Assembly: GCA_016214845.1 (NCBI GenBank)
Contig: JACRMS010000021.1
Coordinates: forward strand, 62,001-126,000
Direction of reading: 5' to 3'
DNA from: Nitrospirota bacterium
GTDB lineage: Bacteria > Nitrospirota > Thermodesulfovibrionia > UBA6902
DNA length: 64,000 nucleotides
How positions within the stretch are numbered: the first letter of the stretch is position 1; every line of letters starts with the position of its first letter. Of this stretch, positions 1 through 64,000 are shown piece after piece. The notes beneath the pieces are model-generated. The model searched no databases and was not told where the DNA came from. It worked only from the letters and a program-made list of their open reading frames with translations. The position numbers were made by a program, and so were the translations under genes.

Positions 1-430
1 GAAAGGCAGCTTCCTGATACGGGGAAGGGAAAAACGCCGCCGCTGCATGGGATTCATGATGTTCGGTAAAGATAACTTCCCCTTCATATCCGAGTTCGTT
101 CTTTATCAGCTCTTTCATCCAGAGTTTTTGTTTAATCCAGAGCGGTACCGCCTTAATAAATGACTTGAAACCAGTCGGCGCATATGAAAGATACGTTTCC
201 AATATACGCTCAAATTTCAGAAACGGTTTATCGTAAAAAGCGACATAGTCAATATCACGAGCCGACAATTTGCTGTTTTGAAGGCAGAACCGAATAGCGT
301 TTACAGGAAAGGAAAAGTCATGTTTTTTCCGGGTAAATCTTTCCTCCTGTGCTGCTGAAACAATCTTTCCGTCTTGAATCAAACAAGCAGCGCTGTCATG
401 ATAAAAAGCTGATATGCCAAGGATATTCAT
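1..430 (-). CDS. Carbamoyltransferase, N-terminal part (cut by window edge)
   Basis: The first 143 residues of a NodU/CmcH/TobZ-family O-carbamoyltransferase, which moves a carbamoyl group from carbamoyl phosphate to a sugar or antibiotic hydroxyl. Translating the minus strand from the ATG at 430 gives the family opening MNILGISAFYHDSAACLI, then QEERFTRKKHD, and near the cut edge the metal-binding HHESHAAAA of the Kae1-like domain. A GGAGG ribosome site lies 10 bases before the start. The remainder lies beyond base 1. It is the last visible member of the minus-strand polysaccharide locus, so it probably carbamoylates a sugar of the exported glycan (inference). Confidence 0.9.
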   Translation of the reverse strand, partial: MNILGISAFYHDSAACLIQDGKIVSAAQEERFTRKKHDFSFPVNAIRFCLQNSKLSARDIDYVAFYDKPFLKFERILETYLSYAPTGFKSFIKAVPLWIKQKLWMKELIKNELGYEGEVIFTEHHESHAAAAFFPSPYQEAAF

Positions 431-502
431 GCTAATTATTCCTCCATAACTCTTCCTTAGATACATACAATTCTTTAAAAACAATTACTTTACTTGCCAT
501 GT

Positions 503-2140
503 TCAATCTATATACCCCAAGCCTTTTAATTCATCCATTATTTGTCTCTCATCTTCAGCAGTATAAATCTTCTCTTCTTTTTCCTCGGTTTCATCGGATG
601 TTGAATCTGAAAATACAAGTGGATTAGATTCAAAAAATCTATCTTCAAATATGGATTGGATTACCTTACCATCCATATTTGATGGAACAGGTAATCCCAT
701 TAGATACAAAATAGTCGGCGCCACATCGGTTATGTTTATATTACCAATTCTTAATCCCTTTTTGATAGTCTCTTTATCATAAGCAATAAAAATGCCGTCT
801 TGATGGTGGTATCCGTCTGATGTATTGACCTTGACTAAACACTCTTTGCTGAGAGACGCTGGCAATGATATTAATGATTGATAAAGCACGTAGCCCTCTG
901 CAGGAGAAAGAACCAAGTCAGGCGCATCTTTAAGAAACGGGCCGCTATAGATTTGTTCCGAAAAGAATACATCATCCACAATCTGCTTCCCGCTTTCTTC
1001 ATCTCTCAAGGATAATAGCTTACTCCTCAATTCAATTCTCAACCGGTTATATGCCTCGCCTTTTTCAACAATGCCTCCCACATCCCTCCCTTTCAGATTT
1101 ATATGTATTCCATAAGAGGAGGAATTAGGCGTGTATGCCTGAGTCTTTTGCAAATTAAGAAAATTTGCCACTTGAACCACTTCAGTAGGCAGTCCCTCAA
1201 AATACTTATTATTCTCAACTCCCATTTTCTCCCTGATTTTGGCAGTAACAAGCCTTTTCATATTTTTTACAAGAAACCCGTTCTTCCCAAGCCAAACATT
1301 AATATAAAAATATTTCTTTTTAGAGCAAAAACCATGGTCGGAAAGTATAATAAGTGACGTGTCATCATTCATATTGTTTAATATGTCGCCTAAGATATCA
1401 TCAATCTGGCTATAACATCTCAAGACATATTCATAAATTTCTTCTGAGATGAAATCGGTCTCTTCACTATCCAGATATTTCCACAACACATGCTGAACTT
1501 TATCAAAACACATGAATAAAACATACAAGAAGTCCCACTCTTTCTCCCTGCTTAAATACTTGAATGCTTTGTATCTCAACTCAGTGGCTTTCAGCACTTT
1601 ATCAATAAATGTTTTTATCTCTTCTTTAGTATAATTACGCCATTTCTTTGCTTCAGGGACCTTAACGTTAAAGATATATTCCCCCGTCTCTCTCAAAATC
1701 TCGGCATACAACTCGTGAGGATAGGTATAGCTTTTTGCATTCGCCGGAGAGATAAAACCGGAAATCATGAAACCGTTAACCTTCTCGGTGGGATAACTAA
1801 GGGGAAAATGGATTATGCCGACCTTTTTATCGTGTTCCCCGATTATATTCCATATCTTCTTTCCTCTTATCATTTTACTGTTGACTATTGTCATTTTTTT
1901 ATCCGCCCCCCTCACAACAAAGTCATAAGCTCCATGTTTGCCCGGATTTTTGCCTGTAGCAAAAGAACTCCACGCAGGGGCAGTAAGAGGAGGATATGTG
2001 GATTTTTGAATGCCTGATGCCCCATTGTCGATTATGCTTTTTAAATTTGGCATCATGCCCTTTTCCATCAGTGGTTGAAACAATGTGAAAGTAGCTCCGT
2101 CTAAGCCTACGACCATGACCTTTCTATTATTACCTTGCAT
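503..2140 (-). CDS. Alkaline-phosphatase-superfamily phosphodiesterase (type I PDE/nucleotide pyrophosphatase-like)
   Basis: 545 residues of the alkaline phosphatase superfamily (PF01663-type). Visible metal and nucleophile motifs are GLDGATF (Asp14), PPLTAPAWSSF (probable nucleophile Thr53), FDKVQHVLW and SDHGF, with a late histidine in GYHHQDG, so the two-metal site looks intact. No signal peptide is evident. It begins inside the last 11 bases of the flippase gene, so the two are translationally coupled; the same flippase-then-phosphatase order recurs at 25-27 kb. The substrate is unknown: a polyprenyl-phosphate or phospho-sugar intermediate, or transfer of a phospho-substituent to the glycan, are both possible. 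A shorter start at Met9 would still keep the first Asp. Confidence 0.85.
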   Translation of the reverse strand: MQGNNRKVMVVGLDGATFTLFQPLMEKGMMPNLKSIIDNGASGIQKSTYPPLTAPAWSSFATGKNPGKHGAYDFVVRGADKKMTIVNSKMIRGKKIWNIIGEHDKKVGIIHFPLSYPTEKVNGFMISGFISPANAKSYTYPHELYAEILRETGEYIFNVKVPEAKKWRNYTKEEIKTFIDKVLKATELRYKAFKYLSREKEWDFLYVLFMCFDKVQHVLWKYLDSEETDFISEEIYEYVLRCYSQIDDILGDILNNMNDDTSLIILSDHGFCSKKKYFYINVWLGKNGFLVKNMKRLVTAKIREKMGVENNKYFEGLPTEVVQVANFLNLQKTQAYTPNSSSYGIHINLKGRDVGGIVEKGEAYNRLRIELRSKLLSLRDEESGKQIVDDVFFSEQIYSGPFLKDAPDLVLSPAEGYVLYQSLISLPASLSKECLVKVNTSDGYHHQDGIFIAYDKETIKKGLRIGNINITDVAPTILYLMGLPVPSNMDGKVIQSIFEDRFFESNPLVFSDSTSDETEEKEEKIYTAEDERQIMDELKGLGYID

Positions 2141-3668
2141 GTAATAGACCTTCTTTGAAATGCACCATCTTTTGGTAGAACAACTTCAGAATATACTCGT
2201 CGTCTTCTTCCAATTTCAATACATATATAAAAAGAGAATATGAACCTGCAAAAAGCAATGAAAGGACCATCATCACAAGAAGGGAAATCTCCTGTATATT
2301 TTTCGACACAAAGAAAACCAGCAAAAAAGACAAGAGCCCGGCAGCGCACGGCTTCAAGAAGTTTAGCTTGAAAGGATGCATCTTCAGAACAAAATATACT
2401 TCGATCAATCTCAATATATTCACAAAGGCGATTGACGACCCCGTGGCGGCAGCGGCTCCGACAACACCATATCGTGGAATCAATAGATAGTTGAGAATAA
2501 CATTCATCGATAAAAAAACCAGGGAGTTAAAAAGGACAATCTTCGCCTTCCCTGTCATCATCAGCATATAGCCTACCGATCCCACTCCTGAATTTATAAG
2601 CTCGCCGGTTCCCAGAATTATTAATGCAGCAGCGCCAACGGCAAAGCCCTCTCCGAATATTTTCATAATCGATTCTGCAAACAGGACAAACAAAAGAAAA
2701 AGCGGAAAACTTAGAATAAAAGTCCACTTGGTCGTAGTCTTGAACAGATTTTCAAGCTTCGTTGTCTCACCCTTACTGTACGACTCGGATATCATGGGTG
2801 CGAAAATGGAGTTAAATGAAGTCATCGGCAGCAAAACCAGTATTGCAACCCTGACGACAGCCGAATATACTCCGACCTCAACCGGTGTCTTGAAGTATCC
2901 CAGCATCAAGGAATCAATGTAAAAGGTCACGACCCCCATAAGCTGTGTCAAAGACATAGGCAGCGAGAAAGCCATTAGCTCTTTTTTCTCATAAATGGGT
3001 ACCGGTAATCTTTTATACACAGGGAATATCTTAATCAAATAATAAAATGAGAATATAAAACCCGCCAGAATGGAAATTACGCTGGCTGCCAATATCCCGC
3101 CCAGTTTCAATCCTATCAGAAAAAGGACCACCATTGCTGTCAGTTTGATCATCGGTTGATAAAACTTTTGTATATATACCTGATATTTTATGACCTGGAA
3201 GGACTGTATGACCTTCAGCCAAAGCTCGCCAAGGGTAAGAAAAGGAAGCGATATAATCAAGATTTTAATTGCCAACCCCAGGCTTTTGTCATGGAAGAAC
3301 TGTTCAGCCATGTAGTCGGCGCAGAAAAAAATTATCAGCGTGAGCGCGAGGCTGAGGGAAAATGTTATCTTCGTGCCGAATACTATAGCGCCTTTCAGTC
3401 TCTGATTATCGTCTTTTCCTTTATAAAAGGCTACGAACCTCAACAAGCCTTCATTAAGCCCGGCACTCGAAAATATCTGAGCAATCCATGTAATGATATT
3501 GGCAAGATTGAAAACTCCAAATATTGAAGGGCCGACAGTCCTTGTCATAGCTATGCTTGTGACATATCCAAGTATATTAAAAACGATCTCCCCTATCCCG
3601 CTGATACCGGCATTCTTGGCGATTTTTGAAAGGTCTGAGTGATACGCTGATGCGGTTTCTTTATTCAT
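2130..3668 (-). CDS. Wzx-type oligosaccharide flippase (first copy)
   Basis: 512 residues, very hydrophobic, with about 12-14 membrane segments, typical of the polysaccharide-biosynthesis (Wzx/MATE-like) superfamily. The start has the family look: a short amphipathic lead, then IGEIVFNILGYVTSIAMTRT and a VGPSIFGVFNLA loop. The predicted role is moving undecaprenyl-diphosphate-linked oligosaccharide across the inner membrane. It overlaps the glycosyltransferase upstream by 8 bases and the phosphodiesterase downstream by 11. A second, clearly different flippase lies at 25.5-27.0 kb, so this locus may export two glycans. Confidence 0.9.
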   Translation of the reverse strand: MNKETASAYHSDLSKIAKNAGISGIGEIVFNILGYVTSIAMTRTVGPSIFGVFNLANIITWIAQIFSSAGLNEGLLRFVAFYKGKDDNQRLKGAIVFGTKITFSLSLALTLIIFFCADYMAEQFFHDKSLGLAIKILIISLPFLTLGELWLKVIQSFQVIKYQVYIQKFYQPMIKLTAMVVLFLIGLKLGGILAASVISILAGFIFSFYYLIKIFPVYKRLPVPIYEKKELMAFSLPMSLTQLMGVVTFYIDSLMLGYFKTPVEVGVYSAVVRVAILVLLPMTSFNSIFAPMISESYSKGETTKLENLFKTTTKWTFILSFPLFLLFVLFAESIMKIFGEGFAVGAAALIILGTGELINSGVGSVGYMLMMTGKAKIVLFNSLVFLSMNVILNYLLIPRYGVVGAAAATGSSIAFVNILRLIEVYFVLKMHPFKLNFLKPCAAGLLSFLLVFFVSKNIQEISLLVMMVLSLLFAGSYSLFIYVLKLEEDDEYILKLFYQKMVHFKEGLLHAR

Positions 3669-4599
3669 TTTTTAATAATATGTATTTCAAGCCTTCAAAG
3701 GACCCGATGAAAGAATCCGGGTTCAGGCTTGCAACGCTTTTTCCGGTATCCAGCATTATCTGTCCGACAATGCTCCAGTAATAGGCAAGCCAGTTTGTAA
3801 TCTTTCTGGGCATACTCTTTTTTACCAGCTTATGCATATGGATAAGATACAATTTGTTCAGCTCTCTTATATTCAAATGCGTCTCCTGCGAGTGCCTGTG
3901 AGTTGCCAATGCATACGGTGTTTGATAGAGCTTATATTCCCTTGACACCCTGTATGAAATCTCAATATCTGTACATCTGCTGAACGTCTCGTCAAACCGG
4001 AACTCTTGAAAAACTTTCCTGTAATAGCTGCATAACAATGTCGTCATTCCCTCAACCTCCACAATCTCCTTTGGGAATGGAACAAAAACATACCCCATCG
4101 AAGGCAAAAACCTGCTCCGGCCTTCTTCCGATATTCTTGTCATTAAGAACAATTTTCTGTACAGATTATGTGACTTCGACATGCCGTAATAATTATGAAC
4201 GGAACCCTGAACACCGCCTACATGCCGGTTTTTTTCAAGTTCATAGACTTCCAGCATCTTCTCGTGGCAGGTTTCATGCAGGATTACATCATCATCCTGA
4301 AAAAAAACTATTTCGCAGTTTGCATTATCAGCCCCAAAATTCCGTTGAATGTTAACCCCGGGCTTGCTGCGTAAATAAACGAGCTTGATCCTGTCATCAA
4401 CAATCCTCTTGCAATTTATTTGATTTTCCTCGCTTAAGCTGTCGGAGCTTGCGTCAACAATAATAAGTTCATCAGCCAGAACAGTCTGGCTTGCAATCGA
4501 ACTCACACTGTTTTGTAAGTCTATCGGTCTGTCTTTAGTGGGTATGATAACGGAAAACGTCATACTGACTATTTGATATAATAATTTAATTCCTGCCAT
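3661..4599 (-). CDS. Family 2 glycosyltransferase
   Basis: 312 residues with a GT-A fold N-terminus: FSVIIPTKDRP, then DELIIVDASSDS, and the metal-binding QDDDV that plays the DXD role. The C-terminal third is a GT2 accessory region without clear membrane spans. It probably adds one sugar of the repeat unit in the cytoplasm; donor and acceptor cannot be told. Two starts are possible, Met1 and Met13 (MTFSVIIPT), and neither has a good ribosome site. It sits 12 bases after the histidine phosphatase gene and overlaps the flippase gene by 8 bases, so it belongs to the same transcript as the heptose genes. Confidence 0.85.
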   Translation of the reverse strand: MAGIKLLYQIVSMTFSVIIPTKDRPIDLQNSVSSIASQTVLADELIIVDASSDSLSEENQINCKRIVDDRIKLVYLRSKPGVNIQRNFGADNANCEIVFFQDDDVILHETCHEKMLEVYELEKNRHVGGVQGSVHNYYGMSKSHNLYRKLFLMTRISEEGRSRFLPSMGYVFVPFPKEIVEVEGMTTLLCSYYRKVFQEFRFDETFSRCTDIEISYRVSREYKLYQTPYALATHRHSQETHLNIRELNKLYLIHMHKLVKKSMPRKITNWLAYYWSIVGQIMLDTGKSVASLNPDSFIGSFEGLKYILLKNE

Positions 4600-4611
4600 G
4601 CGAGGAATTAA

Positions 4612-5190
4612 TCAAATATTCTTTGCCCCTGATAGTGTATCCAATGTTATCTCAAATACCGCCGCGTTTGGAACGTTGACAGTTTTATAAAGATTCAAAC
4701 TCTTTTTTGCATGCCAAAGAAGCAACACTCTGATTATCGCGACATGTGTGACTATTACAACGTTCCCGGTGCCTTCATTCCGGTGAATTATTTCGGCACC
4801 CTTAATGGCACGGTCAAGAAGCTCTTTTAGTGTCTCCCTTCCCGGCAATGTCAATTCCGCCGGCTTACTTTGCCATACTTGCCATTCTGTTAAGTATGAT
4901 GCGGCAACTTCATCTTCGGATAACCCCTCCCATGGCCCTAATTCCATCTCCCGGAAAGAATCTTCAAGTTGAACATTTATTTTAATAGTATCGGAAATAA
5001 TCTTCGCCGTCTGCACCGCCCTCTGAATCGGGCTTGAATACAATGCCCGAACTCTGTAAGATCGCAGCAGCCCGGCAACCTCTCGCGCCTGCCGAAGACC
5101 TCTTTCGATCAGATGCTCGGAGCTTTTGCCCGCATACACTTTATCAATATTTGACTGGATTTCCCCGTGCCTGACCATTAATAATTTCAT
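4612..5190 (-). CDS. Histidine phosphatase (phosphoglycerate-mutase-like), candidate heptose bisphosphate phosphatase
   Basis: 192 residues of the histidine phosphatase superfamily. The RHG motif is at residues 7-9 (MVRHGEIQSN), the second arginine region is LYSSPIQRAVQTA, the acid residue is in ELGPWEGLSEDE, and the second catalytic histidine is in VTHVAII. Known relatives dephosphorylate small phospho-metabolites. It is in one operon with gmhA, hddA and hddC homologues, which need a phosphatase for D-glycero-D-manno-heptose 1,7-bisphosphate. The usual GmhB is a HAD enzyme and none is encoded here. I infer that this protein fills that step; a role in another pathway is not excluded. Confidence 0.8.
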   Translation of the reverse strand: MKLLMVRHGEIQSNIDKVYAGKSSEHLIERGLRQAREVAGLLRSYRVRALYSSPIQRAVQTAKIISDTIKINVQLEDSFREMELGPWEGLSEDEVAASYLTEWQVWQSKPAELTLPGRETLKELLDRAIKGAEIIHRNEGTGNVVIVTHVAIIRVLLLWHAKKSLNLYKTVNVPNAAVFEITLDTLSGAKNI

Positions 5191-5231
5191 ATCTCTAACA
5201 AGGGGCTTGAAATACCCGACATTCTAAATAA

Positions 5232-5816
5232 CTATTCCGGGGCGGCGTTGCGCAACTGCAATTCCCTGCACAGATATTGCATTAACATGTGGACCACGAT
5301 CAGGTGCACATCCTCGACTTTTTGCATATCATTAATTGAAACAACAAAAGAGATGTCTGCAAGTGCAGCCAGTTTCCCGCCTTCAAAACCGGTTATTCCG
5401 ATGGCCTTTGCCCCTTGTTCCTTTGCGTATGAGATCGCAAGGAGCACATTCTTTGAATTGCCGCTGCCAGAAATGCCAATGACAATATCCCCCGGCTGCA
5501 AAAAGTTTTTGAGCTGCTCAATAAAAATTTGGTCATAGGAAAGGTCATTGGCATAAGCCAGAATGCTGGGCAGATTATCATTCAAACAAATGACCTTAAA
5601 TTTCTTCTGCAGTTCAAGGCAGGTCCCTTTATTTATGTCGCAAACAAAATGGGATGCAGTAGCTCCGCTGCCGCCATTTCCCATTATAAACACCTGCTTC
5701 CCGTTATCGTATGCTTGTAACAGTGTCTGAGCAATTTCTAAAAATTGTTCATGCGGGAAAGTATCTAATAACTCTTTTAATTGGCCCAGGTAATCAAGAC
5801 TTAATTTATTTTGCAT
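5232..5816 (-). CDS. gmhA: Sedoheptulose-7-phosphate isomerase (GmhA-like SIS protein)
   Basis: 194 residues, the normal length for GmhA. It has one SIS domain with GNGGSGATASHF at about residues 46-57 (sugar-phosphate loop), GDIVIGISGSGNSKN, and a C-terminal EDVHLIVVHML helix carrying the conserved catalytic Glu/His region. GmhA converts sedoheptulose 7-phosphate to D-glycero-D-manno-heptose 7-phosphate in the cytoplasm, the first step to both ADP- and GDP-heptoses. Here the neighbours hddA and hddC point to the GDP route. The loop reads SGATAS where many GmhA proteins have SAADAQ, so some divergence is present. Confidence 0.88.
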   Translation of the reverse strand: MQNKLSLDYLGQLKELLDTFPHEQFLEIAQTLLQAYDNGKQVFIMGNGGSGATASHFVCDINKGTCLELQKKFKVICLNDNLPSILAYANDLSYDQIFIEQLKNFLQPGDIVIGISGSGNSKNVLLAISYAKEQGAKAIGITGFEGGKLAALADISFVVSINDMQKVEDVHLIVVHMLMQYLCRELQLRNAAPE

Positions 5817-5834
5817 TTCCTCTCCGGCTTAAAT

Positions 5835-6824
5835 TTATTTTAAAGGATATCTTCGATAATTGAATATTATCCTGCTTCCGAAATGATCGAGTATAAAAGG
5901 CAGTTCCCTGTATTCTCTTAAAGCGTGCCTGACCTTATCCTGTTTATTTTTTGGGACATAAAGCAAAAGAAAACCGCCTCCTCCAGCTCCGCATATCTTA
6001 CCGCCAAAAGCGCCGGCCATCAAGGCTTTTTCATACATCTTATCTATTTCCGGATTTGAAATAGAGTCAACCAATGATTTCTTCATAAGCCAGTTCTCAT
6101 GGAGGATTCTTCCAACTTCATCAAATTCCCCCTCAAGAATACAATTGGTCGCTTCGCCGACATAATTTCTCATTTTCCTCAAAACTTCTCTTTTATTTTC
6201 CGTGTCCTTATTCTGTTTCTCAAGAATAACATTGGCATCTCTTGTTTTATTTGTGAAAAAAAGCAGCAAATTTGATCCGAATCTCAAAAAATTATTATTA
6301 AATACAGCAAGCTTAGTAACTGACACCCGTTCATCGGGATGGAACGTTATCGCGTTAAGCCCTCCATATGCTGCAATATATTGGTCCTGTTTGCCAATCG
6401 GTTTTTTGCAGATATCAATTTCAATCTCGCAGGCCTCTCTGGCAAGTTGTTCCGCCGTCACCTGTACCCCGTTGAAATGATATAAAGCATTTAATAACCC
6501 CACCGTGACACTGCTTGAAGACCCAAGTCCGGAACCTTCTGAAGGTATATCAGCAAGAGTAGTTATCTCAACCCCGTTTACAACCCCGGCTTTTTTCATT
6601 GCTTCTCTGACCAAGTCATGTTTTATTTCCGATACTTCATCAACCCTTTCACTCAGCCTATAATTAACGTATATTTTTTCATCAAATCTTTCAGTAACTA
6701 TTATGTAAACGTATTTGTCAATAGCTGTACTGAGAACCATGCCGTCTTCCGCCTGATAAAATGATCTTAAATCCGTTCCGCCTCCAACAAAAGAAATTCT
6801 CAACGGTGTTTGTGAAATGATCAT
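5835..6824 (-). CDS. hddA: D-glycero-alpha-D-manno-heptose 7-phosphate kinase (HddA-like GHMP kinase)
   Basis: 329 residues of the GHMP kinase family. Motifs are MIISQTPLRISFVGGGTDL at the N-terminus, the ATP loop EGSGLGSSSS at residues 96-105, and the C-terminal GGKICGAGGGGFLLLY. The opening and length match HddA, which phosphorylates C1 of the heptose 7-phosphate with alpha stereochemistry before the phosphatase and guanylyltransferase steps. It lies 18 bases after hddC's side of the operon's next gene gap and directly before gmhA in transcription. L-fucose kinase-like relatives share the fold, but the gmhA and nucleotidyltransferase neighbours favour the heptose assignment. Confidence 0.88.
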   Translation of the reverse strand: MIISQTPLRISFVGGGTDLRSFYQAEDGMVLSTAIDKYVYIIVTERFDEKIYVNYRLSERVDEVSEIKHDLVREAMKKAGVVNGVEITTLADIPSEGSGLGSSSSVTVGLLNALYHFNGVQVTAEQLAREACEIEIDICKKPIGKQDQYIAAYGGLNAITFHPDERVSVTKLAVFNNNFLRFGSNLLLFFTNKTRDANVILEKQNKDTENKREVLRKMRNYVGEATNCILEGEFDEVGRILHENWLMKKSLVDSISNPEIDKMYEKALMAGAFGGKICGAGGGGFLLLYVPKNKQDKVRHALREYRELPFILDHFGSRIIFNYRRYPLK

Positions 6825-6871
6825 TTGTTATCCTCCTGATTGACCAAAAGCAATTTTTATTATTTTATTCT

Positions 6872-7585
6872 TTATTCAATCAGTTTTTTAAATATATTAT
6901 TTTTTAAATCCTTATCAGCCTGAGTTAATTTTTCAAAGGTCCCTATATCAAGCAGATAATCTTCCATAATATATCCAGATGATTTCCCAACAATGCACGG
7001 AAGCACATCATAACCAAGGTCGAATACATCCTTGTCCGGGAAAAAATCTATCAACCTCGGATTACTCAGCATAATTCCTGCAAATGCCAAATCTGAAACA
7101 GGGTTTTCAGGTTTTTCTGTAAACGAGATAACAGTTGAATTCTCGTCCATTTCAACTATTCCGCACTCCCTGGGATTTGGTACCCTGACAACAGCTAACG
7201 TAAAATCTTTTTTGTTTTTATTATGGAATAAAAGCATTCTTTCCAGATTTATATTGGTAAGGTTGTCTGCATAAAAGATAAAGAATGCCTTTTCTTCTTT
7301 TACAAAATCCCAGTTTTTTTTTATCGTCCCGCCGCTTCCAAGAAGATTTTCTTCATGCGCCAATTTTATTTTGAGCCCGCTTGAATTATTGTTTACGTAA
7401 CTTCTCACATTCCCGGCAAGGTGTGAGGTATTAATGAGAACCTCATTTATTCCATATATCTTAAAAAGATCAAACCAGTACTCTATCAACGGACGTCCAC
7501 AAACAGGGATAAGACATTTCGGTGTTTGCAGCGTCAACGGTTCTAAACGCGTTCCTTTCCCGGCGGCAAGTAGAAAAGCCTTCAT
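6872..7585 (-). CDS. hddC: D-glycero-alpha-D-manno-heptose 1-phosphate guanylyltransferase (HddC-like)
   Basis: 237 residues, a single nucleotidyltransferase domain. The N-terminal signature is LLAAGKGTRLEPLT followed by PKCLIPV, with a later FYADNLTN metal site and FTEKPENP. It would join GTP and heptose 1-phosphate to give the GDP-heptose donor. Sequence alone cannot fix the base or sugar, because the same fold serves mannose- and glucose-1-phosphate; the call rests on the adjacent gmhA and hddA. The start overlaps the stop of the upstream epimerase gene by four bases (ATGA). Confidence 0.82.
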   Translation of the reverse strand: MKAFLLAAGKGTRLEPLTLQTPKCLIPVCGRPLIEYWFDLFKIYGINEVLINTSHLAGNVRSYVNNNSSGLKIKLAHEENLLGSGGTIKKNWDFVKEEKAFFIFYADNLTNINLERMLLFHNKNKKDFTLAVVRVPNPRECGIVEMDENSTVISFTEKPENPVSDLAFAGIMLSNPRLIDFFPDKDVFDLGYDVLPCIVGKSSGYIMEDYLLDIGTFEKLTQADKDLKNNIFKKLIE

Positions 7586-8694
7586 TCCTTTATGGTTCTT
7601 ACAACACCTTTGTTCTTCATTGTCTTTTCTGCGTAATCCAGAATATCTTCGATATCGGTCTGGCGGTTGAGATATTGCCAGTATTCTTCTATACTGCGTT
7701 CAATGGGAACCTTAGGCGTCCAGCCTAAGGATCTAAGCTTGGTTATGTCCGAAAATATATTTCTTGTGTCACCGTAGCGATAGTGTTTTAAAATGACCGG
7801 CTCTATTTGTCTTCCTGTCACCTGCTGCATCTTTTCATAGAAATCCAAAACCGTATATGGCACTCCCCCGCCGACATTGAATCCCTGATAGTCAGCTCTG
7901 CCATCTTTTAGCACCAGCATGTTGGCATCAATAACGTCCTGATAATTTATGTAGTCTCTGATCTGCCTGCCATCCTCGTAAATGGTAGGCTGTTTATCAA
8001 AATAAAGATGAAGAGCAAAAATCCTCATCGCGCCGGAATAGGCATTATAGAAAGACTGCCTCGGGCCTTGCACAATGGAGTAACGAAGTGCTACCGAGGG
8101 GATCCCGTATCTTTTCCCTAAATTAATGGAAATTATTTCCTGTGAATGTTTTGACATGGCATACTGATTTTGAGGATTGACCATGTGCTCGGGCGTTGGC
8201 AGATACTGCATATACTTGTTACAATGTGGACAGTGATGTTCCCAATCGCCCATTGATAACTGTTCTTCAAGACGAATATCCGGGGTCAACTCTCCATGCT
8301 CCTGGCACCGGTATAAACCTTCCCCCAGGACCGCCTGTGAAGACGCAACTATGACTTTTTTGACAGGGAGTTTGTTCTCGACAATAATTTCATAAATGAG
8401 CGCCGTGCTTACACTGTTTACGTGGAAATATGTGCTGAAGTCGGGAAGATAATCCTGATATGCCGCAAGGTGGTAAATTGCGTCAATTCCTCTCATTGCT
8501 TTCTCAAGAGCCTCCTTGTCCCTGACGTCGCCCATTACAAATTCCGCCTTTGGGTTAATGTAGTCTGGTTTGCCTTTCAAATGCACCGGTTTTTGCAAGT
8601 TATCAAGTATCCTTACATCGCAGCCTTCCGCGATCAGCCTGTCTGCTGTATGCGAGCCTATGAAGCCTGCACCGCCTGTTATAAGAACCTTCAC
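7582..8694 (-). CDS. NAD-dependent sugar epimerase/dehydratase with a Cys/His-rich insert
   Basis: 370 residues, extended short-chain dehydrogenase fold: nucleotide loop VLITGGAGFIGSHT and catalytic Tyr178-x3-Lys182 (QYAMSK). Between the active-site strand and that tyrosine lies an insert of about 40 residues with Cys130, His133, Cys155 and Cys158 (RCQEHG ... HCPHC), a likely zinc knuckle. From memory, this arrangement occurs in SDRs annotated as dTDP-L-rhamnose 4-epimerases; that name is not secure here. The gene leads the heptose block, so it may act on the GDP-heptose or on another nucleotide sugar such as a 4-epimer. It is followed by hddC with a 4-base overlap. Confidence 0.85.
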   Translation of the reverse strand: MKVLITGGAGFIGSHTADRLIAEGCDVRILDNLQKPVHLKGKPDYINPKAEFVMGDVRDKEALEKAMRGIDAIYHLAAYQDYLPDFSTYFHVNSVSTALIYEIIVENKLPVKKVIVASSQAVLGEGLYRCQEHGELTPDIRLEEQLSMGDWEHHCPHCNKYMQYLPTPEHMVNPQNQYAMSKHSQEIISINLGKRYGIPSVALRYSIVQGPRQSFYNAYSGAMRIFALHLYFDKQPTIYEDGRQIRDYINYQDVIDANMLVLKDGRADYQGFNVGGGVPYTVLDFYEKMQQVTGRQIEPVILKHYRYGDTRNIFSDITKLRSLGWTPKVPIERSIEEYWQYLNRQTDIEDILDYAEKTMKNKGVVRTIKE

Positions 8695-8781
8695 TAAAAA
8701 AACCTCTCATTCATGTTTAACTCCCATCGATTGCAAAGTAACTTTTTCAGAATTAACTCGCCGGCAGACACGAAGAAAAAA

Positions 8782-9786
8782 TCAGGTAAAGTTTATTTCC
8801 TTCCCTTCCTTAGCGGATTCTTCTGCAAGCTCGCACATCTTGACAGCCCAAAGTCCCTGAAGCCCGTCATTTCTGAATGAAGTTCCAGTGACAACGGAAT
8901 CCAGGAAAGATTGACATTCATTGAACAAGGGCTGAATATTTTTGATTTCAGGAGTTAATATCACTCCAGGCTTATATTCAAATTTTGTTGATGTCTGCTT
9001 ATCCGCGCCGATTCGCGTATCAATACCTTCATCAAAAAAGCGCACCTTCTGCTCCGCCATATCATCAAAGAAGATTGACCACTTGGATCCGTACATTTCA
9101 AACTTTCTGATCTTATTCGGTGTATGCCAGCTGACATGTATAACAGCTTTCTTTTTGCCCGGATAAGTCAATTGAATAACAGCCATGTCATCTAAACCTT
9201 TCCCGCTGTAATCGTTTGCTGTTGCATAAACCGAGACAGGAAACTCCCCGAAAAGATAATTGGCTATTGAGAAATCATGCACGGCAAGGTCCCATATGAC
9301 ATTATCTTTCGACAGCGGCGGGCGCAGATTGGCTCTGTTTGATATAAAATAATACGGCTTAAATTCTTCCGTAGTATTTATAAATTCATGAATTTGCTCA
9401 ATGGCAGGATGAAATGTAAATAAATGACCTACCCCGATTTTTAAAGAATTTTTAACCGCCAACGCATTTAATTTCTCAGCGTCGGCAGTCGAATTCGTGA
9501 AAGGCTTTTCAATAAAGATATGCTTACCCGCCGACAGCGCTTTTTCTGCCAGATGGAAATGCGTATTCACCGGAGTGACAATTACCACCAGCGTTATATC
9601 ATTGTCATTTATTATAATGTCGGCATTTTCAACTACTTGTATATTGGGAAAATTGTCTTTTACAAACTGCCTCCTGCCGGGCTGGTTGTCGGCAACATAT
9701 TCAATACTGACATTATGAATTTGTGCAAAGTTACGAATTAAATTAGGCCCCCAGTATCCTGCCCCAATAATTCCGATTTTTATCAT
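8782..9786 (-). CDS. Gfo/Idh/MocA-family sugar-nucleotide oxidoreductase
   Basis: 334 residues. The Rossmann loop is IGIIGAGYWGPNLIRNF, then VVIVTPVNTHFHLA, and the conserved EKP lysine in HIFIEKPFT; the C-terminal half has the VHDFSIANYLFG signature with the catalytic-type His. The opening GYWGPNLIRNF is typical of WlbA/WbpB-like enzymes that oxidise C3 of UDP-GlcNAc-type sugars ahead of a PLP aminotransferase. A DegT-family aminotransferase lies two genes upstream in transcription (11.2-12.3 kb), so the two could make a 3-amino sugar. The exact donor is inferred, not seen. Confidence 0.87.
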   Translation of the reverse strand: MIKIGIIGAGYWGPNLIRNFAQIHNVSIEYVADNQPGRRQFVKDNFPNIQVVENADIIINDNDITLVVIVTPVNTHFHLAEKALSAGKHIFIEKPFTNSTADAEKLNALAVKNSLKIGVGHLFTFHPAIEQIHEFINTTEEFKPYYFISNRANLRPPLSKDNVIWDLAVHDFSIANYLFGEFPVSVYATANDYSGKGLDDMAVIQLTYPGKKKAVIHVSWHTPNKIRKFEMYGSKWSIFFDDMAEQKVRFFDEGIDTRIGADKQTSTKFEYKPGVILTPEIKNIQPLFNECQSFLDSVVTGTSFRNDGLQGLWAVKMCELAEESAKEGKEINFT

Positions 9787-9806
9787 TTCTTGACCTCGGG
9801 TTTAAG

Positions 9807-11219
9807 TTATACTCCGGTCTCCCCGGAAATTACAACTGAAATAGTATTGAATAAAATTTCCAAATCCAACGCAATTGATCTATTACGGACATAGTAAAGA
9901 TCCAGTACATGCTGATCCGCAAAATTTACTCTGTTACGTCCGTGAACCTGCCATAATCCTGTCAAGCCTGGCAGGACAGCAAATCTTTCCTTTTGCCAGT
10001 TATCTAACAACTCATATTCATAAGGCAATACAGGCCTTGGTCCCACAAGCGACATTTGCCCTTTCAGGACATTAATTAATTGGGGAAATTCATCGATGCT
10101 GAATTTCCTCAGCCACTTGCCTACTGACGTTATACGAGGATCATTCTGAAGTTTCTGGCCATTGCTTAATCCCATAGCTTCTGCTTTCACTAAATTTCTA
10201 TGGGCCGAATCATCTTTATTAATAGCCATGCTCCTGAACTTGTACCAAACAAACTTTTTTTCTTTATAGCCGACTACCTCCGCCCTATAAAAAACAGGCC
10301 CTTTCGAGTCTATTTTTATTAAGATTGCTATTATAAACCACAACGGAAGTAACAATATAACAAAAACCAAAGCTACGGTATAATCTATAATACGTTTTAG
10401 AATAATGTATGTATATTCCTTGAATCCTGTTATAGGTGGTATTTGAAATGTGCTAAAACCACTGAATTTTTCCACCTCAAGCTTTTCAGGGACAATCCGG
10501 TACAAGTCTGAAATAACATGGATTGGTCTATGCAATCTGCGGCACGTATCAATAATTCTTTGCAATTTATTATACGAAACGTTTGTCAGCGCTATCAATA
10601 TTTCATCAAATTTTTCTGAATATTTACCTACGTTCTCGATCTTGTCCAGGACTTTGATGCCTTCAAGTATCTCTCCAGACTCCTTAAAATCATCTAAAAA
10701 GCCTATCGGATGAAAATAGGAATATTTATTATTTCTTAACTCCCGTGCAATTTCACAGCCTCTGTTGTCTGCGCCAATCAAAATCACTCGCGATCCAATT
10801 ATCTTATTTTTAAGTACATAACCTAAAGAAATTTTAACAAACAAGATACGGTACAAAAGAAACAATATTAACAAAATAAAAAAACTTGCAACTATTTCAC
10901 GCCTCAGCATTAATATGGGATGTTTAAAAATGAAAAGTATTGCAATTAAGAGACCAAAACTTACTAACATGGATTTTATGACAACAACAAATTGATAGTA
11001 TGAGTTAAGCAACTTATGCATCCGGTAAAGACCGGAAATCTTAAAAATAATTAATTCTGAAAAAATGACTATCGATGCAATTTTCATTAAATCAGTATCA
11101 GATATCGTATAATCAACATTCCTTGCATAATTAACAAAATAGAAGGAATATTTTAATGCCGCATAGGTTATAAAACTATCCAGAAGCAAAAATATTATCT
11201 TATATTTCTTATACCGCAT
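9807..11219 (-). CDS. Initiating polyprenyl-phosphate sugar-phosphate transferase (WcaJ/EpsE type)
   Basis: 470 residues. There are four or five N-terminal membrane spans (residues about 8-130), a CoA-binding-like nucleotide region (VILIGADNRGCEIA at about 147), and a C-terminal bacterial sugar transferase domain with KFRSM, FSIDEFPQLINVLKGQMSL and VGPRPVLPYE, ending ISGETGV. Such enzymes load the first sugar-1-phosphate on undecaprenyl phosphate at the inner membrane and start repeat-unit assembly. It is the only initiating transferase in the window. The start overlaps the upstream aminotransferase gene by 11 bases. Confidence 0.93.
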   Translation of the reverse strand: MRYKKYKIIFLLLDSFITYAALKYSFYFVNYARNVDYTISDTDLMKIASIVIFSELIIFKISGLYRMHKLLNSYYQFVVVIKSMLVSFGLLIAILFIFKHPILMLRREIVASFFILLILFLLYRILFVKISLGYVLKNKIIGSRVILIGADNRGCEIARELRNNKYSYFHPIGFLDDFKESGEILEGIKVLDKIENVGKYSEKFDEILIALTNVSYNKLQRIIDTCRRLHRPIHVISDLYRIVPEKLEVEKFSGFSTFQIPPITGFKEYTYIILKRIIDYTVALVFVILLLPLWFIIAILIKIDSKGPVFYRAEVVGYKEKKFVWYKFRSMAINKDDSAHRNLVKAEAMGLSNGQKLQNDPRITSVGKWLRKFSIDEFPQLINVLKGQMSLVGPRPVLPYEYELLDNWQKERFAVLPGLTGLWQVHGRNRVNFADQHVLDLYYVRNRSIALDLEILFNTISVVISGETGV

Positions 11220-12327
11220 GATTAGTCAGATAAAATTCTTTTATTTTGCTCACAACATATTGAATCTGGGCCGAAGTCAACTCAGGATACATAGGAAGAG
11301 ATAGTATTTTGTCCATTTGTGTCTCCGCTATTTGAAAATCGCCCTTTTTATATCCCAACGATTTATACGCCTGCTGTAAATGAAGAGGAACAGGATAATG
11401 CAATCCGGTTGAAATACCATTTTGACTTAAGAAATTTTGCAATTCGTTGCGCTTAGGCACTTGAACAACATACAGATGGTAAACATGACGCACTGATTCC
11501 ATTTCTTTTGGAACAACAACTTCAGGGATGTCAGACAGGAGGTTAGAATATAATGCTGCATTTTTTCGCCGTTGCTCTGTCCATTGTTCAATATAACGCA
11601 GCTTAACTGACAAGACCGCTCCCTGTATCCCTTCCATCCTGTAATTGTGACCAACTAATTCATGGTTATATTTTTTGCTGCTTCCATGGTCTCTTAATTT
11701 TTTCATCTTCTCATACAATTGTTCGTCGTTGGTCAGAACTGCTCCCCCTTCGCCGTAAGCGCCTAAATTCTTGCCCGGATAAAAACTAAAACAGCCGATA
11801 ATACCCATCGCCCCTACGCGTCTGTTTTGATATTCTGCGCAATGTGCCTGGCATGCGTCTTCAACTACCCACAATTTATGTTTTTCTGCAATTTGTAATA
11901 TCATTGCCATGTCGGCAGACTGCCCATACAAGTGCACGGGGATAATACCTTTTGTACGATTTGTAATTGCTTGTTCAATCTTAGCGGCATCAATATTGTA
12001 ATAGTCGGCTTCACAGTCTACAAAAACAGGTTTAGCGCCTGCTAAAGACACGGCTTCCGCGGTAGCAAAAAAAGTATTGACAGGCACTAAAACTTCATCT
12101 CCCGGGCCTACCTCTAATGCCATCATCGCCAGGTGCAATGAATCGGTTCCGGTGCTGTTTGCAAGGCAATATTTCGCCTGATGCATTATTGCAAATTGTT
12201 GTTCAAATTCTTCAACCTTCGGACCCAAAATATAGGCGCAACTCTCAAGCACTTCATGAATTTCGGCATTAACCTCATCTTTAATATTTTGATACTGCAT
12301 CTTCAAATCAACAAAGGGCACTATCAT
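11209..12327 (-). CDS. DegT/DnrJ/EryC1/StrS sugar aminotransferase
   Basis: 372 residues, PLP fold-type I. The PLP lysine is Lys186 in FSFYPGKNLGAYGEGG; VVEDACQAH carries the Asp that binds the pyridine nitrogen. These enzymes transfer an amino group from glutamate to a keto-sugar nucleotide. Together with the Gfo/Idh/MocA oxidoreductase at 8.8-9.8 kb it resembles the WlbA/WlbC (WbpB/WbpE) pair that makes 3-amino-3-deoxy sugars. No matching N-acetyltransferase of the WbpD type is next to it; the FemAB/GNAT-like gene at 17 kb is a weak alternative. Confidence 0.92.
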   Translation of the reverse strand: MIVPFVDLKMQYQNIKDEVNAEIHEVLESCAYILGPKVEEFEQQFAIMHQAKYCLANSTGTDSLHLAMMALEVGPGDEVLVPVNTFFATAEAVSLAGAKPVFVDCEADYYNIDAAKIEQAITNRTKGIIPVHLYGQSADMAMILQIAEKHKLWVVEDACQAHCAEYQNRRVGAMGIIGCFSFYPGKNLGAYGEGGAVLTNDEQLYEKMKKLRDHGSSKKYNHELVGHNYRMEGIQGAVLSVKLRYIEQWTEQRRKNAALYSNLLSDIPEVVVPKEMESVRHVYHLYVVQVPKRNELQNFLSQNGISTGLHYPVPLHLQQAYKSLGYKKGDFQIAETQMDKILSLPMYPELTSAQIQYVVSKIKEFYLTNHAV

Positions 12328-12428
12328 TAAATTTCTCCTTATCGTCAGTTTTTTCTATAAATGACTTGGCATGTCTTTACTGCTTGAAGTAGATGCTGTT
12401 ATAGAATTCAAATGAAGAATTAAATTTT

Positions 12429-13559
12429 CTATTTATTAAAGAATTCCCCGAATTTTTTATAATGAGGCTCATCTTTTCGTTGGAGGTTCCTTTTTACACT
12501 ATCATCTAAATATGATCTGCGATAAACAACCTGTTCGTCTATATATACTTTTGTATAATCAAGATACCTTTGAAAATTTATCTTCCCACCCAGCATAAGT
12601 TTTATTTTATTGTACATGACCCACAATAACGGACCCGCCTTGGGAAGCTTTGCATACCTGGGATGCCTCATTGCGGTCTTGGCCGATCCGACCATCCAAC
12701 AGTTATGCGCACAGTTAGATACTTTCTCTCGGACCTCTTTAGCGGCTTTTCCGTTCAAGACGTCGTCCCATTCCTGCTGTTCCAGATTCCCCATTTTTAA
12801 ATCCGGTCTTACATTACATGCATAAACATCACTCCATGGGTCAATAAAGACAAAATCCGTGCCGGCAGTACATTTCAACATCCGCTCCTGACCTAACATC
12901 TTGGCCATAAGCCCCAAGTTCAAATAAGCACGAAACCAGTGCTTGATTTTATAATCTTTCAATAATGCCGTGACCAGGTCCTCCATCTTCTTTACCATTT
13001 TAATACGGTCATATGGAACATTATCGCTTTTATGAAACTGAAAACCATTATGAAGCGCCGAGGTAGCGAACTCAAAACCATGTTTCTTGGCAAAGTGAAA
13101 CAGCTCGACAGCTTCTTCAATATTATCATCCTGCAATACCATACCAAAGCCTATATCTTTGCCCCCCAATTCTTTTAGGCGCTTTAATCCATTTATCTTT
13201 TTTTGATAACCGCCTCTTTCACCCCGAATTTTGTTATTTGTTATTTCACATCCCTCAATGCTGAACCGTATTTTGGTACATGGATATTTTTTAATTACAG
13301 GTTCTATTCTTTCCGGCAGTAATCCATTGCTGCTGATTTCAAAAGTCATGGCTTTAGGGGAAAGTAAATCCGCAATTTCCATTAGATCACGTCTCAATGT
13401 CGGCTCACCGCCCGTAAGATTCAAATAGTCCAACCCGGCAGGAATTTTTCTTAGGGTTTGCAGGGACACCTCTTCTTTTTCAACAGTAGGATTTTGCCAT
13501 ACATTACACATGGAACACTTCGAATTACATCTATAAGTAAGAATTACACATACATCCAT
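12429..13559 (-). CDS. Radical SAM protein of the polysaccharide locus, SPASM-like C-terminus
   Basis: 376 residues. The radical SAM cluster is Cys11-x3-Cys15-x2-Cys18 (CNSKCSMC), followed by YLNLTGGEPTLRRDL, the SAM-binding GGE motif. The C-terminal part has further cysteines (KCTAGTDF, VYACNVRPD, NCAHNCW) in the arrangement used for auxiliary Fe-S clusters in SPASM/twitch proteins. Substrate unknown. It lies between a GT4 gene and the aminotransferase gene, with about 100-base gaps on each side, so it may modify a sugar or lipid-linked intermediate. Anaerobic or microaerobic life would fit such an enzyme. Confidence 0.87.
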   Translation of the reverse strand: MDVCVILTYRCNSKCSMCNVWQNPTVEKEEVSLQTLRKIPAGLDYLNLTGGEPTLRRDLMEIADLLSPKAMTFEISSNGLLPERIEPVIKKYPCTKIRFSIEGCEITNNKIRGERGGYQKKINGLKRLKELGGKDIGFGMVLQDDNIEEAVELFHFAKKHGFEFATSALHNGFQFHKSDNVPYDRIKMVKKMEDLVTALLKDYKIKHWFRAYLNLGLMAKMLGQERMLKCTAGTDFVFIDPWSDVYACNVRPDLKMGNLEQQEWDDVLNGKAAKEVREKVSNCAHNCWMVGSAKTAMRHPRYAKLPKAGPLLWVMYNKIKLMLGGKINFQRYLDYTKVYIDEQVVYRRSYLDDSVKRNLQRKDEPHYKKFGEFFNK

Positions 13560-13675
13560 TATTATCTCCAGAGATCGTTTTTTTTTAAAATTGTAGATAT
13601 AGTTATCTTATAATTTATTGTTTTAATAATTCAATTATACAGTTTATAAAATTATGCGAAAATTCAATAAATTTT

Positions 13676-14779
13676 TTATTTAAGGATTGAATAGTAAACA
13701 GCCTCGGTTTGTTCAGTGATCTTGTCCCAGTTATAGTTTTCAGCTATATGCCTTTTTGCCTTTTCCGCCAATCTCTCGCCGGAGTCCGGGTTTGCAAGAA
13801 ATTCTTTCATTTTTCCATAAAGGTCATCAGGGTCAGCATTCTTGAAAGGTATCGCAACTTCCTTTGCAATTTCCATATCTTCGGGAATGTCGCTGAAAAT
13901 TACAGGTATTCCAAAACTCAAAGCCTCCAGTAATACAATTGGCAAGCCCTCTATTTGTGACGGAAAGATAAAGAGCCTGCAGTTCGCATAGAGCTGATTT
14001 AAGGCTTCCCCATACTGGTAACCGAGGAAAACAGTATTAGTGCCTTCAGCTTTCTTCTTTAATTCGATGACAAAACTGTCTGTATAACATGAATCACCGA
14101 CGATCACAAGTTTCAAGTCGGTCTTTAATCTTTTATAAGCGTCCAGCAAGGTTGCGCTGCCCTTTGTCGGAATCAACCTGCCCACATAAAGAATATATTC
14201 TTTCCTTTTCAGTCCGAACTTATCCAACAGGTCCAAGTCATTACATTCGGTTATATTGATGCCATTAGGGATATATGAGACCTGTTTGCCATAGTTGTTC
14301 GCATAAAAATCTTTCAAAGTCTGCGACACGGATATGGCAGCATCCGAATATCTTATAAAAATCTTCTCTGCAAGTTTGGACATTGCTCTCGTGAACCTTC
14401 CCCACTTGTCAACCCTCCTGTATCCCTGACCATGAGAAGTAACAACGACCTTATGCCTGATTTTCAATAACGGGATCAACAAAGCAGGATCAATACTTTG
14501 AACATGCACGACATCATATCGAGCGAACAACAAATAGATAACCGACAAAAAAGTATGCACTATCATCTGAAGATGCTTCTGGTTGATAGTAGGCAGTCTG
14601 ACAATCTTCACTCCCTTATACTCTTTTATTTTGGGAGTATAATGAGAACGGCAAAAGACTGTCACATCATGCCCTTTTTGGACCAGCCGCACGGCTATCT
14701 CCTCAACATGTCTTTCAACTCCGCCGAATGTTGCAGGTATTCCATAGAGGCCGATCATCGCTATTCTTAATGGATTCAT
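13676..14779 (-). CDS. Family 4 glycosyltransferase with DUF1972-like N-terminus
   Basis: 367 residues, GT-B fold. The N-terminus AMIGLYGIPATFGGVERHVE is the signature seen in rhamnosyl/galactosyl GT4 enzymes of capsule loci. The C-terminal domain has EYILYVGRLIPTKG and the donor-binding FIFPSQIEGLPIVLLEALS with the E-x7-E pattern. Cytoplasmic or membrane-attached; adds one sugar of the repeat unit. Seventeen bases separate it from the GT4 gene upstream (14.8-16.0 kb), so they share a transcript. Confidence 0.9.
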   Translation of the reverse strand: MNPLRIAMIGLYGIPATFGGVERHVEEIAVRLVQKGHDVTVFCRSHYTPKIKEYKGVKIVRLPTINQKHLQMIVHTFLSVIYLLFARYDVVHVQSIDPALLIPLLKIRHKVVVTSHGQGYRRVDKWGRFTRAMSKLAEKIFIRYSDAAISVSQTLKDFYANNYGKQVSYIPNGINITECNDLDLLDKFGLKRKEYILYVGRLIPTKGSATLLDAYKRLKTDLKLVIVGDSCYTDSFVIELKKKAEGTNTVFLGYQYGEALNQLYANCRLFIFPSQIEGLPIVLLEALSFGIPVIFSDIPEDMEIAKEVAIPFKNADPDDLYGKMKEFLANPDSGERLAEKAKRHIAENYNWDKITEQTEAVYYSILK

Positions 14780-14795
14780 AGTGGGTTAAACCTTT

Positions 14796-16040
14796 CTATA
14801 CACTTATACTCTTATTAATAAGGCAGTCATAGATTTCCATCAGTTTCTGATAATGTTTTTCAGAACTTAATTCCTGTTCTACAAACTGCCTGGCGTTTGC
14901 GCCCATCTGGGCTGCTTTATCAGGATTACTTATTAAATATTCAATTTTTGCCCTTAAGTCATCGGAATTCCCAGGTTCAAAAGTTAACCCTGTGACATTA
15001 TCTCTAACCAGCTCAGGAATTCCTCCCAACCTCGCTCCAATGACAGCCTTTCCACATGCAAATGCTTCAATTACAGAATATGGAAAATTTTCATACCATT
15101 CTGAAGGTAGTACCATAAACCTGCTGCGTTTTAAAAACCTCATCACTTCATCATGACTTTTGTGTCCTAAAAACAATATCCTGCTTCCAGCTTTTCTCTG
15201 CTGAACATAAGACATCAAATCCCCTTTCAGCGGCCCGTCGCCCACTATTTTAAGAATACCTGCATTGGATTTTATTGCAGCATCAATAAGTAATTTTATC
15301 CCTTTTCCTTCCACTAATCTGCCTATATAAGCATAATAATCATCAGAACCCTCTTCCTTGCTATCTGTACTGAAATCCATAAAATTATTAAGACATTTTA
15401 TCCTGTTCTGGTCAAATCCATATTCTATCAGTTTGTTCCTTAGAAATTCGCTTGGAGTGATAAAAACATCGACCATATCGGAAACCTTCATAATTCTATG
15501 CACAAGAGTTTCCAGCGCTGCGACCGTGCTGGCGCCTAAAGAGTTTTTCTTGCACCTTGTAATAATAGGCCAATACAGTTTGCTGATTTTACATTTCTCA
15601 CAGACCTTGCCACTGCATGTAAAATTAGTATTGGGACAAATAAAAGCAAAATCATGAAGCGTCCACACTACAGGAATATTGTTCTTTTTAAGAGGATATA
15701 ATATTGAATGCGTTATGTAATGATGAAGGCTCTGTATGTGCGCTATGTCGGGTTTTTCTTCGTTAATAAGTTTCTCAATGTTTTTTTTTGCCTCCAAGGA
15801 ATATATGCTTCTATATAAGACCCTGGCTCCCGCCAGCAGGTTCTTGTTCTTAAGTTCATCGACATAGTTAATATAACTTATAAAATATTTGGAATACTCT
15901 GAATCAAAATTCTGCGGATGACGCATTGAGAAGGCAATATTCTTATGTCCCTTCTTTCCCAGGAGATCCATCATGGAAAAAAGGTGCGTACAATCGCCTC
16001 CGCGGTCATAATAGAAATTGCTTATATGTAAAATTTTCAC
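14796..16040 (-). CDS. Family 4 glycosyltransferase with a four-cysteine insert
   Basis: 414 residues, GT-B fold. N-terminus MKILHISNFYYDRGGDCTHL; donor site FMVLPSEWYENFPYSVIEA with the E-x7-E spacing. Between the domains there is a Cys-rich stretch, TCSGKVCEKCKISKLYWP ... RCKK (about residues 138-165), which looks like a small metal knuckle and is found in a subset of GT4 enzymes. The donor sugar cannot be read from sequence. A 170-base gap without a gene lies downstream of the next gene's stop, before this gene's start. Confidence 0.9.
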   Translation of the reverse strand: MKILHISNFYYDRGGDCTHLFSMMDLLGKKGHKNIAFSMRHPQNFDSEYSKYFISYINYVDELKNKNLLAGARVLYRSIYSLEAKKNIEKLINEEKPDIAHIQSLHHYITHSILYPLKKNNIPVVWTLHDFAFICPNTNFTCSGKVCEKCKISKLYWPIITRCKKNSLGASTVAALETLVHRIMKVSDMVDVFITPSEFLRNKLIEYGFDQNRIKCLNNFMDFSTDSKEEGSDDYYAYIGRLVEGKGIKLLIDAAIKSNAGILKIVGDGPLKGDLMSYVQQRKAGSRILFLGHKSHDEVMRFLKRSRFMVLPSEWYENFPYSVIEAFACGKAVIGARLGGIPELVRDNVTGLTFEPGNSDDLRAKIEYLISNPDKAAQMGANARQFVEQELSSEKHYQKLMEIYDCLINKSISV

Positions 16041-16210
16041 TCTGCTAATATTCCTTGAAAAAGTTTTTATGTTCTCTATTTACATCCCTGACCATTATAA
16101 TTCGTGATATAGCCATTCACAGGGAAAAAACGTTGACGAACATAAAAAACCATTATTAACCTGCTTATCTTATCTATTAAAGAAAATCTTGAGGGATGTA
16201 ACAGATAGAT

Positions 16211-16912
16211 TCATTTATATTTAAATACACCATATTTCAGAATGACATAAACAGCCCTGATTCCATCTTTCCAATTAATTTTTTTACCCTCAGAGTAGGT
16301 GCGACCAGAATAGGAGATTCCCACCTCATATATCCTGCACTTTAACCTGCTAATCTTTGCCGTTATTTCCGGTTCAAAGCCAAACCTGTTTTCTTGCAGT
16401 TCTATCATGTCCAATATCTCCCGACGGAAAACTTTATAGCAAACTTCCATATCCGTCAGGTTCAGGTTTGTAAACATATTGGAAAGAAATGTTAAAAATT
16501 TATTCCCAAGGGAGTGCCAAAAAAACAAAACCCTATGTGATTCCCCGCCAATAAAGCGGGAGCCGTACACTACATCAGCTTTCCCTTCAAGGATTGGTTT
16601 CAATAGCTTTTGATAATCGTTAGGATCATATTCAAGGTCTGCGTCTTGAATAATTATTATGTCTCCGGAGGCCGCTTTAAACCCTGTTCTTAAAGCGGCG
16701 CCCTTCCCCATATTCTGTGAATGATATACAATTCTGATAGAGTTATCATCTTCACACATGGACTTCAAATATTTTCTCGTTCCATCAGTTGAAAAATCAT
16801 CAACAACTATGACTTCTTGTTCCAGATCAAAATTAACATCCTTGATCTTTTTAATAATAGTTCCGATAGTCCCAACTTCATTAAAACATGGCACCACTAT
16901 TGAAACTTTCAT
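16211..16912 (-). CDS. Family 2 glycosyltransferase, dolichol-phosphate-mannose-synthase-like
   Basis: 233 residues, a compact GT-A enzyme with no C-terminal membrane segment. Motifs: VSIVVPCFNEVGTIG, EVIVVDDFSTDGT, and IIIQDADLEYDP carrying the DXD. The length and motifs match DPM1/polyprenyl-phosphate sugar synthases, which charge polyprenyl phosphate with a hexose for use outside the membrane by GT39/GT-C enzymes. A GT39-like membrane transferase is encoded nearby at 18.0-19.3 kb, so this pair may add a periplasmic side sugar (inference). Confidence 0.88.
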   Translation of the reverse strand: MKVSIVVPCFNEVGTIGTIIKKIKDVNFDLEQEVIVVDDFSTDGTRKYLKSMCEDDNSIRIVYHSQNMGKGAALRTGFKAASGDIIIIQDADLEYDPNDYQKLLKPILEGKADVVYGSRFIGGESHRVLFFWHSLGNKFLTFLSNMFTNLNLTDMEVCYKVFRREILDMIELQENRFGFEPEITAKISRLKCRIYEVGISYSGRTYSEGKKINWKDGIRAVYVILKYGVFKYK

Positions 16913-16964
16913 CAGCTTACCTCAATTTCTTTAATGATAGTTAACACGAATGAAATCCAGACAT

Positions 16965-17918
16965 TCAATTAATTTCTAATTCGTAAAAATCGTGAACAAC
17001 AGCTCCAGCTCCAAAACCCTCTTTTTGCGCTATTAAGCCTTTATTTAAATACCTTCCCTCTTGTTCAGTAGATGCGCCAAAACTTAGATATTTTTTGTCC
17101 CTGTATGTTTCATTTATTAAATAATCCACAACCACATCTAATGCGCCAATTTCTCTTCCCTCATCGCTGTTTGCCAGATACTGAGTATGCACAATCGTTT
17201 CGTTCTCAAAAATTACTGACCCGGCTAAAAGATTATTCCCTTTTTTAGAAACAAATAACTTTATGTTGTCGGGGAATAAGTTTGATAACCGCTTTATCTC
17301 TTCAAGAGAATGCACAGGCTTTACTCCGTGGTTCTTTTTCAAAACATCAGTGAGTAATTCCCAGTAAGAATCATAATCGTCGCTTTGTGAAATTATTAAA
17401 TTTTCTTTTTTTGCTTTATTTATGATCCACTTTCTGCCTTTTGAGTACTTAGGCTTATCACCCAGTATTATCGCAGACGAGACGTCTCTTCTGAATAGCT
17501 TTGCCTCATTTACAAAAAGCGCATATCTGTCTTCTTCCGCCGGATATTTATGGAAAATGCAAGGTAAAGCCTTATAGATTAGTTTTTCAATTTTCCTCTC
17601 TCTTAAATAATCCTTTAAGAGATTAAATATTTCGGACATGGTTTCCGTTCTCATTGAATCACTTACAACGAAACCGCCAAATGTCAGGCCTCCATGAGAA
17701 AAAAGCACATCATTTTTTAAATTCGATGGCAACAATGCTATTAATTTATTATTCTCATAGACCATCAAAGAAAAATCCTGAAATCTGTCAGAATGATATT
17801 CCATAAAATCCCTAAAGAAGATGAAATGGAGGTTTTTTGCCCTTTTAACAAAGGCGTCCCATTCATTTTTTTTGTCTGGTGAGTAAGGATTTATTGTTAT
17901 ATTTTTCTGTGTCAGCAT
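16965..17918 (-). CDS. FemAB/GNAT-like acyl- or aminoacyl-transferase
   Basis: 317 residues that read as a GNAT double-fold protein of the FemAB/BioF2-like kind: an N-terminal region with HFIFFRDFMEYHSDRF, a conserved LPSNLKNDVLFSHGG turn, and a second domain with NNLLAGSVIFENETIVHTQY and FGASTEQEGRYLNKGL. Relatives in polysaccharide loci are thought to N-acylate amino sugars or peptidoglycan-type acceptors. No membrane segment or signal peptide. It could be the acetyltransferase that completes the DegT-made amino sugar, or use an activated amino acid; neither can be shown here. Confidence 0.7.
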   Translation of the reverse strand: MLTQKNITINPYSPDKKNEWDAFVKRAKNLHFIFFRDFMEYHSDRFQDFSLMVYENNKLIALLPSNLKNDVLFSHGGLTFGGFVVSDSMRTETMSEIFNLLKDYLRERKIEKLIYKALPCIFHKYPAEEDRYALFVNEAKLFRRDVSSAIILGDKPKYSKGRKWIINKAKKENLIISQSDDYDSYWELLTDVLKKNHGVKPVHSLEEIKRLSNLFPDNIKLFVSKKGNNLLAGSVIFENETIVHTQYLANSDEGREIGALDVVVDYLINETYRDKKYLSFGASTEQEGRYLNKGLIAQKEGFGAGAVVHDFYELEIN

Positions 17919-18006
17919 TTCTTTAATATATTACTTTGCAAAAATAAAATGGTGTCATGATGGTTTGTTAGTTGCCTTGATGACAGCCTGATTTGGGCAG
18001 TAACTG

Positions 18007-19254
18007 TCAATGTCTTATCTCAACTTTCACTATGTGAGTTAGTGAAAATAAAATCCATAACAAGAATATCGGGGTAATGTATACAAGTTGCCGGTTATAA
18101 GCACTTAACAAAGAACTTCCTCCAAAGGAAATTAAACCAAATAAAATCACGGCATAAATTTCGTAAGGAATCAGCCTTCTCCCAAAGAAACTGGGATAGA
18201 GACATAATACACAGAAAACAACCAGGAACATGTCCGGAATAAGATATAAATAAGTTGTTAATTTCTGATAAGTATAAGTATAAGGAAAATTAAACAACAT
18301 ACGCCCAACATTAGCAGCCCAATTTTTAAAATATTTTAAAGGATTATGAATTATATTATTAATAGCCTGTTTTTTCAGCTCATCATCCATCTGAATAGGA
18401 GGCAGGGCCTCAAGTTTTTGAAATAATTTCAGGTGGTTTTTAAATTGTGGATTTTCATAAACATCTTTAAAATCCACCCAATCACCTAATTCGTTCTCAT
18501 AAGGGGTGGATATCCAATACAGGCTAAGACCACCTGAATTTCCCCAATAAAAAATTTTACCTGTTAGCGTATATGTATAAAACAAATAAGGCAAACAGAG
18601 AAGCATAGCAAACGTATAAACTAAAGCGGTCTTCTTCAGCGTATCTTTTTTCTTCCAAAGATACCACGACAGAAAAATCACTAATCCACTCAAGATTACA
18701 TAGCCAAAAAATATTCTTGTTAGTGCCAGATAGCCTAAATAAAACGATGCAGCCAAAAGATGGAACCGGGAATTCTTGTTATCATGATGTAACTTACAGA
18801 AATGAAACAAAAAACCACAGACTAAAAAAATGCTGACCGTTTCCGTAAGTAACTGATGGATATATCTAAAGAATGGAGGATATAACCCTAACAGGTATGA
18901 GGAAAATAACGCAGTTCGTTCCCTCATGTAAATAAGAAGAGTGTAATAGAAATAAAGAATAGCCAGAAACAGGAACAGTGGATTAAGTAATTTTGCAGTT
19001 AACCAAGGCAGTTTTAGCAGAACAAAGGGGAGAAGAATAATTGGGTATCCAGGCCCATTCCATAAATTTATTTTATTTAATGGAGAATAATGCCCGTGGG
19101 ACAGATTAGTCGCAAACATTACGTAACGAACTTCATCGCCCCAAAAATCCCGGGAATAGCATAATAATACAATAACTATATAAAGCAATAGTAGCGGAAA
19201 AAATTTCAGAAGAACAGAAGAAGATGTTCGCGAATAATTCATAAACTGTCTCAT
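18007..19254 (-). CDS. GT39-like (ArnT/PMT) integral membrane glycosyltransferase
   Basis: 415 residues with about 11 membrane spans. The first periplasmic loop carries the GT-C acidic motif, FWGDEVRYVMFATNL, and the loop after it YSPLNKINLWNGPGYPI resembles the PMT_2 domain. Such proteins use polyprenyl-phosphate sugars as donors on the outer face of the inner membrane. I chose the ATG at 19254 because it overlaps the stop of the upstream gene as ATGA; a longer frame to 19317 would overlap that gene by 67 bases and add a non-family N-terminus. The GT2 at 16.2 kb is a good candidate donor supplier. Confidence 0.82.
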   Translation of the reverse strand: MRQFMNYSRTSSSVLLKFFPLLLLYIVIVLLCYSRDFWGDEVRYVMFATNLSHGHYSPLNKINLWNGPGYPIILLPFVLLKLPWLTAKLLNPLFLFLAILYFYYTLLIYMRERTALFSSYLLGLYPPFFRYIHQLLTETVSIFLVCGFLFHFCKLHHDNKNSRFHLLAASFYLGYLALTRIFFGYVILSGLVIFLSWYLWKKKDTLKKTALVYTFAMLLCLPYLFYTYTLTGKIFYWGNSGGLSLYWISTPYENELGDWVDFKDVYENPQFKNHLKLFQKLEALPPIQMDDELKKQAINNIIHNPLKYFKNWAANVGRMLFNFPYTYTYQKLTTYLYLIPDMFLVVFCVLCLYPSFFGRRLIPYEIYAVILFGLISFGGSSLLSAYNRQLVYITPIFLLWILFSLTHIVKVEIRH

Positions 19255-21404
19255 TGAACTGTGTAAATCAAGCCCCCGGCAGATGGCGCTGCCCATATCC
19301 TGCCTGTTCCCTTCCATCCGTATTCCAGGTCATAAACTCGATAACTTGAACCGATTGTTCTGAAAAGTTCTCCGGATATATTGAAAAAAAAATTTCCCCC
19401 ATCAACAGATTTATATATGCCTTCCGTATATTGCTCTACAACACCCCCACCTGTAAATGATGATACATATACAACATCCGAGTTCCCCGGTTCAACAAGA
19501 ATAGCACCGGAAAAAACTCCTTCAATTCTCTTCTCCCAATTCTTGCCTCCGCTTATGCTTCTATACACAGATCTCCCAGCGCCAACCCACAAGATATCAG
19601 GATTATTGGGGTCTATCTCAAAACTCCCGCGCCGTACAAACAAGTCTTCCAGGCCTTTATTTATAGAAAACCATGTTTCTCCACTATCTATGCTTTTGAA
19701 GATCCCGCCCATACCGTTAGCCATTGATGCAATCCCTGCGTAGAGGGACCCGCTGCTATCTGACTCCAAGAACTGAAAATAAGTCATATCGTTAGCTCTC
19801 AAGGACCCTATTTTTTTTAATTCCCAGCTTTTCCCATCGTCACTGCTTTTCCAGATGCCCGCTCCTTCCTCACCTATATATATATTCGGAAACTTCTCTC
19901 CCTTGGTCAGGCAAAATTTTGTAATTAAGTGGCTTTTTTCACTTCCCCAACGTTTTAAAACCATCCATGACTCACCAGCATCTGTACTCTTCGCCATAAA
20001 AGAACTACCGGTTGGGGTTACGCAATAAGTATATACGACCCTGTAAGTAGTATCATTTGGGGAGAACCGTAATTGAGAACATTCTTCGTAAGGATTATTT
20101 ATAATATTGTTTCGCCATGTATTGCCGCTATCGTCACTAATAATAAGACCATGATCGCCGTCAGATGCAAGAACTCTGTCAGGATTTTCAGGATTAACCT
20201 TGACAAATAAATAACCATCCTGCCGCAGTCCTTTAACTTTATAATACCAACTCTTGCCATCATCATCACTGCGAAATGCGGCTAACATATCAGTCATGTA
20301 CCATCTATCAGTTTTGCGGTAATCAGCATAAACTGATGTCGTCCCATCCATATGCCCTTTCAAGGCATTGTAAATAAATCCATCATCATCTTGACTGTTT
20401 ATTTTTGAAATCGACCATGTTTGCCCCCCATCTGAACTTCTTAACGGTCCTTCCAATGATAAAATAATAAGCGTCCCTGCTGGACTTACATCCATTAACC
20501 TCCTGCCTTTTCCAATCGCAAGCTTTTCGAATGAATGTATAAGAGCCCATGTTGTTCCACCATCCTCACTGCGATACAAATAGGCAGGAAAAGATCGAAC
20601 AGAATATCTTGGCTCATACTCTACAGTAGATAGTTCCGCAACTAATGTATAAAGGATGTTTCTGCTTACAGGATTAATGGCCGAAGCAATAAATTTTCCT
20701 TGTGCACTTGACATCACTTTTTGCCAGGTTAATCCCCGGTTATTGCTAAGATAAATACCGTCTTCATAAAAGACCGCTATCACTTTCTTGTCATCTATCG
20801 GAACAACAATTTTCACCTCGTTTTTGCCGTCAACTGAAATCTCTTTCCAGGTTTTTCCTTTATCAAAGCTGGTTATTATATCGCCAGCCAATGTACAAAC
20901 ATATATTATTCCAGTTTTGCTTATAGCAGCAGGCTGGCCAGGCTCTCCAAAAATTGAATTGCCAAGCGCTTTAAAGTCTCTATTATTTACCCCTCGAAAC
21001 CCGTTACCTTTGCTATAAACCAATTGCCAGTGTTTTGCCCTGTCGGTGGATTGATAAATGCCGTCTATGCCAACTGAATAGAGTATGTCCGAATTCGTTG
21101 GATCTACAGCAATCCCGCCTTTCCTCCCTGATGCGCCATAACTGCTCCACTTCCAGTGATCGCCAGCATCATCGCTAACAAAGACTCCTACCATATCAGA
21201 GGTCAGATAAACCCTGTTTATATCATTCAGATCAAATGCCAAGTCTTGGACCGCACCGCCTCCACCAGGTCCTACTTCTATCCATTTAGTTGGTTCACTC
21301 CAGACATTTTGAATGAAGAGCACGCAAAGTACACAAATAAAAATTATGGCTTTTACTATATGTATATTTCTAACACCTGCTTTCAAGTGCAGTTCCTCTC
21401 TCAC
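19251..21404 (-). CDS. Exported Asp-box (BNR/sortilin-type) beta-propeller protein
   Basis: 717 residues. A hydrophobic segment at about 16-36 (VKAIIFICVLCVLFIQNVWS) is a signal peptide or anchor. The rest is repeats with at least ten Asp-box motifs S/T-x-D-x-G-x-x-W, for example SDDAGDHW, SFDKGKTW, SEDGGTTW, SSDGGQTW, SDDDGKSW, SDDSGNTW, STDAGESW, SSDDGKSW and SIDSGETW. This gives one ten-bladed or two smaller propellers, as in sortilin and xyloglucanase-type (GH74) proteins. No catalytic pair can be assigned. Embedded between the polymerase-like and GT39 genes, it may bind or trim the polysaccharide outside the cytoplasm. The first codons overlap the upstream gene by 35 bases; a TTG at 21386 is an alternative start. 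Confidence 0.8.
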   Translation of the reverse strand: MREELHLKAGVRNIHIVKAIIFICVLCVLFIQNVWSEPTKWIEVGPGGGGAVQDLAFDLNDINRVYLTSDMVGVFVSDDAGDHWKWSSYGASGRKGGIAVDPTNSDILYSVGIDGIYQSTDRAKHWQLVYSKGNGFRGVNNRDFKALGNSIFGEPGQPAAISKTGIIYVCTLAGDIITSFDKGKTWKEISVDGKNEVKIVVPIDDKKVIAVFYEDGIYLSNNRGLTWQKVMSSAQGKFIASAINPVSRNILYTLVAELSTVEYEPRYSVRSFPAYLYRSEDGGTTWALIHSFEKLAIGKGRRLMDVSPAGTLIILSLEGPLRSSDGGQTWSISKINSQDDDGFIYNALKGHMDGTTSVYADYRKTDRWYMTDMLAAFRSDDDGKSWYYKVKGLRQDGYLFVKVNPENPDRVLASDGDHGLIISDDSGNTWRNNIINNPYEECSQLRFSPNDTTYRVVYTYCVTPTGSSFMAKSTDAGESWMVLKRWGSEKSHLITKFCLTKGEKFPNIYIGEEGAGIWKSSDDGKSWELKKIGSLRANDMTYFQFLESDSSGSLYAGIASMANGMGGIFKSIDSGETWFSINKGLEDLFVRRGSFEIDPNNPDILWVGAGRSVYRSISGGKNWEKRIEGVFSGAILVEPGNSDVVYVSSFTGGGVVEQYTEGIYKSVDGGNFFFNISGELFRTIGSSYRVYDLEYGWKGTGRIWAAPSAGGLIYTVQ

Positions 21405-22737
21405 AAGACAATCCCATTCCTATAAATGCAGAGAAAGTAAATATAACAGGTGGGACATTCAAATCATATCCGAAAGTGTAAATTAATAATATTACAACAT
21501 ACATTATAAGCCCCGTAAATAAACCTTTAATCTCGTTAGAAGGAGCTTTATTTTTTAAAGCAAACAATGTCGTAGTCAGTGAAATGAAAATCCCGGCAAA
21601 ACATATAATACCGGCAATACCGGTCTCTGCCAGGACCTGCGGCCAGAACTGGTCAGCCGTCTGCCATTGTTCTAAAGATTGTTTTCTTAATTGGTCAAAG
21701 TTATATTTATCATAAACGGGTGATTTATATTTCAATGAAATCGCCCCGCCATACATTCCCGGACCAACCCCAAATAAAACATGGTCTTTCCATATCTCAA
21801 TTGCTTTTTCTCTGGTATAATCCCGAAAGCCATCCCAGGATTTTTTCTCTAGGGAAAATATTGTAGGTGGTCTTTTTGCTGCAGACTTTGATAATACAGT
21901 GTATTCCGATAACGGACTTAAATAAAAAAGACTTATTGTGATAGGTACTAAACTAATTATCCACCATTTTTTACCTTTAAAAACCTGAAAGCCTCCTGTT
22001 AATATGAACGATGTATAAACTACTCTTGAAACACTGCCCAGGATCGCCGAAAAAAGAGAAACAAATATTGCGAAATTTACTTTTTCAATAATATGGGTAT
22101 AAATAACAAGAATTAGAAGAATATATAATCCGGAAAAATTGTGATTAATCATAAAAGACGGTACTCTTAAGATGCCCAACCTCCACATATTTTCAAAATA
22201 ACCTGATCTAATTTGAGGATTAATAATATAAGCAACATCAAAATAATAAATATCCTTTACATTTTTTTTTAGAATATAAAGATTGCCAACAGCCCATATT
22301 TCCTGAATAAAAGATATTGCGCCGAGAAAAACAGCAGTCATCAAAACAAGGCGGAATACTTTTTTAAATTCACTGAATTCCCTGAAAAATGCAGCATAAA
22401 TAAAAATAACCAGAAAGTATTTTATATATTCAAAGGTGCCGTGTATGGTTGCCAGCATGTAATTGCCGTTTATCAAGCCAGAAATGAATCCAAGAATACT
22501 CAAGGCAAGAATTGGAGCCATTAAAATAAGATATAGTCTGTCGGGTTTTTTTTTACTTTTAATAAACTCAATGATTGCCATTGGAAGAAAAATAATTATT
22601 GTAAATTTATCAAGGCGGTTTAAGAAAGTTGATAATTCAGCAGACCAGAATTTATTAATAATATTGACAATTACATGCTGAAAGGGTAGAAACAGGAGCA
22701 TGCCGGTCAGCCACCCTTTTATTATATTTAAATACAT
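21370..22737 (-). CDS. O-antigen ligase/polymerase-type membrane protein (first copy)
   Basis: 455 residues with about 11 membrane spans and one large periplasmic loop. The loop has the Wzy_C signature: WKDHVLFGVGPGMYGG, then QFWPQVLAETGIAGI. Members either polymerise lipid-linked repeat units or ligate glycan to an acceptor. A second member is at 39.0-40.4 kb, so one could be the polymerase and one a ligase. The usual N-H-N-T/Y motif near the loop end is replaced by TADQFWP, so the catalytic histidine is not obvious. Confidence 0.83.
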   Translation of the reverse strand: MYLNIIKGWLTGMLLFLPFQHVIVNIINKFWSAELSTFLNRLDKFTIIIFLPMAIIEFIKSKKKPDRLYLILMAPILALSILGFISGLINGNYMLATIHGTFEYIKYFLVIFIYAAFFREFSEFKKVFRLVLMTAVFLGAISFIQEIWAVGNLYILKKNVKDIYYFDVAYIINPQIRSGYFENMWRLGILRVPSFMINHNFSGLYILLILVIYTHIIEKVNFAIFVSLFSAILGSVSRVVYTSFILTGGFQVFKGKKWWIISLVPITISLFYLSPLSEYTVLSKSAAKRPPTIFSLEKKSWDGFRDYTREKAIEIWKDHVLFGVGPGMYGGAISLKYKSPVYDKYNFDQLRKQSLEQWQTADQFWPQVLAETGIAGIICFAGIFISLTTTLFALKNKAPSNEIKGLFTGLIMYVVILLIYTFGYDLNVPPVIFTFSAFIGMGLSCERGTALESRC

Positions 22738-22839
22738 TGCCTGAATGAAGCTCTATCTCGATATGCGTGGGCAGTTACACTTATTAAAAGACAGTTCAAA
22801 AAAGATAAGCTTACATATGATATTGAGGTATATTGTATT

Positions 22840-23970
22840 TTAAAAAAATATTTCCTTCAGCTTGTCAGTTAAAACATCGGCAACTAATTCATGACCTTGA
22901 TAGTTCCAGTGTCCCCAGTGCAGAGGTATTTCGTTTTTCTCATAGGACTGCCTAAATATTCTCTCTAATCCTATATATTTTAAATCAAGCTGTTTTGCAT
23001 ATTCCCTCATGTCCTCATCATAGAAGTCAGGATTGAATGAGGGATTGCTGGATTTGAATTTTTTTATGTCTTCTGATTTATAAGCATTTGCTAAGTCACA
23101 TGTCACCAAGAGAAAACGAACTTTTTTCTCTTTACAAAAATCAACCATCTCTTTGAGCAACAATTTGTTCAAGCCATAACTGCCAAGGTACTTTTCATTT
23201 GGTTTGTCTGTAGCCAAGCTGAGGTAGCCATTTTGTAATTCTTGTGAAACCGTAGGCTTTATGGCTCCTGCCGCATGTTCAACTCTATAGAAATTATATC
23301 TTTCAGTCAGAAACGATATAAGTGCAGAATGTTTTTTTATAGGGTTAATGAAAAATTTGATTTTGAATTCAATTGATTTACTAAAACTATTATCCAACAC
23401 CAGCTGGCCGTCATTTCCATAAATGTAAAAGGGACGGGTCTCGGGAGCTGTTTCTCTTCTTACATCTTGAATATCATTCTCCGGCAGAAAAAATACAATC
23501 ACCATGTCAGGAGAAAATTTCATAACCTCATTTTTCAAGACCCATAATTCCTCAGTTTGCGTGAAGCCTGAGCGTCCAAAATTCATTAATTCAAATTTAC
23601 CTCTTACATCACCATTTAATGCCCGTTCGGTCAACGCAATGAAAGTCCGGTCAGATTCAACCTGAAATGCCTCAACATAGCTATCTCCTAAGACGGCAAT
23701 CCTGTGAGTATTCTTAGGTTTTTCTAATGACCACTCTTTATCTCTCCATCCAAACCTATTGATTTTACCTGTGATAGGATGATTATTTTCCTGATTAAAC
23801 CAGTAACTGGCACCGAGCGAATGATTCCATTGTATATATGGATGTGGTTCTGCCCAAGAAAGGCGTGCTCCAAACAAATGAGTGGTACGAAGAATAATTT
23901 CCGTTGCGCCAATAACTAATACAAGGGAAATAAATATTAACGCAAGATTAAGCATAACTTTATTTTTCAT
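22840..23970 (-). CDS. Membrane-anchored SGNH/GDSL-type hydrolase
   Basis: 376 residues. One N-terminal membrane anchor (about 4-24), then an SGNH domain: block I is IAVLGDSYVEAFQ (Ser nucleophile in GDSY), an oxyanion Gly in LMNFGRSGFTQ, Asn in FFLPENDIQD, and a C-terminal HWGHWNYQGHEL with the catalytic His. It faces the periplasm. Relatives in polysaccharide loci (AlgX/AlgJ-type and other SGNH proteins) add or remove O-acetyl groups. About 100 bases separate it from the polymerase-like gene, 85 from the phosphodiesterase gene. Confidence 0.82.
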   Translation of the reverse strand: MKNKVMLNLALIFISLVLVIGATEIILRTTHLFGARLSWAEPHPYIQWNHSLGASYWFNQENNHPITGKINRFGWRDKEWSLEKPKNTHRIAVLGDSYVEAFQVESDRTFIALTERALNGDVRGKFELMNFGRSGFTQTEELWVLKNEVMKFSPDMVIVFFLPENDIQDVRRETAPETRPFYIYGNDGQLVLDNSFSKSIEFKIKFFINPIKKHSALISFLTERYNFYRVEHAAGAIKPTVSQELQNGYLSLATDKPNEKYLGSYGLNKLLLKEMVDFCKEKKVRFLLVTCDLANAYKSEDIKKFKSSNPSFNPDFYDEDMREYAKQLDLKYIGLERIFRQSYEKNEIPLHWGHWNYQGHELVADVLTDKLKEIFF

Positions 23971-24055
23971 ATTATTTTCCGATTTCGCAGGACATGATTC
24001 CCGGAGAAAATCCCTGTGTGCTTAAAGCTGAAATATTCGTCAGAAAAAAGCTTAG

Positions 24056-25480
24056 TTAGTTTTCGATGTTCATTACTTTTAATATATAATCTTTCAACTG
24101 TATCACAGACTTGGGCCGTTCAATATTTATTCCGCTGTTCTTATTACAATGTACAATCAGGACAGCTTCTTTTTTATGCCCACCGGATATTTTCCTGTGG
24201 GTGTAGTTGGGAGTTACAGGCGGGGTAAACAGATCCATACCTACGCCGTATTCACCGTCAAGTTCAAATAAAACATCGGGAAGCCTTTTCTCGTACGTAC
24301 CTCTATATATCTGCTCTCTTCTTTTAACCCATTTAACAATATCTTCTCCTAAAGTCTGGTTCAGACTCATCAACTCACTGATAATATTATCCCGCAATTT
24401 TTCATATTCCTCATCTCCTGTCTCTGTTATATCTACGCCGCCAAACGGATTAGCGCCGCAGAGATTAGAAAGAGTTACAGATGACCCCCCTCTATCAATC
24501 AAATAAGTTGATTTCTTAAGCGCCTTACGGTTAGGAACAAATTTAGCAATCTTATATATCCAGTCCTGAAGGCCGTATTTAGATAACGCTGTTAATGTAA
24601 GGACCTTTGTTTTCTCTATGATTTTCTTGAATCCGTTTCCACTTACTGCGAGATGACCATTTGCCCTTAAAATCTCGTTAAGGTTTAATGATTTTGTACA
24701 TCTTTTTCTATGACCGTGATCGCTAATTACCAGGAGAACCGCATCTTCAGGCATTAACTTTTTGTATTTCCCGATTATGTCGTCAAAAATCAGATAAAAC
24801 TCCTTTATTGAATCTTTCAAAGGGTTTTCTCCGGGGTAGAACACGTCTCCTTCGTCAGTAAATCTCCAAAGAAAATGTTTTATTCTATCCAATGTTAAAA
24901 AAGTAATAAAAAACAGGTCCGGATTCTGATCTTTATACAGCCTTAAGCCTGCATCAGCGAGTTGTTTCGTTACCTCTTTAGTACGCTCTATAAATTCATT
25001 AAGTTCTTTCTCGTCAGGATAATCAACCATGCCTCCCAATGCCGGAAACTCATATTTGCTAAGAAGGTCGTCAGGATAAGTACTCGTAGCCCCTCCTTCA
25101 AATACCGGACCGGAAACCATTGTCCCGTTAATCTTCCAGGCGGGATATGCCATAAACGGATTTATAATACAAACTTTTTTACCATTACTGCTGGCTATGT
25201 CCCAAAAAGTTTTGCCTCTAAAACTTGCTGACCTGTCGACCCCGTTTTCGGATTTCCTGCTTGATAAATAATCGATGCTTTCCATAAGTCCATGTTCAGC
25301 AGGGTTTTCCCCAGTGTAAATACTCGTCCATGCGCAGATTGAATCAGGCGGGAATGTTGAGTCATTTATGATTTCCGAGACATCGTTAAACATGGTTGAG
25401 AGATTAGGAAGTACGCCCTTCCATTGTTCCAGAAGGAAAGGATCAAAACCATCAATGCCTATTATTACAATTCTTGACAT
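24056..25480 (-). CDS. Alkaline-phosphatase-superfamily phosphodiesterase (second copy)
   Basis: 474 residues, same superfamily as the gene at 0.5-2.1 kb but clearly divergent. Motifs: IVIIGIDGFDPFLLE (Asp), FPPDSICAWTSIYTG where the nucleophile position is Ser or Thr, LTLDRIKHFLWRF, ISDHGHRKR and a late YTHRKISGGHKK with the distal His. The nucleophile region differs from the LTAPAW of the first copy, so substrates may differ. It directly follows a flippase gene (9-base gap), repeating the flippase-phosphatase arrangement at the end of the locus. Confidence 0.83.
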   Translation of the reverse strand: MSRIVIIGIDGFDPFLLEQWKGVLPNLSTMFNDVSEIINDSTFPPDSICAWTSIYTGENPAEHGLMESIDYLSSRKSENGVDRSASFRGKTFWDIASSNGKKVCIINPFMAYPAWKINGTMVSGPVFEGGATSTYPDDLLSKYEFPALGGMVDYPDEKELNEFIERTKEVTKQLADAGLRLYKDQNPDLFFITFLTLDRIKHFLWRFTDEGDVFYPGENPLKDSIKEFYLIFDDIIGKYKKLMPEDAVLLVISDHGHRKRCTKSLNLNEILRANGHLAVSGNGFKKIIEKTKVLTLTALSKYGLQDWIYKIAKFVPNRKALKKSTYLIDRGGSSVTLSNLCGANPFGGVDITETGDEEYEKLRDNIISELMSLNQTLGEDIVKWVKRREQIYRGTYEKRLPDVLFELDGEYGVGMDLFTPPVTPNYTHRKISGGHKKEAVLIVHCNKNSGINIERPKSVIQLKDYILKVMNIEN

Positions 25481-25489
25481 TTTAATAAA

Positions 25490-27004
25490 TTAAGTGGTTG
25501 CCTGCTTTAATTTAACTGCCTTTTTCAACTGTTCGCAAAAAAGACTTTTCTCATGCTTGTCCAATATAAGTTCGGATTTGAAGATCAGGACGATCACTAT
25601 CAGTGAGGAAACAATCAATCCCATATTATCTAAAATCAATATGCCGGGCAATAGACAAACTAAAACAGTTCTGTAATCTATTTTCATTCCAGATTTATTA
25701 TTCAATGCAAATATTATTGTTAGAATTATAGCAAATGTAACCGTTGAAGCAATAGCAGCGCCTATCATGTTATAGCGGGGGATTAATAAATAATTCAAAA
25801 GGATGCTTACTGGTAACCCAATCAGGCAGCCAATAAAAGAGAAATAGGTTTTTTCAATAAGTTCTCCATACCCCTTTATTATCCAAAATATACTGTTATA
25901 TATCCAATAAACAGCTAATAAACCTATCACGCTTGTTCCTTCTAAATATTGACTCCCGTAAAGCAATGACATGACCGGCTTTCTTAGTAGTACTAAAACA
26001 ATATATGCTCCCAGGAGAATTAAGGTATTAACTTTTGTGGTAAAATTCAGCATAAACATTGCTCTATCTCTTTGGTTCTGTTCCCATATCTTGCTCAAGC
26101 TCGGTAATAACACACGTCCTACGATATTTCCAAACATAAACAGAATACCTGTGAAATTCATAGCAACAGAATAGACGCCAACTTCTCGCAAGCCGGTAAA
26201 ACGATTAAGTAAAAAGCGGTCAGTATAACTTAACATTGCAAGCATAACGGGAGTTACAACAAACCAGGTTGAATATCTAAATATTTTGCTGTAAAAATTA
26301 TTTTCCTTAATCGTCGAATTTTGAGAATTAGAACTAAGTATATATTTCCAGATAATGAATCCAAATGCAAGTGATACAATAATGAATGAGACCAGATTAG
26401 CTACAACGATAGACTTAACATCACGATAAAGCAATACTAAGACGATTCCCAAAATACTGTAGATAAAAAACTGGCTAAATACCAGAAAATTACTGATCTT
26501 AAATATTCTCAATCCATTGAAGAACCCCATAAAATTCTCATATAACACATATGGAGGAACTGTTAAGGCGCATAGAATAATTATGCTTTTATAGTTGGTT
26601 GAAGCATATAAAATTTCGGATATCTGTTTAGGAAACAACAAGCAGCAAAAAGTAAAAAAAACACTTACCCATACTGTCAATAAGCAAGTTTTTTTGAAAA
26701 AATCACGTAATTCGCCTTTTATCTCATATTGATGAACATATCTTTCATAAGATGAAGGAATTCCAAGTTTAGCAAAAGTTACTATAAAGGGGATAAAGAA
26801 AAAAGCCAAAGTAAATACACCATATTCACTGGGACCAAGCAGTCTCGCAAATATAACACCTCTGGCAATTTGGATTACATACTGAATTATTGTAAAGAAT
26901 AAAATAATACGCGCAGACTCAATAATAGTTTCTTTTGTTAAAAATTTCTGCATTATTACACTGCTTAGTTCTATTTTTGTTGAGTTTATCTTAGAATATT
27001 CCAC
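25490..27004 (-). CDS. Wzx-type oligosaccharide flippase (second copy)
   Basis: 504 residues with 12-14 membrane spans of the polysaccharide-biosynthesis flippase superfamily: VIFARLLGPSEYGVFTLAFF near the start, and repeated LNYLLIPRYNMIGAAIAST late. The latter segment is also recognisable in the first flippase (LNYLLIPRYGVVGAAAATG), so the two are homologous though distant. It should translocate a lipid-linked glycan. Presence of two flippases in one locus suggests two different lipid-linked products or specialisation for branched units. Confidence 0.9.
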   Translation of the reverse strand: MEYSKINSTKIELSSVIMQKFLTKETIIESARIILFFTIIQYVIQIARGVIFARLLGPSEYGVFTLAFFFIPFIVTFAKLGIPSSYERYVHQYEIKGELRDFFKKTCLLTVWVSVFFTFCCLLFPKQISEILYASTNYKSIIILCALTVPPYVLYENFMGFFNGLRIFKISNFLVFSQFFIYSILGIVLVLLYRDVKSIVVANLVSFIIVSLAFGFIIWKYILSSNSQNSTIKENNFYSKIFRYSTWFVVTPVMLAMLSYTDRFLLNRFTGLREVGVYSVAMNFTGILFMFGNIVGRVLLPSLSKIWEQNQRDRAMFMLNFTTKVNTLILLGAYIVLVLLRKPVMSLLYGSQYLEGTSVIGLLAVYWIYNSIFWIIKGYGELIEKTYFSFIGCLIGLPVSILLNYLLIPRYNMIGAAIASTVTFAIILTIIFALNNKSGMKIDYRTVLVCLLPGILILDNMGLIVSSLIVIVLIFKSELILDKHEKSLFCEQLKKAVKLKQATT

Positions 27005-27024
27005 TTAGTCCGATGAAACCGTTA

Positions 27025-27705
27025 TCAGTAAGGGATATGAAGTCTTTTACAGACGTTATCATTAATCTCCACAGCTATTTCATCAACAGGAGATGCGCCG
27101 TTTATCGTAATCCATCCGTATTGTTCCGAAAGTTGCAAGTATAATCTTCTTCTCTCCGTGAGATAATTAATATCAACACCTTCATCAGGTTTTCGCAAAA
27201 AGGCAATATCCGCAGGACAATCAATATATATGACTAAATCAGGGACAGGGAACAATATTTTCATCCAGAAAGAATTCAAGTTATTAAGCAGCCAATCATT
27301 TCTATCAGTTAAATTAATTGCCTGATCAATCATGGAATCATAAAAAATTCGATCACTTATAATCAGCCGCTTTTTGAGCAACCTTATCCTGACCTTCATA
27401 AATATCTGGATGCTGTAATCCATAAAAAAGAAACCCAACCATAAAAGCCTAAAAATTGGATTAACTAATAGTTTCTGTTTCTTTTTTTTCATCTCGCTTG
27501 AATCACTATTTGATTTAACTACATCTTTTACCGCCGTTTTTTTCCATCTCTTAATTAATGGTCTCAACAAAGAAGGCTCCCATCGACTCCAAACATAATC
27601 TGCTTCTATCCCCTTTTTTCTAATATTCTCAATTAACAGCTTGGCTTGAGTTGTCTTACCCGATCCGTCTATGCCGATCAATACAATAAGATATCCTCTA
27701 TTCAT
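27025..27705 (-). CDS. Thymidylate-kinase-like P-loop kinase
   Basis: 226 residues. Walker A is GIDGSGKTTQAKLL (residues about 7-20); LIISDRIFYDSMIDQ carries the DR(Y/F) substrate motif of dTMP kinases and DLVIYIDCPADIAF the following strand. It also has a basic, unusual stretch (about residues 57-85, SSEMKKKKQK) before the core. In this position, co-transcribed with a GT4 gene through a 4-base overlap, it is unlikely to be the cell's housekeeping Tmk and more likely phosphorylates a sugar, a lipid or another small molecule of the polysaccharide pathway. No substrate can be named. Confidence 0.78.
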   Translation of the reverse strand: MNRGYLIVLIGIDGSGKTTQAKLLIENIRKKGIEADYVWSRWEPSLLRPLIKRWKKTAVKDVVKSNSDSSEMKKKKQKLLVNPIFRLLWLGFFFMDYSIQIFMKVRIRLLKKRLIISDRIFYDSMIDQAINLTDRNDWLLNNLNSFWMKILFPVPDLVIYIDCPADIAFLRKPDEGVDINYLTERRRLYLQLSEQYGWITINGASPVDEIAVEINDNVCKRLHIPY

Positions 27706-28781
27706 ACAACTTCTTCACAAGTCGCCATGATTTCGTCCGAAAATCTACCCCATGTAAATGGCTCTATTTTTCTTCTATTATTATATTCTTCCATGTTGTT
27801 GAGATTCTTAATTAATGCAATTAATTCTTCAGTAGTCTCAAAATACATAAGCCCCGGATCTTCCTTGAAAAAATTTACCAACCCGCCAAACCGCGTTGTG
27901 ATAACCGGAAGGTTACATGCCATTGCCTCAAGAACCGACAGGGGCATATCTATTGCGGCAGTATCATACAATACAGGAAAAACGTAGAGATCTGCCATCT
28001 TGTAAAGTCTTGAAACATCATTAACATAACCATCCAATACGACAACCCCTTTTTCCTCCAGCTTCTTTTTTATATTATTATCTACTCCCATTGAAGAACT
28101 GCCAACAACAACAACCTGGATATTATGAAGTCCCTGAACCTCAATCAGGGATTCGATATTTCTGCTTGCCTTAATATGACCAACATGCAAAACAATCTTT
28201 TTATTGTCCGGAATGTTATATGCCGCGCGTATTGCGTCCTTCTCCTTTTTTATTACAGGGCGAAATTTATCGCTGTCCACTGCAGGCGGTAATATCTTCA
28301 TCTTCAACTTCTCTTCATTAAAAAAACCCTGTGGAGTTTTTTTTAAAAGAAGTAAAAGATCAGGGCTTAAAAAATTTGCTATTAACGCTCTTATTACAGG
28401 GGAAAGCGCCCTATGTTGAATTCCCAGCATCAGCACCTTTGAGTTCTTGCTCATCAACTTCAAAATCTTCGCCCTTAAAAAACTGCCAAGCGAATAAGAC
28501 GCGAAAGGAATATAAAGCACAATATCTGGGGAGTAAGTTGTCAGAATCGATTTTAAATTTTTATTTAATAAAAACTTATTTAAAACAACTTTAGTAACTT
28601 TCAAATCGTCTGTCTTGTTCTCTGCTTTGGTCACTATCATGACATTCTCTTTTGACTCAAGCTGCTTGCATAATGAAAACACAACATTCTTAAAGCCTTC
28701 GTCAAAAGGGGCACATAAGGCTTCCGAGATAAGGAGTATTTTTTTAACGTGCATGCTCTTTGACCTCTGATAACTCTTCAT
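27702..28781 (-). CDS. Family 4 glycosyltransferase
   Basis: 359 residues, GT-B fold. C-terminal domain has KKIVLHVGHIKASRN and LYVFPVLYDTAAIDMPLSVLEAMACNLPVI, the donor-binding pattern. N-terminus is basic and then KKILLISEALCAPFDEGFKN. The ATG at 28781 is kept because CAGGA lies 8 bases before it; Met10 is the alternative. Stop overlaps the start of the kinase gene by four bases. Adds one residue to the growing unit; donor unknown. Confidence 0.88.
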   Translation of the reverse strand: MKSYQRSKSMHVKKILLISEALCAPFDEGFKNVVFSLCKQLESKENVMIVTKAENKTDDLKVTKVVLNKFLLNKNLKSILTTYSPDIVLYIPFASYSLGSFLRAKILKLMSKNSKVLMLGIQHRALSPVIRALIANFLSPDLLLLLKKTPQGFFNEEKLKMKILPPAVDSDKFRPVIKKEKDAIRAAYNIPDNKKIVLHVGHIKASRNIESLIEVQGLHNIQVVVVGSSSMGVDNNIKKKLEEKGVVVLDGYVNDVSRLYKMADLYVFPVLYDTAAIDMPLSVLEAMACNLPVITTRFGGLVNFFKEDPGLMYFETTEELIALIKNLNNMEEYNNRRKIEPFTWGRFSDEIMATCEEVV

Positions 28782-28811
28782 TTTATAATTCCTGAAAGAG
28801 CCGCATTTAAC

Positions 28812-29537
28812 TCACCGTGCTGTAAGTATAGGCAAGATAAGCCTGCTCCACAATTCATAACCAACCGCATCTGGATGCACTCCATCCTGAGAATATCGGG
28901 CATCCATACCGCCGCTTACATCAATAAATTTAGAATGTAAGTCAATATATGTACAGTTCCTGACATCACACAATTTTTGCAGGGTGTTGTTTATGTTAAT
29001 TAGCCGCTTATTTAGTGCCCGCCTTTGCCCTTCAACCGGCAACAAGCTTTGCACATATATTTTCTGGGCCTTAACTTTGTACAAAATGGTATTAATATTG
29101 TTCAGGATTTCTTCATCAGTACGATATGCCAAGTCATTATAGCCAATCATCAAGAACAGCTTCTCTATATTTAAGTTATTGACGTTCTTGTCAATTCGCA
29201 TGATAACGCCCTGGGTTGTGTCAGACAATATGCCCCTGTTTAAAATAAACCATCCGGGAAAATACTCGGAAAAATTAAAACGCTTTGTTATGCTGTCACC
29301 GAGAAATACTATCACTTTTTTATCGAACATCTTTTTGTTTAAATAAGAATACTCCTCAACTGAATCCTGATACAGTGGGTCCTCGGTTATCGCATCAACC
29401 GGGCCATGAGAAAATTTATCGATATAATGGGATGGCCCAACATTTCTTCTAATGAAAAAGTAATATAAATTAAAACCAATAAGGCCTATAAGCAGAAAAG
29501 TTATCAGGAGGCTATATTTTTGCAGATTATCAGGCAC
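28812..29537 (-). CDS. Membrane-anchored SGNH/GDSL hydrolase (second, small)
   Basis: 241 residues with one N-terminal membrane span (about 9-28) and a compact SGNH domain: block I VIVFLGDSITKRF, Gly in ILNRGILSDTTQG, block III LMIGYNDLAY with the Asn, block V DGVHPDAVGYELW with Asp and His. All four blocks are intact, so it should be an active esterase/acetylhydrolase or acetyltransferase-type enzyme outside the inner membrane. It starts with GTG and overlaps the stop of the acyltransferase-3 gene by 8 bases, which suggests the two handle the same acyl decoration: one adding it, one editing or relaying it. Confidence 0.87.
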   Translation of the reverse strand: MPDNLQKYSLLITFLLIGLIGFNLYYFFIRRNVGPSHYIDKFSHGPVDAITEDPLYQDSVEEYSYLNKKMFDKKVIVFLGDSITKRFNFSEYFPGWFILNRGILSDTTQGVIMRIDKNVNNLNIEKLFLMIGYNDLAYRTDEEILNNINTILYKVKAQKIYVQSLLPVEGQRRALNKRLININNTLQKLCDVRNCTYIDLHSKFIDVSGGMDARYSQDGVHPDAVGYELWSRLILPILTAR

Positions 29538-30627
29538 ACTTAATGACCGTGATTTTATGAGTGATATAGGATAACGATAGAACCAGACTTAGAAAAATGA
29601 AAAAAGTAACCGGCAGCATAGTTACATTCATTAATCCAAAAGAAGGATTATATTTGATCATAAAGTAACCGTGTAAAAGAAAAAGTTCATAAGATACCGA
29701 CCCGCAAAAACGCAAGAAAACACTGTAATAATTTTTGTAACTATAAAAAGCTGTCATTATAATTAACGAGCTATTAAACAAGATGCTCACTAATTCATCC
29801 ACGGCTTTAAAAATATCATAGCGCCAATGCTTACCGAGGTAGTTCAGAACGTATATCTTGCTTATGAGCACAACTATAAACACCGCTGCTGCGGAAATAA
29901 ATATTTTTTTATTTTCTTTCATGAAAAGAGCCTGGATCTTTCCATGATATTGTCCGATAGCGCATCCGACCGGGAACGCAAATAACTGGTACCAGCCTAA
30001 ACGTCTTTCAGCCACAAAGAGTACCATAGCGCATATGATCAGGAAAATGGCGGGTTTTTTGCTGCTTATTCTTGATACCGTGATATAAAAAACAGCGTAC
30101 CAAAACAGAAGAAAAGTCATAAACCATCTTACATAGTCAATGTGTTGCGTAGTTTGGGTAACATTTATTCCAATCAGGGTTAAAGCAATATCTTTCAAGG
30201 AGTATGACTTTTCAAGTAGGGCATAATCCAAAAATAAAAGGAAGAAACTCACAATCCAATAAGGCAGCATCACCCTGTTTACCCTGCGGGACATGAAATC
30301 CCTGAATGTCGGAACCCTCTTCTGGATAGACCTGGTCAATCCATAACCAGATAGCATCAGGAATAATGCAAGACCGTCCCCGCTCATTATCAACCCGGCT
30401 TTTTTTTGAGACACATGCACCCACAGGTGGCCTAACATAATTAATAAGATAGCAATCCCCTTAAGCTGGTCAGTTTGGTCCCTGTCCAAAAATGAAGCGC
30501 TTTCAGTTCTCCTGAGAGAGAAGACAGCAATGCATACCAGGAGTGCAAGGATAATTAAATTGACAGCATCCGGATTCTCTACCGGCATTTTTACAGATTC
30601 ATAACTATGGATCAATTGTTCTAACAT
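29530..30627 (-). CDS. Acyltransferase-3 family membrane O-acyltransferase
   Basis: 365 residues with about 10 membrane spans. The family signature is LKGIAILLIMLGHLWVH (conserved His early), then LALFLMLSGYGLTRSIQKR and FMSRRVNRVMLPYWI with the conserved arginines. These proteins move acetyl groups across the inner membrane to sugar hydroxyls. The coupled SGNH gene downstream is reminiscent of acyltransferase-3/SGNH two-domain proteins such as OafB, here split over two overlapping genes. The target sugar is unknown. Confidence 0.9.
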   Translation of the reverse strand: MLEQLIHSYESVKMPVENPDAVNLIILALLVCIAVFSLRRTESASFLDRDQTDQLKGIAILLIMLGHLWVHVSQKKAGLIMSGDGLALFLMLSGYGLTRSIQKRVPTFRDFMSRRVNRVMLPYWIVSFFLLFLDYALLEKSYSLKDIALTLIGINVTQTTQHIDYVRWFMTFLLFWYAVFYITVSRISSKKPAIFLIICAMVLFVAERRLGWYQLFAFPVGCAIGQYHGKIQALFMKENKKIFISAAAVFIVVLISKIYVLNYLGKHWRYDIFKAVDELVSILFNSSLIIMTAFYSYKNYYSVFLRFCGSVSYELFLLHGYFMIKYNPSFGLMNVTMLPVTFFIFLSLVLSLSYITHKITVIKCA

Positions 30628-30676
30628 AGATGATTCTTGCTATTTTTCGGCTTGCCTGCACTCTTAAAAAGATGAG

Positions 30677-31810
30677 TCATCGCGATAGACTTGTAAAAAT
30701 AGATTCATATCTCTCTATCATTTTTCGGAGGGTAAATTTCTCTTCCACTTTTTTTCTTCCCGCCCTCCCCATATTTTCAGCAAGGCCCTTGTCTTTCAGC
30801 AGCCTTAACACTGCTTCCGCCAACGCGTCAGCATCGCCGCACGGGATTAAATATCCTGTTTCACGATCAACAACTATTTCGGGTGTGCTGCCAACACCGG
30901 TAGCAACTACAGGCTTGGAAGCAGCCATGTATTCCAGTATTGCATTTGATACAGCTTCAAAATCTGAAGGCATAACAGCTACATCAAACAGAGAAATAAC
31001 CTGATGAATATCTATTATTGCGCCTAAAAAAAATACGTTTGACTCGATCCCCAGGTCCCTCGTCATCTCTTCTAATTCACCTCTTTGCTTCCCATCGCCG
31101 ACAATAAGAAAATAAACATCAGGATATGCAGTTAAAATTTTTCTGGCCGCTTGTAAAAATACGGTATGCCCTTTTTCTATTGATAACCTGGCAACTATTC
31201 CAACGACAGAGAAATATGGGTTAAGACCGATCTTTGCTCTTAATGTTGCCTTGTCAACAGGCTGCTGAAATCGCTCTATGTCAACGCCGTTATAAACTAC
31301 TTCCATTTTTTGCGGCTTAATCCCTTCATCCTCAATTAGTATTTTTTTGTGCGAATCTGCCTGAGCGATTATCATGTCTATTAATGGTGACGCCAAAACT
31401 GTTTTATTTATAATTCTCCATCGAGTAGCGTGTGAAATTGGAGTCGGCTTTGCTATTGTCATTCTCGTAATGCAGGCGCCGACTCCTGTTAGTTTAGCGC
31501 ATAAAATACCCCAGACAACTGTCAGCGGGGAATTAATCATAAAAAGGATATCCGTATTATTTTTTTTCATAATGCGCAATAACTTCCACACCCCGGAAAC
31601 ATCCCATTTGCTTTGCATTAAATTGTAATAAACTTCAATCCCTTCATTCTCGTTTACAAGCTTCATCCCCAGTGAGCCGAAATCATAAAGACAGCAGACA
31701 ACCGGGTTGAATTTTTTTCTGTCTAAATTTGATATTATCTGGAACATATGGTTTTCTGTTCCACCCAAGTTGAATGACAACAACAAAAACAAGATGTTAG
31801 TTTTCTTCAT
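30677..31810 (-). CDS. Family 4 glycosyltransferase
   Basis: 377 residues, GT-B. N-terminus LFLLLSFNLGGTENHMFQII has the usual G-G-x-E-x-H motif; C-terminal domain FSVVGIVARLSIEKGHTVFL and VMPSDFEAVSNAILEYMAASKPVVATG with E-x7-E. It is likely to work on the same repeat unit as its neighbours. A gap of about 115 bases separates it from the PanD-like gene transcribed before it, in which I see no clear terminator. Confidence 0.92.
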   Translation of the reverse strand: MKKTNILFLLLSFNLGGTENHMFQIISNLDRKKFNPVVCCLYDFGSLGMKLVNENEGIEVYYNLMQSKWDVSGVWKLLRIMKKNNTDILFMINSPLTVVWGILCAKLTGVGACITRMTIAKPTPISHATRWRIINKTVLASPLIDMIIAQADSHKKILIEDEGIKPQKMEVVYNGVDIERFQQPVDKATLRAKIGLNPYFSVVGIVARLSIEKGHTVFLQAARKILTAYPDVYFLIVGDGKQRGELEEMTRDLGIESNVFFLGAIIDIHQVISLFDVAVMPSDFEAVSNAILEYMAASKPVVATGVGSTPEIVVDRETGYLIPCGDADALAEAVLRLLKDKGLAENMGRAGRKKVEEKFTLRKMIERYESIFTSLSR

Positions 31811-31926
31811 TGTGTAAGGCTATGCAGGACAGCAATGATATTCAAAAAGTTATTTTAAGTCATCGAGGAATACAGATGTGGAAAAATACTCAGAATTATT
31901 ACAATTTCCGGATTTATTTTTTTGTC

Positions 31927-32271
31927 CTACATATATTTGACAAATTTATTGCGTTCATCGACGAGTAAAAATTGAGGTATCAATTTTTCATTAGCCCAGG
32001 TAAATGTCATGATGGTCACCTTGTCACCCTTATTGATCAGGTGAGCAGCGGCCCCGTTCATACAAATAATACCTGAACCTCTTTTCCCTACGATGACGTA
32101 TGTTTCTAACCGGTTGCCGTTGGTGTGATCAGTCACTAAGACATGGTCTCCAGATCTCAGGTTGGCTTTTTCTACAAGGTCCTCATCAATTGTAATACTC
32201 CCGATATAATTTAAATCAGCTTCTATAACACTGGCTTCTATTATGGCTGATTTCAGCAATAAGCATTTCAT
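31927..32271 (-). CDS. PanD-like (aspartate 1-decarboxylase family) protein, free-standing, Lys9/His11 missing
   Basis: 114 residues, full length for the pyruvoyl enzyme PanD and alignable to E. coli PanD without gaps over the active region. Kept: Tyr22-Ile-Gly24-Ser25 (YIGSITID), the self-cleavage site that makes the pyruvoyl group; Arg54, Thr57, Tyr58 (NRLETY); Asn72-Gly-Ala (MNGAAAH). Lost: Lys9 is Ala and His11 is Ile (LLLKSAIIEASV where canonical PanD has LKSKIHRATV). It may therefore self-process but bind aspartate poorly or differently. A GGGGGTGA ribosome site and a TAATG overlap couple it to the CapK-PanD fusion gene. Neither panB nor panC is near, so it is probably not the housekeeping pantothenate enzyme. 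Confidence 0.88.
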   Translation of the reverse strand: MKCLLLKSAIIEASVIEADLNYIGSITIDEDLVEKANLRSGDHVLVTDHTNGNRLETYVIVGKRGSGIICMNGAAAHLINKGDKVTIMTFTWANEKLIPQFLLVDERNKFVKYM

Positions 32272-33968
32272 TAGAATTCACCCCCTTCAAGGTATTGAAC
32301 AAATTTATTATTCTTGTCAACAAGAACAGCTTGAGGCTTCATGTCTCCATCAGTCCAGGCAAACGATATAATGATAATCTCATGTCCTTTGTCAACCAAA
32401 TGAGTGGTTGCTCCGTTCATCGAGATAATTCCGGAGCCTCTTTTCCCTTTCATGACATAAGTCTCCAAGCGCGAACCGTTTATATTATTTACAACCAAAA
32501 CCTTTTCATATTCCTTCAAATTGACCTTCTCCATCAGTTCTTCGTCAATTGTTATACTGTCAAAGGGATGCGCATTCATTTCAGTAACGGTTGCTTTATG
32601 GATCTTTGATTTCATGGCCAAGCGCTCCTGCGATATGTCCGAAACAATAAACCTGAGCTTCCCTGAAGGAGTTAATGGGATTTCATCAACAATGTTAAAG
32701 TTAACCACGAAGTTTTGACCGGCTTTCTCCTTAATTTCTTTTTCAAGGAGTTTCGTAGATTCCATTTTAAAATCCTTGTCAGGAACAATTTTCATTGTTA
32801 CGCTGTTTTTTTCTTTTTGAATAACTTGAAATTGTTTTATCCCTGGGACAGAGCGCGACATGTATGTCCAGAAAAACCCTCCAAGGCTTTTACCGGATGG
32901 GGTCACAATCATGTCAAAAGACCTTCCCTCGACTTTCTCCATCAATGGAAATACTCGGCCGCAACTGCATTGCGCATCCGATACAACTCCAAAGTCTCCA
33001 ACTCTATATCGTATAAATGGCATGTAATAGTTATGCAGATCAGTGATGACTATTTCACCTACTTCCCCTTTCCGGGCCGGTAAATTGTCGTTCAAAAATT
33101 CAATATAATACATGTCATTAATAAGATGTAATCCATGATGATCTGCGCATTCATGCGCAATATTTGGAAATTCGTTACTCCCATACCGGTCATAAACGAT
33201 GTTGCCAAATACTTCTTCTATTAATTCCTTTTGAAAAGAGAACGATTTTTCACCGGTCAAAATAATTATCTTCGGCTTGACGTAGGCAATATTGTTTTTT
33301 TTCAGGAAATCCGCAAAAGCAAACAGGGCCGACGGGTATCCTCGCAGAATTTTCGGTTTAAATCTTCTAAGCGTCTGAGCATATTGAAGCATTGATTTTT
33401 CTGACATGTCAAACGTTGACAGGAAGATAACATTTTGCATGGACATTTTAATCTTTTCAGATATCTTTTTGCTCCTGCTTATATCGAAGGGGGTCCCCCA
33501 GAAAGCCGCTTCCTTATCACCTATATTTATGCCGCACCATTTATTCAGCCGGATCATGTTTGCTTTCGAATAATTGCTGGAACTCACATCCTTATAAAAA
33601 TAGAGAGGTTCCCCGGTTGAACCGCCGGTGTTCCCAGCCTCGCCTTTCCGGCTTTCATCCAGGGTGATCATTTTATTGCTATTATTTCTAATTTCTTCCT
33701 TGGTTAGTATTGGTATTTTATTGAAATCATCCGCGTCGTTAATATTTTCAGGTTTTAGTCCTAATTCATTAAATACATTTGTATAATATGGGACATTTTT
33801 GTAGGCATAGTCCAGCAAGCGTTTTAATTTCACCCACTGCAGCTCTTTTAACTCATCCCTCGACAGCCATTGATTCTTCTCAAATTCCCTCAATGTGGGA
33901 AATACGTTGTCGCGGCGTAAAAATCTGTACGCAGGATAAATTACATTTTTGACCAGTGATGGATGCAT
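32271..33968 (-). CDS. CapK/phenylacetate-CoA-ligase-like adenylating enzyme fused to a PanD-like domain
   Basis: 565 residues in two parts. Residues 1-about 445 are a CapK/PaaK-type adenylate-forming enzyme: phosphate loop GNTGGSTGEP (112-121), DRYGSNEFPNIAHEC, RYRVGDFG, a CSCGR zinc-like turn, and the catalytic-type Lys437 in TPSGKLRF. Residues 452-565 are a second PanD copy, homologous to the next gene. It keeps the Lys9/His11 equivalents (Lys455, His457 in MKSKIHKATV), Arg500, Thr503, Tyr504 and Asn518, but has Asp470-Ser471 where PanD needs Gly24-Ser25, and Pro at the Tyr22 position. CapK enzymes alone are about 440-450 residues, so this is a real fusion. It is coupled to the deacetylase gene by TGATG. 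Function inferred: activation of an acid or amino acid for glycan decoration. Confidence 0.9.
   Translation of the reverse strand: MHPSLVKNVIYPAYRFLRRDNVFPTLREFEKNQWLSRDELKELQWVKLKRLLDYAYKNVPYYTNVFNELGLKPENINDADDFNKIPILTKEEIRNNSNKMITLDESRKGEAGNTGGSTGEPLYFYKDVSSSNYSKANMIRLNKWCGINIGDKEAAFWGTPFDISRSKKISEKIKMSMQNVIFLSTFDMSEKSMLQYAQTLRRFKPKILRGYPSALFAFADFLKKNNIAYVKPKIIILTGEKSFSFQKELIEEVFGNIVYDRYGSNEFPNIAHECADHHGLHLINDMYYIEFLNDNLPARKGEVGEIVITDLHNYYMPFIRYRVGDFGVVSDAQCSCGRVFPLMEKVEGRSFDMIVTPSGKSLGGFFWTYMSRSVPGIKQFQVIQKEKNSVTMKIVPDKDFKMESTKLLEKEIKEKAGQNFVVNFNIVDEIPLTPSGKLRFIVSDISQERLAMKSKIHKATVTEMNAHPFDSITIDEELMEKVNLKEYEKVLVVNNINGSRLETYVMKGKRGSGIISMNGATTHLVDKGHEIIIISFAWTDGDMKPQAVLVDKNNKFVQYLEGGEF
32613..32629 (-). 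promoter_or_regulatory. Possible internal ribosome site and start for the fused PanD-like domain
   Basis: Inside the fusion gene, AGGAG (minus strand, 32629-32625) lies 9 bases before the ATG of Met452, exactly where the PanD-like domain begins. Translation from it would give a free 114-residue protein, the same length as the neighbouring PanD-like protein. Whether it is used is not known. Confidence 0.45.
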
Positions 33969-35197
33969 CAGGTTTTCCCTCCATAGAGCAATTTCTTAAT
34001 TGCGAATTTTATCAAGTACCTAATCTTATACAGCCTCTTAATCCAAAGATATATTTGATGACCCTGAAAATATTTTATATTAGCAATAAAAAAGCCTGGC
34101 TCGGTATATGAAATTAAGCGATCACGCCAGAAAAATGCATACGAAGAACCTGTGCGGTTAATTTCTGACGCATCCTCTCCTAAAGCATTTTTCACTTTTA
34201 TCTCGTCATAAAGTAATGTCGTAGAAACATAACCGGCTTCCCTGGCTGTTTGTAACGACTGATCATTCAATGCCCCTCCAGGCCAGCAAAGAAATTCGAC
34301 TTTTTTTTTGAGTTTATCTTCCAGTAGCTTCCTGCTCTCCATGAGCTCATATTCATATCGCTCTTTCTGCTCATTGTCCGTTTCGAACCTTCCTTTTAAT
34401 CCTTTATGAGATTTATAATGCTCAGCCTGGCGAAATAATTTTTCTCTCCAGTCTTGTTCTTTAAAAAAGTCTGCTCCTTGAGTTCTTACAAAATGCGCCA
34501 TAAACCTGGAGAACTCTTCATCTTCAAAATATCTTTTTACTCCCAGCGATCTTCCATTTTTGTAAATAGGGGCGCCGTACGGCACGAAATGTTCCTGGTT
34601 TTCAGTCATATAAAAACTCTTTCTTTCAGGATGACGATTCCAGAAAAGCCACGGGTAATTATTGTTGCCGGGATGATGAAAGTCAATAATTGTCTCATCA
34701 GTAAAATACCATGTATGAGACATGGAATGCGACTGAATGTCCATCACCCCTTCATCTTCCATAAGTTTTAGTTCTTCCCATGAAAGAAATCCTTTGGATT
34801 CCAAATGTTCAATATCACCTTCGTTATTCCATACATTTAATAAGCTAGTCCGCACAATACAACGGGGATCAACAAATTCAGGGTTCACAAATATAGTCCC
34901 TTTAAATCCATATTTTTTTAATAAGGGGTATGCAAATACCCAGTTATCCAGATAACCATCATCGAATGTCAAGACAATAGGCCTGTGAGGCAATTCCGTT
35001 TTGTTCTTCCTGTGGTCGTAGAGCTGCTGCAAAGAAATAGTATTCATATTGTGCCTTTTCAACTGAAGCAATTGCTGCTCAAACAATTCCCAGGGACAGA
35101 TTAAATCATTCCATATCCAACCGGGGGTTACAACGCCAATATTGTGATACATAATTACCGGGACAGCAGGAGATTTCATATTATTCAATTTTAGCAC
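33968..35197 (-). CDS. Polysaccharide deacetylase (NodB/CE4-type)
   Basis: 409 residues. The NodB domain shows PIVLTFDDGYLDN (catalytic Asp and metal Asp), GTIFVNPEF, and the metal-binding SHSMSH; a late FLCWPGGALND supplies the substrate-groove motif. A segment of about 130 residues between the His motif and that one is longer than in simple CE4 enzymes. No signal peptide is seen, so it may act in the cytoplasm on a nucleotide- or lipid-linked sugar. The reading frame opens with GTG; a TTG at 35188 has the better-spaced GAAGGTGAG ribosome site, and ATG at 35179 is also possible. Its stop overlaps the fusion gene's start (TGATG). It may free an amino group for decoration (inference). Confidence 0.88.
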   Translation of the reverse strand: MLKLNNMKSPAVPVIMYHNIGVVTPGWIWNDLICPWELFEQQLLQLKRHNMNTISLQQLYDHRKNKTELPHRPIVLTFDDGYLDNWVFAYPLLKKYGFKGTIFVNPEFVDPRCIVRTSLLNVWNNEGDIEHLESKGFLSWEELKLMEDEGVMDIQSHSMSHTWYFTDETIIDFHHPGNNNYPWLFWNRHPERKSFYMTENQEHFVPYGAPIYKNGRSLGVKRYFEDEEFSRFMAHFVRTQGADFFKEQDWREKLFRQAEHYKSHKGLKGRFETDNEQKERYEYELMESRKLLEDKLKKKVEFLCWPGGALNDQSLQTAREAGYVSTTLLYDEIKVKNALGEDASEINRTGSSYAFFWRDRLISYTEPGFFIANIKYFQGHQIYLWIKRLYKIRYLIKFAIKKLLYGGKT

Positions 35198-35246
35198 TCA
35201 CCTTCATCAGATGAAACACATATGTAGGCACATGGCCTTGCTGACC

Positions 35247-36371
35247 TTAAGGCGCTGCCGCTAAGTATTCATCGGAATAATAACCCTCAATATCTTGCAC
35301 AAGCTTTTCGGGTAAAAGATTGTCCAAATAATATTTCCGGGCGTTATTCTGAATTTCGTGAATATTTTTATTTTCAATAACTGATTTAATTCTTTCGACT
35401 AATGAATCAACATCGCCCGCCTTAAATAGAAAGCCGTTCCAGTTATCCTTTATTAATTCCTTATTCCCGCTGATATCACTGGCAATGACCGGTTTACCGA
35501 TGGCAAAATATTCAACCAGGACAAGAGGCGTTCCCTCTGAAATTGACGAGATCAAAAAAAAGTCTGATATAGCCCAGATTTCTTCCAACTGTTCATAATA
35601 GTTCAAATACCTAATGTATTCTTTATCGAAATCATTTTCTTTAAACACGGTGGGGTCACTCATCGGCCCGACAATCAGCAAATTCACTTTTATTGCATCT
35701 TGATTAATCTTACCGACCGCATCGAGGGCAAGACGGTGGCCTTTAAGTCTATCAATCCTTCCAATAATTGTTAAAACGGGTTTATCATTGGTTATGCCGA
35801 GTTTTTGCTTAATCACTTCTTTATTGTACATCAATAAGTTTTTTTCAGAAATGTCTTTGATTATCGGGTAGACCAATTTGAATTTCCGTCCGGGATTATC
35901 TATTTTCTTAACCAGAGAAATTTCTTTCTCCAAAACTACATTTGAAATGGCTATATTGATTCTGGCCCGGCTGAATATTCTGGACTCCAGAAACAGGTCC
36001 CACTTTTTTTTCCATTTTCCAAGACCATAGTTTGAAGTGAAAAGAGGTATTTTAGTCAGAATTGAAAGAAAGTATGCATACCGGTACAGCCAGTAATTGT
36101 GCCCGTGTATAATGTTAATGCGATTTTTTTTACAAAAATAATAGCCGACTGGCAGGCAGTAGAAATATCGTTTAGGAGTACATTTTAATGTGATAATCTT
36201 TATAGGCAGCTTATGGAACAGCTCTTTGAGGGGACCCTCATCTTGAGTGACAAAAATATAGTGATCAAATCTGCTAAAATCAGCATTATTGAAAAAATTC
36301 AGAAGATTCGACTCCATGCCCCCTACAAAAAATGAATTAAAGATGTGCAGGATTTTTATTTTCTCACTCAC
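35247..36371 (-). CDS. Family 4 glycosyltransferase
   Basis: 374 residues, GT-B. N-terminus ILHIFNSFFVGGMESNLLNF with the G-G-x-E motif; C-terminal KPVLTIIGRIDRLKGHRLAL and FFLISSISEGTPLVLVEYFAIGKPVIAS carrying E-x7-E. It closes with a low-complexity tail. Overlaps the nucleotidyltransferase gene by 8 bases. Adds one sugar to the repeat unit; donor unknown. Confidence 0.9.
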   Translation of the reverse strand: MSEKIKILHIFNSFFVGGMESNLLNFFNNADFSRFDHYIFVTQDEGPLKELFHKLPIKIITLKCTPKRYFYCLPVGYYFCKKNRINIIHGHNYWLYRYAYFLSILTKIPLFTSNYGLGKWKKKWDLFLESRIFSRARINIAISNVVLEKEISLVKKIDNPGRKFKLVYPIIKDISEKNLLMYNKEVIKQKLGITNDKPVLTIIGRIDRLKGHRLALDAVGKINQDAIKVNLLIVGPMSDPTVFKENDFDKEYIRYLNYYEQLEEIWAISDFFLISSISEGTPLVLVEYFAIGKPVIASDISGNKELIKDNWNGFLFKAGDVDSLVERIKSVIENKNIHEIQNNARKYYLDNLLPEKLVQDIEGYYSDEYLAAAP

Positions 36372-37047
36372 CAGCCATTTTCTCCAACACTTGCTTATAG
36401 TCTTCTTCCCGGCCTATATCGTACCACTCTCCCCCAAACTTGTAGACATTGATTGGTTCCTTTAAAGAAATAAGCTTCTTGATTAATGTTGGAAAATCAA
36501 AATATTGCTTCTGGGGAATATTGCCAACAATGCCCCTGTTAATAACATAAATGCCCATGCTTACATAAAAGCTGTACGTAGGCTTTTCAATATAATCCCG
36601 GACATCACTGCCATGCAATTCAAGCACGCCTAAAGAGATAGGCACTTCTTTTTTATAGGAGCATATCGTGACCCTCTTTCCCGACTTCTTATGATTCCCT
36701 ATCAAATCAGTAAATCTTAAATCTGTTAATACATCACCGTTTGTTACGATAAATTCTTCTTCTAAATTCTTTATGAGTGCCAGGCATCCTACGGTGCCAA
36801 GGGGTTCTGTTTCAATAAAGTATTTGATCTCAACTCCGAATCTCTCGCCGTTTCCGAAATAAGCCTGAATAATGCCGGCCAAGTAACCAACAGATATTAT
36901 GATTTTCTTGACGCCACCTTCAACCAGTTTATTAATTATAATTTCGAGTATCGGTTTTTCGCCGATAGGCATCATAGGTTTCGGTAAGATTGTCGTATAA
37001 GGCCTGAGCCTGGTGCCTTTGCCGCCGGCTAATATAACTGCCTGCAT
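36364..37047 (-). CDS. Sugar-1-phosphate nucleotidyltransferase
   Basis: 227 residues, single nucleotidyltransferase domain: VILAGGKGTRLRPYTTILPKP, then GTVGCLALIKNLEEEF and VTNGDVLTDL with the metal Asp. Lacks the long C-terminal beta-helix of mannose-1-phosphate guanylyltransferases. The closest kind I recognise is the PtmE/RmlA-like nucleotidyl transferase used for GDP- or CDP-sugars in nonulosonate and deoxy-sugar loci. It is 10 bases downstream of a LegB-like dehydratase gene, so the two likely act on one sugar. Confidence 0.85.
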   Translation of the reverse strand: MQAVILAGGKGTRLRPYTTILPKPMMPIGEKPILEIIINKLVEGGVKKIIISVGYLAGIIQAYFGNGERFGVEIKYFIETEPLGTVGCLALIKNLEEEFIVTNGDVLTDLRFTDLIGNHKKSGKRVTICSYKKEVPISLGVLELHGSDVRDYIEKPTYSFYVSMGIYVINRGIVGNIPQKQYFDFPTLIKKLISLKEPINVYKFGGEWYDIGREEDYKQVLEKMAGE

Positions 37048-37057
37048 CGTTTACCCC

Positions 37058-38050
37058 TTAAATAAAATATTTATTGGAATATTCTATTTGGTATTTTTCA
37101 AAAAACATTATTACTTCTTTCAGTCCTTCTTCAAGACTGAACTGCGGTCCCCAATTTAACATATCCTTAGCTTTAGAATTATCACAAAGCAATTCCCCAA
37201 CCTCGCTTTTTTCAGGTCTTATCCTCTGCTTTTCTTCAACTATCTCAAATTTTCTGTTGAGTATTTTGGAAATTATATCTATGATCTCTCCTATCGAGTA
37301 AAACTTTCCTGTCCCAAAATGAATTGTTTCACCTTTTAAGTCCTTTCTGCCGGCAGCTTTTATGTAGGCATTGACAGTATCCAGAACATATGTAAGGTCC
37401 CGCTTGGGGTCTAAAGAACCAATATGTATTTTATCTGAGTGAAGCGCCTGTGAGATGATCGTCGGGATAACTGCCCGCCTTGATTGTCTGGGGCCGAATG
37501 TGTTGAAGGGTCTCATAGTGGTGGCATTCAGATCAAAGGACCTGCAATAGCTTTCAACCAGTTTGTCAGCCCCTATCTTGGTAGCAGAATAAGGAGATTG
37601 ACCTTGCAAAGGATGTTTTTCGTCAATCGGTTTGTAAATGGCTGTGCCATATACTTCACTGGTGGAAGTGTGCAAAAAATGTTCTATATTGTTCCTGAGA
37701 CCTGAATTCAGCAAATTAACGGTTCCCATTATATTGGTCTGAATATAACTTAAAGGCGCTACATATGAATAAGGAATTCCGATTAAAGCGGCAAGATGAA
37801 ATACTATGTCAATGCCTTGCGTCAGTTTGTCGCAAAAGTTCCCATCCTGAATGTCTCCGAATACAATTTCAACTTCAGGAATGACATTTTTATCAATATA
37901 ATTTAAATTGGCGATATTACCCGTAGCATTATAATGCACCAACGCTTTAACGTGACAACCTTTTCTGACTAAATTTTCCGTCAAGTGACTTCCTATAAAT
38001 CCTCCCGCTCCGGTAACTAAAACGTTTTTCCCTGACAAATTAACGTCCAT
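37058..38050 (-). CDS. LegB-like NAD-dependent 4,6-dehydratase
   Basis: 330 residues, extended SDR: VLVTGAGGFIGSHLTENLV, active site STSEVYGTA and Tyr-x3-Lys in SPYSATKIGADKL, and MRPFNTFGPRQSRRAVI as substrate loop. The motif order matches LegB-type enzymes, which convert a GDP- or UDP-GlcNAc-type donor to a 4-keto-6-deoxy sugar. The nucleotidyltransferase follows and a second SDR precedes it (11-base overlap), making a three-gene deoxy-sugar block. No legionaminate synthase (LegI) or LegC is present, so a 6-deoxy-hexose rather than legionaminic acid is the more likely product here. Confidence 0.8.
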   Translation of the reverse strand: MDVNLSGKNVLVTGAGGFIGSHLTENLVRKGCHVKALVHYNATGNIANLNYIDKNVIPEVEIVFGDIQDGNFCDKLTQGIDIVFHLAALIGIPYSYVAPLSYIQTNIMGTVNLLNSGLRNNIEHFLHTSTSEVYGTAIYKPIDEKHPLQGQSPYSATKIGADKLVESYCRSFDLNATTMRPFNTFGPRQSRRAVIPTIISQALHSDKIHIGSLDPKRDLTYVLDTVNAYIKAAGRKDLKGETIHFGTGKFYSIGEIIDIISKILNRKFEIVEEKQRIRPEKSEVGELLCDNSKAKDMLNWGPQFSLEEGLKEVIMFFEKYQIEYSNKYFI

Positions 38051-38921
38051 ATTCCACCTCGACTATTTCTTTGAGTGAATTATTAATGTCATATTCCGGC
38101 TCCCATCCGAGCTTACATATTTTTTCGTTTGAGCCGACCTGATAATTAATCCCCTCTTTAACGTAATTATCTTCCGCCTCCAAAGGCATCTCTGAAATAT
38201 TTAATATCCCCTTTAATATTGTTATAACCTGTTCAATATTAATACCGTTGCCCGTGCATATGTTGTAAACTTCACCGCCCTCACCCTTTTCAATAAGCAA
38301 ACCGAGTGCTTTGCAGATGTCATTAATATATATAAAATCCCGCATGGCATTCAATGTCTTTAGTTTGACTGTTGTTATTTCATTATTTTTATACCGCACT
38401 ATGCGGTCAATGACTGCAGGAATAAAAAAGTTTTTATCCTGAAAAGGGCCTATGACATTAAACAATCTGGCAACCACAACATGCTGCTTCGGGTGATAGC
38501 TCAACCCGATCCTTTCCTGAATGTATTTTGCCTTCGCGTAAGAGTTACCAGGCAAACAGAATGAAGCTTCATTAACAGGTTCCATCGAACTTCTATAGAC
38601 AGCGCTGGTACTGCAAAAAATAATTTTGGGGTTTATAGCTAATTGTTTAACGGCTTCATTCAAGTTCAACTGGATCATCAAGTTGCTTTCATAAATGTCA
38701 ACATCATTCCGGGTTTTGTGATAAGATTTGCCCGCAAGGTTTAATACAGCGTCCGGTTTGTGCTTATCAAGAATTGATAATAGCGCGTGGTAATCCGTCA
38801 AATCAGCTTTATTATCATCGCCTGTCTTGCCAGTTACCGGAACAATGTTATATAAATTGCAAAACATTTCAGTAAATTTTTTACCGATAAACCCCCCTGC
38901 GCCAAAGACAAGTAATTTCAT
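38040..38921 (-). CDS. SDR-family NDP-keto-sugar reductase or epimerase
   Basis: 293 residues: LLVFGAGGFIGKKFTEMF, catalytic FCSTSAVYRSS and Tyr-x3-Lys in NSYAKAK, RLFNVIGP and MRDFIYINDICKAL. Length and the short N-terminal half resemble GDP-4-keto-6-deoxy-mannose reductases (Rmd), which would complete the path from the LegB-like dehydratase. A GalE-type epimerase activity cannot be excluded. It overlaps the LegB-like gene by 11 bases. Confidence 0.82.
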   Translation of the reverse strand: MKLLVFGAGGFIGKKFTEMFCNLYNIVPVTGKTGDDNKADLTDYHALLSILDKHKPDAVLNLAGKSYHKTRNDVDIYESNLMIQLNLNEAVKQLAINPKIIFCSTSAVYRSSMEPVNEASFCLPGNSYAKAKYIQERIGLSYHPKQHVVVARLFNVIGPFQDKNFFIPAVIDRIVRYKNNEITTVKLKTLNAMRDFIYINDICKALGLLIEKGEGGEVYNICTGNGINIEQVITILKGILNISEMPLEAEDNYVKEGINYQVGSNEKICKLGWEPEYDINNSLKEIVEVEYGR

Positions 38922-38964
38922 ATTCTATTTAAATTCCGGCAACAATTTATGCCGATGTACTATC

Positions 38965-40422
38965 TTACACATTTTGTTTTTGATATAAACTGCTCGCTAT
39001 CCCGCCAAATAAATAAAACATAGAGTTTGGAAACGGGAAAAAATGCATCTCAATCAATTGAGCATTTATTAAATAAATAATAAACATTCCCAAAAACATC
39101 GCAATCAATTTGCCGCTCATAAATCCGTTCTCAGGCAAAAGACGGTATAATTTTATAGAGACCTTAACCATACTAAGCATGATGAACAAAATAAGACCCA
39201 GACCGACAATCCCCAATTCCGCTAAAACGCCTGACCATGTATCGTGGACATTTGTCCCCTTGCCAACACCGATAGTTTTAGGGACATTTTCCATTTTATA
39301 TAGGTACTTTGGACTTACTTCCATAAACTTGCCGTATCCAACTCCAAATATTGGGTGATCAAGAAAAATCCTCCAGACTACTCCATATAAACTGGCCCGG
39401 CCATACACTGGTGATACTTGTGTCATTCTCTCAATAAATTTGTCTTTAAAGCTATCTTTGTTATACATCTTTTCTGCTCTTTCCGACCAATCAAGATCAG
39501 AGCTTAATTGTTTGTAAACACCGGCAAATAATATCGACAACACTAATAAACATCCTACAAATACCACTCTTACACGGGGGTAAAATACAGGGAATATAAA
39601 TAGGGCAATTAAAAAAGCCAGCCAGCAAGCGCGTGTAAGAGTGAATACAAGCGTGATCAGCATGACTGTAATGGAAAGAACATAAAAAATCTTTAACCAT
39701 CTCTTTTGCTCATGGAGGACAAGGTAAGTTGTCATGAATAATATCATCCCTATTACCGTGCCATTCACTGAAGCGTTTAAGAAAGGCCCCATTGATCTTC
39801 CCGCATGGACCCAGCCCGACAAAATATAGCGAGGGAAGATTAAGTAAGTCAATTTAAAATATTCAAATATGCCTGTGAGACCCAAATAAAATCCAACAAT
39901 GGTGAAAAAAATGAAAACCTTCTTTATCTTCTGTTCATCATCAATTAAGTTTTTACCAAAAAAATAAATACTAAAAGGCATCCCATAACCGCTCAAGAAA
40001 GTGCTTAATTTTAGTCCTCCCTTCCCCTCTGAGATAAGCGTACCAGCTACGAACATGGACGCCACAACATAAACACTAAATATAACCATTGAGCTTTCAA
40101 TTTCTAAATTACCAAGAACAAGTTTCCTTTGTCTAAACGCAAGTTCTGTCAAGATGATAAAAATTATAGAAACCCAGATTAACCTTTCAGGGAAAATGTC
40201 CGGAAGAACAGGCAGAGAAAGTATTACACCTTCTCTAAACAGCACTGCTACAAACCATAATAACAACGAATTCAATAGATTCTTTCTCTGAATAACAAAC
40301 ACTATCGGGGCTATGGCAAAAAACCAGAAAAAAGTTAATAACGCTGCTGGAGAAATGAAAGAATAAACGCCCCAAACGCTGATTAAAATAATTATGGTTA
40401 AAAAAACAACTTTTACAAACAT
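38965..40422 (-). CDS. O-antigen ligase/polymerase-type membrane protein (second copy)
   Basis: 485 residues with about 12 membrane spans. The Wzy_C domain shows FTLTRACWLAFLIALF, then the periplasmic loop with DHPIFGVGYGKF and GTNVHDTWSGVLAELGIVGL, where the NxHD/N-T pattern keeps the putative catalytic His. It should be a Wzy-type polymerase or glycan ligase. Unlike the copy at 21.4-22.7 kb, the His motif is intact, so this is the stronger candidate for the polymerase of the Wza/Wzz-exported polymer. Confidence 0.88.
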   Translation of the reverse strand: MFVKVVFLTIIILISVWGVYSFISPAALLTFFWFFAIAPIVFVIQRKNLLNSLLLWFVAVLFREGVILSLPVLPDIFPERLIWVSIIFIILTELAFRQRKLVLGNLEIESSMVIFSVYVVASMFVAGTLISEGKGGLKLSTFLSGYGMPFSIYFFGKNLIDDEQKIKKVFIFFTIVGFYLGLTGIFEYFKLTYLIFPRYILSGWVHAGRSMGPFLNASVNGTVIGMILFMTTYLVLHEQKRWLKIFYVLSITVMLITLVFTLTRACWLAFLIALFIFPVFYPRVRVVFVGCLLVLSILFAGVYKQLSSDLDWSERAEKMYNKDSFKDKFIERMTQVSPVYGRASLYGVVWRIFLDHPIFGVGYGKFMEVSPKYLYKMENVPKTIGVGKGTNVHDTWSGVLAELGIVGLGLILFIMLSMVKVSIKLYRLLPENGFMSGKLIAMFLGMFIIYLINAQLIEMHFFPFPNSMFYLFGGIASSLYQKQNV

Positions 40423-40524
40423 TTTCTTTAAATTTCAGGAAATGAGAAAAAAATGGCACTGCTCCGCCTTTTCAGTTACATAAGAAGCAATGCAAGCTGA
40501 TAATAGTTTCAAATAAACGGAATA

Positions 40525-40563
40525 AACACGGGATGGTGAAAATATGTCCGGGCCCCGCGTGTT
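40525..40563. repeat. Inverted repeat between two polysaccharide genes
   Basis: AACACGGG (40525-40532) pairs with CCCGCGTGTT (40554-40563), with a two-base bulge and about 21 bases between the arms. It lies in the 189-base gap after the GalE-like gene and before the polymerase gene. No T-run follows on the transcribed strand, so it is not a classical terminator; it may be an attenuating or processing hairpin. Confidence 0.4.
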
Positions 40564-40611
40564 CGCTAACTACAATTTATTAAAATAAAGACGGCAACAG
40601 AATGATTACCT

Positions 40612-41532
40612 TCAGATTTTCTTAAAGTATTTACAGGTCTCTTTCAATCCTTCCACAAGTGAGACCTTAGGTTCCCAATGAAGAATTTTTTTTGCCCTTG
40701 CATATTCGATTACACTTCTTCTTTGTTCCCCTGGCTTAGGAGGACCATATTGTTCTTTAATACAGGGATTTATGATTTCTTTAAGACAATTAAACATCTG
40801 CTTGACTGATGTCTCTACGCCGGTACCGATATTGAATATGTTCTCTGATGTGCTATTTGTTATGGCTAAAATATTAGCCTGAGCAACATCTCCGACATAA
40901 ACAAAATCCCTTGTCTGTTCCCCGTCGCCGTTAATAATCGCCGGTTCACTATTAAGTGCCTTTTTAATAAATATCGCTACTACCCCGGCTTCACCGTGAG
41001 GGTCCTGCCGAGGGCCGAAGACATTTGAATAACGTAAAGCAACATAGTCCATTCCATAAACTGTTTTATAATAGTAAAGGTAATGTTCTGCAACAAGCTT
41101 GGTGATACCGTAAGGACTTATCGGCTTTAACGGGTGAGTTTCAGGAGCCGGAAAAACTTCTTGCTCGCCGTAAATAGCTCCTCCCGTTGAAGCAAAGACA
41201 ACTTTTTTCACGTTATACTTGATACAATTTTGAAGAATGTTAATAGTGCCCAGTATATTAATTTTGGCGTCAAAAATTGGATCAGCAACCGAAAGGCGTA
41301 CATCTTTCTGGGCAGCATGATGATCAACAAAATCAGGGCGTTCTTTTTGAAAAACAGATTCCAGTTCCGGGTCCTGAATATCTAATTTATAAAATTTGGC
41401 TTTATTATTTATATTCCTCTCGCTCCCGGAAGAAAGATTGTCAACTATTACCACTTCAAAGCCTTTATCAATAAGTCTCTCAACTAAGTGAGAGCCTATA
41501 AAGCCGGCACCTCCTGTTACTAATACTTTCAT
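40612..41532 (-). CDS. UDP-glucose 4-epimerase-like SDR
   Basis: 306 residues: VLVTGGAGFIGSHLVERL, DHHAAQKDVRLSVADP, active site FASTGGAIYGEQ and Tyr-x3-Lys in SPYGITKLVAEH, then SNVFGPRQDPHGEAGVV and TRDFVYVGDVAQAN. This is the GalE-type group common in archaea and polysaccharide loci; the likely reaction is interconversion of UDP-Glc/UDP-Gal or the N-acetyl or uronic forms. It follows the Wzz/kinase-like gene by 13 bases and precedes a 189-base gap. Confidence 0.88.
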   Translation of the reverse strand: MKVLVTGGAGFIGSHLVERLIDKGFEVVIVDNLSSGSERNINNKAKFYKLDIQDPELESVFQKERPDFVDHHAAQKDVRLSVADPIFDAKINILGTINILQNCIKYNVKKVVFASTGGAIYGEQEVFPAPETHPLKPISPYGITKLVAEHYLYYYKTVYGMDYVALRYSNVFGPRQDPHGEAGVVAIFIKKALNSEPAIINGDGEQTRDFVYVGDVAQANILAITNSTSENIFNIGTGVETSVKQMFNCLKEIINPCIKEQYGPPKPGEQRRSVIEYARAKKILHWEPKVSLVEGLKETCKYFKKI

Positions 41533-41545
41533 TTTCTAATCCCCT

Positions 41546-43144
41546 TTATATCCATTTGTATAGTATCTCCGGTATCGGGAACTTGCGATTGTTCAGAATT
41601 ACACCGACTATGTTAGATTTTTTTTCTTCCAGCGGGGTGATTGCGCTTTGAACAACATGACGTCGTACCTTGCCCTCATTTACAACAATAATAACTCCAT
41701 CCACAAAGGAGGAAAGAATTGCAGCGTCGGTAAAATTCTTTAAATCAGCACATTCAACAAAAACTATTTCAAATGTTTCTTTAGCCTTTTGGATCACTGC
41801 CCGCATATTGGGAGATTCTAAAAGCGTTATTGGATTTAACGTAGTATTGCCTGAGGGCAAGATGTATAGACTTGGCACTAATTCATGTAATGCTTCTTCA
41901 AACGAAATTCTTCCTTCAAGCAAATCACACAGCCCGGTGGAGTCAGAAATGTTAGAAACCTGCGCTATCGAATGATCCCTCAGATTCGCTTTTATAATAA
42001 GGACCCTGCGTCCCTGCATGTTAGCCAAATACGCTGCGAGATTAGTAACAAAAGTTGTAGTTTCTTTTGAACCTTCAGCATCGGTTAGTATAAGAGATTT
42101 CAGATTTTTCTCTTTCATTACGATATCTAACTGCCTGGAAAGATTCTGAAAGGATTGAATATATTTTGGGTTCTTTGAATTTGTATTACTTATAAGTAGA
42201 CCATTTTGGCGCTCCTTTTTGGGGATTGAAGGAACAGAGCCCAAGAATGGAATATTGAGAAATTTTTCTAAATCATGCGGTGAGTTAAATGTACTTTCGG
42301 AAAATTCAAACAAGTAGGCAAAAATAATTGATAAAAATATACTTGAGAAAAAAGCAAATACAAGCATAAGCCCCTTAGGCGCCGCGCTAATCTCTTCTCC
42401 GGGGTCAGCCTGCTCCATTATTTTAACGCTGGCAGGACCAATGGCTTCAATTTCAGGTAGTCTTTCACCATTAAGGGTTTTTTTCCATTCATCAATATAA
42501 GTTTCTAATTGTTGTATTACTGTATGTTTTTCTCCATATTGCAATTTAAGTTCAAGAATTTGTTGTTCAAGATCGAAAATAACATACGAACGGCTTAGGG
42601 AATTTGCAATTAATGCGGCTTTTTCAGGAGTAAAATCTTTGACAGATACGGCGAAAAAATTTGTTTCCTTGACGGGTTGTACACTTACACTGCCGAGCAA
42701 TCTCCCAAATGCCGCGTTAAATAGTATGTCCTTCTGTTGTTCTGGTTTTAGTTCCTGAAATTTCTGCTTCATGTTCTTAAACCTGTAATCAATAAAAGCC
42801 GCTTTAAGAGGAGAAGCAAAATATCTCTCATAATCAAGCGGCGTTTCATAAAGCTTGAGCGCTTCAACTACGCGCAGCAAAACGATGCGGGATTTTACCA
42901 GTTCGGAATGTTCATCGGTCAAGCTTTTTTGTGAAGATGCGATAAATCGGTAATATTGTGACTCTGTTTCCTTCTGCGCTTTAACATACATCTTAACCGT
43001 GGCCTGATACATTGGCGTCTGAAATTGAAGTCCAATATAAACAGGAATCATTATTGCTATAGGAATGATGACAAATATAAGCTTATGCCTGAAAAGGACT
43101 TTTAAATAATCACGTAAAGTAACTGCTCCTACATTAGCAGCCAT
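41546..43144 (-). CDS. Wzz/BY-kinase-type chain-length protein with a degenerate ATPase domain
   Basis: 532 residues. The N-terminal Wzz domain has the first membrane span at about 20-40 and the second at 258-280, with a coiled segment (about 190-225) between them. The cytoplasmic C-terminus aligns with BY-kinases (GLCDLLEGRISFEEAL, LPSGNTTLNPITLLESPNMR), but every nucleotide motif is altered: Walker A reads TDAEGSKETTT (354-364) without the lysine in place, Walker A' reads IIKANLRD (383-390) instead of IDADLR, and Walker B reads FVECAD (462-467) instead of DTPP. No C-terminal tyrosine cluster. It is probably a structural regulator of chain length without kinase activity. Confidence 0.85.
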   Translation of the reverse strand: MAANVGAVTLRDYLKVLFRHKLIFVIIPIAIMIPVYIGLQFQTPMYQATVKMYVKAQKETESQYYRFIASSQKSLTDEHSELVKSRIVLLRVVEALKLYETPLDYERYFASPLKAAFIDYRFKNMKQKFQELKPEQQKDILFNAAFGRLLGSVSVQPVKETNFFAVSVKDFTPEKAALIANSLSRSYVIFDLEQQILELKLQYGEKHTVIQQLETYIDEWKKTLNGERLPEIEAIGPASVKIMEQADPGEEISAAPKGLMLVFAFFSSIFLSIIFAYLFEFSESTFNSPHDLEKFLNIPFLGSVPSIPKKERQNGLLISNTNSKNPKYIQSFQNLSRQLDIVMKEKNLKSLILTDAEGSKETTTFVTNLAAYLANMQGRRVLIIKANLRDHSIAQVSNISDSTGLCDLLEGRISFEEALHELVPSLYILPSGNTTLNPITLLESPNMRAVIQKAKETFEIVFVECADLKNFTDAAILSSFVDGVIIVVNEGKVRRHVVQSAITPLEEKKSNIVGVILNNRKFPIPEILYKWI

Positions 43145-43159
43145 ATTGTTCTCCTATAA

Positions 43160-44845
43160 TCAAAAAATTCCTCCTGAAACCACTATGACATCTCCAGGCT
43201 GTAACACAATGTCAGCACTTGCGTCACCATCAATAACGGCTTTAATGTTTACCTTGATTATGGAAAATCCACTGCTGTTATTAACAGGCCGTAAGATCTT
43301 AATCTTACTTTCAGAACCCCATTTAGTTACTCCGCCTGCCGTCGTGATGGCCTTAAAAACTGTCATATTGTTTTGAAGGACGAACTCCCCAACCTTATTA
43401 TTAACCTCACCATAAATATAGAATGTTTTATTGTGCTCTATTATCAAAATGTCATCAGGCTGGAGAAGCGTGCTTTCAACTTCTTTATTTTCAATAAGCC
43501 CTTCATTCAGCTGTGCTTCCGCAAAATCTTTAAATCCACCTGGTTCTCCTTCCTGCTTTCTCCTTAATTTTATCTTTCCGTATATTCCGTTAACGTTCGC
43601 GCCGCCAGCTTCAATTAGTGCCTTTAACACTGTCGTATTGTTCTCAAGTATAAAGCGTGCAGGTCTTGCAACCTCACCTTGAACTAAGTACGTTTTATTA
43701 TGCTCAACAACCATTACATCGTCAGACTGAAGAATTGTATTTTCGACTTCCTTGCTCTCTATAATTCCGTTATTAAGGTCTCCCTCGACAAAATCTTTAT
43801 ATCCGCCGGGCGTTCCTTCCTGTTTCCTTCTCAGCTTTATCTTGCCGTACGCTCCATTAACACCAGCACCGCCTGCTTCTATCAGTGCCTTTAATACCGT
43901 CGTATTGTTCTCAAGTATAAAACGACCGGGTCTTGCAACTTCTCCTTGAACTAAATATGTTTTATTATGCTTAACAACTAGTACATCATCAGGCTGAAGG
44001 ATTGCATTTTCGACTTCTTTGCTCTCTATAATTCCGTTAATAAGGTCTCCCTCGACAAAATCTTTATATCCGCCGGGCGTTCCTTCCTGTTTCCTCCTTA
44101 CTAATATTTTTCCATATAAACCTTCAGATGCTACACCACCTGCTTCTAATAATGCTTTCAATACCGTAGTCTCTTTCCTAAGTATAAATTTCCCTTTTCT
44201 TAACACCTCGCCGTCTATGTATATCTTATCTTCATCGACAACGATTATGTCATCTGGCAACAGAGGCATATATCCTTCTGCGCCTCCCTCTATAATGCTT
44301 TTAATATCTAACGTTACTTCTTTATATCCCGCTTCTCCTTTTTTCCCGCGCCTGACCTTAACCTTGCCATATAAGCCATCGGTGCCTCCAGCAATTGATA
44401 TTGCCTTTACCACCGTAAGACCTTCATCAAAAACGATCTCTCCGATCCTTTTGGTATCACCGTAAACGTACACTTTCTGATCATTTGATTGCAGCAGCGA
44501 CACTGAAACAATGGGATATTTTAAATATCCCTCGCTGAGACGTTTTGCTATTTCCTTCTCAACTTCATCGATATTTTTCCCTTTCACATAAACTGATCCT
44601 ATATAAGGGAAGGTGATTGAGCCATCATTTGCCACTTTTACACTGGTCCTCAGGTCCGGATGATCAAGTACTCTTATCTCTATTACATCATGTGCATTAA
44701 TCTTAGATAATACGCTTGCAGAGGCCTTAACTTGCGCAGATGCCGAGGTTTTAGTATCGTCGGCTGCAAAGCTTTTAGTCTCAAAAGCTGCGGCAAAAAT
44801 ATTCAATGACACTATAGCAATAAATATACGAATCATATTCTTCAA
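43160..44845 (-). CDS. Wza-like polysaccharide export protein with five SLBB repeats
   Basis: 561 residues. A signal peptide (about 1-27, ending FAADD) is followed by the Poly_export domain (INAHDVIEIRVLDHPDLR, DGSITFPYIG) and then five SLBB domains, each of the form T-V-L-K-A-L-x-E-A-G-G ... L-x-P-D-D. Most family members have one to three, so the protein is expanded. No lipobox cysteine is seen. It should form the periplasm/outer-membrane channel for the polymer. The start is TTG, supported by GGGGG 9 bases before; the nearby ATG at 44836 is badly spaced. It is between the outer-membrane barrel and Wzz-like genes. Confidence 0.9.
   Translation of the reverse strand: MKNMIRIFIAIVSLNIFAAAFETKSFAADDTKTSASAQVKASASVLSKINAHDVIEIRVLDHPDLRTSVKVANDGSITFPYIGSVYVKGKNIDEVEKEIAKRLSEGYLKYPIVSVSLLQSNDQKVYVYGDTKRIGEIVFDEGLTVVKAISIAGGTDGLYGKVKVRRGKKGEAGYKEVTLDIKSIIEGGAEGYMPLLPDDIIVVDEDKIYIDGEVLRKGKFILRKETTVLKALLEAGGVASEGLYGKILVRRKQEGTPGGYKDFVEGDLINGIIESKEVENAILQPDDVLVVKHNKTYLVQGEVARPGRFILENNTTVLKALIEAGGAGVNGAYGKIKLRRKQEGTPGGYKDFVEGDLNNGIIESKEVENTILQSDDVMVVEHNKTYLVQGEVARPARFILENNTTVLKALIEAGGANVNGIYGKIKLRRKQEGEPGGFKDFAEAQLNEGLIENKEVESTLLQPDDILIIEHNKTFYIYGEVNNKVGEFVLQNNMTVFKAITTAGGVTKWGSESKIKILRPVNNSSGFSIIKVNIKAVIDGDASADIVLQPGDVIVVSGGIF
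43562..44098 (-). repeat. Tandem 267-base repeat within the export gene (SLBB copies)
   Basis: Two neighbouring SLBB units are nearly identical at the DNA level with a period of 267 bases (89 codons): the stretch coding TVLKALIEAGG begins at 43621 and again at 43888, and the one coding KQEGTPGGYKDFVEG ends at 43803 and again at 44070. The units on either side are more divergent. This points to recent unequal exchange or slippage. Confidence 0.8.
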
Positions 44846-44965
44846 GGTATTGCCCCCTTATTATTTTACTTCTGCAGTAATAACATTTCTTAAACTCTAA
44901 AATTCCTATTAACAAATCTTTAACTGCCTTGCATAAACAAACGACAGACTGATTCCTCTATGGAA

Positions 44966-46099
44966 TTAAAATGCCTTAGTCATTCCAAGGGATATAGAAT
45001 TCTTGTTGTATCCTCCGATGTTATTTGTCGTGGTGAAATGAGAATAATTATATGCTAATGTTGCATTGAAATTTTCCAGGATTTCATAGGAAAGTGAAAA
45101 GTTTACTCCAAGAAGTGTATTATTAATATCTAAATTAACAAGTGTGCCCTTGCCGTAAAAACCTGAAAAAGAACTATTCAGTTTTTCCGATAACAAAAGT
45201 TGTATGCTGGCGGTAGTTTGCCAATTACTGAAAATATCATTGCTGTCAGGAAGTGATTCCTCATTTTCTAAGAATGAAAGAGTTGCGTTTGTGTTTTCAT
45301 TTATTTCATCAGTCAAGGAAACATTGATATACTGAGTACTGCTTCTATTGTTTTCGGTAGAAGTCGAATCAAGCCCTACGCTTCCATCAAAATATAGCCT
45401 GGGGGTTATATTTTGTTTCAAACCCATAGTGGCTCTATTAATAATACCGGCACTGCCATTAGAATAAGCATACGAAAAAGAAATGACAGTATACGCACTA
45501 TACAAGTAATTTAAATCAAGACCATAAGTATTTTGCCACCAATTACTTTCATTTGCTTCAATAGTTCTGTTTTGTGAATAATTGTACTTTGCAGTTACCG
45601 TAAAATGCTCGCTTAAATTTTTTGTATATACAAAGCCATAATTATTAGAAAATGATTCATGTCTTGGCCTGACCATCCCAAATTCCTTCTCGAAAGAGTC
45701 GGGGGAGAAAGAATGAGAAAAATTATAGCTCAAAAAAATGTTATCGTATTCAGAAAACTCATTTTTAAAACTAAAAGTTAAATCTTCAGAAGAGTTCTTT
45801 ATATCTTTAAACCTTGACTGTTGTCGGTGGTTTACAGTTCCTCCTAAATTCAACATTCTTCTTTTACTCTCATATAATGCATCCATCCTAAGAGTCAATG
45901 CTGTTATAAAATCCTCCTTCTTATCTACATCTGAAAAAGTTAAGTTATCATCATATGTTTCGGTAATAGTGCTGGAAATCTTTAAGTCTAATCCATTATA
46001 TTGGAATGCATGGACACCTGTAGACACAAAAAAAAGCAAAAAGGCTATCAAGTAACCTTTTGCAACTATCAGTAGATGACATCTTTTTTTCACTCTCAC
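44966..46099 (-). CDS. Outer-membrane beta-barrel protein of the polysaccharide locus
   Basis: 377 residues with a signal peptide (about 1-31, ending VHAFQ) and alternating hydrophobic/polar strands to the C-terminal aromatic SLGMTKAF, the hallmark of an outer-membrane barrel. The opening ISSTITETYDDNLTFSDVDKK is the start seen in the BBP2_2 / PEP-CTERM-associated barrel group found next to Wza in exosortase-type loci. Strands alternate with Asn/Ser-rich turns. Probably a secretion porin or anchor for the exported polymer. As the first gene of the minus-strand locus, it follows the divergent intergenic region at 46.1-46.3 kb; a TATAAT box (minus strand, 46123-46118) lies 19 bases before its start. 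Confidence 0.85.
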   Translation of the reverse strand: MRVKKRCHLLIVAKGYLIAFLLFFVSTGVHAFQYNGLDLKISSTITETYDDNLTFSDVDKKEDFITALTLRMDALYESKRRMLNLGGTVNHRQQSRFKDIKNSSEDLTFSFKNEFSEYDNIFLSYNFSHSFSPDSFEKEFGMVRPRHESFSNNYGFVYTKNLSEHFTVTAKYNYSQNRTIEANESNWWQNTYGLDLNYLYSAYTVISFSYAYSNGSAGIINRATMGLKQNITPRLYFDGSVGLDSTSTENNRSSTQYINVSLTDEINENTNATLSFLENEESLPDSNDIFSNWQTTASIQLLLSEKLNSSFSGFYGKGTLVNLDINNTLLGVNFSLSYEILENFNATLAYNYSHFTTTNNIGGYNKNSISLGMTKAF

Positions 46100-46269
46100 A
46101 TTAATAAAGATTTTTTATTATATAATAATTCCATAAAATTTTCCTATAGCTGGAATCTCTGTTATATGATTTCATAATCAACCAGTCTAAGTCCAAGTTA
46201 ATCTTCTCAAAGTCTTGCTTATTAAGTTTACTACCTATGATAAAAACGATTATATCTCAACTTAACCGT

Positions 46270-46297
46270 ATGACATATCACATTATTGTGCTAAGAT
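46270..46297 (+). promoter_or_regulatory. Probable sigma70-type promoter of trpF
   Basis: ATGACA (46270-46275) and TAAGAT (46292-46297) are 16 bases apart. The expected start of transcription, about 46304, is at or next to the trpF ATG at 46305, and no ribosome site is seen, so trpF mRNA may be leaderless. Weak matches make this a prediction only. Confidence 0.35.
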
Positions 46298-46304
46298 ATG
46301 TCTA

Positions 46305-46937
46305 ATGCTAAAAATTAAAATCTGCGGAATAACTAACACCGATGACGCCTCAGCGGCGATCGAATATGGCGCTGATGCGTTAGGTTTTGTTTTCTATCAG
46401 AAAAGCCCTCGCTATATAACTCCCGAAACAGCAAAAACTATTATCTCGTCGCTGCCGCCTTTTATAAAAACGGTTGGAGTCTTCGTTGATAAAGAAAAAA
46501 AAGAAGTTGAGAAAATCACCGCTTATACGGGATTAGATTTGATACAGTTTCACGGTTCTGAACCCCCGGAGTACTGTTCTACCAGCAGGAAAGTTATTAA
46601 AGCTCTCAGAGTAAAAGAACTATCCGATCTTGAGCCCTTAAAACGTTACAAAACTGCGTCGGCATTTCTGCTTGATACGTATTCCTCCGAGACAATTGGC
46701 GGAACAGGACAGATATTTAACTGGGAGATTGCTATTGAGGCCAAAAAATTCGGACGGATAATTCTCGCAGGCGGGTTGACTCCTGAAAATATCGAGGAAG
46801 CGGTAAAGCTGGTCCAGCCATATGGTGTTGATGTAGCTTCCGGTGTCGAAGGCAGTATTAAGGGCAGAAAGGACCACAAAAAACTGCGGTTGTTCATTGA
46901 AAGAGCAAGGGGTGCGTCTTTAAAACATTATTTATGA
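46305..46937 (+). CDS. trpF: Phosphoribosylanthranilate isomerase
   Basis: 210 residues, TIM barrel. The catalytic Cys7 is in KIKICGITNTDDA; LDLIQFHGSE and FLLDTYSS supply the second phosphate/substrate region, and RIILAGGLTPENIEEA the catalytic-loop GGL. It converts N-(5-phosphoribosyl)anthranilate to the carboxyphenylamino-deoxyribulose phosphate in tryptophan synthesis. It is the first gene of the plus-strand block and overlaps the next gene by four bases (ATGA). trpB and trpA follow after one unrelated gene; trpC, D and E are not in the window. Confidence 0.96.
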   Translation: MLKIKICGITNTDDASAAIEYGADALGFVFYQKSPRYITPETAKTIISSLPPFIKTVGVFVDKEKKEVEKITAYTGLDLIQFHGSEPPEYCSTSRKVIKALRVKELSDLEPLKRYKTASAFLLDTYSSETIGGTGQIFNWEIAIEAKKFGRIILAGGLTPENIEEAVKLVQPYGVDVASGVEGSIKGRKDHKKLRLFIERARGASLKHYL

Positions 46938-48115
46938 ATGATATGTCAGTTGCAAATGTATCAACGCCTGACAGGACCCTTCTTAACAAAACAGAAATAG
47001 AAAAAATATTAGGCCTGCCTTTCACCAATAATAACAATGTCAGGCTATTACAAAGCGGACAGGAAGTCTTTCAGGCAATCCTCGATGCTGTTTCAACTGC
47101 CCTGCATACTATCTGCATTGAATTTTATATCTTTAAGGACGATGATACAGGCAATAAGCTTTCATCTTTGCTTAAAGAAAAATCCCGGCAAGGCGTCAGT
47201 GTCTACCTGCTGTATGACCATTTCGGGTCATTCCTCACCTCCCGGAATTTTTGGTCTGATTTAAAAAAAGAAGGTGTAAAGGTCAGGGTATCTCATCCTT
47301 TTAAATTGTCATCGCTTAAAAGTTATATTTATCGTGATCATAAAAAGCTCCTGGTGATCGACGGTCAAAAGGCATTTATGGGCGGATTCAATATTGCCGA
47401 CGAATACTACAGGTTTTTTAGAAAGAAGAAAAAGATATGGCGCGATATGGGGATTTACCTTGAAGGCCCAATCACCTCTTCCTTGCTCGACATTTTCAGT
47501 AAAAGCTGGAAGACCTGGAAAGGCGAGCTTATTAAATCGCCAATAGAGCACCCGCAACCAACACACGGCGTCCCAGTTATCCCCATCTTTGTCAGTTCAG
47601 CCAGGGCAAGAAGAAAGATGAGGAGGCTGCTTCTTTACAGTATTAAAAACTCAAAAGAGAGCATATTACTGACAACCGCCTATTTCATCCCGAGCAGAAG
47701 GATACTCAGGGCGCTGATACGCGCGGCTCAAAGAGGCGTAAACCTCAAGCTACTTCTTCCGGGGAAAACAGATGTCCTTTCGGTCTTCTACGCCGGCAGA
47801 AGTTATTATGCCCGGCTGCTAAAGGCAGGGGTTGAAATATATAATTATCAGGGAGCGGTGCTTCATTCCAAGACCTCGGTATTTGACGGTTGCTGGAGTG
47901 TAATAGGTTCCGCAAACCTCGACTTTCAATCTCTGCGGAGAAATGAGGAAAGCAATGTTGGAATTTTCGACATGGAATTCAGCAGGCAGACAACAGAGGT
48001 TTTCCAGAACGATCTTAAGAGCTCAATCAAAATAGATGCTGAGACATGGTCAAGGCGTCCTTTGCATCAGAAGTTTCTTGAAAAGTTCTTTTACTTGATC
48101 ATACGAAAATTATAA
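46934..48115 (+). CDS. Phospholipase-D-type protein (cardiolipin-synthase-like)
   Basis: 393 residues with two HKD motifs, His136-Lys (HKKLLVIDG ... GGFN) and His311-Lys (HSKTSVFDG ... GSANLD), giving an intact two-half active site. The overall layout matches Cls/ClsB-type cardiolipin synthases without the long N-terminal membrane spans, so ClsB-like. The substrate is likely phosphatidylglycerol, with a second phospholipid or alcohol. It is translationally coupled to trpF by the ATGA overlap and sits between trpF and trpB, a mixed operon with no evident functional link. Confidence 0.88.
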   Translation: MNDMSVANVSTPDRTLLNKTEIEKILGLPFTNNNNVRLLQSGQEVFQAILDAVSTALHTICIEFYIFKDDDTGNKLSSLLKEKSRQGVSVYLLYDHFGSFLTSRNFWSDLKKEGVKVRVSHPFKLSSLKSYIYRDHKKLLVIDGQKAFMGGFNIADEYYRFFRKKKKIWRDMGIYLEGPITSSLLDIFSKSWKTWKGELIKSPIEHPQPTHGVPVIPIFVSSARARRKMRRLLLYSIKNSKESILLTTAYFIPSRRILRALIRAAQRGVNLKLLLPGKTDVLSVFYAGRSYYARLLKAGVEIYNYQGAVLHSKTSVFDGCWSVIGSANLDFQSLRRNEESNVGIFDMEFSRQTTEVFQNDLKSSIKIDAETWSRRPLHQKFLEKFFYLIIRKL

Positions 48116-48151
48116 TTATCACACCAAATATTCGCATACTTTTTCCGGTTA

Positions 48152-48179
48152 TTGTTATTCTCCTTTACTGTGATATAAT
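48152..48179 (+). promoter_or_regulatory. Probable sigma70 promoter of trpB
   Basis: TTGTTA (48152-48157) and a perfect TATAAT (48174-48179) with a 16-base spacer lie in the 105-base gap between the phospholipase-D-type gene and trpB. AAGGA at 48204-48208 is a somewhat distant (12-base) ribosome site. This would give trpBA-accD a transcript of its own besides read-through from trpF. Confidence 0.5.
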
Positions 48180-48220
48180 AGTGATTTGCAAAATTCAATC
48201 ATTAAGGACTTGCTGAATTT

Positions 48221-49417
48221 ATGAATGAAAAAGTTCCTGACAACAAAGGTCATTTCGGCATTTACGGAGGTAGGTTTGTCCCCGAAACCCTCATGCCCGC
48301 GCTCATTGAGCTTGAAGCCGCATACAGGAAATACATAAAGGACAGGACCTTTCTTGAAGAATTGCGCTCGCTTCAAAAAGATTTTATAGGAAGACCGACC
48401 CCGCTGTACTTTGCAAAGAACCTCACTGAAAAACTCGGCGGGGCAAAAATCTACCTCAAGAGAGAAGACCTCTGTCACACTGGCGCCCACAAGATCAATA
48501 ACGCCCTTGCCCAGGCCCTGCTTGCAAAGAGGATGGGGAAAAGCAGGGTAATCGCGGAGACCGGCGCGGGACAGCACGGTGTTGCCACTGCAACAGGCGC
48601 TGCGTTAGCCGGGCTTGAATGCGAAATATACATGGGAAGCGAAGATATAAGACGGCAGGCGTTGAATGTTTTCAGGATGCGACTGCTTGGCGCAAAGGTC
48701 ACGGAAGTGAACGTGGGTTCAAAGACATTAAAAGACGCGATCAATGAGGCCTTGAGAGACTGGACGACCAATGTCGGCCATACTCATTATGTCTTAGGGA
48801 CGGCGTTTGGGCCCCATCCCTACCCTGTGATGGTAAGAAATTTTCAGTCGGTAATAGGCAATGAGGCGAAAAAACAAATATTACAAGCTGAGAAAAAACT
48901 GCCTGATCGCCTGATCGCCTGCGTCGGCGGTGGCAGTAACTCCATCGGATTATTTTTTGCGTTCCTTAAAGACAACATCAGAATGATCGGCGTTGAGGCC
49001 GGAGGGCATGGGATTGCATCAGGCGAGCACGCGGCGCGTTTCGCTGGAGGCTCTCTCGGCGTCTTTCAGGGATGTAAAAGTTATCTGCTGCAGGATGATG
49101 ACGGCAATGTGCTCGGCACGCATTCGGTTTCCGCGGGACTTGATTACGCATCAGTGGGGCCTGAACATTCTTTTCTCAGGGACCTAAAAAGGATTGAATA
49201 TACCTATGCCACTGACGAAGAGGCCTTGAAGGCCTTTGAGCTGTTGAGCAGAACTGAAGGCATCATCCCGGCGCTTGAATCCGCACACGCGGTTGCTGAA
49301 GCATCCAAGGTAGCTCCGGCCCTGCCGAAAGATTCCGTCATCATTGTAAACCTCTCAGGCAGGGGTGATAAAGATGTGCAAGAAGTGGCAAAGATAAAAG
49401 GAATAGAGTTGCAATGA
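48221..49417 (+). CDS. trpB: Tryptophan synthase beta chain
   Basis: 398 residues, PLP enzyme. N-terminus [19 protein letters not shown] is the TrpB1 signature; the PLP lysine is Lys91 in [12 protein letters not shown]; the phosphate loop is [10 protein letters not shown]. It condenses indole and serine to tryptophan in a complex with TrpA. The start and length fit the TrpB1 class. The trpA gene follows with a four-base overlap (ATGA), so the subunits are made together. Confidence 0.98.
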
Positions 49418-50190
49418 GCAGGATAACTAAAACATTTATAAATCTCAGATCATCGGGCAAGAAGGCCCTTATCCCCTACATTATGACGGGAGACCCTTCG
49501 CTTGAGGCCACAAAAAAACTTGTCGCGGATATTGGGGAAGCAGGGGCGGACATCATTGAACTCGGGGTCCCTTTCAGCGATCCTCTCGCAGACGGCCCTA
49601 CAATACAGAGGGCGCATGAGCGGGCATTACAAAATGGCGTAACTTTGCGAAAGGTCCTTGCGCTTGTAAAGGAGATCAGACAAAGCTCTGAGGTCCCGCT
49701 GATTCTCATGACGTACTACAATCCGGTCTTTAAATTCGGCATCGAGGCATTTGCAAGGGAAGCATCCGTCGCAGGCGTTGACGGTGTAATAATCCCTGAC
49801 CTGATACCTGATGAGGCGGATGATTTCATAAAGGCCGCGCGTCAATTCAAACTTGATACCATTTTCCTGCTTGCTCCAACAAGCACGCTGGATAGAATCA
49901 AGAAAGTCGTAAAGGCCGCAACGGGCTTTATTTACTATGTATCCATCACGGGCATCACCGGAGCAAAACTTTCAATCGGGGACCCGATGAAAGACACACT
50001 TGAAATTATTAGAAGCAATACAAGCAAACCGGTAGCCGTAGGTTTTGGAATTTCAACACCCGAGGAAGCTGCGGCAGTATCAAAACTCGCTGAAGGCGTT
50101 ATCATCGGCAGCGCAATAGTAAGATTGATCGCCGAAGGAAAAGATATCAAAGATTTTGTGAGGAGAATTAAAAAGGGGATCGGGGATTAG
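49414..50190 (+). CDS. trpA: Tryptophan synthase alpha chain
   Basis: 258 residues, TIM barrel. The catalytic Glu and Asp are in [16 protein letters not shown]; the phosphate loop is [12 protein letters not shown], and [11 protein letters not shown] the loop-6 region. It cleaves indole-3-glycerol phosphate to indole, which passes to TrpB. All expected motifs are present. Fifty-three bases separate it from accD, an arrangement shared with several Desulfobacterota and Nitrospirota genomes. Confidence 0.97.
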
Positions 50191-50243
50191 GGATTGGTTT
50201 TTTTACCGACCCCTGACTACTAACCCCTAACTACTGTCTTTAT

Positions 50244-51098
50244 ATGGCCTGGTTTAAGAAAAAAGAACAACCTGCGATTGCAAAGAAGGTCAAAGTCCCG
50301 GAAGGGCTCTGGGTAAAGTGCAATTCCTGCAAGGAGATCATCTACCGTAAAGAGGTGGAGAAGAACCTGAAGGTATGCCCTAAATGCAACTACCACTTCA
50401 GGATTTCCGCCAAGGAACGTATATCGCTGCTTGTAGACGAAAACAGCTTTGTCGAAATTGGGGAGAACCTGATATCCAAAGACCCCCTCAATTTCAAAGA
50501 CCAGGTCACATACAGGGACCGTCTCGGCGAGTATCAGAAAAAAACGAGCAACAAAGACGCCGCGATGGCCGGCAGCGCCCTGATAGGCAACCATAAGACA
50601 ATGCTCGTCGTCCTTGATTTTGAATTTATGGGCGGCAGCATGGGTTCGGTTGTCGGCGAGAAGTTTGTTATGGCCGCTGAAAAGGCCGCCGAAGAGGAAT
50701 TGCCGTTAATATCCGTTGCCTCATCCGGAGGCGCAAGAATGCACGAAGGGATTATCTCTCTCATGCAGATGGCAAAAACCTCAGCCTCAATAGCAAGGTT
50801 TAAAGAAAAACGAATGCCCTTCATATCAATCCTTGCCGATCCGACCTTCGGAGGGGTATCAGCAAGTTTTGCGATGCTGGGAGACATAATGATCGCGGAA
50901 CCCAAAAGCCTGATAGGCTTTGCTGGACCGAGGGTAATCGAGCAGACGATAAAACAGCAATTGCCCGAGAACTTTCAAACCGCGGAATTCCTGCTCCAGC
51001 ACGGGATGATCGACATGATCGTCCCCAGAAAAGAGTTGAAGCAGACCATTATTAAACTTTTGTCATTGACCACCGGTAACAGTAACATAGAAAAATAG
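50244..51098 (+). CDS. accD: Acetyl-CoA carboxylase carboxyltransferase subunit beta
   Basis: 284 residues. A four-cysteine zinc ribbon at the N-terminus (CNSCKEI ... VCPKCNYHF) precedes the crotonase-like carboxyltransferase domain with SVASSGGARMHEGI, DPTFGGVSASFAML, and LIGFAGPRVIEQT. It pairs with AccA to transfer carboxyl from biotin to acetyl-CoA, the first step of fatty acid synthesis. accA is not in the window. No strong ribosome site precedes the ATG, suggesting coupling to trpA or a weak start. Confidence 0.97.
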   Translation: MAWFKKKEQPAIAKKVKVPEGLWVKCNSCKEIIYRKEVEKNLKVCPKCNYHFRISAKERISLLVDENSFVEIGENLISKDPLNFKDQVTYRDRLGEYQKKTSNKDAAMAGSALIGNHKTMLVVLDFEFMGGSMGSVVGEKFVMAAEKAAEEELPLISVASSGGARMHEGIISLMQMAKTSASIARFKEKRMPFISILADPTFGGVSASFAMLGDIMIAEPKSLIGFAGPRVIEQTIKQQLPENFQTAEFLLQHGMIDMIVPRKELKQTIIKLLSLTTGNSNIEK

Positions 51099-51149
51099 AC
51101 ACCCTGACCCTCTCCCGCAAGGGGACAGGAACTTTATTTCTACATTATC

Positions 51150-52514
51150 ATGACCACTGATTTTCAAAAATACGACTCGACAGTAAGTTATTTATACAGC
51201 CTTCAAAAACACGGAATAAAATTGGGGCTGGAAAATACAAAGAGGCTGATGGGCCTTCTTGGAGGGCCACACAAATCTTTCCGCTCCGTGCATATAGCCG
51301 GGACCAACGGAAAAGGTTCCACTTCCGCTGCGATTGCATCCATTCTCAGGGAGAACGGTTTTAAGGTCGGCCTGTTCACCTCTCCTCATCTGGTCAGTTT
51401 TACGGAAAGGATACGGGTAAACGATCAGCGCATTGAGGAGTCCGAGGTCATTAATATAGCGGCGATGATTCGCGATCTGCTAACAGGGACTGATCTGAAC
51501 CCGACTTTTTTTGAGTTTGTCACCGCGATGGCGTTTTACTGCTTTGCGCAAAACAAAGTTGACTGGGCTGTGATTGAGACCGGGATGGGCGGAAGGCTCG
51601 ACTCTACGAACGTCATTCTTCCTGAGGTAAGCATTATCACCAACATAAGCCTCGACCACTGCGAGTTTCTCGGCGACAGCATCTCTGAGATTACATTTGA
51701 GAAGGCAGGCATTATTAAATCAGGGGTGCCGGTTATAACATCCTCGTCAGAGCCTGAGGTTGTTCAACAATTGTCTGACATAGCAGGAAGCCTCGGCTCC
51801 GCGGTCCATGTCTACGGCAAGGATTATAAAGGCGCGCTTACCGGGATGGATTACAAACAGATTAACTTTGATTACAGCGGCTATAATAATTACGGCAATC
51901 TCTTGATGTCACTGTCCGGGAGATATCAGCTCTACAATGCCTGCACCGCGGTGCGCGCGTGTGAAGTTTTGAGAGAAAAGGGGTTCACCATTTCAGACGC
52001 TTCGATCAGGCAGGGCCTGCTCAATATCAAACTCGAAGGCAGGCTGGAAAAGGTGTTGGAGTCGCCGCCCATTTTCATTGACGGCGCTCACAATCCTGAG
52101 GCTGCCGCTTCACTTGCTGAATCAGTCCGGGAACTTTTTTCTGATAAGAAAATTATCCTGATAGCCGGGATCATGGACGACAAGGATGTCGATGGGGTAT
52201 TGAAACCTCTTGTCCAGATCGCTGAATCAGTAATACTGACAAGGCCCAGATATGATCGCGCGGCCTTGCCTGAGAGACTTGAAAACATCATAATCAGCCT
52301 AAAGAAATCAGGCATGAATATTACCAATTCGATAACTAAAACCGACACCATCTCCGGGGCCCTGAATATTGCAAAAGACCGGTGCAGTGATGACAATATT
52401 ATTCTCGTAACCGGGTCGTTCTATACAACTGGAGAAGTGAAAGAGGTATTAGGCAGCACAGGAGTTTTTACAACGTTAAGAGAACAAGTGGAAAATAAGG
52501 AAGTGAAAAAGTGA
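51150..52514 (+). CDS. folC: Folylpolyglutamate synthase / dihydrofolate synthase
   Basis: 454 residues, Mur-ligase type. The ATP loop is HIAGTNGKGSTSAAI; FTSPHLVSFTERIRVN, ETGMGGRLDSTN and NISLDHCEFLGDS (metal and gamma-phosphate sites) follow, with FIDGAHNPEAA near the C-terminal domain. It adds glutamate to dihydropteroate and folates. Both activities are likely, as in most bacteria, but cannot be separated by sequence. The stop overlaps the GTG start of lptD as GTGA. Confidence 0.95.
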   Translation: MTTDFQKYDSTVSYLYSLQKHGIKLGLENTKRLMGLLGGPHKSFRSVHIAGTNGKGSTSAAIASILRENGFKVGLFTSPHLVSFTERIRVNDQRIEESEVINIAAMIRDLLTGTDLNPTFFEFVTAMAFYCFAQNKVDWAVIETGMGGRLDSTNVILPEVSIITNISLDHCEFLGDSISEITFEKAGIIKSGVPVITSSSEPEVVQQLSDIAGSLGSAVHVYGKDYKGALTGMDYKQINFDYSGYNNYGNLLMSLSGRYQLYNACTAVRACEVLREKGFTISDASIRQGLLNIKLEGRLEKVLESPPIFIDGAHNPEAAASLAESVRELFSDKKIILIAGIMDDKDVDGVLKPLVQIAESVILTRPRYDRAALPERLENIIISLKKSGMNITNSITKTDTISGALNIAKDRCSDDNIILVTGSFYTTGEVKEVLGSTGVFTTLREQVENKEVKK

Positions 52515-54637
52515 AAGAGTTCGGTGTTTGGAGATTGAAGCTAACTTCCCCTTTTACTAAAGGGGGTTTAACTTTCCTCTTTGCTCTCTGCTCTCTGCTC
52601 TTATCATCTCCCTCCGCCTCTGCCGAAGGAATGGCTGATATTACCGCTGACCATATGGAACACCTCGCTCAAACCAATACCTACATTGCAACCGGCTCAG
52701 TCAAGATAGTCTTTGAAGATTCCACGCTGACCGCTGATGAGATGTTCCTTGACGGAAATACATCTGATGCTGTTGCCTCAGGCAATGTGGTCCTCGAGGA
52801 CAAGGATTCTGTCATAAAGGCAGATAAGATTGAAATGAATTTAAAGACCAAACTCGGCGTGGTTTACAACAGCAATATTTTCTACAAGAAACGCAATTTC
52901 CACATTCAAAGCGGGAACATTAAAAAGATCGGTGATAAAACTTTCTATTTTGACAGGGCCTCGGTTACGACTTGCGATGCGGAGGTGCCTGCGTGGAGTT
53001 TTTCAGGGAGAGACGTCGAGATCACTCAGAACAAAAGTTTAAGCGCGTGGCACGGCACCTTCAATGTCAAAGACTTCCCTGTCCTGTATTCTCCATATAC
53101 ATGGGTGCCTCTTCTTCAAGACCGCCAGACCGGGCTTCTGCAGCCGTCCTTTGGTTACAGCAGCACAAGAGGGCAGTCTTACAGACAGGGGTTCTTCTGG
53201 GCCATAAAAGAAAACCAGGACGCGACCATATATCTTGACTATTATTCCGAGCTGGGATTCGCGGAGGGCCTTGATTACCGTTATGCATTAACACCTGAAA
53301 CATACGGCGAGTTATGGTATTACCGCACGAGAGACAATGAACCTGTCAGAGAGCTCTCGGAATTCAAGTCCTATAATAACGCGGAGCTTCCGTATGATAT
53401 TTCAAGCTATTTGAAAGTTCACACAGTGAGCGATTTCGATTACTATGAGAGGATGGATTCAACGTCTTTGAACAGGTTCGGGCTGTCATCATGGGGAGCA
53501 ACGAACCCTTTCGGGTTTGCCTCAGAGGAGAGGTATCAAAAATATCTTGAATCGGACCTGCAGTTGTCCAGGCCTTTTTATAACGGAAGGGTATACCTGC
53601 TGGCCCAGACCAGGCAAAGCCTCGAAGGCAGGTCCAATGAAATACCCCAGAGCCTTCCTGAAATAGGCCTCGTGCTTAATACGCAGTCTATGGGAGATTT
53701 CTCTTTTAACACATCGCTCAAGGGTGTAAATTTCTGGAGGAGAGACGGGCAGAAAGGCCAGAGGTTTGACATCAACCCGAACCTCTATTTCAGCTATGGC
53801 AGGCTGATAAATATCACCCAGAAAATAGGGCTGCGCGATACAGCATATTTCCTGGAAGATCCTGACGTAAGCGAAAACAGATTCATCTATGACCTCAGCA
53901 CAACATTAACAACAAAGTTCTACAAAAAATACTCTTCGTTGGTCCATATCATCGAGCCGTCGGTGGAATATGAATACATACCTTCAACATTCGATGAGGA
54001 CATCTCCTTCTTCGATTCTACAGATTCCATTGCTAAAACAAACGGTATCAATTACGCGCTTACTAACAGGGTGTCCGGCCTGGCCCCTTTAAACCTGGAA
54101 GCCAGATTCAGGCTTTCGCAGAGCTTCAGCCTGTTTAATGATGACAAAAGATTCTCTCCGGTGCTCGCGGAAGCGGTAATGTCAAGCAATCATGTGACGC
54201 TGCAGCTTAATGCTTCATATGATATCGATGAAAGACGGATGTCGGAAAATATCGCCTCTTTGATACTGAGGAACTCGATCGGTTATGTCGGTGTAGGTGA
54301 AAATCTCCGGGAAGCCACACAGCTTGATCAAGTTACTTTTGAGACAGGCCTGAGCAATCCTATAAAGTTCTTCAATATATCTCTTCCAATAGATGTAGGA
54401 GGGAAAATATGGTATGACCTGAACGGGCACAACACCCAGGAATATGACATCCAGGGCGTTTATTCTCATCAATGCTGGCGCCTGGCGCTTGCCTATATAA
54501 AAAGGATCACCGATTACCAGATAATATTTACAATAGAGTTTAAAGGAATAGGCACCATAGGCACTTCAAGCACTACAGGAATGGAAGGTTCAAAGATAGA
54601 GCCGATAATGCCGGTAGGGCTGCCGATGGAATATTAA
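52511..54637 (+). CDS. lptD: LPS-assembly protein LptD
   Basis: 708 residues. A signal peptide (to about 38, SPSASAEG) is followed by an OstA/LptA-like beta-taco (ADITADHMEHL, SVKIVFEDSTLTADEM), then a long barrel rich in aromatic strands. It inserts LPS in the outer membrane with LptE. Only scattered cysteines are present, so the disulfide pattern of the E. coli protein is not conserved. It starts at GTG 52511, overlapping folC. The first 25 codons include a translated dispersed repeat (LTSPFTKGG), unusual for a signal peptide; the hydrophobic core LTFLFALCSLLLS follows it. Confidence 0.93.
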   Translation: MKEFGVWRLKLTSPFTKGGLTFLFALCSLLLSSPSASAEGMADITADHMEHLAQTNTYIATGSVKIVFEDSTLTADEMFLDGNTSDAVASGNVVLEDKDSVIKADKIEMNLKTKLGVVYNSNIFYKKRNFHIQSGNIKKIGDKTFYFDRASVTTCDAEVPAWSFSGRDVEITQNKSLSAWHGTFNVKDFPVLYSPYTWVPLLQDRQTGLLQPSFGYSSTRGQSYRQGFFWAIKENQDATIYLDYYSELGFAEGLDYRYALTPETYGELWYYRTRDNEPVRELSEFKSYNNAELPYDISSYLKVHTVSDFDYYERMDSTSLNRFGLSSWGATNPFGFASEERYQKYLESDLQLSRPFYNGRVYLLAQTRQSLEGRSNEIPQSLPEIGLVLNTQSMGDFSFNTSLKGVNFWRRDGQKGQRFDINPNLYFSYGRLINITQKIGLRDTAYFLEDPDVSENRFIYDLSTTLTTKFYKKYSSLVHIIEPSVEYEYIPSTFDEDISFFDSTDSIAKTNGINYALTNRVSGLAPLNLEARFRLSQSFSLFNDDKRFSPVLAEAVMSSNHVTLQLNASYDIDERRMSENIASLILRNSIGYVGVGENLREATQLDQVTFETGLSNPIKFFNISLPIDVGGKIWYDLNGHNTQEYDIQGVYSHQCWRLALAYIKRITDYQIIFTIEFKGIGTIGTSSTTGMEGSKIEPIMPVGLPMEY
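52548..52565. repeat. CCCCTTT/AAAGGGG palindrome in the start of lptD
   Basis: CCCCTTT (52548-52554) and AAAGGGG (52559-52565) form a 7-base stem with a 4-base loop, in a context that reads as the dispersed element often translated as SPFTKGG. It begins 38 bases after the lptD start codon. It may be a small mobile repeat that inserted in frame, or a hairpin that limits translation. Confidence 0.6.
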
Positions 54638-54663
54638 ACTCTTTATCCAAAAACGGCAGTTAT

Positions 54664-54800
54664 ATCCACAGATTTCACAGATAAAGACAACGATATAAAT
54701 TAGACAGGCAAATTTTATATATTCACTCAACAGGTTAAAGACAAAAAAACTAATCAGGCTTTTTTAACAAATCTGTGATAATCTGCGTTAATCTGTGGAT
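54664..54800. repeat. Inverted dispersed repeat in the convergent gap after lptD
   Basis: ATCCACAGATT (54664-54674) and its exact complement AATCTGTGGAT (54790-54800) flank an AT-rich stretch between the stops of lptD and the FAD oxidase gene. The right arm has further AATCTG(T/C)G units in tandem. Related sequences occur at 60.54-60.58 and 60.73-60.78 kb. No other gene lies here; a terminator hairpin is not obvious. Confidence 0.65.
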
Positions 54801-54813
54801 AATGATTTTTTTA

Positions 54814-56196
54814 TCAATCGTCCTGGAATATCTTTCCGGGATTCAAAATACCATAGGGGTCAAAAGTCTTCTTGATCGCCTTCATCATCTCAATACTTGT
54901 TTCTGAAAGCTCCATCCCAAGAAATTGTTTCTTTGTAAGTCCAACGCCATGCTCGCCTGATATTGTCCCTTCCAGACTGAGCGTGGCTTTAAAAATATCC
55001 TCAACCGCCTTCCCTGCCCTTTCGTATTCTTCCCTGTCATTCTTGTCCGTCATCACATTGACGTGAATATTTCCATCGCCTGCATGGCCGAAGTTTACTA
55101 TTTTCAGATTGTATCTTTCAGAGATTTCCCTCAATGACTGAAGCATCTCAGGTATCCTTCCGCGGGGCACAACGATGTCCTCGTTGATCTTGGTGGGTTT
55201 AATGCGGTAAAGCGCTGGAGAGATCGCCCTCCTCGCCTCCCAGAGGCGCTGCTGGGCAAAGATGTCCTCGGCTATGCTGACCTGACCGTTTTGTGAAGTG
55301 CAGATCTTCGCGATCTTTTCAGCGTCCTGCATGGCAGCGGCATGTGAGCCGTCCACCTCAATCAGCAACATTGCCTCCGCTTCCATCGGCAGTCCGAAAT
55401 TCTTGTAATTTTCAACCGCGCGCACAGACTCTTCATCCATGAATTCAAGCACCCTGGGGATTATTCCCGAAGAGGTGATTTTTGTTATCGCAAACGCTGC
55501 TTCATCCAGCCGTGAGTACGTGCATAAAAGGGTCACTGTTTCTTCGGGCATGGGCAGTATCTTCAAAAATATCTTCGTCACGACACACAGCGTCCCTTCA
55601 GAACCGACGATAAGGCGCGTCAGATCATATCCGACAACGTTCTTGTAAGTTTTTCCGCCAGTCATCATGACCCTGCCGTCGGGAAGGACAACTTCAAGCC
55701 CAAGCACGTAATCCCTTGTAACACCGTATTTTACCGCCCGCGGCCCCCCTGCGTTTTCAGCAACGTTCCCGCCTAAAGTGCAGAAGTTCATGCTTGCGGG
55801 GTCAGGTGGATAAAAGAGGCCCTTCCCTTCAAGCTTTTCCTGCAAGTGGCCATTGATCACACCCGGCTCGACAACGGCGATCATATTTTTGTCATCAATA
55901 TCGAGTATCCTGTTCATGCCGTCAAGGGAAAGGATGATCGCGTCGTTCAAAGGCACAGCGCCTCCGGTCATCCCGGTCCCGGCGCCGCGGGGCACAACCG
56001 GCGTCCTTTGCTTGTTCGCATACGCAACGACTTTTGAAACCTCGTCCGTGCTCACCGGTTTTACGATCGCGGAAGGAGCGCCCTGCATCGAGGACGCGTC
56101 GAACCCGTAGCAGAAGAGGTCCTCTTTGTCGTTTGAAAGCCTCTCCGGCAGGGGAAAAGCGTTTTCGTCTTTTTTCTTGAAGATTTTAAAATCCAT
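54814..56196 (-). CDS. glcD: FAD-binding oxidase, glycolate/D-lactate dehydrogenase type
   Basis: 460 residues. The FAD domain has VPRGAGTGMTGGAVP and CTLGGNVAENAGGPRAVKYG; the C-terminal oxidase domain has VNFGHAGDGNIHVNV and SGEHGVGLTKK. This is the GlcD/Dld2-type family that oxidises glycolate, D-lactate or a related 2-hydroxy acid. No GlcE or GlcF (Fe-S) subunit is next to it, so D-lactate or glycolate cannot be distinguished and the electron acceptor is unknown. It is transcribed away from nadC at a 66-base gap. Confidence 0.93.
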   Translation of the reverse strand: MDFKIFKKKDENAFPLPERLSNDKEDLFCYGFDASSMQGAPSAIVKPVSTDEVSKVVAYANKQRTPVVPRGAGTGMTGGAVPLNDAIILSLDGMNRILDIDDKNMIAVVEPGVINGHLQEKLEGKGLFYPPDPASMNFCTLGGNVAENAGGPRAVKYGVTRDYVLGLEVVLPDGRVMMTGGKTYKNVVGYDLTRLIVGSEGTLCVVTKIFLKILPMPEETVTLLCTYSRLDEAAFAITKITSSGIIPRVLEFMDEESVRAVENYKNFGLPMEAEAMLLIEVDGSHAAAMQDAEKIAKICTSQNGQVSIAEDIFAQQRLWEARRAISPALYRIKPTKINEDIVVPRGRIPEMLQSLREISERYNLKIVNFGHAGDGNIHVNVMTDKNDREEYERAGKAVEDIFKATLSLEGTISGEHGVGLTKKQFLGMELSETSIEMMKAIKKTFDPYGILNPGKIFQDD

Positions 56197-56262
56197 GATG
56201 GTTTAATTATAACTGAAAATTGCGTTTAAGAAACCACAGAGTTCACCCGGCGGTTAATTGTA

Positions 56263-57120
56263 TTATGCGGAAGACACGATCTTCATACTTATGTCAGCGG
56301 CAGGAGCGGAATGCGTGAGCGCGCCGACAGAGATCAGGTCTACACCTGTCTCTGCAACGCCGTGGATATTTTCCAGGCTTATATTGCCTGATGCCTCTAT
56401 CAGCACAGCCGGGTTCTTTTTGCGGATTATCTTCACGGCATCTCTCATCTGACTGACGTTCATGTTATCAAGCATTATAATATCTGCGTTTACTGAAAGC
56501 GCTTCATGTACTTCAGCGATATTTTTCACTTCAACTTCGATCTTTAATAGCTGATGCGACTTTGAACGCGCAAGTTTAACAGCTTGCCCTATCCCGCCCG
56601 CCGCAGCGATATGATTGTCTTTAATAAGCACGCCGTCAAAAAGCCCGTAGCGATGATTATGTCCTCCGCCCATTCTCACGGCGTATTTGTCAAAGTAGCG
56701 GAGGCCCGGCGCGGTCTTGCGCGTATCGAGAATTTTTACCTGCAAACCCTTTACCTGCCGGACGTATTTATCTGTGAGAGTGGCGATGCCTGACATCCGT
56801 TGAAGCAGATTGAGCGCGACCCGCTCAGCCATTAAAAGACTTCTCGTGCTGCCGCTGATGTTGGCAATAACGGTTTGAGCCTTTACCCTGCTGCCGTCTT
56901 TTTTGAGGGGTTTAAATTTTATGTTTTTGTCTATTAATTGAAAAGTCCTCTCCGCAAATGGAAGTCCCGCAAGGACCAGATCAGACTTGGCAATTATCGC
57001 TGCGCTGGAAAAACGCCTTTCAGAAATGAGCGCAGATGTTGTCACATCCCCGTTGCCAATGTCTTCATGCAGGGAATTGAGAATAATTCTGTCTGTGAAA
57101 TTTAAATTATTCATTTTCAT
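56263..57120 (-). CDS. nadC: Nicotinate-nucleotide pyrophosphorylase (quinolinate phosphoribosyltransferase)
   Basis: 285 residues. Motifs ERVALNLLQRMSGIAT, RKTAPGLRYFDKYAV, GGGHNHRYGLFDGVLIKDNHI and DIIMLDNM; the tail SVGALTHSAPAADISMKI is the family C-terminus. It uses quinolinate and PRPP to make nicotinate mononucleotide in NAD synthesis. nadA and nadB are not in the window. The start is the ATG at 57120; the dispersed-repeat hairpin at 57.14-57.22 kb lies just upstream. Confidence 0.97.
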   Translation of the reverse strand: MKMNNLNFTDRIILNSLHEDIGNGDVTTSALISERRFSSAAIIAKSDLVLAGLPFAERTFQLIDKNIKFKPLKKDGSRVKAQTVIANISGSTRSLLMAERVALNLLQRMSGIATLTDKYVRQVKGLQVKILDTRKTAPGLRYFDKYAVRMGGGHNHRYGLFDGVLIKDNHIAAAGGIGQAVKLARSKSHQLLKIEVEVKNIAEVHEALSVNADIIMLDNMNVSQMRDAVKIIRKKNPAVLIEASGNISLENIHGVAETGVDLISVGALTHSAPAADISMKIVSSA

Positions 57121-57141
57121 ACGTCTTTATTAACTCTTACT

Positions 57142-57224
57142 AACCACAGAGACACAGAGAAAACAAGAAAAATTTTTTTATTACTTCAAGTCTTTTTTCT
57201 CAGTGCCTCCGTGTCTCTGTGGTT
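57142..57224. repeat. Dispersed inverted repeat (CACAGAGACAC family)
   Basis: AACCACAGAGACAC (57142-57155) is exactly complementary to GTGTCTCTGTGGTT (57211-57224), and both arms extend with AGA-rich sequence; the right arm has an extra GGAGGCACT. The same sequence appears as a single copy at 60503-60535. The two copies 3 kb apart, in gaps flanking nadC/valS, suggest a small non-coding mobile element that may also act as a terminator for the gene at 57.23 kb. Confidence 0.8.
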
Positions 57225-57229
57225 TCCTC

Positions 57230-57712
57230 TCATCTCTTCGACAATAACTTCACCAACCCGAACACGCCGCCGATTGCGGCGCCGAAGGCAAGAGCGGACT
57301 TCCAGTCAAATAGAGTTGTTACATGCCCTTCAACGTTATTGGCCACCACGATAAGCGCTGAAGTATTTTCTGAAGTTATATTGTTGGCCACCATGACACC
57401 GACGTTGCTCTTGCTGACCTCGTCAATCCCGTCGGCAACAGTGATAACGGAACAGGATGAATTCAGAGAGGCATTTTCGGCAACAGCAACAAGGCTGATG
57501 CTTTTCTTCATATTTAACGCCTCGGCTTTCACAACGCAGGCCGCGCCCTGAGTGACATCGATATTTTCTCCATCTACTGTCATAGAGCACACCCGCTGCA
57601 TTTCAATATGCCCGCCTTCAACCGTCCTGACTGAACTGTTCTTTATGTTAATAAACTCGCCTTCCACGACCTGAGCGTCACCTTTTTCAAGTTCCACTGT
57701 CTCCCTGCTCAT
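57230..57712 (-). CDS. Protein of eight ~15-residue repeats with a C-terminal membrane segment, function unknown
   Basis: 160 residues that I do not recognise. Residues about 15-130 are rows of 15 of the form V-x-(G/A)-x-x-I-x-h-x-x-S-x-x-h-h, for example VEGEFINIKNSSVRT, VEGGHIEMQRVCSMT, VDGENIDVTQGAACV, VKAEALNMKKSISLV and VANNITSENTSALIV. Such rows suggest a small beta-solenoid. A hydrophobic segment (about 137-155, SALAFGAAIGGVFGLVKLL) ends the protein before LSKR, so it is tail-anchored. I chose the ATG at 57712 because GGAGG lies 7 bases before it; the ATG at 57727 overlaps valS and has no site. It follows valS by 5 bases and is transcribed with it. Confidence 0.72.
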   Translation of the reverse strand: MSRETVELEKGDAQVVEGEFINIKNSSVRTVEGGHIEMQRVCSMTVDGENIDVTQGAACVVKAEALNMKKSISLVAVAENASLNSSCSVITVADGIDEVSKSNVGVMVANNITSENTSALIVVANNVEGHVTTLFDWKSALAFGAAIGGVFGLVKLLSKR

Positions 57713-57717
57713 CAGAT

Positions 57718-60360
57718 TTACCTCCATTGATTAAGTTTATCAATATTACCCTGTATTGATTTTAACTTCTCCATATAATCATTGTACTTGTTTTTGTTCT
57801 CCTCAACCACCGCTTGCGGGGCCTTACTGATAAAGGCCTCGTTGCGGAGCTTCCTGTCAACAAACTGGATGTCCTCTTCGATCTTACGTCTCTCTTTATT
57901 CAGCCTGCTGATCTCCGCGTCAAAATCGAACAGGCCTTCAAGCGGTACAAATATCTCAAACGCAGGCTTGATCGCGGTGGCCGCGTGTTTAGGCGCCTGG
58001 ATGTCGCTACTGATCTTTATGTCCTTTGCCTTTGCAAGCTTGGCTATATAGGTAATGTTTTCATTCAGGGTCGCCTCCGCGTTATTGGATGCCCTTATCA
58101 ATGCCTGAAGTTCAAGCGAAGGCGAGAGATTCAGTTCGCCCCTGATGTTCCTGATAGCGGTCACTGCATCCATCACAATGTTGAGTTTTTCCTCCGCCGT
58201 CTTGTCCTCAATGCCTTCTTCAGCAGATGGATATTGGCGGATGCAAAGGCTGTCATCATGCCTTTTGCACGGCAGTTGCTGCCAGATCTCTTCCGTGATG
58301 AAAGGCATGAAAGGATGCAGGAGTGCAAGTGATACTTCATATACGTGGACCAAAGTGCTGATCGCAGCTTTTTTCGAGTCCGCGTTTTCGCTGTACAGCT
58401 CCGGTTTGATCAACTCAACATACCAGTCACACAGTTCGTGCCAGATAAATTGATACAGAGCACTTGACGCGTCATTGAACCTGTACTCTTCAAGTGATTT
58501 ATTAACATCCGCGCAGACAACAGAAAGCCTGCTAAGTATCCACCTGTCGGCAAGGCTGAGGTTTTTGACCTTTATTGAAAGCGATGTTTCCTCTCCTTCC
58601 GTTACGTTCATGGAAATGAATCTCGCCACATTCCATATCTTGTTCAGGAAATGCCTGTACCCCTCAACCCTCTGCTCGGAAAACTTTATGTCCCTGCCCT
58701 GCGCGGCGTACGCGGCGAGCGTGAACCTGAAAGCGTCCGTGCCATACAGCTCCGTCATCTTGAGGGGGTCCACAACATTGCCCTTTGACTTGCTCATCTT
58801 CTGGCCTTCCGCGTCCCTGATGAGGGCGTGGATATAAACGTGCCTGAACGGTTCTTCTTTCATGAATTTAAGGCCCATCATCATCATACGCGCAACCCAG
58901 AAGAAGAGGATGTCGAAACCCGTTATCAAAACGCTGGTCGGGTAAAACGTTTTCAGATCGTCAGTGTCCTCAGGCCAGCCCAGAGTGGAAAACGGCCAGA
59001 GCGCTGACGAGAACCATGTATCAAGCACGTCCTCGTCCTGGACCAATTCCTTGCTTCCGCATTTGCACGCTGACGGTGTCTCCCTTGATACAATGACCTC
59101 CGCGCATTCCTTGCAATACCATACCGGGATGCGGTGTCCCCACCAGATCTGCCGCGATATGCACCAGTCCTTTATATTCTCCATCCAGTCGAAGTAGCTG
59201 TTCTCCCAGCCTGTTGGAATGATCTTGACCTGTCCTTCTTTCACCGCCTTCATCGCCTCTTCAGCAAGCGGCTTTATTTTCACGAACCACTGATTTGAAA
59301 GATACGGCTCGACAATTGTCTTACATCTGTAGCAATGGCCGATTGCCATCGCGTGGTCAGTAACTTTCTCAAGATGGCCCAAGTCTTCGAGGTCTTTCAG
59401 TACATTCTTCCTGCACTCAAACCGGTCCTGCCCTTTGTACGGGCCTGCCTCCTCGGTCATCTTGCCGTCGCCTGTTAATAAGTTGATGAACGGCAGGTTG
59501 TGCCTTTTGCCCATTTCAAAATCATTGGGGTCGTGCGCGGGCGTCACCTTTACCGCTCCTGTGCCGAAAGATGCGTCGACAAATTCATCCGCGATGATCG
59601 GGATGTCCCTGTTGATTATCGGCAGCCGCACCATTTTGCCGATGAGGTGTTTGTATCTCTCGTCCTCGGGATTCACTGCGACAGCGGTATCACCGAGATA
59701 AGTTTCGGGCCTTGTTGTTGCAACGGTAATATGCCCGTCCTGGTCCGCAAAATTATATTTGATGTAATAAAGCTTGCCCTGCTTGTCCTCGTGCTCCACT
59801 TCGAGATCGGACAACGCGGTGTGACACCGGGGACACCAGTTGATGAGATATTCGCCCCTGTATATCAGCCCTTCTTCATAGAGCCGGACAAATACCTCAC
59901 GCACTGCCTTTGATAATCCCTCATCAAGCGTGAACCTTTCCCTGCTCCAGTCGCATGACGCGCCCATGCTTTTTAATTGATTTATTATCGTGCCGCCATA
60001 GAGCTTCTTCCATTCCCAGACCTTCTCAATAAATTTCTCCCTGCCAAGCGCGTGCCTGTCAGTGCCCTGCTTCTGCAGGTCTTTCTCGACAACGTTCTGT
60101 GTCGCGATACCGGCATGGTCTGTTCCCGGCAGCCATAATGTATTAAACCCTGACATCCTCTTCCACCTGATCATGATGTCCTGAAGAGTAATATCAAGCG
60201 CGTGTCCAATGTGCAGGGAGCCGGTAACATTCGGCGGCGGGATGACTATGCAGTAAGGAGGCTTCTCGCTTTTACCCTCTGCCCTGAAATATTCATTCTC
60301 AATCCAGAAGTCATACCACTTCTTTTCAATGTCTTTCGGCTCGTATCTTTTCTCAAGCAT
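57718..60360 (-). CDS. valS: Valyl-tRNA synthetase
   Basis: 880 residues, class I. HIGH is at 50-53 (PPPNVTGSLHIGH) and KMSKS at 521-525; the editing domain shows TTRPETYLGDTAVAV and FGTGAVKVTPAHDPND, and a short zinc-like CKECAEV ... CKCGSKE region precedes KMSKS. The C-terminal coiled coil (about 815-875, LNKERRKIEEDIQFVDRKL) binds tRNA. All parts of a functional enzyme are intact. It is the upstream gene of the 15-residue-repeat protein. Confidence 0.98.
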   Translation of the reverse strand: MLEKRYEPKDIEKKWYDFWIENEYFRAEGKSEKPPYCIVIPPPNVTGSLHIGHALDITLQDIMIRWKRMSGFNTLWLPGTDHAGIATQNVVEKDLQKQGTDRHALGREKFIEKVWEWKKLYGGTIINQLKSMGASCDWSRERFTLDEGLSKAVREVFVRLYEEGLIYRGEYLINWCPRCHTALSDLEVEHEDKQGKLYYIKYNFADQDGHITVATTRPETYLGDTAVAVNPEDERYKHLIGKMVRLPIINRDIPIIADEFVDASFGTGAVKVTPAHDPNDFEMGKRHNLPFINLLTGDGKMTEEAGPYKGQDRFECRKNVLKDLEDLGHLEKVTDHAMAIGHCYRCKTIVEPYLSNQWFVKIKPLAEEAMKAVKEGQVKIIPTGWENSYFDWMENIKDWCISRQIWWGHRIPVWYCKECAEVIVSRETPSACKCGSKELVQDEDVLDTWFSSALWPFSTLGWPEDTDDLKTFYPTSVLITGFDILFFWVARMMMMGLKFMKEEPFRHVYIHALIRDAEGQKMSKSKGNVVDPLKMTELYGTDAFRFTLAAYAAQGRDIKFSEQRVEGYRHFLNKIWNVARFISMNVTEGEETSLSIKVKNLSLADRWILSRLSVVCADVNKSLEEYRFNDASSALYQFIWHELCDWYVELIKPELYSENADSKKAAISTLVHVYEVSLALLHPFMPFITEEIWQQLPCKRHDDSLCIRQYPSAEEGIEDKTAEEKLNIVMDAVTAIRNIRGELNLSPSLELQALIRASNNAEATLNENITYIAKLAKAKDIKISSDIQAPKHAATAIKPAFEIFVPLEGLFDFDAEISRLNKERRKIEEDIQFVDRKLRNEAFISKAPQAVVEENKNKYNDYMEKLKSIQGNIDKLNQWR

Positions 60361-60794
60361 GTCTGATCCTGTCTCCTGTGAACTCTATTGAATTATCTCA
60401 AACGCAACAACGTAAGTCTAATAATACTTCAAGCGATAATTGTGACATTTTATTAAACCTTATTTCAATGCTACAATACAGGCACGCTGATAAAACGCAA
60501 TGAACCACAGAGACACGGAGGCACGGAGAAAAATTAAACTGAGTTAATCCACAGATTGCACAGATTTACACAGATCGATTTAGTGCCTGTCCATAAACTG
60601 ACTGTTTTATTTTCGTCATGCCAGAAGTCAGTAATCGGGCATCCAGAACTACTGAAAAGACTGGATTCCCGCTCAACAGACTACGGGAATGACAGTTTAA
60701 TGTTTGAGTTTATGGCCAAAGTCTTTCCTTTTAATCTGTGTCATCTGCGAAATCTGCGGATAAAATCTTTTCTGTGGTTTTTAAGGAGACTGAA
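60361..60794. repeat. 434-base divergent gap filled with dispersed repeats
   Basis: No gene is seen. It holds one CACAGAGACACGGAGG unit (60503-60535), a CACAGATT/CACAGATTTACACAGAT cluster (60542-60580), a REP-like palindrome with a right arm CGGGAATGACAG and a decayed left arm (about 60614-60694), and AATCTG(T/C)G units near 60733-60765. Between 60361 and 60500 the sequence is AT-rich and may carry the valS promoter. Confidence 0.7.
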
Positions 60795-62093
60795 TTGAAA
60801 AAACTGCTTTTAATATTACCGAAGAGTGAACGTGGTTACTGGGGAAAGGTATCAAGATCGGGCAAGGCAGGATTTGTGCGCCTGAGCCTGCCGGCAGTTG
60901 CCGCGCTTACTCCGTCAGATTGGGATGTGGAAATTCTGGACGCCCGCACCACACCTGTTGATTTCGACAGGAAGGCTGACCTTGTCGGGATCACGGCCTT
61001 CACCGCCGAGATACCGAGCGCATACGCCATCGCCGACGGTTTCAGGGAGAAAGGCGTAACAGTGGTCATGGGCGGTATTCATGTATCAGCCCTTCCCGAC
61101 GAAGCGCTTCAACACACTGACAGCGTGGTCGTTGGTGAGGCAGAGGGCGTGTGGGGGCAACTGCTTCAGGACTTTGAGAAAGGGCAGATGAAACCCGTTT
61201 ACCACGCAGAGTCTTTGATCGATATGAAAGGCATGGCCGTTCCACGCAGGGACCTTCTCGACAAAAATATTTATACATCATACAACACATTGCAGGCTAC
61301 ACGCGGGTGTCCGTTTAACTGCGAGTACTGCGCGGTCACGGCTTTCTTCGGAAATAAATTCAGGACACGGCCACTTGTCGAGGTCATTCATGAGATAAAA
61401 AGTTTTCAGGGCAGGGACTTCTTTTTCGTTGATGACAACATCACCGGACATCCGAAATTCGCAAAGGAACTTTTCAGAGCGCTCATCCCGTTGAAGCGCA
61501 TCTGGGGAGGACAGACCACGATCAACTTCGCGAAAGATGATGAGCTGCTTTCACTCTATGCAAAGAGCGGGGGCAAATACGCGTTCATCGGTTTTGAGAC
61601 CCTCTCCGAAACCAACCTCAAGAAGATGAGTAAATCATGGAACTCGCCTGACGGCTACAAAGAGGCGATAAGGAAAATACACAGGGCAGGCATCAATGTG
61701 ATCGGGAGTTTTATTTTCGGACTGGATGAAGACGACGCTTCAGTATTTGAAAGGACCTTCAACTTCATCATGGAGAACAATGTAGACGCCGCGCAGTTTC
61801 ACATACTCACCCCTTTCCCCGGTACCAAGCTTTATACGGCAATGGAAAAAGAAGGAAGGATAACAGACAGGGACTGGGCCAAATATCACACCGGCGAAGT
61901 CATATTCAAGCCGAAAAATATGACCGCCGAAGAACTCCAGCAGGGCTACTTCTGGATATTCCGTGAGACATACAGGTGGAAAAATATGCTGAAAAGAAGT
62001 CTGCGAAGCCCGCGAAACCTCCCCATCAGGATCGGCACGAATTTCAGCTACAGGAACAAGGCCAGAAAAATGCCGGAAGTTTGCGCGTTGTAA
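60795..62093 (+). CDS. B12-binding-domain radical SAM protein
   Basis: 432 residues. The N-terminus is a cobalamin-binding-like Rossmann domain (KKLLLILPKSERGYWG; DLVGITAFTAEIPSAY; VTVVMGGIHVSALP). The radical SAM cluster is RGCPFNCEYC (Cys-x3-Cys-x2-Cys), followed by FFFVDDNITGHPKFA and IGFETLSETNLKKMS. The C-terminus is basic (WKNMLKRSLRSPRNL), as in DUF4070-type proteins. The start is TTG at 60795, preceded by AAGGAG at 7 bases; upstream in-frame ATGs fall in repeat sequence. Substrate unknown. No neighbour hints at a pathway. Confidence 0.85.
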   Translation: MKKLLLILPKSERGYWGKVSRSGKAGFVRLSLPAVAALTPSDWDVEILDARTTPVDFDRKADLVGITAFTAEIPSAYAIADGFREKGVTVVMGGIHVSALPDEALQHTDSVVVGEAEGVWGQLLQDFEKGQMKPVYHAESLIDMKGMAVPRRDLLDKNIYTSYNTLQATRGCPFNCEYCAVTAFFGNKFRTRPLVEVIHEIKSFQGRDFFFVDDNITGHPKFAKELFRALIPLKRIWGGQTTINFAKDDELLSLYAKSGGKYAFIGFETLSETNLKKMSKSWNSPDGYKEAIRKIHRAGINVIGSFIFGLDEDDASVFERTFNFIMENNVDAAQFHILTPFPGTKLYTAMEKEGRITDRDWAKYHTGEVIFKPKNMTAEELQQGYFWIFRETYRWKNMLKRSLRSPRNLPIRIGTNFSYRNKARKMPEVCAL

Positions 62094-62145
62094 ATTTCCT
62101 AACTGATATCTGTTAACACGCTGAAACTGTATGCCCATACCATCT

Positions 62146-62160
62146 TGACAGTGCATGTCA
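62146..62160. promoter_or_regulatory. TGACA-N5-TGTCA palindrome before a toxin-antitoxin pair
   Basis: TGACA (62146-62150) and TGTCA (62156-62160) are symmetrical about GTGCA, and the left arm overlaps a TTGACA -35-like box (62145-62150). It lies 20 bases before the first gene of the pair. Ribbon-helix-helix antitoxins often bind such sites, so this may be its autoregulation operator. A TATACT at 62174-62179 is close to the start codon and poorly spaced. Confidence 0.45.
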
Positions 62161-62179
62161 TACAATGTAAACATATACT

Positions 62180-62449
62180 ATGATTCATTACGAAAGTGAG
62201 GTCAAAAAAGCTGTAAAGAAAGGAATATTGCCTAAAGAGATATTTACACGATTCAATAATGCATTTATCGCACTTGAAACAACCGGAGATTTAGGATTAT
62301 TCGATATTAAGAAATTAAAGTCATCGGAGAAGAGAACGTACTATCGTTTGCGAAAGAGTAAATACAGGGCAATATTTTACATTGAGGATAATGATTATTA
62401 TGTTATCTCTATTGAAAAGAGAGAGGAGGTATACAGGCAATGGGAGTAA
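62180..62449 (+). CDS. RelE/ParE-like toxin-fold protein
   Basis: 89 residues, mixed alpha/beta with the RelE/ParE outline: a two-helix N-terminus (SEVKKAVKKGILPKEIFTRF), then FDIKKLKSSEKRTYYRLR and the strand pair YRAIFYIEDNDYYVISIEKREEVY with the basic and aromatic residues of ribonuclease-type toxins. I infer that it cleaves mRNA at the ribosome, but a ParE-like gyrase activity is possible. It overlaps the antitoxin gene by 10 bases and comes first, the reverse of the usual antitoxin-first order. No clear ribosome site. Confidence 0.72.
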   Translation: MIHYESEVKKAVKKGILPKEIFTRFNNAFIALETTGDLGLFDIKKLKSSEKRTYYRLRKSKYRAIFYIEDNDYYVISIEKREEVYRQWE

Positions 62450-62664
62450 TATCTATCAGATTTAATAGTGATGAGGAGAAGATATTGAAGAAATTATCTG
62501 ACCATTTTCATGAGGATAAATCTGCTTTGATAAAAAAATCATTAGTAGAGTTATATGAGAATGTCTTAGACTTGAATACTATAGCGAGATACGAGGAAAG
62601 AGAAAAGAAGAAAAAAGTATCCTTTACTACTGCCGAGGATATTTTAAAAGAGTCCAGGAATTGA
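62440..62664 (+). CDS. Ribbon-helix-helix (CopG-like) antitoxin
   Basis: 74 residues with the RHH outline: a beta strand (GVISIRFNSDEEKIL), a basic helix (KKLSDHFHEDKSALIKKSLVEL), then an extended charged tail (YEEREKKKKVSFTTAEDILK) likely to wrap the toxin. The strand should bind DNA. It ends one base before dsbB's ATG, so the pair is transcribed with the disulfide-bond genes. The opening MGVISIRFNSDEEK resembles DUF6290/CopG antitoxins (from memory). Confidence 0.75.
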   Translation: MGVISIRFNSDEEKILKKLSDHFHEDKSALIKKSLVELYENVLDLNTIARYEEREKKKKVSFTTAEDILKESRN

Positions 62665-62665
62665 T

Positions 62666-63103
62666 ATGCCTCATTCAGACCAGACGTCCAATTCAAACTG
62701 GACCATTCTTTTTATCTGCTGGCTGATAGCAGTCATCTCTGCGCTGGGGAGCCTGTTTTTCAGCGAGATAATGAAATTCGCCCCCTGTGTTTTGTGCTGG
62801 TATCAGAGAATCTGTTTGTTCCCCTTAGCGTTAATATTGACAGTGGGACTCTTCCCCTTTGATAAAAGCGTTGTTAAATTTGCCCTTCCGTTAGCGATAG
62901 CGGGATGGTTCATCGCGCTCTATCATAACCTTCTATATACCGGGATCATTCCCGAAAGCATACAACCCTGCAGTCAGGGCGTTTCATGCACGGAGGACTA
63001 CATCAAATTGTTCGGTATTTTCACAATTCCTATGCTGGCGTTAATGTCATTTTCAACCATAGCAGCGTTATTATTTTTGTTAAAGAGGAGGCTTTCCAAA
63101 TGA
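62666..63103 (+). CDS. dsbB: Disulfide bond formation protein (DsbB/BdbC-like)
   Basis: 145 residues with four membrane spans. The first redox pair is Cys41-x2-Cys44 (APCVLCWYQR), the second Cys102 and Cys108 (PCSQGVSCTEDY), both in the expected loops of the BdbC/DsbB family. It re-oxidises a periplasmic DsbA-like partner and passes electrons to quinone. The partner is the next gene, coupled by an ATGA overlap. A C-x2-C plus C-x5-C pattern with four spans argues against a VKOR-type enzyme. Confidence 0.92.
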   Translation: MPHSDQTSNSNWTILFICWLIAVISALGSLFFSEIMKFAPCVLCWYQRICLFPLALILTVGLFPFDKSVVKFALPLAIAGWFIALYHNLLYTGIIPESIQPCSQGVSCTEDYIKLFGIFTIPMLALMSFSTIAALLFLLKRRLSK

Positions 63104-63804
63104 AAAAACAAAAAGCAGTTAAGAAGCAGAAACCGATAGAAAAACAGAAGACAATGAAAAAGCAGAACATAGTTTTAATCTCAGCGATCTGCCTGGTGAT
63201 CGTGTTTGCGCTCGGCAGCTATTTCTACAAGACGCAGCAGTCAGAAAAGCTGAGCTTTATGGCCAGAGAAAACGCTTCAACGTTTGTCAGGGATTATTCA
63301 CTGACACTCGGCAGTAATGATGCGAAAGTTTATATCGTGGAATTTTTTGACCCCGCGTGTGAAACCTGCAGAGATTTTCATCCTTTCGTTAAAAACCTGA
63401 TGGCTGAAAACCAGGGCAAAATGAAGCTTGTTCACAGGTACGCGCCTTTTCATCCCGGCTCAGATTATTTTGTAAAGATACTGGAAGCGGCGAGGAAACA
63501 GGGGAAGTATTGGGAGACCCTGGAGGCTATGTTTAATAGTCAGCATATCTGGGCAAGCCATCATAATCCCCAGCCTGAATTAATATGGCAATTCCTCCCG
63601 CAGGCGGGACTGAATATTGAGCAAATAAAAAATGATATGAACGATCCTGAGATTGCCAAACATATCGCGCAGGACCTTGCAGACGCCAACGCTCTCAATG
63701 TCAGGCAGACACCTGAATTTTTTGTGAACGGCAAGCCCCTTCCAAGCTTCGGTTACAGCCAGTTAAGAGAATTGGTAGAAGCCGAAATTCGGGCAAATTA
63801 TTAG
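63100..63804 (+). CDS. DsbA/BdbD-like periplasmic thioredoxin with membrane anchor
   Basis: 234 residues. A highly basic lead of repeated KKQK/EKQK units precedes one membrane span (about 23-42), then a thioredoxin fold with Cys87-Glu-Thr-Cys90 (DPACETCRDF) and the cis-Pro loop RQTPEFFVNG. It faces the periplasm and should oxidise or relay disulfides with the DsbB-like protein. Start is the ATG at 63100 (AGAGGAG 9 bases before), which overlaps the dsbB stop; an ATG 114 bases earlier lies inside dsbB. The CETC motif is unlike the CPHC of E. coli DsbA, so redox power may differ. Confidence 0.9.
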   Translation: MKKQKAVKKQKPIEKQKTMKKQNIVLISAICLVIVFALGSYFYKTQQSEKLSFMARENASTFVRDYSLTLGSNDAKVYIVEFFDPACETCRDFHPFVKNLMAENQGKMKLVHRYAPFHPGSDYFVKILEAARKQGKYWETLEAMFNSQHIWASHHNPQPELIWQFLPQAGLNIEQIKNDMNDPEIAKHIAQDLADANALNVRQTPEFFVNGKPLPSFGYSQLRELVEAEIRANY

Positions 63805-63911
63805 AGCTGAATTGGACAAGACTGCATGAATGAACATTATCCTTTTTGAAGAAATAGATTATTATCAAAGTGCAGGTTGCCTATAAGAGAGAGTTTTTAT
63901 ACAATAATGCC

Positions 63912-64000
63912 ATGAAAGCTTTAGAGACAATAAATCCTCTTTTCAAAAAAGAAGATATAAGCATTTGCAAAGCACATCCTATCAATGCTCAAAGCTCAGG
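63912..64000 (+). CDS. Start of an unidentified ORF (cut by window edge)
   Basis: An ATG at 63912 opens a frame that stays open to the end of the window: 29 codons beginning MKALETINPLFKKEDISICK. I do not recognise it. The upstream sequence AAGAGAGAG is a weak ribosome site. It may be a gene or a chance frame. Confidence 0.35.
   Translation, partial: MKALETINPLFKKEDISICKAHPINAQSS

Follow-up and report, generated by a model that had tools for sequence, protein, structure and literature searches.

In Campylobacter jejuni, the excerpted text of PMC10680097 places GmhB (Cj1152), the phosphatase of the GDP-heptose route, within the LPS heptose cluster rather than the capsule cluster, and since this organism borrows the GmhB of its LPS cluster, a GDP-heptose operon without gmhB is an ordinary arrangement. 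The lack of a nearby gmhB, from which a first-pass annotation of the DNA considered here argued for a replacement of that enzyme, is therefore a weak premise when taken alone. According to excerpts of PMC8204981, GmhB prefers the alpha anomer in Bacteroides thetaiotaomicron and the beta anomer in Escherichia coli and Helicobacter pylori, the margin in the H. pylori enzyme being no more than roughly 3-fold, at 10.38 per mM per s for beta and 3.57 for alpha. Such anomer differences offer a rationale for keeping a second, alpha-dedicated phosphatase next to the LPS enzyme; equally, a preference of about 3-fold means that a single GmhB could serve both heptose routes. Among the titles and abstract beginnings of the open-licence PMC literature, no report of a histidine phosphatase at the GmhB step was found. 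One article contains both "histidine phosphatase" and "heptose", in unrelated places of its excerpted text (PMC6429109), and a precedent is offered, by PDB title, by 9mmh, a histidine-family phosphatase in riboflavin synthesis.

The window, by which is meant the whole 64,000-nucleotide stretch of DNA analyzed, carries at positions 4612-7585 exactly the genes that the first-pass annotation had placed there, namely homologues of gmhA, hddA and hddC together with a histidine phosphatase (hereafter HisP), arranged as a tight minus-strand operon (Table 1). The gaps separating the SDR, HddC, HddA, GmhA, HisP and glycosyltransferase genes are, in that order, -4, 47, 18, 41 and 12 bp, and this close spacing makes a single transcription unit running from the SDR gene through the glycosyltransferase gene likely. 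A type I phosphodiesterase gene also lies near the operon, and the surrounding cluster holds many further sugar genes.

Table 1. Genes of the heptose operon and its surroundings, with the match on which each assignment is based
Feature	Positions	Strand	Family match
SDR sugar-nucleotide epimerase/dehydratase	7582-8694	-	PF01370, 130 bits
HddC-like sugar-1-phosphate guanylyltransferase	6872-7585	-	PF00483, 123 bits
HddA-like GHMP kinase (heptose-7-phosphate 1-kinase)	5835-6824	-	NF049969, 179 bits (cut-off 600)
GmhA-like sedoheptulose-7-phosphate isomerase (SIS)	5232-5816	-	TIGR00441, 122 bits (cut-off 209)
HisP, histidine phosphatase (branch 1), 192 aa	4612-5190	-	PF00300, 155 bits (cut-off 21.7)
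Family 2 glycosyltransferase, next after HisP	3661-4599	-	PF00535, 60 bits; spacing
Polysaccharide flippase (Wzx-like)	2130-3668	-	PF01943, 93 bits
Type I phosphodiesterase	503-2140		

The joint presence of gmhA, hddA and hddC homologues is the gene set by which a GDP-heptose operon is recognized, and the individual assignments are consistent with it. The nearest solved structures of the GmhA-like protein are phosphoheptose isomerases; the HddA-like protein has the HddA model NF049969 as its top NCBIfam match and 4usm, 3k85, 4n3o and 4usk, heptose kinases or putative sugar kinases, as its nearest PDB entries (E 3e-40 to 7e-39). The HddC-like protein scored 93 bits against NF049965 (cut-off 300) and 139 bits against NF052502 (cut-off 440), its top NCBIfam model being a mannose-1-phosphate guanylyltransferase (139 bits, cut-off 440). 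The NCBIfam models for GmhA, HddA and HddC are strict equivalogs, and scores beneath their cut-offs, as obtained for all three (122/209, 179/600 and 93/300 bits), lower the certainty of both sugar and nucleotide; the label "GDP-heptose" thus belongs at the level of families, and the operon product is probably GDP-heptose in that sense. One activity of the four-step pathway lacks an assigned enzyme in the operon, and HisP is the sole candidate among ten neighboring genes scanned.

PF00300 was the only family matched when HisP was scanned against Pfam, which makes it a branch 1 histidine phosphatase and gives it no place in HAD-IIIA. R7, H8 and G9 (the RHG motif), R57, E81 and H149 are invariant in an alignment of HisPs (A3), and the RHG motif, second Arg, Glu and second His are nearly universal in 27 outsider histidine phosphatases as well; following the superfamily, R7, H8, R57, E81 and H149 are taken here to be the catalytic residues. 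At 21-28% identity and a TM by query of about 0.85-0.91, the folds most like the AlphaFold model (pLDDT 94) are those of the phosphoserine phosphatase from H. thermophilus, which comes first, and of PhoE and CobC; this fold search confirms the superfamily and nothing finer.

The favored reading, held with moderate confidence, is that HisP serves as the operon-dedicated heptose-1,7-bisphosphate 7-phosphatase of the GDP-heptose route, matching in role, without homology, the GmhB domain that is fused to HddC in related operons. GmhA would yield heptose 7-phosphate, HddA would phosphorylate this at C1, HisP would take off the C7 phosphate of heptose 1alpha,7-bisphosphate via a phosphohistidine on H8, and HddC would add GMP, the resulting GDP-heptose going into the surface polysaccharide of this cluster. 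We infer the substrate, regiospecificity and alpha-anomer preference of HisP, as well as the nucleotide of the operon.

The statement that the usual HAD-type GmhB is absent from the window was upheld: TIGR00213 and TIGR01656 match only on contigs 19, 18 and 29 (the window lies on contig 21), and a GmhB profile built for this analysis had zero matches in the window. The search of the whole genome indicated, however, as far as sequence can tell, that GmhB is not missing from the cell. Contig 19 encodes a protein of 511 aa whose C-terminal part is the one clear GmhB-like domain (TIGR00213 102 bits, below the cut-off of 149.6; TIGR01656 107.5 bits, above the cut-off of 84.15) and whose N-terminal part is heptosyltransferase II (WaaF; 241.6 bits, cut-off 134.6). 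Against the NCBIfam anomer models this HAD domain scored 119.7 bits for beta (cut-off 178) and 72.4 bits for alpha (cut-off 250), both under their cut-offs. The genome also holds a second GmhA outside the operon and an HldE-type kinase domain scoring over its cut-off. HldE domain II, the adenylyltransferase, was not found in this genome, and because 24 of the 31 genomes of the family searched (this one included) carry it, an assembly gap is the probable explanation. The fusion, the kinase and the second GmhA together make an ADP-heptose/LPS route likely, and that separate ADP-beta-heptose route probably has the WaaF-GmhB fusion as its phosphatase, one that may act as a backup for the GDP-heptose route. 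Across a sample of the phylum, TIGR00213 matched in 260 of 295 genomes, and many frames among the matches listed were 500-640 aa long.

The fusion gives rise to the strongest rival explanation, in which the WaaF-fused GmhB serves the ADP- and GDP-heptose routes alike and HisP is an auxiliary phosphatase engaged in flux control or in removing a side product, with sedoheptulose 7-phosphate and heptose 1-phosphate as examples. Beyond the presence of the domain itself, this has a parallel in the GDP-heptose clusters of C. jejuni without gmhB, which, in the excerpted PMC10680097, use Cj1152 of the LPS cluster, and it draws further support from near relatives of the operon. Five further genomes belonging to the family have HddA relatives at 71-74% identity. 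In G140 and G176 a HisP of 60-61% identity lies directly 3' of GmhA; the G176 contig has this pair intact and HddC-HddA kilobases away from it. The SDR gene travels with HddC-HddA-GmhA in the window, G140 (where it is 76% identical), G162, G269 and G233, adjoining HddC in the last three as well; the G233 contig stops about 180 bp past GmhA. The block SDR-HddC-HddA-GmhA is kept in G162 and G269 (about 70% identity) with a glycosyltransferase and a flippase, and no HisP, after GmhA; a HisP of the clade is absent from both genomes (best match 36% at 1.5e-19; none at 1e-15), each of which has one TIGR00213 match. HisP is thus dispensable in these two. This comparison drew on 89 listed HddA relatives, 82 at E <= 3.4e-57 (the 7 weaker were left out), and covered 80 loci plus the genome itself and G140. 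Most of the 80 HddA-like loci in the phylum were not counted as GDP-heptose operons, 65 of them being without a GmhA within 7 kb.

What the shared use of the WaaF-GmhB fusion leaves unexplained became apparent from GmhA loci collected independently of HisP. A collection of species genomes was scanned with an alignment of seven GmhA sequences that held no HisP information, and among the best 80 of 442 loci the GmhA-HisP pairing was found again in other phyla. HisP lies in the GmhA run at ten loci (L160, L161, L162, L164, L167, L168, L179, L190, L198 and L217, with L160 and L162 taken as the G176 and G140 contigs, respectively), in the orders HddC-HddA-GmhA-HisP, HisP-HddC-GmhA and HddA-HddC-GmhA-HisP. 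At 15 loci a HAD domain fused to HddC stands in the run, at 2 more a HAD lies farther out in the flank, and at 53, some on contigs that end early, neither phosphatase is seen. The flanks of all ten HisP loci are free of HAD, and no locus among the 80, within the flank seen, has both; this exclusion falls short of significance when loci are simply counted (p 0.11 with 15 HAD loci, 0.08 with 17) and follows ancestry. At a Desulfobacterales locus, the other genes of the operon run were considered as sources of a third phosphatase and turned out to be neighbors coding for NusG, DNA polymerase III delta', PSP1 and Met-tRNA ligase.

In a GmhA tree of 79 rows (the window included, 2 over-long frames left out), the 11 HisP rows, again counting the window, all fall inside a 50-row group free of HAD, and all 15 HAD rows lie across one 99/94 branch from them. 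A single displacement with numerous later losses would fit this pattern and seems the likelier history, though repeated gain of HisP is possible. This placement of HAD and HisP on separate GmhA lineages, together with a single HisP clade that tracks heptose operons over phyla and gene orders, is what the sharing of the WaaF-GmhB fusion does not account for, and that explanation is judged unlikely, though still the most serious competitor.

If HisP compensated for a missing GmhB, its presence would be expected to track loss of GmhB from the genome, a relationship that was rejected. The genome-wide count took in 50 of the 80 loci (all ten with HisP, 4 with an operonic HAD, and 36 whose run contains neither phosphatase, among them L233 with a HAD at a distance of 8 kb), and TIGR00213 matched in 8 of 10 HisP genomes as compared to 31 of 36 with neither (Fisher p 0.64) and 4 of 4 with an operonic HAD. 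The two HisP genomes without a GmhB-like match, G299 (L167) and G302 (L190), carry little weight: completeness figures are not given for them, and L190 has a split hddA and a HisP with an in-frame TGA directly past RH. Similar GmhB rates indicate that any substitution of HisP for GmhB is confined to the operon and does not extend to the cell. The non-homologous replacement proposed in the first-pass annotation is therefore supported for the operon, where HisP is a recurrent and specific partner, and fails for the cell, which has a GmhB-like domain elsewhere. HisP is thus most probably an operon-level analogue of GmhB and not an enzyme that makes good a genome-wide lack of it.

Analysis from the HisP side points in the same direction. 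A profile of ten HisPs was run over 395 genomes from the phylum of G304; among the matches listed, four scored 235-290 bits and the next 158. Two of the four (G304 and G303) were already known and two (G309 and G690) were new; beyond the known pair, the best 14 matches were examined. G309, found through this profile alone, has SDR-HddA-HddC-HisP (L300) with GmhA on another contig (L170), and the G690 HisP sits on a 4.5-kb contig without a heptose gene and is hence uninformative. None of the 12 next-best relatives examined has GmhA or HddA nearby. In a tree of 43 HisP rows, from which L025 and L026 (copies of L160 and L162) were left out and in which L042 and L044 (copies of the window and L162) were kept, the heptose-linked HisPs form one clade (100/98) with G690 and two duplicate rows inside. 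All 13 clade members have R118, at a position where each of the 27 outsiders has Gly, Ala or Cys, and this arginine might, as a guess, be a ligand of the second phosphate; an LN-Y motif is conserved at the C-terminus of the clade. Near confinement of the family to heptose operons suggests that HisP probably does the job that usually falls to the unrelated GmhB, and the genome's having two PF00300 matches in total, HisP among them, along with the recurrence of the GmhA-HisP pairing across phyla, argues that HisP is no chance neighbor.

These same data weigh on two further alternatives. Histidine phosphatases are a promiscuous superfamily, and in a cluster so rich in other sugar genes HisP could act upon a different phosphate of the polysaccharide pathway, such as one on an intermediate handled by the SDR, an aminotransferase or a glycosyltransferase, instead of the heptose bisphosphate; this is improbable, given that HisP lies directly beside GmhA or HddC at L190, L198 and L217 despite different remaining neighbors, and that the G176 pair is intact at a distance from HddA. 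That HisP is a CobC-type alpha-ribazole phosphatase present by chance is suggested by its top NCBIfam match, TIGR03162, and can be dismissed with near certainty, as its 119.8 bits, like the 133 and 122 bits of two other clade members, fall below the cut-off of 162.9 and the clade follows heptose genes.

Returning to HisP as the operon's own 7-phosphatase, an operon-level, clade-specific form of the phosphatase swap appears well supported by these comparisons: the operon itself is ordinary-looking, and its phosphatase is unusual and specific. A broader and more tentative proposal, whose chances are put slightly short of even, is that the HisPs constitute a separate, mostly vertically inherited clade of alpha-specific heptose-1,7-bisphosphate 7-phosphatases serving GDP-heptose operons in Nitrospirota, Desulfobacterota and others, which displaced an operonic HAD GmhB a single time on the GmhA tree and was later lost in many places where the GmhB of the LPS route suffices. 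Were this the case, HisP would be an undescribed non-homologous isofunctional enzyme, GmhB would not be the sole way to carry out step three in the making of nucleotide-heptoses, and annotators searching for HAD enzymes only would miscall GDP-heptose pathways as incomplete. The clade would also provide a case in which to ask if a cell keeps two unrelated phosphatases on account of anomer specificity, with alpha serving GDP and beta serving ADP.

Several similarities and differences thus relate HisP to described systems. Firstly, the C. jejuni pathway, as excerpted from PMC10680097, employs the same types of isomerase, kinase and guanylyltransferase as the window, with gmhB outside the cluster; unlike the window operon, it has no histidine phosphatase named for the dephosphorylation step in that text. 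Secondly, GmhB of the HAD-IIIA family catalyzes the reaction proposed for HisP and, in related operons, sits there fused to HddC, but as a HAD enzyme it is unrelated in fold and chemistry to a branch 1 histidine phosphatase. Thirdly, PmrG, the LPS core heptose(II)-phosphate phosphatase, is a histidine phosphatase relative with, by name, a heptose-phosphate substrate, yet its match to HisP is very weak (17.7 bits, cut-off 170) and its name points to LPS rather than a soluble bisphosphate. Finally, phosphoserine phosphatase 1, PhoE and CobC have fold and catalytic residues in common with HisP, which differs from all of them in its own clade, R118 and the LN-Y motif.

Among the 80 HddA-like loci sampled across the phylum (L050-L129), 65 lack a GmhA gene within 7 kb and most of these 65 have an HddC-like gene nearby, a pattern which suggests, on gene content, kinase/nucleotidyltransferase pairs producing a different sugar. 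Within the window itself, a second HddC-like gene, adjoined by two SDR-like genes, shares a polysaccharide region with the operon under study.

At L190, one of the loci bearing the histidine phosphatase HisP, the HisP gene carries an in-frame TGA immediately 3' of RH in the RHG motif, reflecting either sequence error or decay, and adjoins a split hddA; a genome profile search of the 1.2-Mb Lithacetigena MAG bearing this locus returned no GmhB match. TIGR02199, the profile for HldE domain II, had no match in the whole source genome (G000), probably owing to an assembly gap, and was matched in 24 of the 31 family genomes searched.

Additionally, several heptose genes appear to be joined. Judged from profile matches to single frames, a Syntrophomonas MAG encodes an apparent triple fusion, adjoined by HddA, and genome G134 an apparent kinase-isomerase fusion. 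In G000, a GmhB-like HAD is joined to the heptosyltransferase WaaF, and among the matches listed, many of the phylum's GmhB matches lie in frames of similar size.

Positions of the features discussed
Feature	Locus	Position	Composition
Second HddC-like nucleotidyltransferase gene	window	36364-37047	
HisP with in-frame TGA	L190	3131-3691	
Apparent triple fusion	L239	6215-8110	GmhA, HAD (GmhB), HddC
Apparent kinase-isomerase fusion	L129	7001-8569	HddA, GmhA; 522 aa
WaaF-GmhB fusion	L003 (G000 contig 19)	1408-2943
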